This document shows, one piece after another, positions 1 to 64,000 of a stretch of DNA of 64,000 nt (the stretch's first letter is position 1; each line of letters begins with the position of its first letter). Origin of the DNA: Ectocarpus siliculosus (taxonomy: Eukaryota; Sar; Phaeophyceae; Ectocarpales; Ectocarpaceae); the NCBI GenBank assembly GCA_000310025.1, contig FN649734.1:1805449-1869448 (forward strand), read 5' to 3'. A program made the translations under genes and the position numbers. The notes beneath the pieces were generated by a model, which worked only from the letters and a program-made list of their open reading frames with translations, ran no database searches and was not told the origin of the DNA.

Positions 1-1535
1 TTTGAGCTTACAAACAAGGCATGACACCATATATCAGGCCAGCTCTTTCTCAGTGTTCTTCACCCTTCACTGCTCGCACAAACACGTCGTGATGGTTCCC
101 TGGCCGACATCGTCTGTGATGTCCGCTACGGTATACGTCCGAATTGCATATCGTTGTGTGAGCCGGGTGTTTGTGGGCAGCGAACCCTGAACACAGGACG
201 GGCAACCTATCTATGTTCAAATGGCTTTCTGACGCTGGCGGGTTGAGGTTTACGAGAAATTCACTCGCTGCTGGTCGACTGAATTCCGGATGAATTCCTT
301 CCTTTCTTCCTACAGCAGTACTGCTGTACAATCGTTGCTATCCCCAAAGTACGTACATGAAAAAGTTCATGTATCGACTATTATTGCCGCACCGATTGGA
401 GGATTGATTGGTAACGCGCGTGTTGGTTGTATGGGACGAAATTTGTTTTGAACACAAAGTTTGCATACCACGAAATGAAATGGTCGAGAGGCCGCGAACT
501 ACAGGAGGAGTCGCCAAGATGAATCTCACGGCTTTTTTTTCGGGTTCGAAAAAAAAGTGTTTTTGGCACTTTTCAGGAGAACGCGCGGTTCGAATTATTC
601 TCCGTTTTTTGCAGCAGAGTGGCAGCGCGTGAACGAAAGTGGGTTTGCTCTGTTTTTGATGGAAACAAATTATATGATGAGTTAGAGCCACTGAACAGAG
701 TTGCCAAAATGTCGATTGGTGCTTTACCACCACCAGGAAATAGTTTTTGGATATCCTTTTATGGATAGAAATATGGCCGTGTACACCCTGATCAAAACAA
801 TACTTACTTTCCGTTTGGAATTTCATCAATTCCTCCATGCGCTGATACAGTTTTAGTGTACTCGTGGAGAGCTTCCATATTATACCAGGTTTAGTGTGTG
901 AGCATGCTTACTTGATAGCGTCGAGCATAGCTGCACAGCACGCGTCGGCCGTTCTCGCAGACCCACCGGGGGCGGGGGGGGGCGATGCTTCACCCTACAC
1001 TATAAATAGTTCCACGTACCAACAGTCAGAACCAAACACAGAACAAAAGAACTCATAATAGACACACACGAAGCAGTCACAGTTGGAAGCGACCATACCG
1101 ACACGGTTACCATCATCACATAGAGAATGTTATGCCCAGTTACCCCACTCTCCGTGCGTGACTTCCGAAAACGTAAATTTCTTGATATGTGGCCTTGACC
1201 TTTACTTTATGGTATCACCTCAGGTGTTCGCCTCTTTCCTTTCTGTAGGTCACATAAATGCGTACGGACTCGTTTCCATTATTTTTCTGCGAAACGGGGG
1301 GATCTGCATGTTATCTGTTTTTTGCCATGCTATTTTTTTATCACAGTAGTGCTCATCTTTGTCTGCCAGAACTGTTGTTTCTTTCCGATTGGATACGTAC
1401 CTGAGAGACGAAGAAATGTTTAAGGGAGCATGGAATGGATGTGACAGCAAAGCACCGATTCGAACGGATCGTCCGCTTCTTATGGCCTACGGTACGCGCA
1501 CGGGTCTTCGACAAGGCCAGTTTCCGGCCATACTG

Positions 1536-1703
1536 AGGAAATAGATACTCAATATGGCCGAAACCGGCCNNNNNNNNNNNNNNNNNNNNNNNNNNNNNNN
1601 NNNNNNNNNNNNNNNNNNNNNNNNNNNNNNNNNNNNNNNNNNNNNNNNNNNNNNNNNNNNNNNNNNNNNAGGAAATAGATACTCAATATGGCCGACCCCG
1701 GCC
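1536..1703. repeat. Short tandem repeat flanking the first gap
   Basis: A unit of about 35-40 bases containing AATATGGCCGA and CCGGCC occurs immediately before and after the gap. The two copies differ at only two or three positions near their ends. This supports a collapsed or unfinished tandem array rather than missing unique sequence. Confidence 0.7.
1570..1669. other. Assembly gap (100 N)
   Basis: Exactly 100 unknown bases, the usual placeholder for a gap of unknown size. The same sequence, beginning AGGAAATAGATACTC, lies on both sides (1536-1569 and 1670-1703). The gap therefore probably falls inside a short tandem array that the assembler could not resolve. Confidence 0.95.
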
Positions 1704-2574
1704 TGGTGGCATTGCTTTCGCCACGTGTAACACCCGTCCACAACTGCAATTTGCCGTGCGTTGTACTCACTCACTCCCCTAAGCCCCTCCACCTCCCTCA
1801 ACAAGATTAATAAACCGCCGTTTCTTCAAGCGCTTTCGCGTCAAGCGCTTTCGCCCTCCCCCCTCCTCCCCCCTCCCCCCCAACTCCGTAGACGGCTGCG
1901 GGCTGCGGTACAGGCAAGCTCGCCCAGGGGCTAGGTGGATTGTACTGTACCCCCGTGCATGAAAATTGCCTCCTTGATGGTACGATTTGGTATGGGCTTA
2001 TTTCTACAGGGAATTGTATGGCGTTGGGGGGGGGGATAGGGCCTTCGTATCCCCCCCCCGCGGAGAGGTGCAAAAAAGAGTATTGTCGGGTAGGTATTGG
2101 AAAAAACAATTGGGTGCCCTTGCGCAACCAAAAGGATGGACATTATCGGCAGCATGTATGTATTGTGGTCTATGTATGTGCCGCCGCTCTCTCCCCGCCC
2201 CGCCCGAGGATTGTCCCGGAGGGCGTTCCCAGTTTGTGCCAGACGGTATTCCCGGCCCTCGTAGCTCACTGGACGCAGCCCCGTGTCCACATCATCTCCA
2301 TAACCACTGCTTACTTTTCGTTGTTTGCCGCACGCTCAACTCCAACTCGTGGACTATATCTGGATTAACGGTCAGATCCGCCTCACTTACTTTTGGTCCC
2401 CCGAGCTCTGTAGATCTTCCTGTTCTAACTCGGGGTCGGGGTGTGGACTCGCGGCGCACAAATCCGGTTAAGAGCCGCTCTTTACCAAATTTGGTGGAAA
2501 ATGGACGGGACTTTTTTTTTTCACAATGATCAGCTGTTGGTGGTGATGCTGCTTCTGCGGGACGGGGCATATAC

Positions 2575-3790
2575 ATTTCGTACGTTTCCATGGAACGTCA
2601 AATGGAATTCCATCTACTTCCTCCATGGAAACTTCATGGAAGTCCGTGGACGTTCATGACATACCATGGAGTCCCGTCGAAGTCCATTCCGTGAAATCCC
2701 GTGGGCTTCCACGGAACTCCATGGAATGTCTTTAACGTCCATGGAATTCCATGCAACATTTCATGGACGTTCACGACATGTATGTCATGAAAATTTCATG
2801 AAAGTATTCCATTAAGTGTCATGGAACGTTTCATGAAAACATTTCGTGGACGTTCATGACAGGGGTTCATGAACGCCCATGAACATTCACGGAATGTGTC
2901 ATGGAACGTCGTGCATGTAATATTTCATGAACTTTCATGAGTGCCCATGAAATTGTAGTTCATGGATGTCCACGGAATGTTTCTTGGAAGTCCATGGAAA
3001 TTCATGTCATGTTTCATGGACGTTCATGGAACTTGTCATGGACTTTCATGAAACATTTCTTGGAAGGCCATGAAACGCCCCCACAGACAAGCAACGAAGA
3101 AATCAGGGATGTTGGGTCACCCACATTTTCGGCGGTTTTGCTAACCCACCGATGGGGCCCATGGGTGGCCCATGGGCCGCTCATGGGCACCACGTCGTGC
3201 CCATGGGATGCCCATAGACAGTCTACGGGCCGCATAGGGGCCTTGGTGCCCACGGGCGAGGAGCCCATCAGCCGCCCATGGGAAATGCCCACGATCAAGC
3301 CCATGGGCAGCCCATGGTGGGCACTTCCTGGGCAGTTCATGGCCTGCCCCATGGGCTTTTGCACTTTTGCGTCATGAAGTTTGAGAAACATGCCATGGAA
3401 CTCCATGGACTTCCATGAAATGTTCCTTGGTTTCCATGAGCGTCCGCGGTTTGTTTCATTTATGTCTATGGAAGTTTCATGGAAGTCAATGGAAGTCCAT
3501 GAACTGGTACGTGGGCAGTTTCACGGACGTTCATAAAACATTCCATGGACTTCCATGGATTGCTCATAGAAGTTCATTCAATTCCATTGAAGTCCACGGA
3601 AGTCCATGAAAGTGTTTCATTAACATTCATGAACATTCATGGCTGTTAAAGGATGCCCACGGATTTCGTTTGTCGAACACCATTTCGGCTTCTTGGGAAG
3701 ATGACGTGTATGGTCGGTGGAGTTTTCCATGGACTGCCGCCATGAATAGGCGTTTATTCATGGACTTCCATGTGGACTTCCATGCACTAT
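2575..3790. repeat. CCATGG/TTCATGAA palindromic satellite
   Basis: About 1.2 kb is built from degenerate short words centred on CATG, such as TTCCATGGAA, TTCATGGACG and TTTCATGAAA, spaced roughly 10-15 bases apart. Most words are palindromic, so both strands look alike. From about 3130 to 3360 the flanking bases change to GC and the word becomes GCCCATGGGC. The open frames here, on both strands, are by-products of the repeated ATG. A smaller patch of the same word occurs at 18655-18740. Confidence 0.8.
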
Positions 3791-5430
3791 AATACAGTAG
3801 TCCCAAGCTGTTGCCTTTATTTATTGCTTAGTGCTTCACGCTTGAGGACGGCAACGAGAAGGGATTCAGGCAGCGGCATGTGCTAAACGCGAATAAAGCG
3901 AACACTACGAAGTCAAAGGAGAGTTGAAGCTTACCTATCTGTATTCTACTATTAATTAATACGGGTCCGAATGCATGCATGTGTGTGTGTGTATTTCAAC
4001 GGTGACCTGCTCATCAAAAAAGTGATGGATGAGTAGCCTATATTTAAATTTTCGGGAAATAAATGCATATACTCTGGCATTTCACGCTCGACCCGTGTCT
4101 CATGTGGCATACAATAAATGTATGGACTAGAGGACATGGATTCTCGGAAGCGTGTCGCGTTCGGACAAAGACCTATTGCTATTTCGCATATGAGCAGAAA
4201 AATCGAGTGGGTCTCCAAACGAGACGGCAAGAGGGCCATTCAGGGGCGTCCGATGCACCATTCTCCGCCCATGCCTCCGGTTCCATCAGACCTAGGTGGC
4301 ACCTGAAATGGCGTGGCATCGTTTCGCGAAATAATCTCTGGTTCAATCCCCCCCCTACCATCGCCCCAACTCTCCCGAAAGCGAAACAAAGCTATCGCTC
4401 AAAAACTTCAGCGTTCGATATATAATCAATGAGACGCCAACGCCTTATGAATCTCCGGTTCGCAGGTAAAAACTGCGATCGGAGTTTTTCATAAACCCAA
4501 ATGTCCGGGTCGTGTTTTACGCGAACCCGACAAATATTGCCTATAAAAAACCAAGGCAGACAGGCAGACTCAATTCGGAGGAAATACGCAAAATAGGTAT
4601 ATTGGTTGACTTAGAGACAAGGTGACTAATTGCGTGTGGGGTTGAGTGTTACTCACGGAAAACGACACCAACACCAGCATACGAAAGCCACAGAAAAGAA
4701 GTCCCAATCCAAAACCTTCCGCAACGTGCGGTTGGAGTGCAGGAAACACTGCTGGCGCTCGAATACGTTGTTGCCGTCATCAGACAACCTGGCGCGGTTG
4801 ATAATGATCTTACCGCGTTCCGTAGCATTTGGGCGGCTACCACACGCACAAACCGCCGTTTTTGGGTGCCCCACACTACACTACAGTACTGTAGGTGAGT
4901 CCCCCAGATTATTAGATCGCAAGAAAAAAAAAACTCGTGCACGCCGGCATTGTGTACCACGTTGATCCCACATGGCATCGACATGTGTATGTATTGGGGA
5001 CATCGCACAATACGGGGTATGTAGTGATTGTGATAGCAACTCGACGAGTATCGTCGCATTGCCTGTCTGAAGCTTTTAAGTTTTTAGCGGTTAATAAAGT
5101 CGAGAGCGCACACAGCGACACGCTCGCTCATCGAGAACGACAAAACTTTCTGCACACAGTCGGAGTAGGCGACGTAAGATACCACACCCACTGCAACCAG
5201 AACAATTATTCAAAACTCGATTTCTCCAAAAGAGCAGAAAGAAGGTGGCCGTTGGAACCGATAGCTTTCCGAAAACAAACGTTCCTCGTCGTCGTGGACT
5301 AGCTTTGGCTGTGACTGTTGATGAAAATAATGAGTCACCTATGGCAGGTAAATGCAGAAGAATATGGAGCAGTAAGTTCTGCAACAACTATCCATGGACA
5401 AACGAACACAGCAGTTCCGGTCGTTCGTGG

Positions 5431-5539
5431 TCTTCACAATAAAAGCCGTTTCGTTCTCTCTACCCAGTACCTTCTTCTGTCCGTACTATTATGTTTGATA
5501 ATCTATCGTTTGCGCGGTCGATTTCCCCCGTGGTCACAG
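5431..5539 (-). repeat. SINE-like element, copy 1
   Basis: Read on the minus strand, the element begins near TGTGACCACG and ends near GTGAAGA. The same two ends, about 80-110 bp apart, recur near 7.3, 26.9, 46.1, 58.6 and 59.3 kb. This copy has lost a clear tail. The interior matches the 26.9-kb copy best. Confidence 0.55.
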
Positions 5540-7228
5540 GCTAATTTACCCCAAAAAGGTCCTCAAGGTTATAAAAGTATCATAGTGCCAACGATATATT
5601 AGTCTATTTAGGACCCTCCCCTCGCCTGGAACACGCCACGCGGAATAAAACCGGCACGCAATGCGAGGTAACCATAGACTGGACAAAAAAAGAAAAATAA
5701 GCAGGAAGAAAAGAGCAGAGGGACAAAAAAGTAGAGAAAGACGCGGATAAAAGAAAGATACATGCCAGAACCACTACCTACCGTAGCGACGAACAAACAA
5801 AAACGACACAGGACAACAACGAAACGGTCCACCCTAGACGACGTCATCGCTCGTGGGGGGGTTGGTGCAATGGTGCAGCCGCAGCTGGAGACCATGATTC
5901 ATTTTGTCTTGCGCCCGAAGAAGTTTGAGGCGACCACACGCGCACCCGAAAAAACAGTCAGTCTTCGACTGGCCTTGAGCGGAGAGAAAGAAGAGAGGGC
6001 ACTTCTGACTCGCCCATCCATGCGTATGCACTTTGTTTTGGCGAGGGATTCCGTGCTGTCAAGAATCCCGCTAATCATCTCGCTGATGATCTGTTTCGTC
6101 TACGTAGTACCCACGATCAAACCCGAATGAAAAAGAGACCGCTCTTCGCTCACTCGGAAAGAATCCGGGACTAAAGGAATGCGGACCCCAGAAGATGTAA
6201 TTTTCAGTAGTTTTTAGATTAGGTTTCATTTCCGAAACGAAAGAGCCGGGCTGGAGAGAAGGAGGGGGAGCAGAGGCGCAGTACGCGTTCCCCGTCATGG
6301 ACATATCGTAAGAGTCATATTGTGGTGGTGGCAGGAGCCTGTCTCTGCACGATCAGGTCAGAAGGTCACCACTACCCGGGGCTCTTCTGTTGCACCCATG
6401 GACGCAGCAGCAGGGGTAGCGCATGTCCTGTAGTAGGCCACTACTACTGCTGAAAATGTTTGAGGTCACGAATTTACCGACAGGTGGGTTGTAGGTGGGC
6501 AGGGGACCCTAAGAAACAGGCACAACACAGCCAGTCTTTTAGAATGAAGTACATCCTCACAGTTTCTTGAAAGCAAGAACGAAGGGCGAAAGTAAAAGAG
6601 AAATCGCCAGCGACAGGAAACGAAGAAGTAGCGGAGAGCAGAGTGAAGAAACAACGCACCCTTGCCGTTCTGACCCACCACATGCTTTCCATGTACTTGA
6701 GCAAACAGTAGGGGTAGCACCCACTACCCGACATGCAGCAGCCGAGTACCCACACAGATAGTCTAGTCCCTTTCACTCGGCAAGAACAATAACGCCCGGG
6801 CGAACTTGCGTTTACTTGTGGTCATGGAAAGAACATCATGATGACGTATGTATGTACTTCATTCTGCTTGCCGTGGGAGATGCACATCGCTACGCGAGGA
6901 AGGCGTTAACCCCTCGCATAGAATGTGCTGAGGTAGATCCTATCCCTCAAGCTCAACCACAGCTATATGCGATACTTCTTCATCGTAGCATCACCTCTCA
7001 CCCAGCAAGAATCGAAAAATAAGCTGTTTTCTTAGCGGACCCTCATTTTTGCGACTCTCCACAACTGCTGTTCGCGGATGGCAACATGGCGACACAGACA
7101 GACAAAATGTAGGGTTTGACGCCGGTCTTATCCGCCGCGGGGGTAGAAGCTACTCAAAGTCGGGCAGGGGTTGTGATTTGCAATTCCCTACGGAACCGTT
7201 CTTGAGGCGCCATGAGAGTTGCACTGCT

Positions 7229-7310
7229 GTTTTTTTTTTTTCGTCTTCACTTCAACTCAGCGCTCACAGCACTAGCGCCATTTTACTCCTCCTCCAACCC
7301 GTGGTCACAC
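7229..7310 (-). repeat. SINE-like element with A-tail, copy 2
   Basis: On the minus strand the body runs from TGTGACCACGG to GTGAAGACG and is followed by a run of about 12 A (seen as T on the plus strand at 7229-7241). The interior (GCGCTAGTGCTGTGAGCGC) is nearly the same as in the copy at 58585-58664, which also has a long A-tail. An A-tail after a shared 3' end is what retroposition leaves. Confidence 0.6.
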
Positions 7311-7472
7311 AGAAGAGCCCCTCTCTACCCTCCCCTCCTGCGGTACGTTGCCTTCGATTTTTAATTCGAGAAGAGTTCAGCATTCTCTTCCCTCTGTGTA
7401 CACACGAACTAGCGCTATCCACTAGGCCAGGAGTGGAAGCGAAAGAAAAACTCACTTTGCAAGAAAAGCTCG

Positions 7473-7550
7473 CTTACGCCGGGATTCGAACCACCCCTGA
7501 ATGACCTCTAGAAGGTTTCGAGGACACCAACACTAGACCACCAGGGCGAC
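7473..7550 (-). pseudogene. tRNA-like sequence, probably a degenerate tRNA or SINE head
   Basis: On the minus strand there is an A-box-like TGGTCTAGTG, then CTCGAAA in the anticodon region, a short ACCT/AGGT stem that could be a long variable arm, and a good B-box GGTTCGAATCC. The anticodon reading CGA with a variable arm would suggest serine. However, only about four acceptor pairs (CGCC/GGCG) form and the T-stem pairs poorly. I treat it as a decayed copy rather than a working tRNA. Confidence 0.3.
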
Positions 7551-8169
7551 CGGTGCTTTAGCCGAGATTATTATGTACAGGCGGCAAGGAAAAATAAAAA
7601 GATGTTGGGCGGATGGGACCCTCTTTGTTTCAACTGGCCAACTGTTGTTTGGATGGCGAGACAATTTCCAGTCTTGTTGTTGTCCGCCACAGGAGGTGGA
7701 AGTTGATATTCAAACTCGGGGAGGGGTCATGGTTTGCCATTCCCTACCGAACCGTACTCACTCGGGGCACCACGTCGCGGACATGGCAAGAATAACATCC
7801 CCCCAACGAATACGTGTACTCTGCTGAAATTAATCGATGGGTGGGTGGGGGCCCCAAAGCAAATCCAACATCGCGGGTTGCGTTGTTGTGGGGATCCCAC
7901 CGGCGAAAGGCGAGAGAGAGAGAGAGGTACCGGAGAGAAGACAAGGCATTCACTCTTGAGAATTCACTCCCTCTCGTCCCTCTGACCCACCGGAAGCGTC
8001 GGCAATGAAATGCAACGAACATTTAAGGGCGGTGACATCGGATACACTGATGAGATGGCATTTAGAAGTGTTTTTTGTTTTCAACCGCACCTAGACTGGC
8101 GTCTGTTCATTGGTCAGCCGGTTAGCGGGGTCGATGCTACTAATAGAGACACACAAATTCATGAGCCAG

Positions 8170-8530
8170 ATGACTTTCCTCACAACAAACGCCGCGGGAA
8201 TAGAGAGGAGGACCCACCAAAAAGGTACTGGGAACATTGGCGATGAGCGCGGCGGTAGTATATGTGGGCCGGACGATGAAAATAATCCGCAACGAACGCG
8301 CGTCCGAAGTATAGTAGCGCGGCCAGCCATGGTTAGCACGTGTACAGTAGTGTTCTTCTCTTGTTGCCACGGCATCTGTCTGTAATCGGGAGAAAAGCGT
8401 AGACTCCCCCCATGACCCTCCCTCACAGGGTCCCAGATCGTGGCCTTTAGCAATCTGTGTTTTCAGTCTCCAAGACCGACCTATTTTCATTAGTCAGCTG
8501 GTTAGCGCGGTCGATGCAAATAATAACATA
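8170..8530. repeat. Interspersed repeat family R, copy 1
   Basis: Roughly 350 bp align with 10205-10535 in the same order. Shared landmarks are CTTCCTCACAA or CTTTCCTCACAA, GGGAA(C/T)ATTGG, CGAACGCACGTTC or CGAACGCGCGTCC, the ACCGGGTCC/ACAGGGTCC motif, and a terminal block AGCCGGTTRGCGCGG-CGATGC followed by TAATAATA. Fragments of the terminal block recur at about 8110, 57880, 58110 and 60840. No coding frame is conserved between copies. Confidence 0.6.
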
Positions 8531-10204
8531 ATAGTATCCGAAACAGACTGCGACAGAGGCACACATTGTGGTGCGGGTGCATTACAGTGCTGGCCCGCTC
8601 GTAAGCAACACCTATTTCAGCCGAGGCTCAAATTTTATTGCCGCAGCCATAGTGAGCTGAATTTCGTACGTCACAATTTCTTTTTTTTCCCGATGAGAAT
8701 TGCACAATTTTTTATTTCGCCATCTCTTATTTTTTCACCATGCAAACTGCACAGTTTCTTATCAACGCCATTTCCGTCGACGCAGTCTTCAGGAGACCCA
8801 CCGTACTTGCGGCGATAGAATAGGGCCCCGCCCGTTGTACGCGCGCGGAGGCCGTTTCTTATTTCCTGCGGCCAACCTTCAATCCCCTGCTTCTTGTGTC
8901 TAGGAACTCGAAACTGTGCCGTTTCGTATCATTCCATTTCTTGTCACTCTCCGCCAAATGAGCTCAATTTCTTAGGCGCTTTTTCTGAGATTTTCAAAAT
9001 TCTGAGCCTCGAACTCTTACTACGAAGAAGGTCTTTCTTACGAGCGGGCCGACTCTGTATCACCATGCAAAGAACGTCTGAGCCGGGCCCACTGCCTCGT
9101 CTGCATTAAGACGAGCGTCTGCCTTTTCCTCCAAACAGGATGGTGCGGGTTGTTATCCTCAAGGCACTACGCCAGTGTCATGCGGATTGCAGACGAGGAC
9201 TGTTCTTCCGCATTTACCACAGGTATTGGCAGAGAGGGTAAGGACTGTATGATGGATGTCGTGATCCCCCCCGAGGTTTACGTGCAGGAGACAGGGGAGG
9301 AGTTCTGCACCAAGTCTGTCCTTCCTTGTAGATGTCAACGTTGTAAACTCATGTATTTGTAAGTAGGAGCATCGACGAATCGGTTCAAACGCCAGGATCC
9401 GCACTCGAAGATCGAGCGACAAGCCAGCCAAGCCATCTATCTATGCGGGAACTTTCAAGTTTCTACCCACCTACATTAAATCTTCCCTCCTTACTGCTGC
9501 TTTTCAACCTACGGTGGTCTTGGCAAAGGTACCAATAACAGCAACCGCCAACCACGGCCTAGAAGCATTCTGCAGAGGAAATATTGACGACGAGTTACAG
9601 TAGTCTTTCTCCTCAAGGCCACCTTTGTATTCACGAGTACCGTACCAACAAAATTCAGAGACGGCTTACCCTCGAGCCATGTGTTGCTCGTATTCTGTCA
9701 GCACCCGACGACTGGTCGACTGAATTCCACCACGACCAATAGGTCGGGATATCGTCAGTTGTAGATACTTGAGGATTGTGATGGTATTGAGGACCATTCA
9801 TTTGGGAGTTACGCGGTGGTGCAGGAAACCCATCCAGGGCGATATTTGATGCACGTGGCACTGTACTTGGTCGTGTTTGGCCGACAGAGAGAGATGGGAG
9901 ATAGAGCTGGAGATTAGAGGTCGGAGAAGGAACTTGATTGGAGAGAGAGAAAGCACTGGAGGTGGCGGAAGAGAGATTGGAAGTGCGCCACATTCTCACA
10001 AGCCTTATCGCATCCACGCATAAGGGGTCCAGTGGACTCACCGGTGGTACCCCACACGAAATTCCCAACACGTACACCCCCCGAGATCTTCAAGACAGAT
10101 ATTGCTTCGAGAACATCTAACATGAGGGAAGGGAAAGCACGAGAAAGACTAAAACGATGTTGGAGGAGGGAAATATGGCGTGGAAGAGAGCAACATCGGT
10201 CTCA

Positions 10205-10535
10205 AGCCACATGGCCTTCCTCACAAAACACCGCAGGGCTATCGAGAACCTGCCCAAAATTAATGGGAATATTGGGGACGAGGGGTGCTGGTGATAGTAG
10301 GGGAGAATGATGAAAGCACTCCGAAACGAACGCACGTTCAACGCAACAGCCGTGTTAAACACGTGCAGTTTCTGTTGCATCACGAGAACAAGTAGCAAAG
10401 TCTCCCACGACCCCCCCCTCACCGGGTCCAAGATCATGGCCTAATAGAGCTTTTTGTACTTCAGTCGCACCGAGACTAACGTCTTTTCTTGGTCAGCCGG
10501 TTGGCGCGGGCGATGCTAATAATAAATAAACACAC
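10205..10535. repeat. Interspersed repeat family R, copy 2
   Basis: Second copy of the element described at 8170-8530, in the same orientation, about 2 kb away. It ends with the GGTTGGCGCGG block followed by TAATAATAAA and a CA-rich tail. The two copies differ by substitutions and small indels, so the duplication is not recent. Confidence 0.6.
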
Positions 10536-11224
10536 ACACCCGCAGGCTGTAATATTCCCGCTACAAAAACACATACCCACCACATACACTATTAGCGCAG
10601 GGCACCTGCAGCAGAAAATGCAGAAGCAGATCACGCAGTTCTCGGAGGTTCACGGTGTGGGCTGAGAGCAGCTTTCGAGACTGGGGACCCGATCGATCAA
10701 TGAAGGGTAGGGCTAGACTAAGGGACTAAATAGACATTCATGGCAAAGAGGTGGCGAGGACAAAGACTTTTGGCCTACAAGAGACAAGCTTGGGTCCGAG
10801 CTTGGGAATTGCAATATGTTTGCGCCCCCGATACAGGAAGTCTAGTCTACGTAGTGTAGGATGTGACCTGCGCATTAAAAAAGATTCGCCCAGCAGAAGT
10901 ATGATGGGAAATATCCACTTGCTTGAATACTCCCTATTATTGTGCTAACGAGAACTACCAACGTTCCGTTCGAACGTTATGCGTTGATACCCTGCAAACA
11001 GCGGTCTCGGTTCTGCCCGACAATTGCAAGTGGTCCTGGCATAACACCGATCCTATAACAAAAAACGGACAGCACAAGTGTGCTGTTGCAGTACTGTATA
11101 CTGCGATACCGGTACTGTAATTCAGTACAACGGAAGTGTACCTCGTTCTCCCGTTACCTTAATCATCCACCTCTCTCTCTCTTGTCTGACTCTGGCGTGT
11201 CTCTACCCTATAAGCAACCACGAG

Positions 11225-12451
11225 ATGTGCGAGACCCCGCTGGCTGCTAAGTTTTTTCCGGGGGATCCTCCGAACCACGGGATGGACAATCTCTGGCAGG
11301 AAGAGGCGCTGGACGAACTCATCCGACGCAAGCTGGTGGAGATGGGTCGCAAAACCGAATACGAAGTGAAGCACATGCACGTCCACAGCCTCCGAGACGC
11401 GCTGAGGGGCTTCGACATTGTTGTACGAGGAGAGCTAGAGAGTGCATCGAAGGAGAAGGCGGTAGCAAGGAAACAGGCCGACACCGAAGACGCCAAACAT
11501 GATACCGCCAACAACGAGGATGGTGCCCCGAAGACCGCGATCAAGCAGCGCCAGGATTCTCTCAAGATTTACGGTGGGGAAGAAGGCCAACAGGACCGCG
11601 GGGAAAAGATGATGCCGAACCACCCGGAGTCTAGAGTGCAGACCATCTGGGAGATGATGACATGGATCACGGCCCATTCGCCCAAGCCCATGGAAAACAT
11701 ATGGTACGAGTCGAAGGAGCTGATGATGACGCTGCACGAAATCTCGGGACAGAACGCCAGGGGGGCCGTGTGGCCTTCATTCCCTGGCATCGAGAGTTGG
11801 TTTCGTATCGCGAAAGACATCGCTCGTCAGCGGGACTCGCCCCTTCTACTGAGCGTGTTCGAGTTCAAGCGGTTCGCGCTGCGAATTGCGTCATCGTCGG
11901 CCCTATTAGCGTACAACCCTGGCGAGTACGACAATTTAGTCACGTCGGTGTACAATCTGGGGATCTTGGCGCGGTGGACACACGGGTGGTCCGGGCGCCT
12001 GTCGTGCTACTCTGCCTTGTGGACGCCGGGCAACGTGGGCATGGCGCTCCTGGGCGGGCTGACGCTGCTCGTGATCCGCAAGAACGTCGTCACTGACTCT
12101 GTACGCTGCCTCCTTGTAGGCATGGCGTCGGATACCATCATGGGGCGGTATTTGCCGGACAAGGTCCGCGCTGCCAGGACCAAAGAGCTCGCCTATAGGT
12201 ACTCCAACAACAAGGGCAAGACGTGCCGCGGCAGCGGCGTCAAGTGCGTGCGCAAGGCATGTGTGAAGCTCGGGCTCCCGCCTTCGGCAAGCCAGCTCGA
12301 CGGCGCGGTGGCGTTCGCGGTGGGGTGGGCAATGGAGGCCATCGAAGGCCTGCCGGGCAACCAGGCCCCAAGGGACGGTAACAATCACGATCAGATCGAG
12401 GACATCTTCTGCTCCAGCCGCGCGTACCGTTTCACGGACGAACGGCTGTAG
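11225..12451 (+). CDS. Single-exon protein of unknown function, 408 aa
   Basis: An uninterrupted frame opens at ATG 11225 and stops with TAG at 12449-12451. The frame extends further upstream, but this is the first in-frame ATG. The sequence is visibly more GC-rich than its flanks and GC-biased at third positions, as expected of coding DNA. The N-terminal third is acidic and charged, with a lysine/glutamate-rich low-complexity stretch near residues 75-135. The middle is mixed (tryptophan-rich segments such as WYESKELMMTLHEI). One hydrophobic segment (GMALLGGLTLLVI, about residue 275-290) could be a buried helix or a single membrane span. The C-terminal part has several basic and cysteine residues. 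I do not recognise a family and give no function. The lack of introns beside intron-rich neighbours suggests a retrogene, a transferred gene or a lineage-specific gene. A CT-rich stretch at 11166-11185 may belong to the promoter or leader. Confidence 0.65.
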   Translation: MCETPLAAKFFPGDPPNHGMDNLWQEEALDELIRRKLVEMGRKTEYEVKHMHVHSLRDALRGFDIVVRGELESASKEKAVARKQADTEDAKHDTANNEDGAPKTAIKQRQDSLKIYGGEEGQQDRGEKMMPNHPESRVQTIWEMMTWITAHSPKPMENIWYESKELMMTLHEISGQNARGAVWPSFPGIESWFRIAKDIARQRDSPLLLSVFEFKRFALRIASSSALLAYNPGEYDNLVTSVYNLGILARWTHGWSGRLSCYSALWTPGNVGMALLGGLTLLVIRKNVVTDSVRCLLVGMASDTIMGRYLPDKVRAARTKELAYRYSNNKGKTCRGSGVKCVRKACVKLGLPPSASQLDGAVAFAVGWAMEAIEGLPGNQAPRDGNNHDQIEDIFCSSRAYRFTDERL

Positions 12452-12714
12452 TAGATCGAATCACCGAGCATAGTGCGTGCTTAGTGCTGCTTGGAGGGGG
12501 CACGTCTGTGTCGAATCTGTGCAATAGTCCATTCGGGTGATGCATTTTGCATTCGTGTTCGGCTGTATCCGGTTTCGAGTTGTATGCTGTCATCTTCCTG
12601 AAGAGTACCACAGATTCTGGGAGGATCTCGAAGCACCCCTGGACACCAACGAGCCTCTTGGGTTGGTTGGCGGTACTCGGCACTCGATACTGATCTGAAG
12701 GGATCCTGGGGGCT

Positions 12715-12855
12715 AAGTGGATGCGTGCGTGTGGTGGTAGGGCAGTTGGGTGGCCGGGTCCGGCAAAGCTCATGCTCTCTGCCACTCTCTATTTCTCTCT
12801 TCTCTCGAATATATATTCATATCAAGGTCCTGGGGTCATCCTTTCCTCTCTGCGC
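12715..12855. repeat. Direct repeat family P, copy 1
   Basis: Landmarks GGTAGGGCAGTTGGG, a CT-rich middle, TCAAGGTCCTGGGG and CTCTCTGCGCTGAC occur here and, in the same order, at 14640-14840. Here the CT part is short and interrupted. Confidence 0.6.
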
Positions 12856-14639
12856 TGACGTATGCTGTCCGCTCTGAAAACGATCGATCGTGTTTGTACA
12901 TGAAGCTGGAAATTTGGAAGGTTACCCCGGGTAATGTTTCTACAGAACCGAGCATTGGCAAACATGCTTTGTGTCGACCAGCTATTCGACCACGACGATT
13001 CGTCTGACGAAAGGCTTCAAGGGCTGATTCATGTACTGTCTATTGCTGACTCTATACATGGCACGCTGGTAGACAAGGCGTTGGGTACTTTTTTTCTGTG
13101 TTAGTGCTTGGCCTGGCGTGTTTTGGGACGTTCTCGCTCTAACGGATGGCACGAAGGAGTAATTTTGTTGTTGTGGCATGTCTGAGTTTTACTTTTCCGG
13201 AACAAGACGTGTGGTGTCAATAGGACAATGCCAGGGCTATTCACTGAGCCACTAGCCCAAACTCAATGCACAAGTTGATATTCGACACCCGTTTTGTCCG
13301 AGACCATGCCCATTCGGGGGGCCAGGTATTTTAGCATGAACAAGCAATGTGGTGGCACTGGTTGGCTCGTGGAGTTGTGTGTTTGGGGGGAGGGGTCGGT
13401 GATTGCATCACTTTCGAGGACGTACACATCGACTATTAACACTTGTGGCGTAGATGCTGATCCACCGTTCCACCGTTGCAAACCCTACGCAAGGATTCAA
13501 TTCTTGCGGAGCGCCAATCACTGTTCTTGTGAAACGGCGGTCAAGAAGTTCTGACGAAATGAAGGTGCAGTAGACAACGATCGAAGAACTCGATAGGAAA
13601 AGGAACGGAGTTGATCAACGACTGCCATATCCGCACATTGGGGTTATTGCTTTCTTACGGACTTGTCTTTGTCGTTTGTTTGGTTGTGGTTTGTTTTTGA
13701 GGTGCCTGTTAGCCAGGTCGCGTTTTACCTGCGAACCCGGTGCCTGAGAGTCTCAGGAAAAACGTGCTTCTGGTCGCGTTTTATCTGCGAACTGGGCACC
13801 ATGCACTGTTTCTAGAGAGGAGAGGCGCGTTGTTTTTCTGGAGGGTTAGAGGGTTGTATTTGGATTGCCGATTGGCATGGCATTGGACTTTGAGCGGGAC
13901 ACTGCTATAATAGTTATACCGCTGTCGAAAAACATGGGGGGGGGACGTGATACCATGGTTCCCGCCGCGGAACATCAAGCAGCGTTTCAACTAACATGAG
14001 CTTATTGGTATTTGATTATTGGATTGGGTTTTCGCTTGTTCTGGAAGGATGTCCCGACAGGGTGGCTGTTGAATATGGGTTCATGTTGACGTATCCGCAG
14101 TTGTAGTAATGGTACTGGTGGAGGTTCTCTTTGATGTAGTATCCGCTCTGCATTTCTAGGTGTTTTGGAGAAGGAAGGGTTCGCCATGTCTTGGTAAGCT
14201 ACTGTTGAGGCTTCTTCAGCCTTGGGGACAATAAGATATGTGAATTGCAGGTTAATAAAATGAATAGGCTTTTGTTTGAGGAATTTCATTCGGTCGAATG
14301 GATTGACACGTCTCTGCATAGGACGACACCATTGTGTGAGCATTTCCGAGAGTAATTCCAATGTCTTGATGGCTTGGGAATATAGGGCGATGAAGCGGAT
14401 TTGGTGGGTCCGCCGTCAGTCGTGACTGCTTTTTTCCAGCGTTCTTTTTTAGCTTATTGACGGAACCTCTATCGAGAGGGGGGGAACCACATATATATCA
14501 GAAGATCCAGGGAATCCCGTAGAACAATGGCATATTGGTAGGTTTGGTTGGAATGATATTGATGGATGGTTGTTTGATTGGCATTGTCGTTAGTATATTG
14601 CCGTTTTCCCTGGCTATACAAGACGGGTTCCCTTGGACC

Positions 14640-14702
14640 GGGTTACGTGCATGCGTGTGAGTAAGGTAGGGCAGTTGGGCGGCGGGGCCCTCGACAAGGC
14701 TC

Positions 14703-14770
<68 letters not shown>

Positions 14771-14840
14771 CTAATACAATACAAACATGTATGTCAAGGT
14801 CCTGGGGGTCAACTTTTTCTCTCTTCGCTTCTGACAATGT
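14640..14840. repeat. Direct repeat family P, copy 2, with expanded CT tract
   Basis: Second copy of the repeat at 12715-12855. The interval between GGTAGGGCAGTTGGG and TCAAGGTCCTGGGG contains a pure CT run of about 60 bp that the first copy lacks. The extra length is therefore dinucleotide expansion after duplication. Confidence 0.6.
14706..14766. repeat. (CT)n microsatellite
   Basis: A near-perfect CT dinucleotide run of about 60 bases. It creates artificial Ser-Leu and Arg-Glu frames on the two strands, which should be ignored. Confidence 0.95.
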
Positions 14841-15949
14841 AGTCAAGTGGTCATCTCCCAAACAAGCACCAACCCGACTTCCACCGCTCAAGTGCTCCAC
14901 AATCAAATGGGCGCAAACACGGATCGATGCATGGAAATAAAGGTCCCGATGAAATAATCCTTTGATAGCTTCCGCTTCGGCATGATTGGCAACCGATCGG
15001 TCGTGGAACATTGAGCTTTGAGGAAAATCAGTCCATAGGGTGTGTGCTATTTCTCAATGGCCGTTGTGTGTATTTGACAAAGCCCACGATGAAACATCTC
15101 CTCGAAGGTAACGTCCGTCCAACATGTTTGCCATAAAGAAGTCTTTATATCATCATTTTCAACCTCGCCGTGTTGCACCGCCCAAAGACGCGGAGGGTCT
15201 CAAGAGCAAACCAACACGCGGTTTCTGGCCGTGGCACGCAAACTGAACAAATACTTCTGTGTGGGAAAAAGGGTTAACGGACTGAGTGAGCTGTTGGAAG
15301 CTTTAAACCACCAGTCATTTCCCCCAGCCAGCCGAGTAGCCGACGGAGCTACTAATATGTAGAATCAGTGTGCTACATTGGAACCACGGGCATACTCCAC
15401 AGACGGCGGACTTTCCCCAATGGAACGGCTTACTTCGCCATCAAAACATCGAGGAGCACGCTTGTTCAAAACTGGACGAGGAGCTCGGCTACCATACAGT
15501 CTAGTCTGCGCCTGACTCGTGTTGACGGTGGTGCGTCCGGCACAGTCAAGGCTCCATCATGTTATCTATATACTCACAGGATGGTCGTCGTGACGTGATA
15601 CATTGTAGATAGCGCGATCACTGTTTTTGCTTGACAGCAGTGTGTACCAGATGCCGAACGACTTCCACCTATTACGGCAGGCAACGACCATGACTGGATG
15701 GGATACCTTCTGTGACGGGGAGCCATACTAGTTTTATTACTATGCGATTCAAACATCAGTTCGCGTGTCGTGCGCCTGCCACATGTCCACCAACAGGTAC
15801 ACGCAGAGCTTCCCGCTCTCTCTGTAGTGGTTGCCGCGCAAAGGCTCTCCTCGGGGATCTTCCACATCGTATATACTACTGCGGTACTACTGTACATAGA
15901 AGTCGTGATGGGACGAGGTACTTACTTGTGTTGTCACGGCAGCTTCCTG

Positions 15950-16120
15950 CCGTTGCGATTGCCATCGTCCCTTAAGCGCTTGTGTCTTCAAACCTTCTTA
16001 GCCGGCCTTCAAACTTCTTGTTGATAAGTCTCCGTGGTAACTTCTCCGCGAATGAGTCATATGCAGTTATGACCTGCGCTCTGACTTTCACGATGGCTAT
16101 TTTACCTCCCCGTCTTGCAA
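15950..16120. repeat. Direct repeat family Q, copy 1
   Basis: About 165 bp match 16355-16512 in the same orientation; shared words include GTGTCTTCAAACCTTCT, AGCCGGCCTTCAA and GAGTCATATGCAG. On the minus strand this copy has an open frame (residues such as VKVRAQVITAYDSFAEKLP). The second copy has a two-base insertion in the same frame. The most likely reading is two decaying copies of an old coding or transposon fragment. Confidence 0.6.
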
Positions 16121-16354
16121 TGGTCAGTACCTGCTTTACAAGGAAGGATTGTATTAAAGTACGACCTTTTCCCCCCTTGCGTTTCCTTCCCCTATCCTTT
16201 GCATACCACATGTGTGTCATTAATCGTCGTCGGCCTCCTCGATACTTGTGGATTACCTGTTGGAAATTGTGGGAATCCCTTCATTCCGAGAGAGCCATAG
16301 GTTGGCATCCGGCCTTTTCTTTTTTTGTATGCGTTTTTCTTCTTGTGAAGTTTT

Positions 16355-16512
16355 GACGTTGCGCTTGCCACCGTCGCTTAAGTGTTTGTGTCTTCAAACC
16401 TTCTCAGCCGGCCTTCAAGCTTCTTGTTGATGTAAGTCTCCGGGGTAACTTCTCCGCGCATGAGTCATATGCAGGTATGACCTGAGCTTTGACTTTCACG
16501 ATGCTCAAAACC
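16355..16512. repeat. Direct repeat family Q, copy 2 (frameshifted)
   Basis: Second copy of the repeat at 15950-16120. Relative to copy 1 it carries a two-base insertion after CGGAGACTTA that breaks the minus-strand frame. A short related piece, starting ACCTCCCCGTCTTGCA, occurs near 16105 and again near 16758. Confidence 0.55.
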
Positions 16513-18654
16513 TGTTGAGGCAACAGCACTGTCACTGCAGTCGCTGTACAGCTATTCCTTCAGCTGTAGCTACAAAGTAGCTGGCATGTGATGCGAGGTA
16601 AGGTAGGCAAACACACAGAGTGATCTTTTTATCCATACAGACGCCCAAGCTGTCTTTACCTGACGGTTACAGACTTGGCAACGCCTTCACAATACCGCAT
16701 AAACCCATGTAGTAGACTAGAGTCGTTCTTGTACCGCAATTACTCCAACAGGTATTTCACCTCCCCGTCTTGCATTGGTGAGTACCTGCGTTATACGGAA
16801 GGATCGTTCCACGACGCGAACGTCGACGTCTCCGTTTTTTTTTATTCCCTTCGCACTCCTTCCTTGCGGCGGTTTTCACACCGACTTCGAAAGTGGGGTG
16901 CAATTTCCTCTCTTCGTACCTTCCTCGTCGGCCTTCTCCATCGTTATGTATATAATGCATACCTCGATTTTTCGGCTTTTCGATTCCGATAGACAAGACT
17001 ACGGACTGGCATGTCCCTTTCACCCCCGACGGGACCGCGCGCTCGTCGAGTGCCGAAATTCTTCACCATTTCCTTGCCTCTCCCAGCACCGTCCCTTCTT
17101 CCCGCCCCTACAAATAAATCCTCTCCCCTTTCTTCTTCTTCTTTCCTTCTTCCCGGACACTCACCACCATCCGTCCTGGATGTTGGCCCCCAAGCCCCAT
17201 TGGGGGGCGGGGGGGGCAATCCTTAACCCTAAGAACCAAACCCCGGCGGTGGTGTCACGGCCCTAGGAGGGACGGATAGAACGCTATCGGCGCACACGCG
17301 CTTCCTACACTACAGTACCGCACGAGTGCACGAAATGTGACGTATAGACAGCATGAGCAGGGTGGACACGTGCTACCTGGCTTACCAGTTGTGCTTAACG
17401 TAGCGGTTAGCCATGAGTCAATACCGGGGTCGTGTGGCCAGATGAGGAGTCAAAATGGAGATTGCGGATGAACCGCTGCTCAGTAAAGTCTGGGAAGTGA
17501 GTGCGTGTGGAAGGGGGAAGAATGAGCAGGAGAAATAACCGTGTTGCGTTCGTTCGCAATGGTTGCCCCGACCAGCTTTTCGAACCGGCGTTGGTTGAAA
17601 CGATCCATGATTCAGCCCGTGAAAGTTGACCCAATTCGCCCAAGTTGCACCGACATCTATCTTTGTACACTTATTCTACATAGTACGTAGAACCCAACGT
17701 ATTTATACCCGAGACGCTGAACCTACAGTGGTGTTGTATCCGTTGCATGTCACGTCCCATGGACTTGTGTTGGCAGTTCAGAACCCATTCAACCGAACGC
17801 GCACGATAGAGATCGACTCGGCGAGCACGTGTGGTCGAGTTCGCTGAAGCTTGTCGGTTGTGAGCCGCTGAGCCAAATTCTGACACCCTCCTCGCCCTCC
17901 GGGACCTACCAAGGTAAGAGCGATTGGCAGTCAGTCGTTGCACCTGATCTGCCACGAAGTGAGTGCGCGCCCCCCAGCCGTCGGTATCGGTAAGAGCACA
18001 CACGTCCCTTCAACATTTCGGAAGCCCGCTTCCGTTGAAGGTGTCGTCGAACGAAAGCGTCAACCGAAAGACCACCTCTACGGACGAACACGACCTACGT
18101 GTAGTATTTTTGGACACGACATTCCGTTACCCTCTGAAAATGAAACAAGGCATTCGGCGTCCATCACGCGCTCGAACACAGATGCACCGTCGTCACCTTT
18201 TTTCGTCAATCACGCGGGGATTGGGACGAACAATTGTTTTCGGCCCCAGTTCGCGTTTGTGGCTTGCGCGAACAGGAAACGCCACCCTCTCGCCTTGTGT
18301 TTTCCTGCTCGCCACGTCGTCTGCCCTCAGCCTTGTCCGTCTACCATTTCTCGGCCACATCTTCTTCATGACGCAGAGTGATGCAGCGCCATGTAGGTGC
18401 CTCATAACCTGGCCCGATAGGCTGCTCTAGAGCAATAGGAAACTCTCCGTTGGTTCATGTGCTCCATGGATAGTGCAGCGCGGCGCGCAACTACAGTAGT
18501 TACATTTGAAATTCAAGTGCGCAACTACAGTATGTACATTTGAATCTGCACTGCACTCTATGGCGCAACCTGTGCTCGACGGTGGAGACGAAATATGAAA
18601 CGCAGCCTGGCAGGCCTCTACATTTCTGTCCATATGTGTGTAGCGTCCATTGAA

Positions 18655-18740
18655 GTAGATGTTTACTTCCACGGAAGCAGACAATACTTCCATGGAAGCT
18701 CATTGATTTTAACTTCCATGGAAGCTCTTCCATGGAAGTG
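18655..18740. repeat. Small CCATGG palindrome patch
   Basis: Four copies of a CTTCCATGGAAG-like word within 90 bp, the same word class as the satellite at 2575-3790. Confidence 0.6.
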
Positions 18741-18896
18741 TGGGCGACTTCCCACGGACCTGAAGAAATGAACCTAAAATCGGGAACGGACATTGTGCAC
18801 CCTTGTGCCCTTTGATGGTGGCGCGGAGCCATTTGCCGTTTTGAAAACAGGTCTCCGAAATCAGCATCCGCCACCATTTTGGGAAGGGAGGTAGTG

Positions 18897-19380
18897 TCCT
18901 AGGATTTGGCATGTCCAGCATGTGGGTTGGGAGTATAGTAGTCTTGCAGACTCAGGTGAACCTTCGTGCAATTGTTGTACATGTATGTCGTTCTCTGCCG
19001 GTGGTACTGCCAGCGGCGGAACCGACGCCGGTTGGCATGCTGTAGATGCTACTGGCAGGACTGCGGGAGGTAAGGGCAGCAGTGCCCGAGGCCTTGGCAC
19101 GTCCAGCGTGAGAGGTGGGAGTAGTAGTCTTCTAGACTCAGACTTGAACCCTCATGCATCTGCTGTAAATCGTACCTTTGCTGGTGCTGCAAGCTTTGGT
19201 TCGATTGAAACTGTTAGTGGGGCTCTAGGTAGCCAGTCATTCAGTATGTAGCGGGGCTTTAGGTAGCCAGTCTTTCGGTTCGGGAATGGTTAGTGGGACT
19301 TTAGGTAGTAATATACGTCTTCTATTCCGGGAATGGATAATGGGGCTTTAGGTTGCCAGTCTTCCATTCCGCCCGCATCT
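18897..19380. repeat. Degenerate tandem repeats, glycine/serine frame
   Basis: A unit containing TGGCAYGTCCAGC, GGGAGTAGTAGTCTT and AGACTCAG occurs near 18907 and 19096. A second unit, CTTTAGGTAGCCAGTC, follows at least four times between 19225 and 19375. The open frame at 18922-19251 (+) is low in complexity (many G, S, A) and depends on these repeats, so I do not call it a gene. Confidence 0.5.
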
Positions 19381-20187
19381 ACTCCATCGAGTGAGTGTTG
19401 GGGACGTGGTCGCCAGTGGAAACACATCAAAGGGCCCTCTCGTTCATAGCAATCACCCACGCGTATGGTGATCAACTGGAGAGTTGCCGAGCCAAGAAAA
19501 TGAACCTCGGCATGTAGACTAAACGGTTACAATGCTGTGGAGCGCGAGCACTTTTAGTCCGCACGCCTCCTTGCGGCACCTTGATGATCATGGTGTATGT
19601 ACAGTACAGGCAGTAGTGGCCCCGTGTACTCGTGTACTACTTGATGTACACGGGGATAACTATCAGAAAATAGCAGAGGATAACTTGCCCGCTGTACAGG
19701 AGCAACCTGTGAGTTCCGCCGATGGGTAGCCAGTCGCCCGGAACTGGTGCCGGCTGTGGTTAACGGGTAACTGCTGTATGTATATAGATAGCTGCCTCGT
19801 GTTGGCCGTTCGGTGCCTCGATCTCGAACAGGAAAATCGGCAGCAGTAAAAAAACGAGAGATACCCTCGGCGGCCATGTCTTGAGCTTATCAACCACGGA
19901 AAGCGCGGCATCCACTGCACTCTCGTCTCCCGCGCTTGTTGAGGAGTGTGTGGGAAGTGAAAAAGCCCCACATGCTCGCGGATCGCGGATGAAGATTTTT
20001 GGAGCCGGTCCCGATGCGGCCAGCAGTTTTTCGCGGAACTGTACATATCTCGCCGCTTCTACACACGGAGCCCCCTTCATAAAAAATTCCGCCGCTTGTG
20101 GCCGTGTGCGGCCGGCGTTGCGTTTTCGTGGTGCCGCGTCTCTGCTGTCTGGTACACTTGAGTCACTCACGACACCCTCCTGGCTTG

Positions 20188-23100
20188 ATGATGGGGATTC
20201 GATCACTGTCTCTCGTGCTTCCTCTGGCATGTTCGCCGGCGGAATCTTTTGTCCTGCCTGCGACAAGGTTGCGGTCCGTTGCGCCGCTGCGACTAGATTG
20301 TGACGTGCAATACAGCAGAGGTGCGGCCAGGAGCGGAACTGACGCTGCGGTCAAGGGCAGGGAGCGTTTCATGTCAATGGAGCTGGGGCTCAACCCTGTC
20401 AAGCATCGGTGAGAAAGCAGCCACTGTGGTGTGGTCGAGGAAGGGGGGCTAGTGGTTTTTCCTTATCAACGAATCGCCAGAGTTGTCGCACAAGTCAACC
20501 TTCCCCAGGCCTTCAAAACTTCAAACCGGGTTGTCCCTACTCGTACAGCAGTCACCAGTGCAGAGTCATGATGGCCGACCGCCGCGATGTGCCCTGCTCA
20601 ACGATTAAAAGTCGCGTCGGCCCTTGATGTATCTGGGAGTATGCGGTTTTTGTTTGACTTGTGCTCTCGACCACCGCCGTCCATTTCCAATCCCTGTCAC
20701 GAGTGCATGTCGGCGGCAACAGTACCGACAGACCCAGTTGCTGCGCAACCAGCAACAGCAACATGTGTAACATCAACAACACACACACCCTCGCATTTTC
20801 GCCAACGCTGCACCCTCTTCTCACAGCTTTTTCTCAGCCCCAGTGCCCTGGACACCTCGTTTTCAAACCCGCGCTGTAAAACAAGTATCTCAGGTTTACA
20901 CAACTTCCGAGCGGAACGAACTTGCCAGACACACCTTTGCGGATGTACTGCTGTGGCCACCGCGACCCACCGCTCCCGAATCCCAACACATTGCCCTGGC
21001 CTTATGACCAGCTCGAGGGCCTACGAGTGCCTACTGCTGTCGTGCGTGCGTTGTTAGCTAATCAGAGTGTAATTTTGCGTGTGAAAATCTCTGTATTTCG
21101 GTGTTGAAGTTAGGGACGCTCGAGTGGTTCAGCATGGCGTTTCACGTCGATCGTGTTCAACCCTCGACCTCAACTGTTGGTCGCTGTTTTTGGCCGGTTC
21201 CGCTGTTTTCTGCAGATGTTCATGCCAACCCGTGGGCGCACACCGCTCCAGGTCTCTACCCCTGAGGAGCAAGCAGGTGCAGGCATCAGCGGAGGAAACC
21301 AATTTGTCGGCGGATCCAACCCAAGAGACGTTACCCGAGTGCATATCGAACGATGCCGTGTCCTACTGGGTACACCCGGCAAAGGAATCACACATCTGGC
21401 TTGTGGGAGTTGTCCACGGCGCCAAGTCCGGGGTGCAGGTATGAGGAAGCCACTGCTGCAGTTATTGGTGGCCTTGTGTTGTGCCTGGGAACTTCTTTTT
21501 TTTTTAGGTCGCGTGTTCCGCGTTGCCGCGCTCCGACACAGTTCCCGTTGCCATTTGTCCCTATTGCCCTAACAGCAAGGGTTCCTGCCGAAATTGTGTA
21601 CATCTTCCAAGCGTTGATGAGATTTGGGCGGGTACGGTTGGAGGGCTGGAGACACTACAGCAAACGCATTTTGGCGCAGCCAAGGGGGCTGCACGGGTGG
21701 TGCCGATTTTGTCCTAACCGCTGGCTGTAATGCTGTACATCTCCTGTGTACCGTATATGACACAAGATAACACACCCCCTGGGCCGATTTTCAAAGCTCG
21801 ATTTCTCAACAGCAGGAAGAGTCACAGCGCCGAAAATGGCGGCGTTGGAACCGTCTCGTCGAGAGGTTTTCGAAAATGTATTGTTTCGTTTATGCATCCT
21901 CTTCGTCGTGGAGTAATCGAGCTTTGAAAATCGGTCCAGGGGGTGTGTTATCTTGTGTCATATACTGTAGTTCGCACGTTTTCGGTTCTGCAGCACCCCA
22001 ACTCGTTGGAGGACGCCCCAGGACTATGTTATTTCGTCTGGGAACAATGTCTCTTAGATACTACCTCCGTCCATTGCGGGTTCTAAGAATACAATGTTCT
22101 TGGGTCACCGGTGTCTCCGATACAGACTGTCATGTCCCTCTCTCTGCACGTGGGCGCCTTCTCTCCGCCGAGCAGTTGGTGGAGGAAGCGATCGGAGGGA
22201 TCAGGCCAGAAGTCGTCATGGTGGAGCTAGATGCGGATCGCATTTGTGTGCTGCCCCCAGGGGAGGCAATGGAGGTGGGTGCGGTTCCGAACTTTGGTTG
22301 TTAGGACCGTCGTATTTGTTGACCTTCAGGCACAAACAGGAGCGAGCACGTTGAAGGCCGTAAGCGACGACTGACTTGCTGGATCCCTCAGCCCCAGCCC
22401 CCAGAGAGCCGTTGTGTTGAGTCCAGGGACAAACGGCTTGGGTTCCTGTAGGACGGGAGTTTGTTCCGATCCTGCAGTAGCTATGCGATCCCGCCCGCCC
22501 GCCCCATATACCGTTCGTAGCGCCCCTTGGGCCTCGACGCCATTGAGTGCATGTCTTACCTGTTTGTTTGAATAGAAAGGGTAGGAATCGCTGTATACTG
22601 CTAGGAAAAACACAGGTAGCTTCCGCTGACGCCATGAAGTCACTGCAAATCTATCCCAGACTCATCTGTGGAGATGAACTAACTGGGTGTGTCGTAAGTG
22701 AGAAAATAATAAGCTTTTATGCCGCCGTGGTTTCCGCCTTCCGACGTGCTCCTGTCGCGCAGACCCGAAACGGCCTTTGGTGGTGGGCACCAGAGGAAGA
22801 ACCGGTAAGGATGAGACTTCTTGTAGCGTGCTAATGTACCTGTGTTGTTGTGTGTTGAGAATCAGAAGCTTGGGTCTGCGAAGACTGTAGTCAAGAACAG
22901 CTCCCTGGTGGTTTTGGCTGTGCTAGATTGCTTGGTGTGTTCTTTTCAGTGAACGTTAGATCTATTGAAAAGAATTCCTCACTAAAATCAAGAAAATAGG
23001 CTGGTGATGCAAATGACCTGTGCTACGGTGGTCTCAGCAGTGAGCAATCGTGTGTTGTTGACAGATATGCGGAGGTGCACTGTAGAACGTTTACAACCAA

Positions 23101-26100
23101 ATGGAATTTTGTTCTAAGAGAAATGAGGGAAAAAATGTTGTACAAATTTGTTGGATTGTTGAGCTGTGCAGGAAACAGAGTGAGCTCGGTGGGGGGCGTG
23201 CGCTCTGCCTGGTGAGCTTATTACCAGTCCGGAAACGTTCCGGAAACCAAATACCGTTCTATTTGACCAAATGCACTGTTCCGGAAACGTTCGGGAACCA
23301 TACAGTTGTATTCTGGACTTTTCCTGTAAACGTTCCTGAGAACCGTTCGAGGAATGTGTGCCGACCTCGGGAACATTCTACGAACCGTTACGGAATCTAC
23401 TATATCTATGAGTGGATCGTTCTAGATACATTTCCTGAGATATTGTCATTCAAGTTGAAGTTCAATAGCTTACTATACCGCGTTTAGTGTGCCATGTCAC
23501 GTGCACTGAAACCGGTATTGCTTTGTTCTACTGAAATCGCTCATGATGTATGTGACATCTCACAGTGTTGTGTTAATGATAATACTTTTTATAGCAGTCT
23601 TTCTCGGTTGATACTGATATTTTTCTACTCCTCCTCGGTTGAGGTCGCTCAAACCATCGTACATGGCGATTACTTGATCAAACAAGGAGAAAAAACACGA
23701 CTTGCCGAAGCGCGGAACCCGTCCTCGTTTTTGTAAGAGTAGAGTATGCAATGGCACCACCACCAGCTGGGGAGACGGTTCCACCTCCGGGGCAGACTTT
23801 CCCTATGATCCCCTTACACGACATTTTTGCGACGACCACAATGAGGTCGAATCGCTCTCTCCCCGAGTCATCGAGTGAGACGGTATTCCCGTCATCACCT
23901 CCTTTGCAGCACCAACCGAACCTCACCCGTTGTTTGGACGGGCTGAAGCAGCTTCTTCTGGTGGACAACTTTCGGAACACTCCGAAGAGTCCGACTGCGT
24001 GACGTCTCCTGGTGACTCTGTGCTTTCAGCTTTTCCTGGCCTTCGAACGTGAAGAAGACCCACCTGTCTGAGGCTGGGTGTCTCGACAACGACTGACGGT
24101 TGTTGGAATCACGATGGCCGTAGAAAAGGACTGAGAAGCAGAGAATGTAACAAATCTTCGGTAACGATTAGCTCTACTACAGGGCAGGGGCAAACGTACG
24201 GAAACGTGGTGTGTTTGTTGGATTGGTGTAGGCACGGGACATACTTCCTGCTGTCCCGATTGCATCGTTGCGGTTTCACTTGCCGTCGTACGCCGCGAGT
24301 AAATCGCCCGGAAACCAACCCCTGCACATGCAGAGGAGTCTTGATTGGCTTGAAAACCATTTGTTTCGCTTTTTAGTGTGCAGACGGCCCAGAGTTTAGT
24401 TTTGGACTGCTTTAACCCGCCGTTTTGAACAGGAGGGATCAGCTGACGTAGATGAAGATGGCGATGAAGACGGAGAATATGCGGAGGACGACGAGGACGT
24501 GGACGACGGTGAGTGGGAGGTGCACTACGCAACGCCGTGGGCGTAGGTAACCCTGCGGCGTCATTTGTTCGAGGCCCTGACAACGAAACACGACGAATGC
24601 AGTGGTCCGTAGGGTTGCTGCGATAACCCCTTGAAGGGGTGCTAAACATTCACGATTGATGTGCTCTCATGGACTTGATCATATACTGCCGCCCTCGGCC
24701 CCTGCAATAATCTGAGCACCGCGAATGCAGTTATCGCCGGTGCCTCTCGAAATTTTGTGTACTCGTGGGGTGTGCTGGCGATACCGGTGTTAACTGCGAC
24801 ACCCGCTTTTTGTTACCCCCTTCGGCTTACAACATTCCTTCAGAGGAAGAATCAGTTTCACCCATGATTGAAATCCAGACTGCAGTACGCGAAGCGGGAG
24901 CGTGTGGTGCGAGAGTGCTCCTCGGAGACAGGGACTACGAGGTGCGGAACCTTGTGGTTTGATGGCGCGTACTTCTGGACGTACGGGTTCGGTTCCTGTT
25001 CAGTATGATCCGCAACAGACTGAGTGCAGCGGAAACTCCGCCATCCTTTACGCTTACGGCTCCATTGCGTGGGTTGGCTACGTCGTGTTCGCTTGCTGCC
25101 ATCCGTTCGTTTGCGGGGGTTACACCTCAGTATTTTTACCCCTGTCCACCATCCCCCATTTGTTGCTCGTGGGCGTTTTCGCGATAGACGACGGGTCGTC
25201 TACTGGAGAAAGCGAAACGGGCGGACATGGCTAGCGCAAAGGAGAGGAAAGAGTTCAATGATCTTACGACCAGCTTTGATTGCGAGGTGAGCCTTCTGTC
25301 TAGAACGACGGACTCCCGTACCGGGCGTTTGTTTCGCAAGATCTCTTGCACCGTCTGCTGTATTCCAACGCGCACCCAGGAATGAAATTTGTTAACAAAT
25401 TTGTCGACTACTGTAAGTTTGTACAACCAACCCCCCAAAATGTAGACCTCCGCAGCTCCGTACCAAGTGAGACACACCATAGCGTTTGACTCAGATGGGG
25501 GTGATAGTGTGTTCACAAAGTAGAAAATGGGAGCGGCGTGTCCCCTCCAAGCTGTTGTGAAGTGCTTGGCCTTTCATTGAGGCGGACATGTATTTTTGAA
25601 AGTGTAAGAGACATCTTGCCGGTGCGAATCGTCAAGGTTCCCTTTCTCGCTGCGTCCGGCGCTTCATTTGGTGAAAGGTTTGTGTGGCAAACGAGAGTAT
25701 GATGTTTGCCTACTCCAGTATTCGGTGTTTGTCTCACGCTTTCACAGCACCTTGCGCTCACGTCAGATTGTTTTCGGTTAATCGCGTCGGACAGGAATCA
25801 ACACGAGTGATCACACGCAAGGAATGCGCGCAGATGAAAGAACGAGCGCCCAAAGTATTCAAGGTCATGTGCACTCAGCGAGATCAGGTGCGTGTACATC
25901 CCCTGCCCTTTGTCTCGTCCTCTTGTGCATTGAAATTCGAGGTCACGTTTCATTCGTCAGAAGCTTGAGGAAATGTGTTGCTGAAGCCTTCTCATATTTT
26001 GCCGACGACTTATCGCGGGAAGATTGTGTCCTGTGTGCCACCAACTCCTGCTTTCCGGTTGACCGAGGCCACATCGCACACGGTACGTTGAAACTGCAAG

Positions 26101-26796
26101 CGACTGAAACGAATTGGATGACTGTGACTACATACAGTACCCCGCTTTCACCTCTCTATTGGCGAAGCTCATTACGCTTCGAAGGCAAACTCCGGCCTAC
26201 CGCTCTGATAACACGCGCGCTGTAATTTCGGCCGCCAAGTGTGCTTCTTCGATGTCCTCTCATTGCTTCTTTTGGTAGATTTTGCCTCTGCGCTTACCGA
26301 TGCTCCGCCAGTCTCAAACCTTGCACGGGGGTTTTCCTCTGGGGTGATGAATGTCCGGGAAACAACTGTTGTGCCGTTGTTGCGTGCGGTTGGCCTCGCC
26401 TCGCCTCAGTTAGACACTAGCGACTAACAGATGAAGTTTCCTTGCATGCATTTCGTTCTAAAAGTCCCTGCCGTGATGTAGAGCGCCCGTGACAATCGTG
26501 CCGGCTCACACTCGAGCTCTGTACGATGCTACCGATCCCTTCGTATGCTGCTGCAGGCGACCAGCTCAAGGTATCATATTTTTTTCACTCTGAAACCGAT
26601 CCCGTCAATGTCGCTCGCAATCGTTAATCTGCGAGTAAATATTTTGGATGTCTTTGTCTTGCTTCCGCAGGTGATGGCGAAGAACTTGATGAAGCTGCGG
26701 GGAGAGCAGACGACGGTAGCGGTGATCGGAATGGCACACCTTGATGGCGTCGAGAAAGTGTTGAAGGGTCACGGCTGGCAGCGTAGACGGGCGTAA
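20188..26796 (+). CDS. TraB/TIKI-family protein A, plastid-targeted, 9 exons, 358 aa
   Basis: Exons: 20188-20408, 21216-21438, 22176-22274, 22763-22804, 24433-24508, 24844-24941, 25188-25286, 25795-25887, 26671-26796. All junctions are GT-AG, phases agree and the total is 1077 nt. The N-terminus (MMGIRSLSLVLPLACSPA, then ESFVLPATR) looks like a signal peptide followed by a phenylalanine-led transit peptide, the heterokont plastid pattern. The TraB domain shows WLVGVVHG (G138, H141), RPEVVMVELD (E165), RVLLGDRD (R250) and VAVIGMAH (G337, H340); the paired G-x-x-H motifs and the glutamate are the proposed metal or catalytic residues of the TIKI/TraB superfamily. The substrate is unknown. An acidic aspartate/glutamate linker is encoded by the 76-nt exon 5. 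ATG 20191 is an equally possible start. The gene converges on paralogue B, and intron 2 contains a MITE. Confidence 0.85.
21754..21964. mobile_element. TA-flanked MITE in TraB-A intron 2
   Basis: A 211-bp stretch has terminal inverted repeats of about 45 bp with one mismatch. Each end begins TATATGACACAAGATAACAC and continues through CCCCTGG to TTCAAAGCTCGA. If the outer TA pairs are the target duplication, this is a Tc1/mariner-type MITE. The inner motif TTTCAAAGCTCG recurs near 47450 and 56685, so this is a small family. No transposase is encoded. Confidence 0.75.
23215..23400. repeat. GGAACGTTCC-like palindrome cluster
   Basis: Within TraB-A intron 4, words such as CCGGAAACGTTCCGG, GGAAACGTTCGGGAA and AACGTTCCTGAG recur at least six times in 180 bp. 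They resemble the CCATGG satellite in design (short degenerate palindromes) but have a different core. Confidence 0.55.
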
Positions 26797-26901
26797 GCGA
26801 ATCAACCCCAAGAAATATCAGCGGTGCACCCAGTTCTCATACTCCCGTACGGGGCTTGTAGCATGGTGCCAGCCAGTGGTGTTCTCAAGGAACTGTGGAA
26901 T

Positions 26902-27013
26902 TGTGGTTGTTGTTGTTGTTGTTGTCTTCACATTAAAAGCCGTTCCGGTCTCCTCTCAGTATTTTCTAATGTCCGTACTGGTCCAACTGACGCGGACGCC
27001 TTCCGTGGTCACA
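26902..27013 (-). repeat. SINE-like element with (AAC)n tail, copy 3
   Basis: On the minus strand it starts TGTGACCACGGAAGG and ends ATGTGAAGACAACAACAAC, with the AAC run as tail. The body matches the plus-strand copy at 46116-46262 almost throughout. Confidence 0.65.
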
Positions 27014-27614
27014 AGCCAACTGCCGCCAAAGGGGGGCTACACCTTCCAAAAAATTAAAATGGACACCAGAAAAATACTTGGTCAAGGCGCTATAGGTTTT
27101 CTACCCAAACAAAAAGAACAAAACAAAACAAAACAAGGGAAAAGGGCTAATAACTAATAACCGGGATGCAGACGATCGACACAGGCCAAAAAAGGGATGA
27201 CAGCATGAAAGACAACGCAAGCGAGAAAAGAAAGAGAGGGAGAAAGACAACGGATCCGAAAGGGAAGATAGACAGGTTCCCTCCGACACTCCAGTCTACC
27301 GGAACAACAACGAAAAGGCAACTACTACGTGACACCAAACAGGTGACTGACTTCCTACGACTCAAATCACTTCGGGGGCACTTCGAGAGAGGGGGGGTTA
27401 GCGACACGACGGAAAAATAAAAATATGGGGATACGTTTGACTGATATTCCTGCTATCGTCGCCATCGTCAACCTCAGTCCGGCACACATCTCTCTATCCG
27501 TTCAGCCATCTCCGTCCTTCCCTCTTCATATATTTAGAATTCAGGTCTAAATAGCACGGTTTGAAATTGGAACGCATGCGATCATTCTTTTTCTGCCTCG
27601 ATTTGTGCCTTGTG

Positions 27615-27715
27615 GGCAGAGATACAGCCGGGGGGGTGTTTAGACACTAATCCCCCCCCGGGGGGGGGGTCGTAGAATCCCCCCCCTCGGGGGGGATTTA
27701 GACACGCCGTTTAGG
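27615..27715. repeat. G-run/C-run inverted repeats
   Basis: Alternating runs of 7-11 G and 7-9 C surround two inverted copies of TGTTTAGACAC/ATTTAGACACG. The strand can fold into strong hairpins, and the G-runs could form quadruplexes. Run lengths are likely to be unreliable in the assembly. Confidence 0.6.
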
Positions 27716-28280
27716 AGCAAGTGCTTTGCGGCAGCAAGACAATCCGGAATTCCCTGTAGTGTCGAGGGGCTGATGCGATGTATTGTGCGAGGTCATAAGA
27801 CTTGTAAGAGTCTCGCCTTGCTGCTTAAACCTTTGGGTGGCGGTATTCAGCGCCAAATACGGATACGCCACTCCAAGATGTGATTTACAAGCACTTTGAC
27901 CACGCTCAATGGTCTCCAAGGATGACTCCCCTGTGGGTGCGGAGAGTTCTACCTAGAACATCAGCTTCGTGTTCACTGAACAGGAGGTATTCCCTCCCAA
28001 GATCTCGCGATTGTTTGGCTTCAGCGAAGGACAGCATTCGTCGCGTCTTCCACGCATCTCCCGATTAAAGCTCTCCCAGAGATGATTCGCCCAGTGGGTG
28101 CGGGCAAGGTATCCATAATTAGCTTCGCAGGTGGACAGAGTTCTGCCGAAAATTTTGCTCCCTTTCCACAATGGGCTCGGCCGTGAGGCGAACGTCAGGT
28201 CTCCTTGGAGGCGTAGGAATCTCTGAGCAACGCTTTCGGTCATGCCACCGACGACATCTCCATCAGACCACCTGAGCGCC

Positions 28281-31200
28281 TCATCTTCGCCGAGTTTTCC
28301 ATCCGTTGGCCTTCAAGATTCCTCCGATTCCTATCGTGTGGTGAGCCCCAACTACAGCTACCGTTCCGTGACCCTCCTCGAGTTTCAAGAGATTGCTCGC
28401 CATCACCTGGTAAACCGAGATTGTGAAGATAGGGAACATCAGTGAGCGTCGTTCTCGGCCCCACAAATGGCGACAAAATACGTCCGAAATGTACCTGTAG
28501 AGGCAACAGGCTCCGTCGCGGAGCTGACGGCATCAGCTGGGCGAATGGATACAATAGGTGTGCATGCTCCCCCACGTATCTCATTCGAGTCTTGGCGACG
28601 GTTGCACCTACTGATGTCCACGTCGATAATTTTTGTATGGGCTCACCTCATCTCGCTCGGTCACGAGGACAGCAAACTTTCGTGGTTTCCAGGTCTTTTC
28701 CAAGTCGCGCAGCTTGCGCCACAAAGCGGGCGATGTTCCCTGCAGAGCCGTTTCGGAAGGTAATATCGTCAGCGCCCCGTGACATGTTGGGCGTGGATAG
28801 CTGAGTTGATGCTTCATCACGGCTCTGGTCTGGCAAGAAAAAAAACAAGCCATCACGTGGCCTTCGCACAAATCACGGATGGAAAAGGGGGAGAAGACAA
28901 TACGCTAATTGCCAACGGCTCCCACCAGTTTTGGGGTCTCCTGCCCAAGGTGAATATCACAGTACCGTTGCCGAGGAAAAATAGCGAAGAAATAGCGAAC
29001 ATTTCTCCACGCCATGCCCATTCATGGAATCGCCAACGGTGTGCGGTCACACGAAACACACCACCGTTCCAGCTGGTGAACAGCAGTGTTGCATCTTCGA
29101 GGCTCAGCGAGATGTGTGCCTCGAATCTAGCGTCGTTCACCTCGAGGACACGTCGCTTGATTCGCGCTTCAACCGTGGTTTTCTTCCCCGCACTGCTGCC
29201 CCCGAGTGAACTCATTGCTTCTTCCTGGTCCGCACGGTCCGCGTCGGAGACTCGGCGCTTGGTCTCCTAGAGCGACGTGCACGTCGACATGCGAAACAGG
29301 GCCTGGCTGAGGACAACGTGCCAGGTGCATTCCGCGCCCGAACCTCATAGGTGGAGCTCGAAGAAAGCTGGTTCGGCTTTTTCGGGATTGACAGTTTCAT
29401 GGACTGTAAGTGAAGGTGTAAAACAGAAAATAGGACTCGGTTGAGATAAATTTGTCCGATGTCCACCCGTTCAAGGGACGACTTAGTGCGGACTCTATTC
29501 TCTGATGTGTGAGGCCACCCCGAATACTTTTCGCCAAGAGGTCCCTTGCGCGGGAACAAGATTGCAAATGGTCCAAGCAGATAAATAGCTCAAGGTGCAG
29601 CTTGTGCTGCCGATGTCAACCTCGACATGCACGCGGCCCAGTTGCAGATCGCTGGAACGTTTTGTGTCTAGGCACGAGCTCGAACGCCAAATCCTGCAAG
29701 GGCTCAAGCACGCGGCTATCAAGATGGAACCGGAATGACCCACAGGAATGCACACCACTGTCATCACAAACAGAGCGCGCGATACCACTTCTCTTGTGGA
29801 CTTATTTGAACACAGTCGTAGGTTGTGGCAATGTACGCCAGTCGAGGATCTTTTTTGCTGTCACTCGCACCGACCACTTCAAGAGTTCGAACATCACACA
29901 AGGTCCAAAAAGACACGAGGAAAATACAAGCTCCAGACACATCGACCAGGGCATGAACCGATGCGAAGTAGAGCTGGAGACGAAGCATACTGCCAGCTTC
30001 ACATAACACTCCCACCAACCTGGAAGTCTCTGTCTCCGAGAAGAACGCGGGCGCCACAAGCGACAGCCTGCCGAGCTGCTGCATAGAACTCGCTCATCTC
30101 CATTCCGTAGGTATTCATTCCGTTCTTGGCCCGGCGTCTCGTTCCGGCGACAGCATTCGTCGCCGTTTCAAGCCCATCACCTGAAATAGAGACAACGTTT
30201 ACAACATCGAAAGCCGACACTTAACAAGGCAGTCTCCACGATGAAGTTTACGAAAAAATAGGCTGTCCAAGACACCGAAAAACGCTCACCAGAAATATGG
30301 TAGCCTCATGCGGACGCGAATGTGACCATGATAATTTGAATGTTTTCATCTCCGATGAATGCGTATATCTCCCCGGCTCTGGGACCGTTCCATGACCTCT
30401 GCGGTAGTAATCAGCGTACATAGACTTTGAGCGTCACTGAGAGCCAACGCTGTAACTTCTCCATGCAAAACAAACCCATGCTTCTCGCGGTAGATACTGC
30501 ACTTACCTGGAGTCCGGGATGTGTTCGCCGCTTGGGCTTCATCCTTGTCCCGATCACTGCTAGTAACAGCAGTTGCTGGACCCTGAAACGCACATTTAGA
30601 TACCGTTCATGTTCACATATCACCGCAGCGGGCGGACGATTTGCTAGGACACTCGAAACAAACCTAGTGGCCCATACAAAGGCTAGGGTCGTTCGGTATC
30701 GGCGATCCTAGAGTGTGGCATCAACAGAGCTGCAGTCGAACGAAAGCCTGCCAGGCTATGACTTCACGATATGGTTATTCTCCAAAAAGATGGGGCGCTC
30801 TCTGGTAGATACTTCATTTTCCGGGGATATTCAAAGAGCGTTTCCTTCCATGTTGCAGCCAAACGAACATCAATGACAAGGAAAGTTCTCATTGTAAGTT
30901 GACGACAATAATTGTACTTGTACATGAAATGAAGTGACATTCCGAATCTCCGTTGTTCGACGACGATTTCAGTCCGCGTGTGGACTTTCAGTTCTAGGCG
31001 ACTCCTCCTCACCGCCTCTCGTACGGCATTCCACCACCACAGGCCATCGCCGTCCTGCAAGGATCAATAATTCAGGGGGGAAAGAACGCGACCAAGCAAA
31101 CGTATTTGCCAATGACACGAAAACACACCAAGCGCACGGCAAACGCCTAGCAGGATCTCCGTCAGAAGAAATCTTGCCCACTCGCCAGCTTCAAGTGCAT

Positions 31201-33348
31201 CTAATCGTCAAATATGCGCATACGTAGGGGACAAGCATGCCTGATGTGGGTTGCGAGGGCGCGGTACTCGAGAGGGTTCTGGTCATCGGCGGTGGGCGTT
31301 TAACGCCATGGTTGCGACATGGAAATCGCGCAATGTTGACCCACCGTTCGTCAGTGTATTCACGGTGGAACGTAACCCGTCAATCCTCCACGTGGCAATC
31401 CCCGACAACTGTTGGAGGAAGCTAAAACTCAGGATCGCCATCCCTACGTTCTTCGTGTGTCGTACCCTTCGCCAAAACTCTCATGGCCTCGGAACGCTGG
31501 CGAAAGACGAGCGTGTACAGCAGTAGGAACATCACCCCGGACGGGGAAACGACCAGCGAAAAAAACAAGACCACCCCATACCATCATACCTGGTACAGAC
31601 GACGACATACCTTTGTTGCTTCTCCCGGAGGCAGCATCTTGATCCGACAAGGGTCGATCTCGACCATGACAACTTTCGGCTTCACCCTCCGGACAACCTT
31701 CTTGACCAACTGCCAAAACCATGTACCGACATGCATCGAAGCAAGAGGGCAAGCTCACAAACGGAATATCGCGCACTTCGACGAGGCACAGCGAAGATGC
31801 CAGAAAGAGAACCTGACTACAACATAACCATTGCAGTGCAACTAGCGGTGATGCGTGTGGGCTGCCGGAGGTCGGGGGCATTCATTTTTGTTGTAGTACA
31901 GAAGTAGCGTGTGCTTCTGACAAAAGAGGGTGCAGTGGGGTTCGCGTCCCATCATCGCCATGACCAGGCATCTCCGAGGGGCGTGCTACAAACGGCGGTC
32001 ATCGTTCACGTAACCCTGTCCGCAGTTTGATCAGCTTCAGGGACTGACACCAACCTATTTTGGGGTTGACTGGTTTTGAAAAAAAACGCAAGAGCATCAG
32101 AAAATATATGCGAGACACAAAAGACCAGTCGTAAGGTATCGAGAAAAAAAAGTCGTTGATTCTCGCACAGGGCGGCAGTTGGGGCTGCTCGAAACATACG
32201 TATCATGCAGTCTTCCTCCACACACCTCCTTTCAAATCAAGAGAAAAATCCACACCAGTCTGAGTTTATGGGCCAGTCCGCAGGCGCCCAAACAAGGTCG
32301 GTTATGCTTATTATCTTACGCTTGCTACTGATATCATAGAGGACCCTAAGCAGCGGGGGGGTCTGCTTCTTGAGTGGTGATATCGGGGGTCGCACTAGCG
32401 GCCTAGGGTATAATCTCCGCAAATTTGACCGCCGCCCAGTGTCTTCATTTTTTGTTTTTGTTGTGAAATGAAATTGACGTACTGCTTGTGCTCGCCGCAA
32501 TCTCCTAAACTGCGGGAATATCGTAGTAGCTGATGCCACTAGCTACTGCTGACGACCCGCCGCAGGGGTTCACGGTCCGTCGCGGTGAGCACGGCTGTGA
32601 CAAATGTTTGGTTCCGGCACAGAGTTGCGGACTGTTCTCAGAGACTGGTGCCACCTTCGATACTACAGCTACAGCCGTAATCCTGAACGAGCCAGCTCAC
32701 ACGACACCTCTCTATAATGTCCTCTGCAGTACTGATAACGTAGCTAAATAGCGTAAGATAGAAACGGCGGGAACGTTGCTCTCCTGTGTACACCATGTTG
32801 TATAGAGCCAGCGTCAGAAGAAGGTTGGCGTCAGTTTCTTAACAAAACCACAAGCACGCGCGAAGCTGCTTATTCCAAAGAATCGTGGGTGAATCAAGGT
32901 AACTCTGGCCGATCTGATCACACCACCCACACGACAAGCACCTCCCATCTCTAAAAATGGTAAGCGGCAACCTCCAAGGATCACCTCGCACCGGCGCCAA
33001 CCTGTCCTAGGAAACAAACGTACAGGACCGCACCTTCGAGCTAGCCTTGGTGTTGTGGGTCGTCCCCACGAGCCAAATTTTGGAGCTTGTGTTTGGATCG
33101 TGGAAATAAAACACGTCGTCGTCGGACAGAAACTCGGGTGGTCGCTCCGAGCCTACCCTCCTCGAGTTCGCGTGCTGAGCCGTGCAGGCGCTCCTGATAG
33201 CAATGCGACATGACGGTTCATGCTGGAATTTAGGGGTTGAAGCCGAAGAAGATGGCAGTAGTCGCGCCCCGCGCGGCGAAACGAATGAAGAGGAAGTTAA
33301 GAATGTCAAGGCGGAGTACAAACACAGCACGCGATGCCGATGCCTCAT
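28281..33348 (-). CDS. TraB/TIKI-family protein B, plastid-targeted, 8 exons, 345 aa
   Basis: Exons from 5' to 3': 33348-33034, 31709-31611, 31054-31013, 30582-30507, 30180-30020, 29266-29141, 28739-28647, 28406-28281. Phases agree and the total is 1038 nt. The start is the only in-frame ATG before the domain. The N-terminus (YSALTFLTSSSFVSPRGA) is a signal peptide with a serine-phenylalanine cleavage motif. Family motifs are WLVGTTHN (G95, H98), KPKVVMVEID (E122), RVLLGDRD and VAVVGAHH (G324, H327). Exons 31709-31611, 31054-31013 and 28406-28281 have exactly the same lengths and phases as in paralogues A and C. It differs in that the first two exons of A and C are one exon here, and the exon before LGDRD is longer (161 nt). 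It diverges from C and converges on A. Substrate unknown. Confidence 0.85.
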
Positions 33349-33568
33349 GATCCCTCGCTCCAGCAGGCAGCAGGCTGAGGAAGCAGGTTGATGAGGCTTT
33401 GGATGACATGTTACGGCGGGGTCAGCGCCTTGATGACTTTACATCACGGAGCCCCTTAATCTCGCCGCATTTTTGTGTAAACCCTATCCGCGATTGAATG
33501 CATCCTTTCGCACAGCTTCAGCGTACACTAGAACGCGCTCGCGCTGCCTCTCGTCACGGAGAGAAACC
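33349..33568. promoter_or_regulatory. Shared bidirectional promoter interval of TraB-B and TraB-C
   Basis: Only 220 bp separate the start codons of two divergently transcribed TraB genes, so both leaders and core promoters must lie here, or overlap the opposite gene. I see no convincing TATA box. AT-rich words occur near 33460-33480 (CATTTTTGTGTAAAC). The call rests on gene geometry, not on a recognised motif. Confidence 0.55.
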
Positions 33569-36500
33569 ATGTGGCTCAGAGCCGGGCCGGTGCTGCTGGG
33601 TTTTTTCTCCTTGCCGACAGGCTCGTTCGTGCTGCCTCCAACGCCTATCTTGGCCCGCGTCAACTACAGAGCTTCTGCTGATTTTCGGGCTCCTGTCAAC
33701 GGCGGAGGGCATGGTGGGTTTACAGGGCCTGGAGCTGAGCCACTCCAGCGCCGGTGAGCTGGGTGCACGCCGCGAGTTCATGCTACTCCCACGCACAGCT
33801 GTTGTTTTGCACCCTCCGCAGAGGCGTATTTTGAAGCCGTTTAAACCCGATCCATATCTGTCTGTTGCTGTACACTGTATGGTAGACTACTGCGCCGTAG
33901 GCATACTGTACGGCAGTGCTGCAGTCGATATTTCACTCGCGCTGTAAGCGTGGCACCTACCAACTGTCGTAAGCTACAATTGTACATGTAGGCATGCGTT
34001 GGGAGGCAGGCGAGACAGGCTTACTGCCACATGCGCTGCGCTACATGTGTGAAGAGGTGTGTGCTGCATAGTGCAGTCGTGTCTGTTCGCGTGCCTCTCC
34101 GCAACTGCTGCTCGCATCGGTCATCACAACGGGCTTACGACAATACTCCACGATGCCTCGTGTGAATACACGAGCAAAAGGCTCCTGTGATTATCGATGT
34201 GGTTGGGGACAATAGTACCGATGGCATGACGTATCGGTTGACACTCCAACGCCTGGTTCACTCCCTGCAGCATCTGGCTTGAGCAAGACACGCACGGTAG
34301 TACCTGGCCTCTCGCAAGGAACCAGCAACCGGGCTCGACCATGCGTTGCGCATGGTACAATGTGCTTCGTTTGTGTTAAGGAGAAGTCGAGTATTTCCTG
34401 CTACGGGAAATGTGAAGTACTCGGGGCTGTTTCACTCTGTTCATGATTTCCTCGGTTTCTTTCGTACGACAGGGTGCATTTCAGAGAGCAAATCTCGTTT
34501 CCTCAAGGAAGAAAATATGCTACACTCTTCATCTGCGTCCTTCGGCTGCTGCTTCTCGTTGTGTTGTGGAGGCAATTGTTGTTACAATACAAGCTTGTTG
34601 TTCGTGCCCGGACGGTGTGCTTCCTTGGACGGTGCTCCTGATCCTTACGCGTCGATTGTCTATGGGGAACCGCACCGAATCCGTCTCCCGCTGCATCCAC
34701 TACAGCAGGATCGCTCCAAAAAGCTGCCGGTGTTGCTGCAACTTTTGCAGGGGTATGTCCCACGCCTTTGGTGGCATACCCACGTTGATGGCCACGAATG
34801 GCATGAGGCTAGCATCCCACGAAGGAGCCCAATTCTCCGCGAACGCACGATCTGAGGCAGTCCCAGCGTTTACCTCCAACGATGGCGTTTCGTACCTTCG
34901 GAATCCGGATACCGGATCAGAGATTTGGCTTGTCGGGGTCGTGCACGGCCAAGAAACCAGCGTGGAGGTGAACGGAACAGTTGACACGGTCGTAAACAAC
35001 GGCTGTTACTGTAAATTTCCATTTGGTGCACCACAAGTGTGGGGGCTGCAGCCTCCAATGCTTTGTGGCCTGCAGCGGCTTTGTTGACCTACATGGAAAG
35101 AACAAGCCCCGATTTGTCTTCCCCATGGTCACTCGGGTAGCCGGTCTGGTGTGCAAAGGGCTTTGATTAGTTTCGAACACCTTCAACCTCGCGGGGAGCA
35201 GAGTCTTCCAAGGTTACGTTCTCTTTTGAGAAAGAAAGATAGGCTTCTCAAGTGCCAGTAACTTTGGCCTCCTGGATTTGGTAACGAATTTGAGCTGGCG
35301 GTACCTCAATGTTAACAACACCTGGAACGAGACCAGATATATTGTGTTTCGTCTTCGCAAGCGTGTTTGCTGTTTCGTTTGTTTTTTTGTCTCCATGAGC
35401 TAGAACAACCCCAACTTAGTGGAACCCACTGTTGCACGAAAATCTTGGTCTCACACGGCTTTATGGTCTGCATCTTGCTCGATCGTGCAGCTGTCGAAGA
35501 GCGTGGTCCGGACAACTAGGCCGCAAGTCGTCATGTTAGAACTTGATTCAAAACGCCTCGACGACTTGCCACCAGGAGAAGCTCAAAAGGTAGGCCTAGC
35601 TCTCGCTGTGTGGTATCGGCCCCAAAGAACGTCTGGCCGAATTTGGCCGAATGTCTTGCAGCTTTGCATGCATTTGATCAAAGAACTGACATCAGCTCCA
35701 CTCTGTTGTACGCGATTGACAAGGCTTGAGTAAGCGACAGGCCCTGTCTGACACCTAGAAGCGTAGCTTGGTACGTGATCATTTTGGAGGGCTGTATCGA
35801 TTGTGCGCGTTTTCTAAGGTGTGTTGTGTCGCGAAATCACATGTTTTAACGCCCACCCCTCTGTCCCGTGTGTGTGTGTGTGCGTGTGTGTTTATTCGTT
35901 TCGCCTTTTTTTCCTCACCGATGCAATCGTGTTGTATTGCGGCAGGCTGAGGACGGGCTGACCTGGTTTATGCCGGAGAAACAACCGGTGAGCTCCTTCC
36001 AATCCGGGCATGACGCAGACCATCGGTCTCATTTTTTTTTTGAGTCGTTGTGTTAAGTCTTGATTTGCTTTAGAGTAGGTCAGAGGGTCGATCGTCAGCT
36101 AACGGCAGCATGAAGGGGTTGGGCTCGATTCTTGGTGACACGGGTGTACCTTCAACCTTCAAGATGTGGGCGTCCTCTCTCTAGCTCACCCGAGCACCGC
36201 GTTGTTGAAACTCGTTTCGTGTGTCAGGACGACGCCGTTGCTCAATACGTCACCTTGGAGGGCGGTGGCGACGACGTTGAGTTGTCTCGCGGCGACAGGT
36301 GGAAAGGGCCGTTTTCTTTCATGTCCAGCTCGAGGGCGAAGTCGTTCGTGGGGGCCATCAAAGCCATGGTCGACGTTTTTGGTGAGATATTTTTCTGGTG
36401 CGTGCCCTTTGTGCTTGCTCTTGCCGTTTATTTGGGATGTTCTTCATGCAAACAATTTTCTTGTCCTCAGCGGAGAACGTGAATACGACGCAAAGCTTCT

Positions 36501-38831
36501 ATCCGTGGAGTTCGACTGCCGGAGTTTCACAAGTTCTGACAAGTGTACGGCAAGGGGAACATGCGAAGAGAAGGGCGTTGTAATATGCTGGCGGAGGCTG
36601 CCATATAAAACGCCGAATCTTCCATACGGCAAACGTGTATATCTAAACGGCATCGTGTTGCGTCATTTCCTGGTAGTCAACCTCGCTAACCTGCTAGTAG
36701 CAGGCTGTGGGTTCGATTTCTCTCGCTGGATAACTTGCAGTCGAAAACTAATTACTTCGTGAGTAAACACACTCCGGTTGCAGGGTTTGCGCGGAAAAGG
36801 GGCGGCTGAACCCTGCTCTCAATCGAAACTAAGGCAGGGACGGCAAGAGGAAAGGTGGGGCAATCAATATATCTTATGTTAGGATAATAGGCTCCAGCTT
36901 GACCTTCCTCCTGTGTGACCGGGGTGTGACGTCGAACACATACACCGAGAGGTGTGCATACATTACCGAGAATATCTGGCACGAACACACACATACGTTG
37001 CACCACAACCCGAAGCAGCAGGACGATATGTCATTCTGTTCGACCCCTTTTTTGTTCAACTCTTGTCTCCGCCCTCACACCAACCCGTCCCCCCGCCCCC
37101 CGCGGCGTCCGATGTGCGGTGTGCAGAGGAGGAAGAAGTCAGCGAAATGGAAGTTGCAGTGCTTGAGGCTCAAGCCTGCGGTGCTCGGGTTCTCCTTGGG
37201 GACAGGGATTTCGAGGTGAATGTCCTCATCTCGTACGGTATGAGACCAGGCACCAGCTCTCCAACCTACCTTGGCGGACAATGATTAGAATAATTTTGGT
37301 CGATAAACTGTAGTAACTATTTTTCTTCGGACGACTGCATTAGACGTAGGAGACGGGCTTAGGTAATAGAGTTTAGCTCAACGCAACGAAACCAACTGCA
37401 CGCTTACTCGTTGTCTGCCTTTTTAATTGTTTTTCAACCGCGTTGTTGAAAAGTTGATCCCTATCCGCATCTGTGCAACACCGAGTGTCACCGTCGACTG
37501 AAATAGATGTTCGATTCTCTGAGAATTCACATTTTTTCTTTTTTGCCCAACCAACGGTTGACTTTCACAACCCTACACTTGATGCAATGGGATGATTTCG
37601 TTTTGGGACCGGCAGGAGACTAAGCGAAGGCTAGTGGCAGCGGGGCTTGCGGACACAGTAGGTGACGAACGGCTGGATGATCCGGAAGCCTTGTTGAACG
37701 ACTCCATGTCCGTGTCGAACAGGAAGAAGTTCGCTGGCCTGGATTTAAGGGTATGAAATCAACATCACCCGTGACTTTTGTGCCTACACATGTGGTTCCA
37801 TTCGCGTCTTTTTCGCGGTTTTTCGTTTAGAGTTGGATGTGACAGGACGCGCGGGTACGTTGGTTGCATGACCCCCCGCTTGAAGTCACTCATGTTCAAT
37901 CAATAGTATACACGATTCAGCAGGGACAGAGCTACGTGCCGTGAAGAGTGTTGCAATATTGTGTTGATGTGACTGTGAGCGGTTGTTCCGAACCATCCAT
38001 GATTGAGGTGTAGAATACCATGTGGAGCGAATGTAGCTGCGAGAGTATTCCAAGTGTACTGGTTGTCGTTGCATATCCCAAACGTCGATGGTCAGCTGCG
38101 TATGTTTGTTTCCAGCGTTCCGCGGGTACTTGAACATGAGCATGTTATGGTACCATGGTTGCGTGTTCGGACAAAATGCCTTCGATTCGATGCGCATTTC
38201 TACAGAAGCCGGAAACGCGTGAGACTGCGGGAGAACACTACGCTGCTATGAAACGTCTGTCCAACCAACGGGCCCTTGAGGCTATGGTCCCTGAGCGAGA
38301 TGAGGTATTGCGCGGTCTTCTGGTCGGGGGCATGCATACCTCGTCAATTTCGTATCGTATTTTGGTTCCGTTTGCTGATACTGCTATCGCCGTTCTTACT
38401 TTCTACGGTTGTTGCTTTCGAAGCATCTCCTTTCGCATGATTTCGATTGTGGATAAGGCATTCCAATTAATATTGCGTCATCTCGAAGTATGTTTCCTGG
38501 ACGTCTTGGGTTGTGATCAACTGAAAGTGACCAGTTCCGTGATATTACACAGGGGCCGATGTTCAGTCACCTTCCCATATTTCTTTCCTGCCGCCTTTTC
38601 TCACGGCATTCCATGTTGTTCGCCGCTGTTGAGGGCAACGTTGGCGCAGCAGGTTTTCTGACGCCATACGCTGCTGGCGTGTTTCCTTCTCAATTTTTCC
38701 TTCAGGTGATGGCGAGCAACCTCATGACCATAAAAGGGAAGCCCATCACGGTAGCCCTCGTTGGACTATTTCACGTGGACGGCATCGAAAGGATCCTGAA
38801 GCGCAACGGTTGGAACCACGGGCCGGCATAA
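33569..38831 (+). CDS. TraB/TIKI-family protein C, plastid-targeted, 9 exons, 381 aa
   Basis: Exons: 33569-33753, 34751-34967, 35491-35589, 35946-35987, 36228-36381, 37127-37215, 37616-37750, 38206-38304, 38706-38831. Phases agree and the total is 1146 nt. The exon at 38206 could start three bases later. The N-terminus (MWLRAGPVLLGFFSLPTG, then SFVLPPTP) is a signal peptide with the same SFVLP cleavage motif as paralogue A. Domain motifs are WLVGVVHG (G124, H127), RPQVVMLELD (E151), RVLLGDRD and VALVGLFH (G360, H363). Exon 5 is twice as long as in A and B (154 against 76 nt) and adds a region ending FVGAIKAMVDVF. Exon 1 ends in the same phase as in A, so A and C share the first intron that B lacks. 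The family is linked to proteolysis or signal processing in other organisms; the role here is unknown. Confidence 0.85.
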
Positions 38832-41431
38832 CCGCCCCTTCGCGAACGCACCCGTCCATCAATTCCGCCGTGGCAATGTCACCATGGGCGAGCTTTGAGT
38901 GCGCTGGGAGCTCTTGGCACTGCTGAGAATGCATCGGCGCTGTGTAGTAGGAACGTTGATGTCCTGACTCTTCCTAGCGGATGCGAGGTCACGTGATGAT
39001 CGGCAACGGAGGAGATTCCGGTCCGGAAACCTGGGTGCGTGGTGAGCACGACATATACAGCACTGGCTAGGCCTGTGCGAGTCGTGCATGCGCCATCTCT
39101 CGGTGTGCTCAGTTTATTTTGTGAACGACCCGAGGGCCAAGGCAAAGACAGGCACCTGCCTCCCCTGGAGCGACATGCCCACCCCGTACCGTATGGCTCG
39201 GCATGGAACAGGTGCCATCCAATGCTTTCGAGAACAGTAAACGCTCCACCGGACTGAGTGGAGACTACACGACGCCCGCGCGTTCCACTAGGCGGGCTGT
39301 GGACAAGTGATTGCTCAACGCCGCAGGTGCGAAAGTGTTACACCTGTAGCGAGACGTCCGTTCCGTGAAACCAACGCCGGAGGTTGCAGCTGAGAGCGGA
39401 AACCTTGGAAAAGAAGGATGTTGGCGGGTGAAATGGCGTGACACCTGACGGGAATGCTGCCATGACAAACCAGACGAGCCAGCGACTTCCGGCGGATGTA
39501 CGAACCACCGGGCGTTGGAAGAATGTTCTCGTGAGCTAGCTCGAAAATCACTGCCGCGGCACAACGCTTAGCAAGACCTTCGGATATCTCAACGCTGAAC
39601 GCACATGTGCGCTTGGTCCACCGCTATTGCGACGAGGCAAGCCCACCGACCGCAGCAAGCACCCGTCCTGCTGCCTAGGCAGACTAGGAGGCTGTATTGG
39701 GGACGCAAAGGACACAAGCGGCTTAACGAGGGTAGCGACAGCGGAGATCGTTAGAGGAACGAAGACGGAGAGGGTTGACACGACACCCACAAGTCTTTCA
39801 TTGCTTCTGCGCCATCGACAAAGCTACTTCCCTGGCAGCGTTCTCATGCTCACGGGAATGTTCGACTACTATGAAGGGCTTACAACGGTCTTTGGCGTGA
39901 TTGGCGCGTGTTCACACCATGCGGTCATGCAAGCATGTCCGGGGGCGCCCTCTACTGTCGTTATCAACATCGCGGACGGAGGGTGTACCTCCATGGGCTG
40001 GTGTACAGTATAACCCTTCGGCATATATGCTTGAATGATTTCGAAAGCCTCCCGCTCCCCCGGATAGACAAGTGTTAAATGATTTCGAAGAAGTTGGCCT
40101 TGCTAACCTCGGGAATCAGGTCAGTCGCTGTTTGTGCGATTGTCACGGGCCGTCCCTTCAGCCACAGAGATGCCACGGCACTATCCTTGTATTTGTTCTA
40201 ACTGGTCCTCCTATCGGTGGCCGTTACCCCATCGTGAAAAAGTGATTCGAGATTCGAGACCCAGCAATGATACGGCCGGATGAGGAACGGAACGCCTCCT
40301 GTGCTTCCTATCTGTCGATAAAGGAAGGATTGATTGAAAAGGAGGTGAGGCAGTGGTACTTCCAGCTTCCATTCAAAATAGATTGTCGCGTGCCACGGCC
40401 GCTTCCCCAACGTATTGCATTCGTACAGTTCCCGAGAGCCGAGCCGTAAGAACTTTTGTCCCGGTATCCACAACTTCCGTTTCATAAAAAGTGGACCAAC
40501 TGCATGGATTTCATCTCCTCCTTGGGGCATGTAGCTCCTACCGACAAAGGTTCTAGTGCGCAGTACCGCTCGCAAAGAAACCCGTTCTAGACCGTCACCA
40601 GCACACGGAAAGCCACCACACCGACAACCTCTGCACAAGCACATGCAAAGCCACCACACCGACATTTCAACGCAAAACAACAAACGTAGGTGTCAAAATC
40701 GTACCGGAATACAATAAGAGCAAAAACGGGGCGGCAAAACGAGAGCAAACCCCCCGCAGTCTTGGCACCTCGGTCAGCCAGCAAACACACACGCGACGAA
40801 TCCACTCTGCGAAATCACACTCAACCTAAAGCCACCACACATGTATGTGGTGTGCACGAGATCTTGAGTGAAAAAAACGCCTTGTCGAGAAAAAAAAAAA
40901 GTAGAAAGGCGGCAGAGCATTCGCCCGCTCACTGCAGCATACTGTAACCACTCAAACCGTTCACAACAAAATTCGCTCAAGACACCATCCCTCATGTACC
41001 TCTTCGACATCATGGGGGTGAGGAAGGGGTCACCACGGGTGGTCCGTCCCAAAACCATGACTTTTACTGACGTTGCACGACGGACGAATCAGAGGCTGGC
41101 TTCTAACCAGCAACAACGTTCATGAAGAAAAGACGGGAACCTGACCACCTTCGACAAACAAATCCAGAGAACCCACCGTGCGCTTTTGGATCTAGTCTGG
41201 GAATGAACCAGCAACGTACAACGGTGCCTAAGAAGCGCTCTTCGACTGGGTCATGGACTCAAGACGGGGAGGGGGGTGATCTCAACCCGCTGTAGGTGAC
41301 TCCAAACTCCAACCATGCAACAGCTCGCCCCAGAACATTTGTAGATAAACTAGCTCCCCAGAGTATCGACTTCGCCCTACAACAATATTTGTATGTCGCT
41401 CCCTAGAGCAACGAGTGACAGGTGGAACTAT
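38832..41431. other. Intergenic interval between TraB-C and NAA25 3' ends
   Basis: No gene I can support. The longest frames (39627-40013 + and 40198-40683 -) lack recognisable domains and splice support. Around 40600-40850 a unit with CACACCGACA and AAGCCACCACAC is repeated several times. TraB-C and NAA25 converge here, so the interval should contain both 3' untranslated regions and polyadenylation signals. Confidence 0.5.
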
Positions 41432-44107
41432 TCATCCCCCTTTCTTTTCCCAGCGCTGCAGCATGGCTAGATTCTCCGTCACGACCGACAGCAAGCGCTG
41501 GCAGCAAATCGCCTGGCTACCCGTGACGCCGAGCACGGCCCCCGGGACGACGCTTTCCTTGCACCATCGCACTGCTTGCAACACCAAAAAAAAAACGGCA
41601 ACGATAAACAAGATATTACCGCGGCAAGGAGTGAGTCACGACCCCAACAACGTCAGTGACATGTATTTGCGGTGCAAGAAAGGCGTCATCATGTTCGCAA
41701 AAGGGGGAGACAACGATCAGAGAGAAAGCAAGAAGGTTTTGGTTGCATCCAGCAGCGAGTTGTGCAGCAGAGCTTCAAAGGGCATGATAACGAAACCACA
41801 AAACGACATAGGACAACGACCTTTAGAAGGAAGCGACGCGGAGTACGTCATCGGGCGAAAACACGCAAAACGAATTGAAAACAAACAAAAACATGCTTCC
41901 ACAAACGACTCACGAAAGCATTCGGCAACGTCCATCGCCATATGAAACACTTGCAGCAAAGCCAGAAACGCAACGTAGTGAATGAGCGCTCTACGAGAGT
42001 TGTATGCATATGATCGCTATGGTAGATGATATGGATATTTGTATGCTCGATTGGGTTCGAAAAACACACACACAAACTCACCACCGTCCGATTCCCACAG
42101 CATGCCTATTGCGGGCTCGTACTCCGCACCCAGCCCCCCCTTTAGCAGCTTTGTCAGAGTCTCCCCGGGACGGGCGGGATCTCCCTTCGCCGATACCTCA
42201 GACTGCCAACAATAGAACAAAGCCAAGGAGGTGATGGCTCGATGAACTTGTTTGGACCCCAGCACGGTATGCAATGAAACAACACAAGAGGGAGACTATC
42301 CGAACGTACGAGCCAACCCCACTTCGCGCGCATATTGGCAAAACTGAGACAGCTGAGGGATAAGGCAAATACACAACAACACAGGAGAGAGGTTATCCGG
42401 ATGTACGAGTCAAACCCAGTTCGCGCGCGCAGATTGGCATCACCCTGAGACAGCTGAGGGATAACAACAACAAATACAACAGCAACGGCAACTGAGGCAA
42501 ATACAAAAACAAAGTAGGCGGAAAGTCGCGGCAAGGCTATAAATGCACACCTTCGAGGGAATACCCCAGTTGCAGGGGTATTCAACACCTCATGAATCAA
42601 AGACACAACAAAAAAAGCAATCATAACACTATTCCACAACCTGTGAATACCCAAACCAGTACCTTCAGAGTCGTCGACATCGCTCGGAGCAGCTCGGACA
42701 CCTCCCAGCCCAGCCCCGACAGCGCCTCTTGCAGCCGTAGCCGCGCGCCGCCTCCATCCCCGGCGGCGGGTTCGGCTGCCTTCTTGCCCTTGCCTTTGCC
42801 TTTCCCCTTGCCACTCTTCTTCTTCTTATCCGCTGGGAGCTGCGATAGCAAGGGAAACAAGTAAGGCGAGAGCAGCAAGAGGCCGTCAAGGATGAAGGAG
42901 AGCGACGCATCACTACCGTTCGGAAAAGCATGCTAACGTTAAACTTTTTGGGGTTGGGGCGGAGTTTGCACCCCCGGCTGTAGCTCCCCCCAGTCCATTC
43001 AGCACGGACCACTTTTGAGCCCAAGTAACGTTCGATATTCTGCATCCGCTCTGTACCTGATACGATAGCGACAAAGAAATAAAGCGTGTGTTTGAGACGG
43101 GGGGGGGACTACCTGCGCCAGTCTCTAAACCTTTACCCGTACCAGTTGTACTTCAACCGTCCGCCGGAGGAGGGATTCGGTTTTCAAGGTAGGCAAATGC
43201 ATTTTCAGGAGAGTGTTGACTCAACGAGAGCTGTTCGAGGCAGGGCGGGAGGGGTATCGGGTATCGTCCGTCATTTCACGATGCCCACCATTTACCAAGG
43301 CCAAGCTTACACGTAGCAGGGAATTCCAGGGTAGCACTACAAAAATAATGCACGTGAAATAATGTGAAGAACGTGCATTTGTGCACGAACCGTCCCCAAT
43401 AAACCGAGACAACAGTGTATGAAAACATCCCCACCCCGAAACAGTGAATCGCACCCGCAGGTTGAGCGCACCCGCCGTAGGCAGACAAACATCTCCGCGG
43501 CAAAAAAAATGCGGGGAAACTGCTGCCCTTTCGCAAAAACAAAAAAAAATCCGTACCTCGGCGCCGAGAGCCTGCAAGACGATGGCGGTGTACACCAGGC
43601 CGTCCGTCAGCGTCTTGCTCACGAGCCGGAGCCACTGCGACCGCAACGGGGTCTCCGCCTGCCGCAAAAGGTTACCGGGGGATGAGGGGTCACTTTCGGG
43701 TACAGCAGTGGTCCCGGAATATTGCCAGTCGAACAATGCCGGTTTTCACTGCTGTGTTGCATACGCCGGTGACTCGCTGGAACAGATGGATTTTCAAGCT
43801 GTTTCATACTCTGAATAATGCCGCTTGCCCGCCATAATGCCGGTGAAATCGGCTGGATCGCAACGGCATTCCACCGGGAATTACTGTAAAAATGTTTCGG
43901 TGCGGTCGTGAAAGGCGTTGCGACGAAAGTCTGTAACCGTCAGGTGAAGACAGCCTGTGTGTGCACAGGCATGTCGCGAGGGTGGCGTTTTGAGAGGGGG
44001 GGGGGGAGGGGCGGGATCGACCCTACCGTCCGTGGTGATGGTGACTGGATTGAGAGATATCCTCGGTGGTCGCCCCACCGCCGCTGTTGTTGCTGCCGCT
44101 GCGGCTG

Positions 44108-44142
<35 letters not shown>

Positions 44143-46203
44143 GCCAACACCAACCTGGCGACCATGCTGCGCATCTACTGCCGTCACACGGGGTGCTACT
44201 CTCTACCAAGTCCTGGCGCTGCCTCTGCTGCTGCTGCTTCTAACCGCACCAAATAGCACAACAACAGCTGCCACTACCACCACCACCACCACCAAGGCAA
44301 GACCCCCCCTTGCCCCTCTTGCCTGGTAAACCTTGCCGCCGCCCTCTGCACCGTTTTTTCCGCTGTCTAGCGTCAGCACGTGCCGGGGACACGAAGCCAG
44401 AAGGTCCCTGCGAAACACGGAAAAGGGCCAGGTCATGCACGTGCGATCAAACATACATGACGATACATGCGCGAAAACAACAACAATGTGTGAGTCGATC
44501 GCAAGGCGGCAGAAGCAACCAACCGTCAACCCAAACGAGACGTCTCGGCAATCGACACCTCTACGCACTACGCACACGAGCAAGTGGCAGGCAATAAAAA
44601 AACGGAGAAAGTATGCTCCGATGAAGAACGGGGGGTTGCAGCAAACAAAGCCTTCTGCATGACCCCCAAATCTACGAGGTTGCCCTAAAGCAGGCAACCG
44701 CTCTTATACTCTACACGCGTCCAATAGAAATCAGATTGGACGCAGAAAAGAAGCCTCCTGTGTGACCCCCAACTCGATCAGGCTGCCCTAGGCAGGCAAA
44801 CTCCCTCATCTCGCCATAGAAATCAGATGGGATGTATGTGCAAAGCGCCAAGGAAGGAAAAAAAGCTCAGGAGGTACCAACCCACCTGCAAGACTTCGCG
44901 CTAGCCGCGGCGCCCCCCATGGCCTCCGCCGCCTCCCGCAGCACTGCCTCCGAGGCAGCAGCCGTCCCCTTGTCCCTCAGTGGCTAGNNNNNNNNNNNNN
45001 NNNNNNNNNNNNNNNNNNNNNNNNNNNNNNNNNNNNNNNNNNNNNNNNNNNNNNNNNNNNNNNNNNNNNNNNNNNNNNNNNNNNNNNCAGCCAACAAAAA
45101 ACGGGAGAAATTAGGTTCGGTTGAAAAATGGGGTATTCTACCAAACAAACCTTTTCACTGCACCCCCAAATTTATGCGAATCACCTTAAACCAGCCAACA
45201 CTTCTTATACTTTACACGTTTCCAATCAAAATCAGATATGACCCAAAAAAGATCCCTCCTGTGCAACCCCCAATTTGACAAGGCTGCCAAAGGCAGGCAA
45301 ATTCCCTCATTTCGCCATAAAAATAAGCTGGAATTTAGAATCAAACCCCCAAGAAAGAAAAAAAAGCTCAGGAGAACCCAACCCACCCTCAAAATTTCGA
45401 TATCGCCGGGCCCCCCCCCCAGCCTTCTACACCTTCCGTAAACAGTTCTTCCAAGACAGCAGGTTCCCCTTTTCCCTCCAAGTTTAGCCCGGGATGAAAC
45501 ACCCCCAGAATTCTGGAGGATTCCGTTAGCTTTTTCCAGGCCAGGACCCCCTGTTGGTGTTTCTTGGAAAGGGGGGGGGGGGGGGGGGGGGGCGTACTCT
45601 CATGTTTTGCATGTCGTTGTGATTATTAGACCACTGACCACGGGCCCTCGGTAATCAAGGAATCCAGGGAGAAAACGACACGAAGCCAAACTGGTGCAGT
45701 GAAGGGGCTGCTTGTAGTGCGGACACCTGCAATGCATCATCGACAGGGGGGGGGCAATCAAGCAGAGCACACAAGAACATCAGTACAGTGAACTGGGAAA
45801 CCCCCCCTGTTTAATGAGGTATCAAACGTCTTGATTATTCCGTCTGTGCCAGCCAGTTTCACCCACCCATGGTGGCCCCCCTCATTTCTGTATCGGCGAG
45901 GTGGGAGGGTGAAGGCCACAATACATGTTACTCGACCAATGGAGGGGGGTCCTCTTACATCGCAAGTGCGCGCACTTAACCCTGCCCTTCGTCAGGGCAA
46001 ACGTTCTTCGAAAAGTAAGGAGAAGCATAAGCCTTGCTGCTGGGGGCGAAAAGCAAACCTTTCCTATTTACTTATTTCGTTATAGACAGGTGTACCCTCA
46101 TTGGGGTAGCTAGCTTGTGACCACGGAAGGTGTCCGCGTCAGTTGGACCAGTATGGACATTAGAAGGTACTGAGCGGAGACCGGAACGGTTATTAATGTC
46201 AAG

Positions 46204-46246
<43 letters not shown>

Positions 46247-49200
46247 CCACAACCACAACAAAAACCTTTCGTGTCTATCCGACGACAGGGAAGCTTCGAG
46301 CTCCTTCGCCTTTCCATCCACCTCCTGCGGGGACCCTCCCTTCAAGAAAGGCACAGGGAGCAAGCGCAAACAGCAGCACGCATGCGGAGACGATCACAGA
46401 CCCGGTCTCGGAACGGGGGGTACGAGAATAGGGGGGGCACAAGCAAGCAATAATCGTGACGCCTTCGCACTCGCGCGCCGCGCGTAGAGAGCTCGATTGG
46501 ACTGAGCGGGGGGGGCATCCGTCTACATGTTGGAAGTCTTGCAACAGCAGCAGAGCTCACAGACAACGACGAACAGTGATAGCTCGACCAACTCGGGCGC
46601 ACTACTTGTTCCGACAACCCTGTTTTCTTCGACCGATAGCATGTGGGTTGGCACCAATGCCCTCGGGTCCACTACACCCTAGGCACCCCCACTAGAGTGG
46701 ATTCTCATTCCGCGAGGCCTCTGGCCAAACCTCTTGAAACGCCACCTTCACACAGCCTCTCCACTGCAGAGCATTCTCACCTTGAGCGCGACAAGAAGCG
46801 TCTGGTTGGCCAGCAGCCGCCGCTTCAGGGAGGCCTGTAGGCGCGCCGTTCTCGCTGCCCCGACCGACTCCTCCTCCGCCTTGCTCACCACCGTGCACCT
46901 GCATTCGAGCCATTTCGGTGTACAAGGGCAAGAGAGGGTTGAAGAGGCCGGGGGCAGGAGGAAGGGTCAGGGATACAGAACGCCCCACCATGTACGAACT
47001 TATGTAGAGGTTAAGAACTTGAGCCAAGAAAAATCCAAAATCCAAGATCTTGGCCATAAGAACAGGTGCCCAAACCTACACAAAAACCTGCGTAGTCACA
47101 CAATAACCAATATAGTCACACAAAAACTAATGTAGTCACACAAAACCTAATATAGTCACACAAAAACTTATGTACGTATAATCACACTAAAACTAATACA
47201 GTCACACATACACCTATGTACGTATAGTCACACTACAACCTATATAGTCACACAAAAACCAATATAGTCACACTAAAACCTATATAGTTACACTGAAACC
47301 CATCTAATTGTCGCCATGGGGGTTGTACCCCATACAGAAAACAAGACCTTCCAAAGTGGCGGGGCGTTCGGTAGAGTTGTTCCGCCTCGCCCTCGCCGAC
47401 GCATTTCAGACGCCCAAATCAATACCGTAAGAGGCGGAGAGATCGCGCCGACTTTCAAAGCTCGATTTCTCCACAACCAAGGGGCTCCTCTCATTTGTTG
47501 TGGGCGTCAGCTCATCGGTGCAAATCGACAGGTGCTGCGAGGGATCGCATCCCGTTACCCCCCCTTGGTTGCGTAGCAATCGGGGGGTGAAGGGATGCGA
47601 TCCCTCGCCGCACCTGTCGACTTCCACCGATGAGCTGACGCCCACAACAAATGAGAAGAGCCACGAACAAACACAGCTGTTGCGTGAACGGAAGGCGAGC
47701 CCTCATCGCACCTGTCGATCTGCACGGAGTAGTCCATGTTCTCCTTGAGGCCGGTCAACCAATCGTCTCCTGGGAATGTAGCACCACCCCCGCGCTCCGG
47801 TCTCTCCTCCTCTTGAAGGCACCTTCCCAAGTGGGAAAAGAAAGTACTCGTGTTTTGGGTTGTTTGGGTTCGAAGACATGATAGGGTTAATCGTGGTGTG
47901 GGTTTGTGGTTTGGGTTCTAAGATATAGCAAGAAAAAATAAAGATTTCGGTTCCTGTTTGGGATCCAAGATATCTTGGAGTTGATTCAAATCCGACGTTG
48001 TGTTGAGGTCCGAATACACCTTACGATGAATCAAGACGTGATTTGCTGTTACGGGTCCAAGACATCTCAGGGTTAGTAAAGAACCCATTCGCAATCAGGG
48101 TCCGATACCTTACGGAAAATCAAGCTTTGGGTTGTCGTTAAGATTTCACTCGGATTAAAAGGACGAAGGAAGGGTGAGCCATGCAAGTAGTGCCGGAGCG
48201 ACACGGTATAACTGAGATTTGTGTTTACGGCATGCACACGGCGATCTTGTTGGATAGCGATAGGCGTAAATTCGACTGGCCAAATCTCGTCATTTTGCTG
48301 CATAACTCGTTGATGTAAGCAAAGCAGATAAACATGCTGCCATTCGTCGAGAAAAGCAAGACAGAGTAAATATCGCCTTGCCTCCATGTTTTCCGTCGAT
48401 GTACGCAAGACAGCATGGAACACATCTTATTCCCGTGTTAATCGCCCACTCAAGCAGGGCACAATGAAATATCGTCTTATTGCCAGGCTATTCGTCGCCG
48501 CAAGCCAAGACATGCAAACTAATTGCTATTCATCATTGCAGTTGGCTGTTCGTCGGCGTAATCCTACAGTAGCACAAATACCTACCTCGCTGCGGAGGTA
48601 TAGGTCTGGTGGTCGAGCATGATGTCCATGGTGACCTTCTGCGCCTTTGCCAAGGCCAGCTGCAAGCTTACGTCCAGCTTCTCCCTCTGGACGAAAAACA
48701 AAAGAGTTTGAAACGACAAATCATCAACACCCGACGGCATGTGTGTTTTTATTTTCTTGTCTTTGCTACATAGTGGCGTTGTTAGGGTTGTTGAAGGGTC
48801 AGAGTGCGTCATCGCTTTTGCTCGAACGATGCACTTCCGTATTTTCAGTCAGAGTGTGTTGTGCATCTTCAACTTGCATGCTTAAATGAAGTACAAGTAG
48901 CTCATCGTTGGCCCCTTTAAAAAGTCGACGCTAAGTACAGCAGCAACATTCTCAAGTAAGTGATTTTCGTGAGCTAAGCTCTAAATAGCAGGGTCAGAGT
49001 AAAGCCTCGATACCAAGACGACTTCATATGGATATCTCTCAGTGGAGACAAGAGGTTCAGAAGGGGACGCACGTAAACCACTGCGAACAACAAGAAAAAA
49101 ATGATGGTAAAATGCCTGCATGAGTGAGGTGGAGAACGGCATCTGGTGAGGTAGATCAACACCCATAGATCAACACCCAGTTCACCTTCGATCAACCATT

Positions 49201-52200
49201 CAGGATTAAGTTACAGGCACCATACCCTGCACCAGAAACGGATCACACATAACACAGCCACTCACACCACATCATACCTGACGCGGCAACACACTACACG
49301 AAACACAACAATCACAACGCACCAGACACAACAATCACACCACAGCAGAACGCAACAAACACACTACACCAGACACATCACCACACCAGACACAACAAGC
49401 ACACTACACCAGACACATCAATCACACCACAGCAGAACGCAACAAACACACTACACCAGACACATCACCACACCAGACACAACAAGCACACTACACCAGA
49501 CACATCAACCACACCACAGCAGAACGCAACAAACACACTACACCAGACACATCACCACAGCAGAACGCAACAAACACACTACACCAGACACATCACCACA
49601 CCAGACACAACAAGCACACTACACCAGACACATCACCACACCAGACACATCAATCACACTACACCAGACACATCAATCACACCACACCCGCCAGACCGTT
49701 ACACCCACCTGGAAGCGATCGACTTCGGCCCCCTTAGAGTAGTTCCCCCGCTCGAACGCGGTCGCCACGTGCTCGGCCGTGTCGTTCTTGCAGCTCCGGT
49801 GCACGGCGGCGATGCCCTTGCACTGGCCCTGCACTTCTCCGAACAGCCCGTGGCAGAGGCTCGGCCCCAGCATCAGGTACGACAGGGTGTCCATCTGGGG
49901 GGAACATTCCAACATTTCGGCGGGTGTGCTCATGTAAACGCATTGCGCAGTCGTTAGACCATTGGCCTCGCATCCCTACAATGCCGGCACGAAGCGACTT
50001 GTCGGCCTTTCGCCCGCGCAGAAATGGGGGAAGGGGAGGTAACGGTTCGTGTAGCAGGCCGCATGAATAAGGTCGTCCGGGGAGAGATTCGAACAAACGG
50101 ATGGGGGGTCACATTAAATATTGGTATAATAGCAGTATTGGCCCGCGTACCACAGGCCGGGTGCCCTGTAAAAGGCGGACGAAATCCCGCGACAAGTGAA
50201 ATACTCGAGTCGATTCCTAGCGGCGTGCCAGGCTCTCGGAAACAAAACGATAATCGACCTCAGCACGGGAGGGCGAGAAAAAAAATCGCAGCCAGATTGT
50301 GGCGTGTAGATCGAGAGTGAATCTTCTCCCCGCGTCGGCGAACAGCAAATCGCACACGAGAGAATCTTACTACCCATAAAAAAAAACTCAGCACGGTGTG
50401 CCGCGGCCTGCATACATACCTGTATCTGCTTCACGTCCAGCTCTCCGAAAATGGTCAGAGCCCGCGCGAACGACCCAAGCTGTCGGTAAACGTCTATCGC
50501 CAAGATCTGTACAAACAAACAGTATATGAAAAGAAAACAAAAAATAAATAAAAGCTTCAGAAAGAAGAATACATCGAATCGGCAAAGCACTTATAGAGTA
50601 ACCTCTTGCTGCTTCGACGGGTGCACCCGCCTCCACCAGCATCTTGGTCACCGTCAGGTGTCCTGCCATGGCAGACTGGTGCAAAGCAATGGCGCCATGA
50701 TCACCCGTTATCAAGAAGACTACCGCGCTCCCAATTTATTTGTATCCCTCTTTTACATGCGGCGTGAAAATTGCCGTTGCTTGGCCGTGGCCTCGATAGA
50801 CTGCGCCGTTCCGTTGAGCGCCGTGGTCACCGTTGGTATCGGGGAGGTATCTGTGGCTACTGCCTCAAAAGCTGGCCAGTGAAACACTGTTAACAGCAGC
50901 GTGGCTAACCTTGAGGTGGTGGTTGTAGGGCGAACAGGACATGGCGAATAGGACATGGCGGCCTCAAAAGCTGACAGTAACACTAGTTCTGCAAACCTTG
51001 AGGTGGTGGTTGTAGGGCGAACAGGACATGGCGGCCTCCAGCAAGCACACCGCCTCCACTCTCCCCAGGTAACCCTTGCTCTTCGCCTGATCGGGCCTGC
51101 CGCCGTCTGCGTCGCCCCCTGTAGAAACCAGAACAAAAATGAAATATGGTAATGGTAATGAAAACCGTCGTATTCACACGTTGCATCACTAAATCGTACT
51201 ACTGTATTGCTATCACGATAATCTTGGAGGATGCCATAAGCATCATCACCACCGCACAAGAAAAACAGTAGATAGTCACAAATGCGGGTAAATACCCTGC
51301 ATCAGCACAACATTAAACAAATAATCATGGGCTCGGATAGGGCGCACCATTGTCAGCCCAAAAGGTCAATGATGTGGACGCGCTTAGATTTGGAATGTCT
51401 TGTGTTGGTTGGAGATAGGATGAGACTTTGAAGACGAGGAAATGCGGCTTGTCTCGAAAAACGCAGCTGCCAACACCAACAGCAGTGGCGCCTGCTCCTT
51501 GTTACTGCCTGCCAGTTCCTCTTGCCCCCGACCGCGATATAACAAAAAAAAACACAAGAACGCCGGTAACAATCAGCTTCTGCGGCAAGGAATTTCTAAT
51601 GAAATGCAAAGCAACCTCCTCTGCTTACATCAAGAATTCAGAGCATGATTACTACAAATCGCAGAAGAAGAAGAAGCTCCACACGTCACCAGCACTCAAA
51701 AACACCACGCCCCACGTGTGTCGAAAACATAGTGCACAACGAGGCCCAGTCAGTCGGGACGAAAAAACTCGCCTGGCGCTGATGCTCCCCCGCCGACATT
51801 GTCGTAGAGCTCGCACAGTCGAAGCAATGTCTGTGCGGCAAGAATGACAAGCTCGTCGCCGTGCTGCACCTCCCGCTGGCCTCCCTCGCTGCCGAGGTTG
51901 AGGTGCAGGGTGGCCCTAAGGACAACGGCGGGCAGAGGCAAGAACAGGCGCGTGAGGAAAGACACTTCACAAGCGGGAGACCGCCCGGGACCCGTGCCGG
52001 TTGGTGAGTTTGCCACACAGTGCACGACTCCACCCCCGAAGCATTCCGATGAATAGAACTGTTGCGCGACAGAGATCAATTCATCATACTTCGTGTGAAG
52101 TTAGTAAAACTAAATAATAAACCAAAGCCACAGCGTGGACAAGTGGACGGGTGCGTCTCCCCCTTCACCTGTACTGGGAGGTGAGTTCCCCCACAACACC

Positions 52201-52589
52201 CCGGTACCGAGCCTCGGCGCCACCGCTGCCATCGTCGCCGTCCCCGGGCCCCGCGGAGGCGGCGGCGGCGGCGACGCCAACGCCGCTGGAACTCCCGTTG
52301 TCTATGGGAATTGTCTTGGAGGGGGTGTGGTCTCCGAGGAGGTGCCGGGACTGACACGCGCAGATGTAGCGGTGCAACCTGTCGTCGGTGTTGTCGATCG
52401 ATGATGGTTGGAAAGGGCACACGCAGAGTCAATGACCGCATTACACACAAGGGGGGGGGCGTTGTGTAGTAGGTTCTCCTCAGATACCAAACAAAGCAGC
52501 GCTCTGGGAACGGGGAGGAGACGGCAACAAAAAATCAAACATGCACAGGGTCATGGACACGTTCAACATTGGGAGCACCAGCTGGGGAC

Positions 52590-52666
<77 letters not shown>

Positions 52667-55600
52667 TCTCCCTCTCTCTCTCTGTCTCTCTCACACACAC
52701 ACACACAAACACAAGAACAGAGTCCTTACAGCACATTTAGCCCAATTCAACGCTCCGCAACAGCAGCTCTTCAAAGAAACCAAGGAACACCCTTCTTAGG
52801 CTTAAGAGCAAGGCGGTTCTCGACGGTAATACGTCCTATCCTACATAAACGACACGAATCTTTAAGGAGGTGTCGGGCCTAGACGGGCCCTCCTCAGTCC
52901 CGCATGCCAAAATCCAGATGCCACACGGCAACCGCACACCTCTTGACGCCGATCTCTCGTTGCGCTTGGTCAAGCGGGGCTTGTTCCCGCTCGGCGTCGC
53001 CGGCGGTTGCGCCTGCTTCCGCTCTCGATTCCGCCGCCTCTCTCCGAAAGAAGTCTCTCAGCCACACTAGGCCCTCCTCTATCCCACCCGACGACTCGCC
53101 CTCGCCAATGCCTGCGAAAAAGAAAAAAGAAAGTAAAGAAGAAAAAAAGATAGACGGGACGGGGGACAGCAGATGTAGAACACCGGCGGATACGGGTACG
53201 ATGGTATACAGGCGTTATCGACAGCTGGTATTGCAAGCAAGGGCCTCCCTCTTGAGATACGAGTGAAACTTTGGGACTGTCGTTTGGTGCCTGGGAACTC
53301 ATTTCTATTACGTACAACAACATCCAAGCCACGTTAACGGCCCAGCCGACCACAAACCACTACACAGGACGAGTTTCTGGCTGGGGTGTTCCAACGCCGA
53401 AACCGAGGCCTCCACCCCATCGTCATAGCGCAAAAAACAAGGGACATCCTCCAAATGGAGGAGGAGGAGGCGGAGGAGGAAGAAGACGCGGGTGAACACT
53501 TTCTGCACTTGCTGAATTATTCTTCGGTATCCGTCCAGCAACTGTTATTTTTCCCGGCCTCTCGGGTCCGCTCTTGGGTCCTGACGGCGCAGCACATCAT
53601 GGTGCGTTGTGTGAACACCCTTTTTAGGTCTCCTGTTCTAGTCCCAAAAATCCTTCACCTACAGCTTGCGCGTTTCTACCCTTTCACGTCTTCAGTTGGT
53701 GACAGCGCAGCACATCTTGTGTGCATGTACCCGTCACATGCCTTCAGTTCGAGTCCTAAAAAAAGCCTTGACCTACAGCACATCTCGGGTGCACACCCTT
53801 TTCGTGTCTTCGGTTCGAGCCCCGAAAGCCTTGACCTCCTACACAGTAGTCACCTATCGCGAAGAGGGTGAGGTGGGGCCGCAAGTCCTGGAAGCAGCAA
53901 AGCTTGGCCGAGAAGACGGCCATGTATCTCGAGATACACCGACAGAGTAGCCCCCACAGCACTAGCGGCGGTGGCGTCTGCTGCATCTCGTCCCCTGACG
54001 ATGTTGGCGGTGGTGGGGGTGGAGGTTCCGACGCTGGCGCGGTGCCGCCCACCTCCTGACGAGGGATACCGGTAGAATTTTTCACAAAAAAGTGCGTCAG
54101 TCACGAAACAAATACTACCGTACAAAAAGTGATGTACTCCGGAGTACATTGTAAGCAAACAATATGGCGTTAGGGCTTTGGGTTAAAGAATAAAGCTGAT
54201 GTGCACTGCTGCACAAAAACGATGCGTTAAATAGCGCTTTAGAGAAAGAATAAAGCTGATGTATACATCGCGCTTTTGGGGGTGGAATATTCCAGTAAAT
54301 CGAAGTTCATAGACCGCCGGCTACATCCACCGCCCTTAATGAAACCCGTTGGCCAACGCGTGAGGGCCAAGAGCGCCATCTTTTTTAGGTATGAGCGAAA
54401 CATTTTGAAAATATCGTGTGTGGCGATCAGCAAATAGAATTCACTCACCTGGGCAGCCGGGGGGGTGTACCCGGAGCCGAACCAGGCAATTGCTCTCCTG
54501 AACACCTCCATCTCCGCTAGGAAGGGACCTCTCCACCTTGAGCAAGACACAGAGACGTGGAAACGACGTTGAAAACACTCGACAATAATTGTCATGAACA
54601 ATGTTGGAAACACTCGATCATGTTTTTTTATGATGAACCACCTTGGGAGACATTCATCAACATTTAACCCTCCTAGTACTGGAAGCCCAAATGGGGACAC
54701 TTTGGGGACACAGCACTCAGATGCCGACTTCCCACCGTAGACACCCTAGGCTCCGTTGCGTGAAGTGCACGTGAGAACCCTTGCTCTATCATGCTTGGCT
54801 GAGGTGGTACGCTGTGTGATATACTGCGTGATTCCTCTCCTCGGCTTCTGGCTTGCTGTACACCATCTCCCAAGCCGCGTTTCCCCTAGGTCGCAAAACT
54901 GTACATCGCCTGGTACTGGAAAAAAATTGCTGACTTGGGTTAAGTATGAAAAGTGTCCCCACGTGCTTTGGGGACACTTTTCATACTGAACCCAAGCCAC
55001 CCTTTGTCTGGCAAGGAGCTCAGATTCTTCGGAGGGACTGTAGCCCCTCGACCAATGGCTGACAAACATATTGGCGACGTTTGTTTTTTTTTGCGGGGAC
55101 TGGGTACTAGGAGGTTTAATATTCTAATACGCCATGAACGACGTCGGAGAGAAACCAACCTTTGCCGTGATTGCACCAATACGCCCAAGAAAGGCGGCTA
55201 TCAGACACCAGGCACACCGGTAGTTTTTTTTTTTTCTTCGGCTCCACCGCAGCCGCGACACTGCTGCTGCTGCCATGATCACTCCCAACTTGTGTATGGC
55301 TACCTGTGCTTTCTGGTGCACGCCCCACAACGTCCAGAGCAACCTTCGACCGCACACAACTGGTGTTGTTGGGGGGTGGTATCGAAACTCGTTTCTCACG
55401 GACCACCCCGACATCATCAATACACCGGTAAGTGCTAACCTAGCCCTCTCTAGCGCTTGGGTCTTGTCCACTGTCTCACTTGGGATACTCCTGCTGCAGG
55501 CTTCGGATGAGCTCAAGGGCTGCCGACAGCGACGCCGGCCACTCCGGCGTTGTTATTCCCCCCGCCTCCGCACCAGCGACCGCCTCGCTCAGACCTTCAC

Positions 55601-56002
55601 GACGACGAAACCGAAAAAGCAACAAAGTCACAAAAATAAACGAAATAAACGAAAAAAAAAGAGTAAAAAAGAAAAGTGATGGATCACATCCCCTTGACTG
55701 TGGCTGTTATGTATTGCCCCCAACGGGTAGTTTTTCTGTCATCGTACATGTATATTTTCTTTAAACAAACTCATCAGAGGGCCCACCACCGGGGTCGCGA
55801 CGCGGAACGCGCGACAGCACGTCGTTCACATGCCGTCTCCGCCTTGGTTTGTTGCGGCGACGGGTGTAACTCTCATGGGTCTTACGGCAACCAACCGCAA
55901 CAACAACAACAGCAACAACAACCAACACCAAAAATACAAACAACGCGCCCACCACAACTACAATTATTTCATCATCAACAACAACATCATCAACAATAAC
56001 AT

Positions 56003-56033
<31 letters not shown>

Positions 56034-59000
56034 GGCAGCGGCGTGCAAACAACGAGCGGCGTGCAAACAACGAGAGAAACAAAACCAGCCGTACGTCCAG
56101 CAGATCAAGGAAGGACCGGCGCAATGCAACAGCAGCGCCCCGATCGGGATAGCAACCAACCCGAGACGGGTCCCGCCACCACAAACAAACCTCTCACCAC
56201 ACAATCAGCCCCGAAGCTATTTCCCACCCCGCCCGCAAAAAAAAAAAGCAAGCGCCTTCCCATCCACAACAGGAGAAACTAGCACCACCTGTTAAGCCAC
56301 TTACCGTGTCGCTTGTCCATCAGGTCGAGGACGGTCACGTAGTAGCTCCACTGGTCGGGCGAACGCCTGATTAGCCCTTGCACCACCTCCTCCGCGCGCG
56401 CCAGGTCGTCGGCGCCCCCCAGCTTCTCGTAGAGCTCCGCTTTTAGCTCCAAGCGCTCCGCCTCCTGCCGGTGCAATAGAGAGCACACACCCGGGTGAAA
56501 GAGCGTCAAGAGATGTCCCACAGGAAGGGGGAGCATAAACGCTTGTCAGTTCTTCAACGAGGACTGCTGATATGTAAGCCGTTAGCTCCACTCATGAACC
56601 AAAGCTTCCCCTCTCATCTTGAAAACGCCAGCGGTTGTGTCATACCGTAGGTTGCAGAAGAGACCGCATCCACTTGACCGACTTTCAAAGCTCGGTTACC
56701 CTGCAGCCTCGACAGAGACAGCGCCCAATACAGCGGCGTATTAACCGTCTCGTCCAGAGCTCTCCTAAAACGTACCATCAATTGATCGGGGCATCCTCTT
56801 CGTTGTGGAGTAATTCGGCTTTGAAAAATCGGTCTCAAGGGTGTGTTGTCTTACGTGCAAACTACGGTGCCCAAGGCGACCTGCCGGTATCCCCTACCGC
56901 TGTAGATGGACGTTGACAATGCTATACCTGCATGTTGACAACGGTATCCCCTACCGCTATACCTGCATGTTGACGATGGGATCCTCTTCTGCAAGTACCT
57001 GCATATAGACAAAATCGTATCCCTACGCTGTACCTGCATGTTGACAATGGTCCCGTTCTCCAGGCTGGACTCGTCCTCTATCGTGCCTCGACTCTCGTCC
57101 GCGGCGGAGGCTGTGGAGCCGCCGGAAGCCTCCCCGCCCGTGGCGGGCTCAAACCGCTCCAGGGCTTCGAGGGCTTCCCTGCAGGGCCGCGAAGAAACAC
57201 AAACGACGGCACCATCACCAGCAGCAGCAGCAGCAGCAGTATCAGCAGCAGCAACAGCAGCGACAGCAGCGACAGCAGCAGCAGTAACAGCAGTAGCAGT
57301 AACGGCAGCAGCAGTAACAGCAGTAGCAGCAGCAGAAGAAGAGGGAACCATCTCAATCTATGCGTGCGTGTGCATCTTAGATTTGTTGCCGTTTATAGCA
57401 TGGACCGCGCTCAACGGCTGACCAACCAAAAGATGCCGGTCTAAGCGCGGCTCGAAAAGGGAACGCGCTTCTACGTACTGTGGTGCCGGTTTCGCAGCAC
57501 TCTTCACGCTCCGGTGTGCGACTGCTATAGCAAGAAGATCACAAGGGGATGATGATACCCCGCGTCGACAACAACAGCAGTTGTGACTCGGCATCGAGAC
57601 TATCGTTACCTGTGCTTCCCCTGGAGGTTGAGAATGTCGAGGCAAAGCCGCAGCTCCTCGCCCACAGGCCGCAACCCGTTCGCCGCCTGACGCAAAATAT
57701 CGTGGAACGGAACTTAGATGCGGCGGAACTATACACCATGCAAAGTTCACGAAAAGAGTGGGGATTGAGGTCGGAGGGGCGTGTGACCAAACGAAGAGCA
57801 GAGTGCATAGGGGGATTTGCTGCGGTCAAGCCCCGACTTGAACACGCTACAACAGGTCAAGACCACGAAATGATTCATTGGTCAGCCGGTTGGCGCGGTC
57901 GATGCAAACAAAAAAACACAACAACACGCCCACACACACTAGCATAGCAGGACGAGACGGTGCGGCAACCTAACAATTAATATCGGCACTTCACAACCAG
58001 GATTCTGGCTGTCGTCCAACTCCTGCGCCCCCCCCTATCGGCAGAACCCTTTGAACTAGAAATTGTTTGTGCTTATTGTCCCGCTACGAGACCGGCGTCC
58101 TTTCACTGGTCAGTCGGTTGGTGCCGTCGATACTATACTTCCAAAGCAACACGCACGCACACACACAATCAAAAGACACAAGAGCCTTGCGATGATCCCC
58201 ACCACCTCACATTCTCCTGCAAGACCTTGACGGTCATCTTCTCGGCTAGGGGAAGGGTCATCACCCCGGCGGAGCTGTCCTTGCGCTCTGCCTGGATCAG
58301 CATCGTCGCCGCCGCCCAGATGATGAACTTGCCTAAAACGCGCGCGGAAAAGTTTACATCGACAAGCAGAAACTATCATCCATTGGTTGGAATTTGCGGT
58401 GCAGATCGAAGAACATGCAAGACAAGATAAAAAAAATGGTACGTAGAATTCCATGGTTGGAATTTGCGCGGCAAGTATATGACAGCTATCCATTCGTTGA
58501 AAATTGCGGTGCAGACAAACAAAAATCCAAGAAAAGGCACAAAAAAAAATACACGACGCAATACAAACCGCCCTCTTTGGAAGTATTTTTTTTTTTTTTT
58601 TGTTCTTCACTTCAAATCAGCGCTCACAGCACTAGTGCCGTCTATTCCAACCCGTGGTCGCACAGAAGTATGGGCACCATTGGGATGTTCACATTTATAT
58701 CCAAATGGTTCCTATTTTTCCAGACATGGTGGCAATATGCTCGAAAGAAGACGGATGGAGGCGGACACAAATAAGAAGCAAAGAAAAAGAGCACTGCTGT
58801 AAGATCTTGAGCGCAAGAGAACAAAATAGCTATTATAATACACAGTATTACACCAGGAAATCCGAAGACAGGGTGCAACGAGCGAACAATTCACAACAAC
58901 GACCACGACGATTGCGGCACCGGCAACAGTGCAGTACATGTAGCGACCAAAAGTGTAAAATGTACGTCATCACGTGGAGCAAAGGGGGCGCATGTCCCCA

Positions 59001-59457
59001 CCGGGTCGACACAACCGCATATGTCACATTCGTTGAGCAACCAAAATTTCGTCTACAAATACGTCGCAGAAACATGTCAAGAAAGCACAGCAGGAATGTG
59101 GATGAAGTTCGCGAAATCACTCGCTCTGCGCGCTCCCGTGAGCCGTGAGTGTTCTACAATGATGGTCGCAGAAAAATTAAAACACGCAGGAGCATCACCG
59201 CTTTGTGTTGCTGTTTCGGGGTTCTTATTCGTTTTTCTCGTTGATGTTATCTTGTTTGTGTCCTTTCGGTAGATACAGCAGTAGCAGCCTGTACCCACGA
59301 AAGGCGTCCGCGTTAGTTGGATCGGTACTGATGTTGGATGGTACTGAGTAGAGACCGCAACCGTTCTTAACGTTTTAAGACAACCACAACAACAAGAGTG
59401 TTGAACAACAACAACACTACCATCACCACAGCCACGAACAACACAAAAAAAAACAAT

Positions 59458-59494
<37 letters not shown>

Positions 59495-62400
59495 GCAGCA
59501 GCAGTGTAGAACAACACGAACAGCACCACCATCACCGCCGCCACCACCACCACCACCACCAACAAAAACATTAACAGCAACAATAACAACAACACCAACA
59601 ACAACAACAACAGTGTTGAACAACACAGACGAACAACACCAACAACAGTATACTAGCGGTAGCCTCCTCCTCCGCTGTGCTCACCTCCCTGAGGGTCCAC
59701 CTTGTGGAGCTTGGTTGCAGTCTGCTGTGCTTTCAGGTAGTGTTTCGCCTGACAACAGTTACAACAACAACCGACACACGAACGAATATGAGCAGGAAAT
59801 GGGGGAAAGCTCATCTGCTGCTTGCCTCAAGTCAAGCCGGGGGGGTTTTCGAGAGAGAGGGAGACGATACGTGCGTATGAATGTGTCTGCCGGTCTCTCT
59901 CAACCTGACCCGTGCCCTATACGACACGAAGAGAAACGTGTAGGTGCATTACATGCTAAGTATGCCATACGCGAAGAAAAGCCTGTCGAAGCGTGTTTCT
60001 ACTCTGAAGACCCCAGCGCGGAAGAAAAATACATACAAAAGCCTTAAGCACGCGTTTCTCACCCTAACGTAGCACATGAAGAGCTCCTTAATCAGGGAGG
60101 GGTCCCGCGGTTTCGCGGCGACGGCAACCTCGAACATAGGGGCCACCTGCTCCCTGCGGCTCATCATCCGGTAGTTGTACGTCATCGCCGCCAGCGTGTC
60201 TTCGTCTGTAGGGCTCGCTCCCTGCGTTTTCGTTTTCGTCAGGGAGTGAAAAATAATCACAATCGTGGGTGGCCGATGCACTTCTCAGGCAAGGCATGCA
60301 CGAGGACGCCGATGCGCTACTATGCAGCACACGAGCAGGACACGCAGAGAGTAAACCGATGCCATGCCACGCCTGAGCAAGACACGCACAATCCAATACG
60401 AGATGTCGTGCCACCAATGAGCAAGACTCGCACAAAGCAACACGAGATGCCATGCCACACATGAGCAAGACACACGCACAGACAACCTCGATGCCATGCC
60501 ACACACATGGGTAGGAGACGGCACAAAAAGACCCGATGACGTGCCACGCCTGAGAGGCGACAAGCACAGAAAAAAAAACGGTGCCACGCACGCCGCCTGA
60601 AAGAACGGAGAGGACGCATGCTGATGAATAGACCGTGCACCTGCGTTCTTTGACCAGAGAGCGTGCTCGCTGCTCTCGTCCCGTTAGAAGACTGACAACT
60701 AAAACTGTTGTCGGTGAGGCGGTTAGGTCGTTCCATGGCAATGAAACTAACTCACACACTCAAACCTTCACGGGGTCCCAGATCAGGCCGTTGGAAGAAA
60801 TCTGCTTTCAGCCGCACGGAGACTGACGTCTTTCGTTGACCAGCCGGTCAGTGCTACAGCAGTAGTCGTAGGCCCTTTATAAGGCGGGTATGCGCCAGAC
60901 CGATTCACCGACCCTATACAGGGCACCCGCCCTATTCAATGCATTAACCGTCTTGAATATTCCATCTGTGCCAGCCAATTTCACCCACCCTATTGCGGGC
61001 ACACGACTTATATAACCCGCCTCATAGAGGGCCTACGACTGCAACAATAAAAAACGCACGCAAACACACCTGGACATCGAGACAGAGCTCAAGCGCCTCG
61101 TCGTACTTCCCCAGCCTCCACAGCCCGTTCGCCTTCAAGGCCTTGGTTGTCAGCCATCTCTCCACGTCCCTCTTCTCGCAGAGCCGGACCTGCAACAGAC
61201 GTTTGTTATTATTCCAGATAAAAACGGCACAATAAATACGTTCAGCACCTCCGTTTTTTTGTGTCCAATCACGTTAAAGAAGCGCTCACGGCATTCCTGC
61301 TCCAGCACGGGCTCCAATTCGTGGTCACACATACCTGGTAACTCCACAACAACAACATGATTGCGGCACGGCTCGTTTTATAAACCACGGGGATACGTCC
61401 ACGACCGTGATTACGTTATGGCGTCTTCCCCCGGAGTATTTGTCCGGGACTTTCCGCACCCACGCGTCTTGGTGGCAGCCCCAGCCTTTCCCACCAACAA
61501 CGACGGTTTATCTCCTCTTGATTTTAGAAGGGTGTGCCCTCTTGGGGGAAAGATGGCCTGCCTTCCGAACCGGTCGACCTAGCAGACAATAATAAGCATA
61601 TTAACACCACTTGCGCCGACACACGCGAGGCTGTGGGCATGCAACAAAATGCTTTCGACCAAAGCATTGTGGCCTCCCCACATCTGGGTAAGGAGCTGAC
61701 TCAGCCGTTGACGACCTGATCTACAAAAAAGGTGCATTCGTTTGCTTTCCCCCCCACCCCCTTGCAGCCCGTCGTTCTGCGTACTCGGTGTTTTTGACCA
61801 AAGCAATGGCCTCCGCACAATCTGTACTGGCAGCTGGAACAACCCTTTACCACCTCCAGTGCAAAAAGTCACTCGTTCGTTCTCTTTCCCAGCCTGTATA
61901 CTTTTGACCAAAGCGTTGGCCTTCACAAATCCGGGCCACTAGCTGATTCAGTTCTTCACTGTTCATTCGAGGGCGGGACCTGGACCACGTCCGGCGGGAG
62001 GGGGGGGGGGGGGGGGCAGGGCACGCCACTCACCGCCTGACGCCAATTTCCGCTGGAAGGGGAGGCCAGGTTGCCATTTTCCACACACATCCGATCCGGC
62101 GGTTGATTCAATTTCACGTTTCCCATGCGCGGGGGCAGGAGACAAGACACACAATCGGAAAACACAGGGACCGGTGACAAGGAGGAGGGGTTGGCGCGGG
62201 GGGGGTGGGGGGGGGGCGTACTCGTGCATGCCCTAGCTGTTGGACCACTCACCACGTGTCCTCCAGAGGACGGAGCATGGCGGGGGGTTGCTGTCGCCAT
62301 GTGCATGCAGACAGGAGATCATTGGTTTGAGGCACAACCGACGGCATCAACGGTGCGGGGGGAAACAGCGAAACACTCCAAAGCACAACCAAATTGCGGG

Positions 62401-64000
62401 ATGCGGGAGAGTCATCATCAATCCTCTTCTCCCCAGCAGGGGCTGTAAAAACAACAATGGGATTATTACCGCAGTGCCGAGTTTGTGTCTATTGCGCACT
62501 ACCGCGCAAAGAGAGCTCGCGGATTCAAAACATGGATGCACTGCCCAAAACTGGATTAAGGACAAATGGAGAGAGGGGGGGGTCTGATGTATGCCGTGTA
62601 TCATACATAGGATCTTGTGTTGTTTGTAAAACCGAAATATGATGCAATTTTGTATAGGGTTTATTAATGGCACACATAATCCTATAGACGTTTTCTTATG
62701 TGGCGTTAACAATGCGATACTAAAGCCAACAATATGGAATATATACACTTTTTTAAACCCATATTAAATGCGGAAAGTACACAAATAAGCCCCTTGCCCA
62801 AACTGGATAAAGCCCCTTAAAAAATGAGGCGGGGGTAGGATACCAGGGCTTCCATTTTTTGATTCCCCGACCCTTTTTGTACCGCTTGGGGGGGGGTGAG
62901 GTAGTTGTGTGTACTGGGGGGCGCTGCAGCGAGGGATGGCTGTGACTGGTGCCCGCCCTTTTTCGCCGAGGGGGGGGGGGGGGGGCTTTTCTATTCCGCG
63001 TTGCTCATATGCCTCCCGCTCTCCGCCAACCAGCCTGAAAGAAAAAACGACCGGTCACAACAACACAACAAACGAGCACCGTGCCTCTCCCTTCACGCCA
63101 AGTTTCAAGCTGACCACCACATTCTACTCGTCCCTTTCCTTCCTCCACAATTCGAAACAGCAGTGCACTGCTGCTGTAGTGGTCTGCAACGTTTGCGAGA
63201 TACGTCGAGATTTCAAAATAGTGTTCCGAGTGTTTTCGGCAAATGACACTGGCAGCCGTCGCTGAAAACTAACATTTCTCCCCCTACGGCTATGCTTGCT
63301 GTACTAAATAGAATGGTGCATCATGCCCAGTGTCAGTCGGATGTCATGTTTGGCGGCGTCTTGAGGTTCTTCGACGGCAGCTGCTTCCGCGTGAAGTTGC
63401 ACTTCCTCCTTCCTCCCGCTCTGTCGACACCAATTGCACCGCAGCTATATGCATAGCTACCAAATCGGATAGACATGTTCACGCTATCGAGCCCACAGGG
63501 GGGTGGTTTCTCTAAAATAGAGAGAATTTGCGCTCTGCGGCGATACTTTGCACGGGCACTAGATCATTGTTGTGGCTACGCTTCGAAGAACACCTGCTGC
63601 AGCCAATCCACCGTGCTGGGTGGCTGTCTTCGGTCCCCTGGATGTAGACTCGCAGTACACTCAACACAAAAGCGGTCTGGTGTTCTTCAACAATCAATCC
63701 TACGGTGTGGCGAGATGATTCATACCGCTCCAATGCAGATACAACAGCCACCACCAAAGACAAAACATTGCGGCGGCCATGCTTACAGGAAACGCCGACG
63801 AAATCCAAATAGCTTTGCAACCACAAAGGAAGCAGCTGCGCGTCGCAAGTAAAGGCTAACGGAATGGGCCTCAAATCCACCGCAAACGCCACACCGCACA
63901 ATCCACAGCTGTCGGTACATATTTTCTCGCGCTCTCATGTATCCTCACCTCTCGAGAGCATTGTAGATTGGCTGCAGCTTGCGGCTGCGTATCTCCTCCG
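41432..64000 (-). CDS. NAA25: NatB auxiliary subunit NAA25 (MDM20), 25 exons seen, 5' end beyond window
   Basis: NAA25 is the TPR-rich scaffold that anchors NAA20 to ribosomes; NatB acetylates nascent Met-Asp/Glu/Asn/Gln N-termini. Exons: 64000-63949 (partial), 62052-62034, 61189-61070, 60221-60063, 59748-59685, 58332-58211, 57686-57610, 57178-57034, 56464-56305, 55594-55480, 54536-54449, 54055-53854, 53111-52940, 52378-52169, 51915-51761 (donor unsure), 51118-50997, 50506-50420, 49894-49709, 48686-48586, 47801-47712, 46898-46781, 44983-44886, 43658-43557, 42839-42663, 41557-41432. Diagnostic segments in family order are RKLQPIYNALE, ALKANGLWRLGKYDEAL, MTLPLAEKMTVK, DQWSYYVTVLD, AKLCCFQDL, MDTLSYLMLGPS, DDWLTGLKENMDYSV and the lysine-rich DKKKKSGKGKGKG. 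The coding length, about 1020 codons, suits the family. Phases agree at all but two joins: 51.8/51.1 kb (if 51769 is used) and 44.9/43.7 kb, where an exon is probably missing near the gap. Confidence 0.9.
42275..42475. repeat. Imperfect tandem duplication in NAA25 3' intron
   Basis: Two units of about 110 bp share ACGTACGAG or TGTACGAG, TTCGCGCGC, GAGACAGCTGAGGGATAA and the following CAAATAC. They lie in the intron between the last two recognised NAA25 exons. Confidence 0.6.
44105..44145. repeat. (CTG)n microsatellite
   Basis: A CTG/CAG run in an NAA25 intron. It creates poly-Leu, poly-Ala and poly-Cys frames on both strands that should be disregarded. Confidence 0.9.
44588..45487. repeat. 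Same ~400 bp on both sides of the second gap
   Basis: Positions 44588-44987 and 45088-45487 align end to end, with landmarks CTTATACT, CCTCCTGTG, GGCTGCC, GGCAGGCAAA, CCCTCATYTCGCCATA and AAGCTCAGGAG. The second version looks noisy, and it damages the NAA25 exon copy that ends at 44983. The likeliest explanation is two consensus versions of one locus joined across a gap; a real old duplication is the alternative. Confidence 0.75.
44988..45087. other. Assembly gap (100 N) inside NAA25
   Basis: Exactly 100 unknown bases within NAA25, abutting the 5' side of the exon at 44983-44886. At least one exon of the gene may be missing or misplaced here. Confidence 0.95.
45572..45592. repeat. Poly-G run
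   Basis: About 22 consecutive G. Similar runs occur at 62001-62016 and near 62971-62984. Lengths of such runs are unreliable. Confidence 0.9.
46116..46262 (+). repeat. SINE-like element with (AAC)n tail, copy 4
   Basis: Plus-strand copy starting TGTGACCACGGAAGGTGTCC and ending GTCAAGACAACAACAAC, with about 15 AAC units as tail. It lies antisense in an NAA25 intron and is the closest relative of the copy at 26902-27013. Confidence 0.7.
47075..47300. repeat. Minisatellite, unit about 22 bp
   Basis: Roughly ten units of the form TATAGTCACACAAAAACC with small changes, in an NAA25 intron. Two units are longer and contain TATGTACGTATAGTCACAC. Confidence 0.8.
47487..47663. repeat. Inverted repeat carrying copies of an exon-intron junction
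   Basis: Two arms of about 75 bp, roughly 90 percent identical, face each other across a loop of about 20 bp. Both contain CATTTGTTGTGGGCGTCAGC and then a copy of the NAA25 exon end and donor found at 47712 (ATCGACAG followed by GTGCG). One copy has the gene's orientation, the other is reversed. Confidence 0.75.
49205..49690. repeat. Minisatellite with higher-order structure
   Basis: Repeats built from CACACTACACCAGACACATCA, CACACCAGACACAACAAG and CACAGCAGAACGCAACAAA, arranged in alternating blocks for nearly 500 bp in an NAA25 intron. The array ends a few bases before the polypyrimidine-poor donor side of the exon 49894-49709. Confidence 0.85.
50600..50712 (-). pseudogene. Ankyrin-repeat fragment inside an NAA25 intron
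   Basis: On the minus strand the frame reads GDHGAIALHQSAMAGHLTV and continues TKMLVEAGAPVEA, a close match to one ankyrin unit (DG-TALH-AA--GHL-VV--LLEAGA-V). It lies in the intron between 50997 and 50506. It has no good splice sites that would add it in frame, and it stands alone. It is probably an exon fragment captured from an ankyrin gene; an alternative NAA25 exon is less likely because NAA25 contains TPRs. Confidence 0.6.
50861..51040. repeat. Tandem duplication across an NAA25 splice donor
   Basis: The exon end at 50997, with about 35 bp of exon and the first intron bases, is repeated 87 bp further into the intron (equivalent position 50910). The exon part is identical (CTTGAGGTGGTGGTTGTAGG and onward). 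The second donor reads GTTAGC instead of GTTTGC. Use of the distal donor would bring in a TGA stop. Confidence 0.8.
52590..52700. repeat. (CT)n microsatellite, then (CA)n
   Basis: About 95 bases of CT, lightly interrupted near the end, followed by CACACACA. It lies in the NAA25 intron between 52940 and 52378. Frames through it are artefacts. Confidence 0.95.
53560..53853. repeat. Imperfect ~100-bp tandem repeats next to a splice donor
   Basis: Three units share GCAGCACATC, GTGTCTTC-GTTCGAG or its variants, and CCTTGACCTACAGC. The array starts within a few bases of the NAA25 donor at 53854 but does not include exon sequence. Confidence 0.6.
54664..55119. mobile_element. TTAA-flanked MITE, piggyBac type
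   Basis: A 448-bp element lies between two TTAA sites (54664-54667 and 55116-55119). The termini are CCCTCCTAGTAC and the inverted GTACTAGGAGGT. TTAA duplication with CC-rich ends is the signature of piggyBac-like elements. It encodes no transposase. Near its middle (54932-55000) is a long near-perfect hairpin with arms CTTGGGTT-AGTATGAAAAG and a few-base loop. It sits in an NAA25 intron. Confidence 0.7.
55895..56045. repeat. (CAA)n/(CAG)n-rich stretch
   Basis: CAACAACAA and CAGCAGCAG runs in the NAA25 intron between 56305 and 55594. They generate artificial poly-Asn/Gln/Ser frames on the plus strand. Confidence 0.85.
56640..56870. mobile_element. Diverged relative of the TA-flanked MITE
   Basis: Near 56683 the sequence reads GACCGACTTTCAAAGCTCGG. 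Near 56815 it reads CGGCTTTGAAAAATCGGTC followed by GGGTGTGTTGTCTTACG, in inverted orientation. These are the inner and outer end motifs of the MITE at 21754-21964. The left outer end is degraded. Confidence 0.5.
56885..57040. repeat. 35-36 bp tandem array that includes an NAA25 splice donor
   Basis: The exon end at 57034 (ACATGCAG followed by GTAC) is the first unit of an array. Equivalent junctions lie at 56999, 56963 and 56928, spaced 35-36 bp, and each keeps an AG-GTA or AG-GTAT donor. A further partial unit lies near 56893. Confidence 0.8.
57215..57335. repeat. (CAG/ACAG)n microsatellite
   Basis: Interrupted CAG repeats with ACAGCAGTAGCAGTAAC units, just upstream (in gene orientation) of the exon 57178-57034. 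They underlie poly-Leu and poly-Ala frames on both strands. Confidence 0.85.
58585..58664 (-). repeat. SINE-like element with A-tail, copy 5
   Basis: On the minus strand the body ends TTGAAGTGAAGAAC and is followed by about 17 A. It matches the 7229-7310 copy over most of its length. It lies in sense orientation in an NAA25 intron. Confidence 0.6.
59291..59396 (+). repeat. SINE-like element with (AAC)n-type tail, copy 6
   Basis: Plus-strand copy with GTACCCACGAAAGGCGTCCG at its start and TTTTAAGACAACCACAACAAC at its end. It is more diverged than the copies at 26.9 and 46.1 kb. Confidence 0.6.
59395..59650. repeat. (AAC)n/(CAC)n microsatellite
   Basis: Long AAC runs with CAG and CAC segments continue from the tail of the SINE-like copy, up to the NAA25 exon at 59685. 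They produce poly-Val, poly-Leu and poly-Cys frames on the minus strand that are not genes. Confidence 0.9.
60300..60560. repeat. Minisatellite, unit about 45-50 bp
   Basis: Five units share GATGCCATGCCAC or GATGTCGTGCCAC, then GAGCAAGAC(A/T)CGCAC and a short A-rich piece, in the NAA25 intron between 61070 and 60221. The 223-codon minus-strand frame through it (60088-60759) contains the real exon 60221-60063 only out of context. Confidence 0.7.
61655..61960. repeat. Three diverged repeats in an NAA25 intron
   Basis: Three units begin GACCAAAGC-TTGGCCT and run to about 110-140 bp (near 61659, 61797 and 61907), separated by a CT-rich TTTGCTTTCCC or TCTCTTTCCC piece. They are not copies of a recognised exon. 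Confidence 0.5.
62034..62052 (-). CDS. NAA25: 19-nt microexon of NAA25
   Basis: Exon 1 ends in phase 2 (LE plus AG) and the exon at 61189 starts in phase 0, so 1+3n bases are needed between them. The 19 bases here encode S-G-N-W-R-Q-A across the junction. They are preceded by a strong pyrimidine tract (CCTCCCCTTCCAG) and followed by the donor GTGAGT. The result, NALESGNWRQAVRLCEKR, matches the first TPR turn expected of NAA25 (a GN..A pattern). Standard gene finders would probably miss it. Confidence 0.75.

Follow-up and report, generated by a model that had tools for sequence, protein, structure and literature searches.

Predicted plastid-directed TraB-domain proteins form a gene family in the brown alga Ectocarpus siliculosus

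Introduction

Three genes within 64,000 nucleotides of Ectocarpus siliculosus DNA (contig FN649734.1; this whole stretch is referred to as the window) encode TraB-domain proteins with N-termini that resemble plastid presequences, which raises the question of where such proteins would act and what they would do. In the available parts of two papers (PMC9513094, PMC12329661), work on eukaryotic TraB proteins deals with mitochondria, with contacts of the ER and with the cell surface, and the second, as far as its available text goes, treats the enzymatic role of TraB in organelles as a question that is still open. A plastid, possibly lumenal, TraB branch would, if true, be a new compartment for the family. 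The reading favored here, with a rough probability of just over one half, is that the three genes (g1, g2 and g3) belong to a family of at least five nuclear-encoded plastid precursors with soluble, metal-dependent hydrolase-like TraB domains, of which one (g4) would be lumenal and its relatives stromal.

Gene models and exon organization

The features of the window are collected in Table 1. The first-pass annotation had proposed three spliced genes in + - + order, and this arrangement holds: the models have GT-AG borders throughout and reading frames that are open to the outer coordinates proposed there. Each of the three models starts at the first in-frame ATG past an upstream stop. The shared exon plan was also recovered, with exons of 99, 42 and 126 nt equal in the three genes and second-last exons of 93, 93 and 99 nt. 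The 126-nt exon is the terminal coding exon, stop included. A 183-nt form of the g2 second-last exon is open as well (alternative acceptor 28829); the 93-nt form was adopted because it is equal to that of g1. An intron interrupts the presequence in g1 and g3 but not in g2. The short gap between the head-to-head g2 and g3 genes is a possible shared promoter. Of the nine ORFs with at least 170 aa listed in the window, five were run against Pfam and none matched (E 0.01).

Table 1. Positions of the TraB-domain genes and their features within the window.
Feature	Position	Strand	Size	Description
g1, TraB-domain gene	20188-26796	+	358 aa, 9 coding exons	Spliced model; PF01963 52.3 bits
g1 coding exons	20188-20408, 21216-21438, 22176-22274, 22763-22804, 24433-24508, 24844-24941, 25188-25286, 25795-25887, 26671-26796	+	221/223/99/42/76/98/99/93/126 nt	
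g1 N-terminus	20188-20253	+		Hydrophobic run then AES-FVLP, F at residue 21; presumed signal-peptide/transit-peptide junction
g2, TraB-domain gene	33348-28281	-	345 aa, 8 coding exons	Spliced model; PF01963 50.4 bits
g2 coding exons	33348-33034, 31709-31611, 31054-31013, 30582-30507, 30180-30020, 29266-29141, 28739-28647, 28406-28281	-	315/99/42/76/161/126/93/126 nt	
g2 N-terminus	33280-33348	-		Hydrophobic run then SSS-FVSP, F at residue 22; presumed junction
g2-g3 intergenic gap	33349-33568		220 bp	Start codon to start codon, head to head; coordinates of models
g3, TraB-domain gene	33569-38831	+	381 aa, 9 coding exons	Spliced model; PF01963 38.2 bits
g3 coding exons	33569-33753, 34751-34967, 35491-35589, 35946-35987, 36228-36381, 37127-37215, 37616-37750, 38206-38304, 38706-38831	+	185/217/99/42/154/89/135/99/126 nt	
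g3 N-terminus	33569-33640	+		Hydrophobic run then TGS-FVLP, F at residue 20; presumed junction
g3 exon 2 start	34751-34810	+		With exon 1 end gives RR (residues 61-62), the site of the g4 twin-arginine signal

The TraB domain

Assignment of the window genes to the TraB family was borne out by profile analysis. All three exceed the PF01963 (TraB_PrgY_gumN) gathering cut-off of 26.8 bits, taken as a whole-protein score (Table 1), as do two further family members described below (61.7 and 33.1 bits). TIGR00261 (traB, NCBIfam) was matched by all four models scanned (g5 was left out) with E values between 2e-12 and 5e-26; their scores of 91.5, 60.3, 59.3 and 46.6 bits lie under the cut-off of 178.35 bits, which is set for the full-length PrgY type. 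The best stretches end at profile positions 214-216, and the C-terminal half of PrgY is the part beyond about 216 of 380.

The motifs reported earlier are all present in the spliced models: two GxxH (GVVH and GMAH in g1, GTTH and GAHH in g2, GVVH and GLFH in g3), a V/L-E-L/I-D glutamate motif (VELD, VEID and LELD, respectively) and LGDRD. All five family members have the GxxH pair and the glutamate, and four have LGDRD, with LGDRS in its place in g5. We take the PF01963 active site to consist of two GxxH, an acidic E-x-D and a DR motif. From these motifs, the domain would most likely be a metal-dependent peptidase or hydrolase, in which the histidines of both GxxH motifs and the glutamate of VE(L/I)D would make up the active site; catalysis and substrate are what we infer. 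The T-L-x-R context that follows LGDR in g4 is lost from g1 and g5, while g2 and g3 hold T-K-R-R alone, and activity may therefore have changed in these four proteins.

Binding of haem or another cofactor in place of peptide cutting, as in ChaN-like members of the superfamily, is highly improbable. A weak match of g1 to the ChaN family (PF04187, 14.0 bits) is under the cut-off of 27.7 and is the only one among the five models at E up to 1, and the TraB scores are far higher.

A structural role requires more consideration. Tetrahymena, another SAR-group protist, also has a TraB domain in an organelle. This protein is an accessory subunit of the ciliate mitochondrial complex IV (PDB 7w5z and others; PMC10060162, available in part), and the algal proteins might similarly have a structural or scaffolding part in a membrane complex of an organelle, and not be enzymes. 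The linker between the algal motifs is highly variable in length, and in the parts of the plant and animal literature available, roles at contact sites and in mitophagy are ascribed to TRB1/2 (PMC9513094) and the protease status of TRABD and TRB1/2 is called open (PMC12329661). Conservation of both GxxH motifs and the glutamate in all five proteins, however, fits a working metal site, and the ciliate TraB chains match PrgY weakly (E 0.053) and the algal family profile not at all. A scaffold role is thus considered unlikely, and a hydrolase-like domain is preferred. PDB searches with three-member and five-member family alignments matched no solved structure at E 1; g4 alone gave two low matches with best stretches N-terminal of the TraB domain.

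A family beyond the window

The description of a three-gene cluster is correct in that the three genes are real, but it is incomplete, since at least five genes of the family lie on this contig. Outside the window, g4 is found 64 kb upstream and g5 at a distance of 0.46 Mb. In all five genes, the introns before LVE/LSK, after LGDR.. and before VMA occupy the same alignment column in phase 0, and two further phase-0 introns fall at near-equal columns (193-196 and 357-362). An extra exon of 42/43 nt is common to g1, g2, g3 and g5; g4 is without it.

Among the five, g4 is the least changed member, with the shortest branch and the best PrgY match. In the tree, g4 branches outside the remaining members, a weakly supported placement (81/71), and the PrgY branch is very long. 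In ten of ten pairs, 35-44% of codons differ at the second position, against 54-78% of four-fold sites; since the second positions are less diverged, the proteins are under restraint and the duplications old. Silent sites are near saturation. The gene structures, homology, motifs, common introns and protein restraint are supported by the sequence, as is the resemblance of the presequences.

Presequences and plastid targeting

The signal-peptide-like start and Ser-Phe motif claimed for the window genes were found in all three as a hydrophobic 12-mer (KD mean 1.72 in g1, 1.92 in g2 and 1.52 in g3) followed by SFV-x-P. Across the family, the 12-mer is followed by xFV in five of five proteins and by SFV in four; the presumed junction of g5 is P-F rather than S-F. 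Proline at -1 makes a poor signal-peptidase site. The motif has the form SFVxP and not ASAFAP, with Ser at -1 (Pro in g5) and P at +4 rather than +3. A loose ASAFAP-like rule, written post hoc, fits four of the five proteins compared to 0.7-4.5% of shuffled controls per gene. The 25 positions after F contain 0-2 acidic residues in each protein. According to the available part of the HECTAR paper (PMC2567999), nearly all heterokont plastid precursors have a phenylalanine behind the cleavage site.

The N-terminal runs of g1-g4 fall short of a KD of 1.6 over 19 residues, and 12-mers elsewhere in the protein outscore the N-terminal run in g3 (four) and g4 (two). Two more in-frame ATGs lie 117 and 240 nt upstream of the chosen g4 start, and translation from either would bury the presequence. 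Light-harvesting presequences were sought as a positive control; PF00504 matched 87 places in the same assembly, exon pieces counted apart, and at the 8 loci examined none was cleanly joined to its gene.

A plastid direction is plausible for the family given the bipartite-type N-termini of g1-g4 and the less clean one of g5, in a genome with numerous light-harvesting matches. The layout would suit precursors for a complex (secondary, red-lineage) plastid: a signal peptide, a transit peptide from the conserved F, and a soluble TraB domain.

A putative lumen-type signal in g4

A twin-arginine precursor for the thylakoid lumen would have, behind its transit peptide, RR, an uncharged hydrophobic core and an A-x-A site. 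Downstream of its SFV motif, g4 has a putative twin-arginine lumen-type signal, RRALLR followed by 35 uncharged residues, with a core KD mean of 1.18. The RR of g3 sits at the same intron as that of g4, and its core is broken by P, N and R (KD mean 0.62). The signal is absent from g1, g2 and g5: the first 120 residues of g1 and g5 hold no RR, and neither RR of g2 (at 63 and 112) precedes a long uncharged core.

This second signal bears on whether the proteins are instead secreted, or halted between the plastid membranes in the periplastid space. Such a fate would agree with the signal-peptide-like first stretch in all five proteins, the P-F junction of g5, and the tethering of animal TIKI at the plasma membrane (PMC12329661, in the part available). 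The F after the hydrophobic run in all five argues otherwise, as cryptophyte periplastid proteins are without it in the text available of the HECTAR paper (PMC2567999), and so does the scarcity of acidic residues behind it. A twin-arginine-type signal in g4 would be sensible only for passage beyond the stroma. Secretion or periplastid arrest is accordingly judged to be decidedly improbable.

Under the preferred plastid reading, g4 would reach the thylakoid lumen by its twin-arginine signal. Since that signal is in the least changed member, the founding protein was probably located in the thylakoid lumen or faced the thylakoid; with the signal lost or broken, g1, g2, g3 and g5 would remain in the stroma. 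The window trio would be faster-changing, probably stromal duplicates. Plastid import, the division between lumen and stroma, and the direction of change are what we infer. If true, g4 and its relatives would provide a ready-made comparison of proteins with and without a lumen signal. Tentatively, a red-lineage plastid may first have acquired a TraB protease-like domain in its thylakoid lumen (g4), and repeated same-chromosome duplications with loss of the lumen signal may then have produced a stromal set. The outcome would be a plastid branch of the TIKI/TraB superfamily for peptide processing or quality control; we regard this scenario as possible but doubtful.

Relation to known TraB proteins

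PrgY/TraB of the enterococcal pheromone plasmids resembles the algal proteins in its TraB core, with LVGxxH, E-x-D, DRD, ERD and GxxH. Plasmid PrgY aligned with g4 over 142-399 (27% identity, E 7e-21), and g1, g2, g3 and g5 matched it with E values of 2e-11 to 3e-5. Unlike PrgY, the algal genes are nuclear and intron-rich and encode long N-terminal extensions, and all five proteins end at the core, without the C-terminal half and its hydrophobic spans. PrgY gave one match against the algal genome (E 6.85). A Pfam family search of the unspliced genome returned no matches, which introns may explain and which is not evidence of absence. A pattern scan for prokaryotic or viral relatives confirmed none (0/90 stretches on viral contigs, 0/54 on genome contigs).

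The TraB homology, paralogy and shared exon plan of the first-pass annotation stand, while its TIKI label is loose, the relatives tested being TraB/PrgY. TIKI (TRABD2) proteins are extracellular metalloproteases that cut Wnt with a GPI- or membrane-anchored TraB domain and share the GxxH metal-site logic. In the parts of two papers available, the naming places Wnt-inactivating TIKI in one superfamily with TraB/PrgY (PMC12329661, PMC7117660). Compared by description, TIKI has a GPI anchor that holds it at the plasma membrane, whereas the algal proteins have no evident C-terminal anchor: outside their N-termini a single 19-mer exceeds a KD of 1.6, namely the VAVVG core strand in g4.

Plant TRB1/TRB2/TRB3 and animal TRABD, also compared by description, are likewise eukaryotic TraB-domain proteins. 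TRB3, like the algal proteins, is without a membrane span (PMC9513094, in the part available). Within the literature examined, part of it in incomplete text, the plant and animal proteins are assigned to the mitochondrial outer membrane, the ER or the cytoplasm, in contrast to the proposed plastid site, and none is placed inside a plastid. Nothing in the open-licence literature linked TraB with the thylakoid lumen, with Ectocarpus or with the diatom plastid. There, the titles listed for TraB and brown alga pointed to words such as trabecula, and 'TraB domain' with plastid led to a turf-grass transcriptome and a plant TRB paper. 'TraB' is absent from the main text, as available, of an ochrophyte plastid proteome paper (PMC5462543).

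A possible distant TraB-like gene was also observed on another contig (C23). It has a VLELC motif and may be nearer to the plant TRB or animal TRABD type, of which a VLELC-type motif is presumably a trait.

Organization of the TraB gene family

The three TraB-domain genes of the window (g1, g2 and g3) were rebuilt exon by exon using GT-AG borders and phase agreement as criteria. The ends of all three spliced models coincide with the outer coordinates of the first-pass annotation, and the equal exon lengths it listed (99, 42 and 126 nt) were recovered in each gene, the 126-nt exon being the terminal coding exon with the stop included. The second-last coding exons also agree at 93, 93 and 99 nt, with an alternative 183-nt reading possible in g2, and the variable linker exon (76, 76 and 154 nt) is in each gene a multiple of three plus one base. 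The g1 and g2 models lie tail to tail with 1.5 kb between them; the start codons of g2 and g3 are 220 bp apart in a head-to-head arrangement, and these two genes may thus have a common promoter.

While the three genes stand, the cluster is not the complete set. Queries with g1, g2 and then g4 against the Ectocarpus siliculosus assembly, which totals 189 Mb in 492 contigs, identified two extra sets of matching exons on the contig of the window, modeled as g4 and g5, for a family of at least five. The proposed TraB assignment holds for g1, g2 and g3, all of which passed PF01963 in Pfam, as did g4 (61.7 bits) and g5 (33.1 bits). A distant TraB-like gene is possible on contig C23, where the ordered pieces read VGCLHG...VVLELCESR, VVLGDRDVQETLRRL, and ERDDVLADNVM..VVAVLGLLHCNG, with the motifs VLELCESR and GLLHCNG. 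Since the last piece scored 13.4 bits, below the Pfam cut-off, and the other two gave no Pfam matches, this locus is kept as a candidate.

Features of the TraB family and neighboring elements (C9, contig carrying the window; L021, L022 and L040, stretches with g4, g5 and the C23 candidate)
Feature	Location	Strand	Description	Presumed junction
g1	window 20188-26796	+	358 aa	AES-FVLP
g2	window 33348-28281	-	345 aa	SSS-FVSP
g3	window 33569-38831	+	381 aa	TGS-FVLP
g4	C9:1755429-1761673	+	built model, 406 aa, 64 kb upstream of g1	AES-FVVP
g5	C9:1355641-1362398	-	built model, 357 aa, 0.46 Mb from g1	SCP-FVMQ
Putative g4 lumen-type signal	L021 1658-1662 joined to 2683-2790		split by presequence intron, outside window	
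Candidate distant TraB-like gene	L040, C23:2662500-2671500	-	ordered matching pieces, one strand	
MITE-like element	window 21749-21969		221 bp, g1 intron 2	
Similar element	L022 about 7868-7680	-	g5 intron 1	
Open frame	window 11078-12451	+	457 aa	

Intron positions were compared by mapping the five genes onto a single alignment. Three introns share column and phase 0 throughout: 161 (before LVE/LSK), 307 (after LGDR(D/S)xx) and 394 (before VMA). All five genes also have a phase-0 intron after the 96/99-nt exon (column 193 in g4, whose third exon is 96 nt versus 99 nt, and 196 in the others) and another preceding the second-last exon (columns 357-362). A phase-2 presequence intron (column 77-79) is present in every gene except g2. 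The LGDRD exon is preceded by a phase-1 intron at column 275 in three genes (g1, g3 and g4) and at column 245 in g2; g5 lacks this intron. In place of the 42-nt exon, g4 has a single 187-nt exon and g5 a 43-nt counterpart with a phase-1 border. Thus, an extra tryptophan-rich exon marks g1, g2, g3 and g5, either gained there or lost in g4.

In a tree with the enterococcal plasmid protein PrgY as the sole outside row, on a very long branch, g4 has the shortest branch (0.49 vs. 1.07-1.47) and the grouping of the other four apart from it has weak support (81/71). Across all ten pairs, TraB-domain identity is 38-42%, 35-44% of codons differ at the second position and 54-78% of four-fold sites differ. 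Silent sites are close to saturation; the duplications are accordingly old, and drift of the proteins has been restrained.

Domain identity and predicted activity

Both GxxH motifs, the glutamate of V-E-L/I-D and LGDR, previously claimed for the window genes, were confirmed by alignment; all five proteins keep them, the first GxxH as LxGxxH and the glutamate within (V/L)E(L/I)D, together with (E/Q)RDxVMA. Residues 142-399 of g4 align with PrgY at 27% identity (E 7e-21), and the other four with E values of 2e-11 to 3e-5. The NCBIfam TraB profile matches all four models scanned (g1-g4), but below the full-length-family cut-off, with the best stretches stopping at position 214-216 of 380. Thus, the C-terminal half, which in PrgY carries hydrophobic spans, is absent from the algal models.

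PrgY has been described as a peptidase located in the membrane that is thought to break down pheromone (PMC7117660), and TIKI as a putative metalloprotease in a paper that leaves the protease activity of TRABD and TRB1/2, further eukaryotic TraB-domain proteins, for later investigation (PMC12329661). By analogy with PrgY and TIKI, metal-dependent peptide cleavage is the likely activity of the algal domain. A non-catalytic role is possible, given that ciliate complex IV includes a TraB-family protein as an accessory subunit; haem binding is little supported.

Predicted targeting signals

In g1, g2, g3 and g5 no earlier in-frame ATG lies between the preceding stop and the chosen start; in g4, two more in-frame ATGs (117 and 240 nt upstream) weaken that choice. 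Every N-terminus carries a hydrophobic 12-mer (KD mean 1.52-2.23) followed by F-V at residue 20-22. This run is the top hydrophobic 12-mer of the entire protein in g2 and g5, and is exceeded by one in g1, four in g3 and two in g4. Phenylalanine past the cleavage site is present in almost all heterokont plastid precursors, according to the HECTAR paper (PMC2567999). A loose motif rule fits four of the five proteins and 0.7-4.5% of shuffled versions per gene; since the rule is post hoc and the genes are related, the fit lends support to plastid precursors rather than proof.

Light-harvesting proteins matched at 87 places in the assembly, exon pieces counted apart, one reading VEVKHGRIAML, which we take to be of the chlorophyll a/c type. 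A red-lineage plastid is therefore likely. Plastid targeting of g1, g2 and g3 is a reasonable prediction from their presequences; they may instead enter another compartment. Eighteen light-harvesting matches of equal score (127.6 bits), on contigs C92 (10), C232 (3) and C488 (5), look like a near-identical array.

The most informative new point, absent from the first-pass annotation, is a predicted twin-arginine lumen-type signal in g4, where D-RRALLR at the presequence intron is followed by 35 uncharged, alanine-rich residues. At the same junction, g3 retains RR with a core interrupted by P, N and R; among the five genes compared, g1, g2 and g5 have no comparable stretch there.

Repeats and open frame

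The 457-aa open frame, the longest of nine listed at 170 aa or more in the window, has no Pfam matches. The element in g1 intron 2 has 62-nt inverted ends (94%). An assembly search gave 2692 first-look candidates, the best 40 of which scored 98-100% identity, and so at least part of this element family looks recently amplified. By eye, a stretch in g5 intron 1 resembles the same inverted-repeat element.
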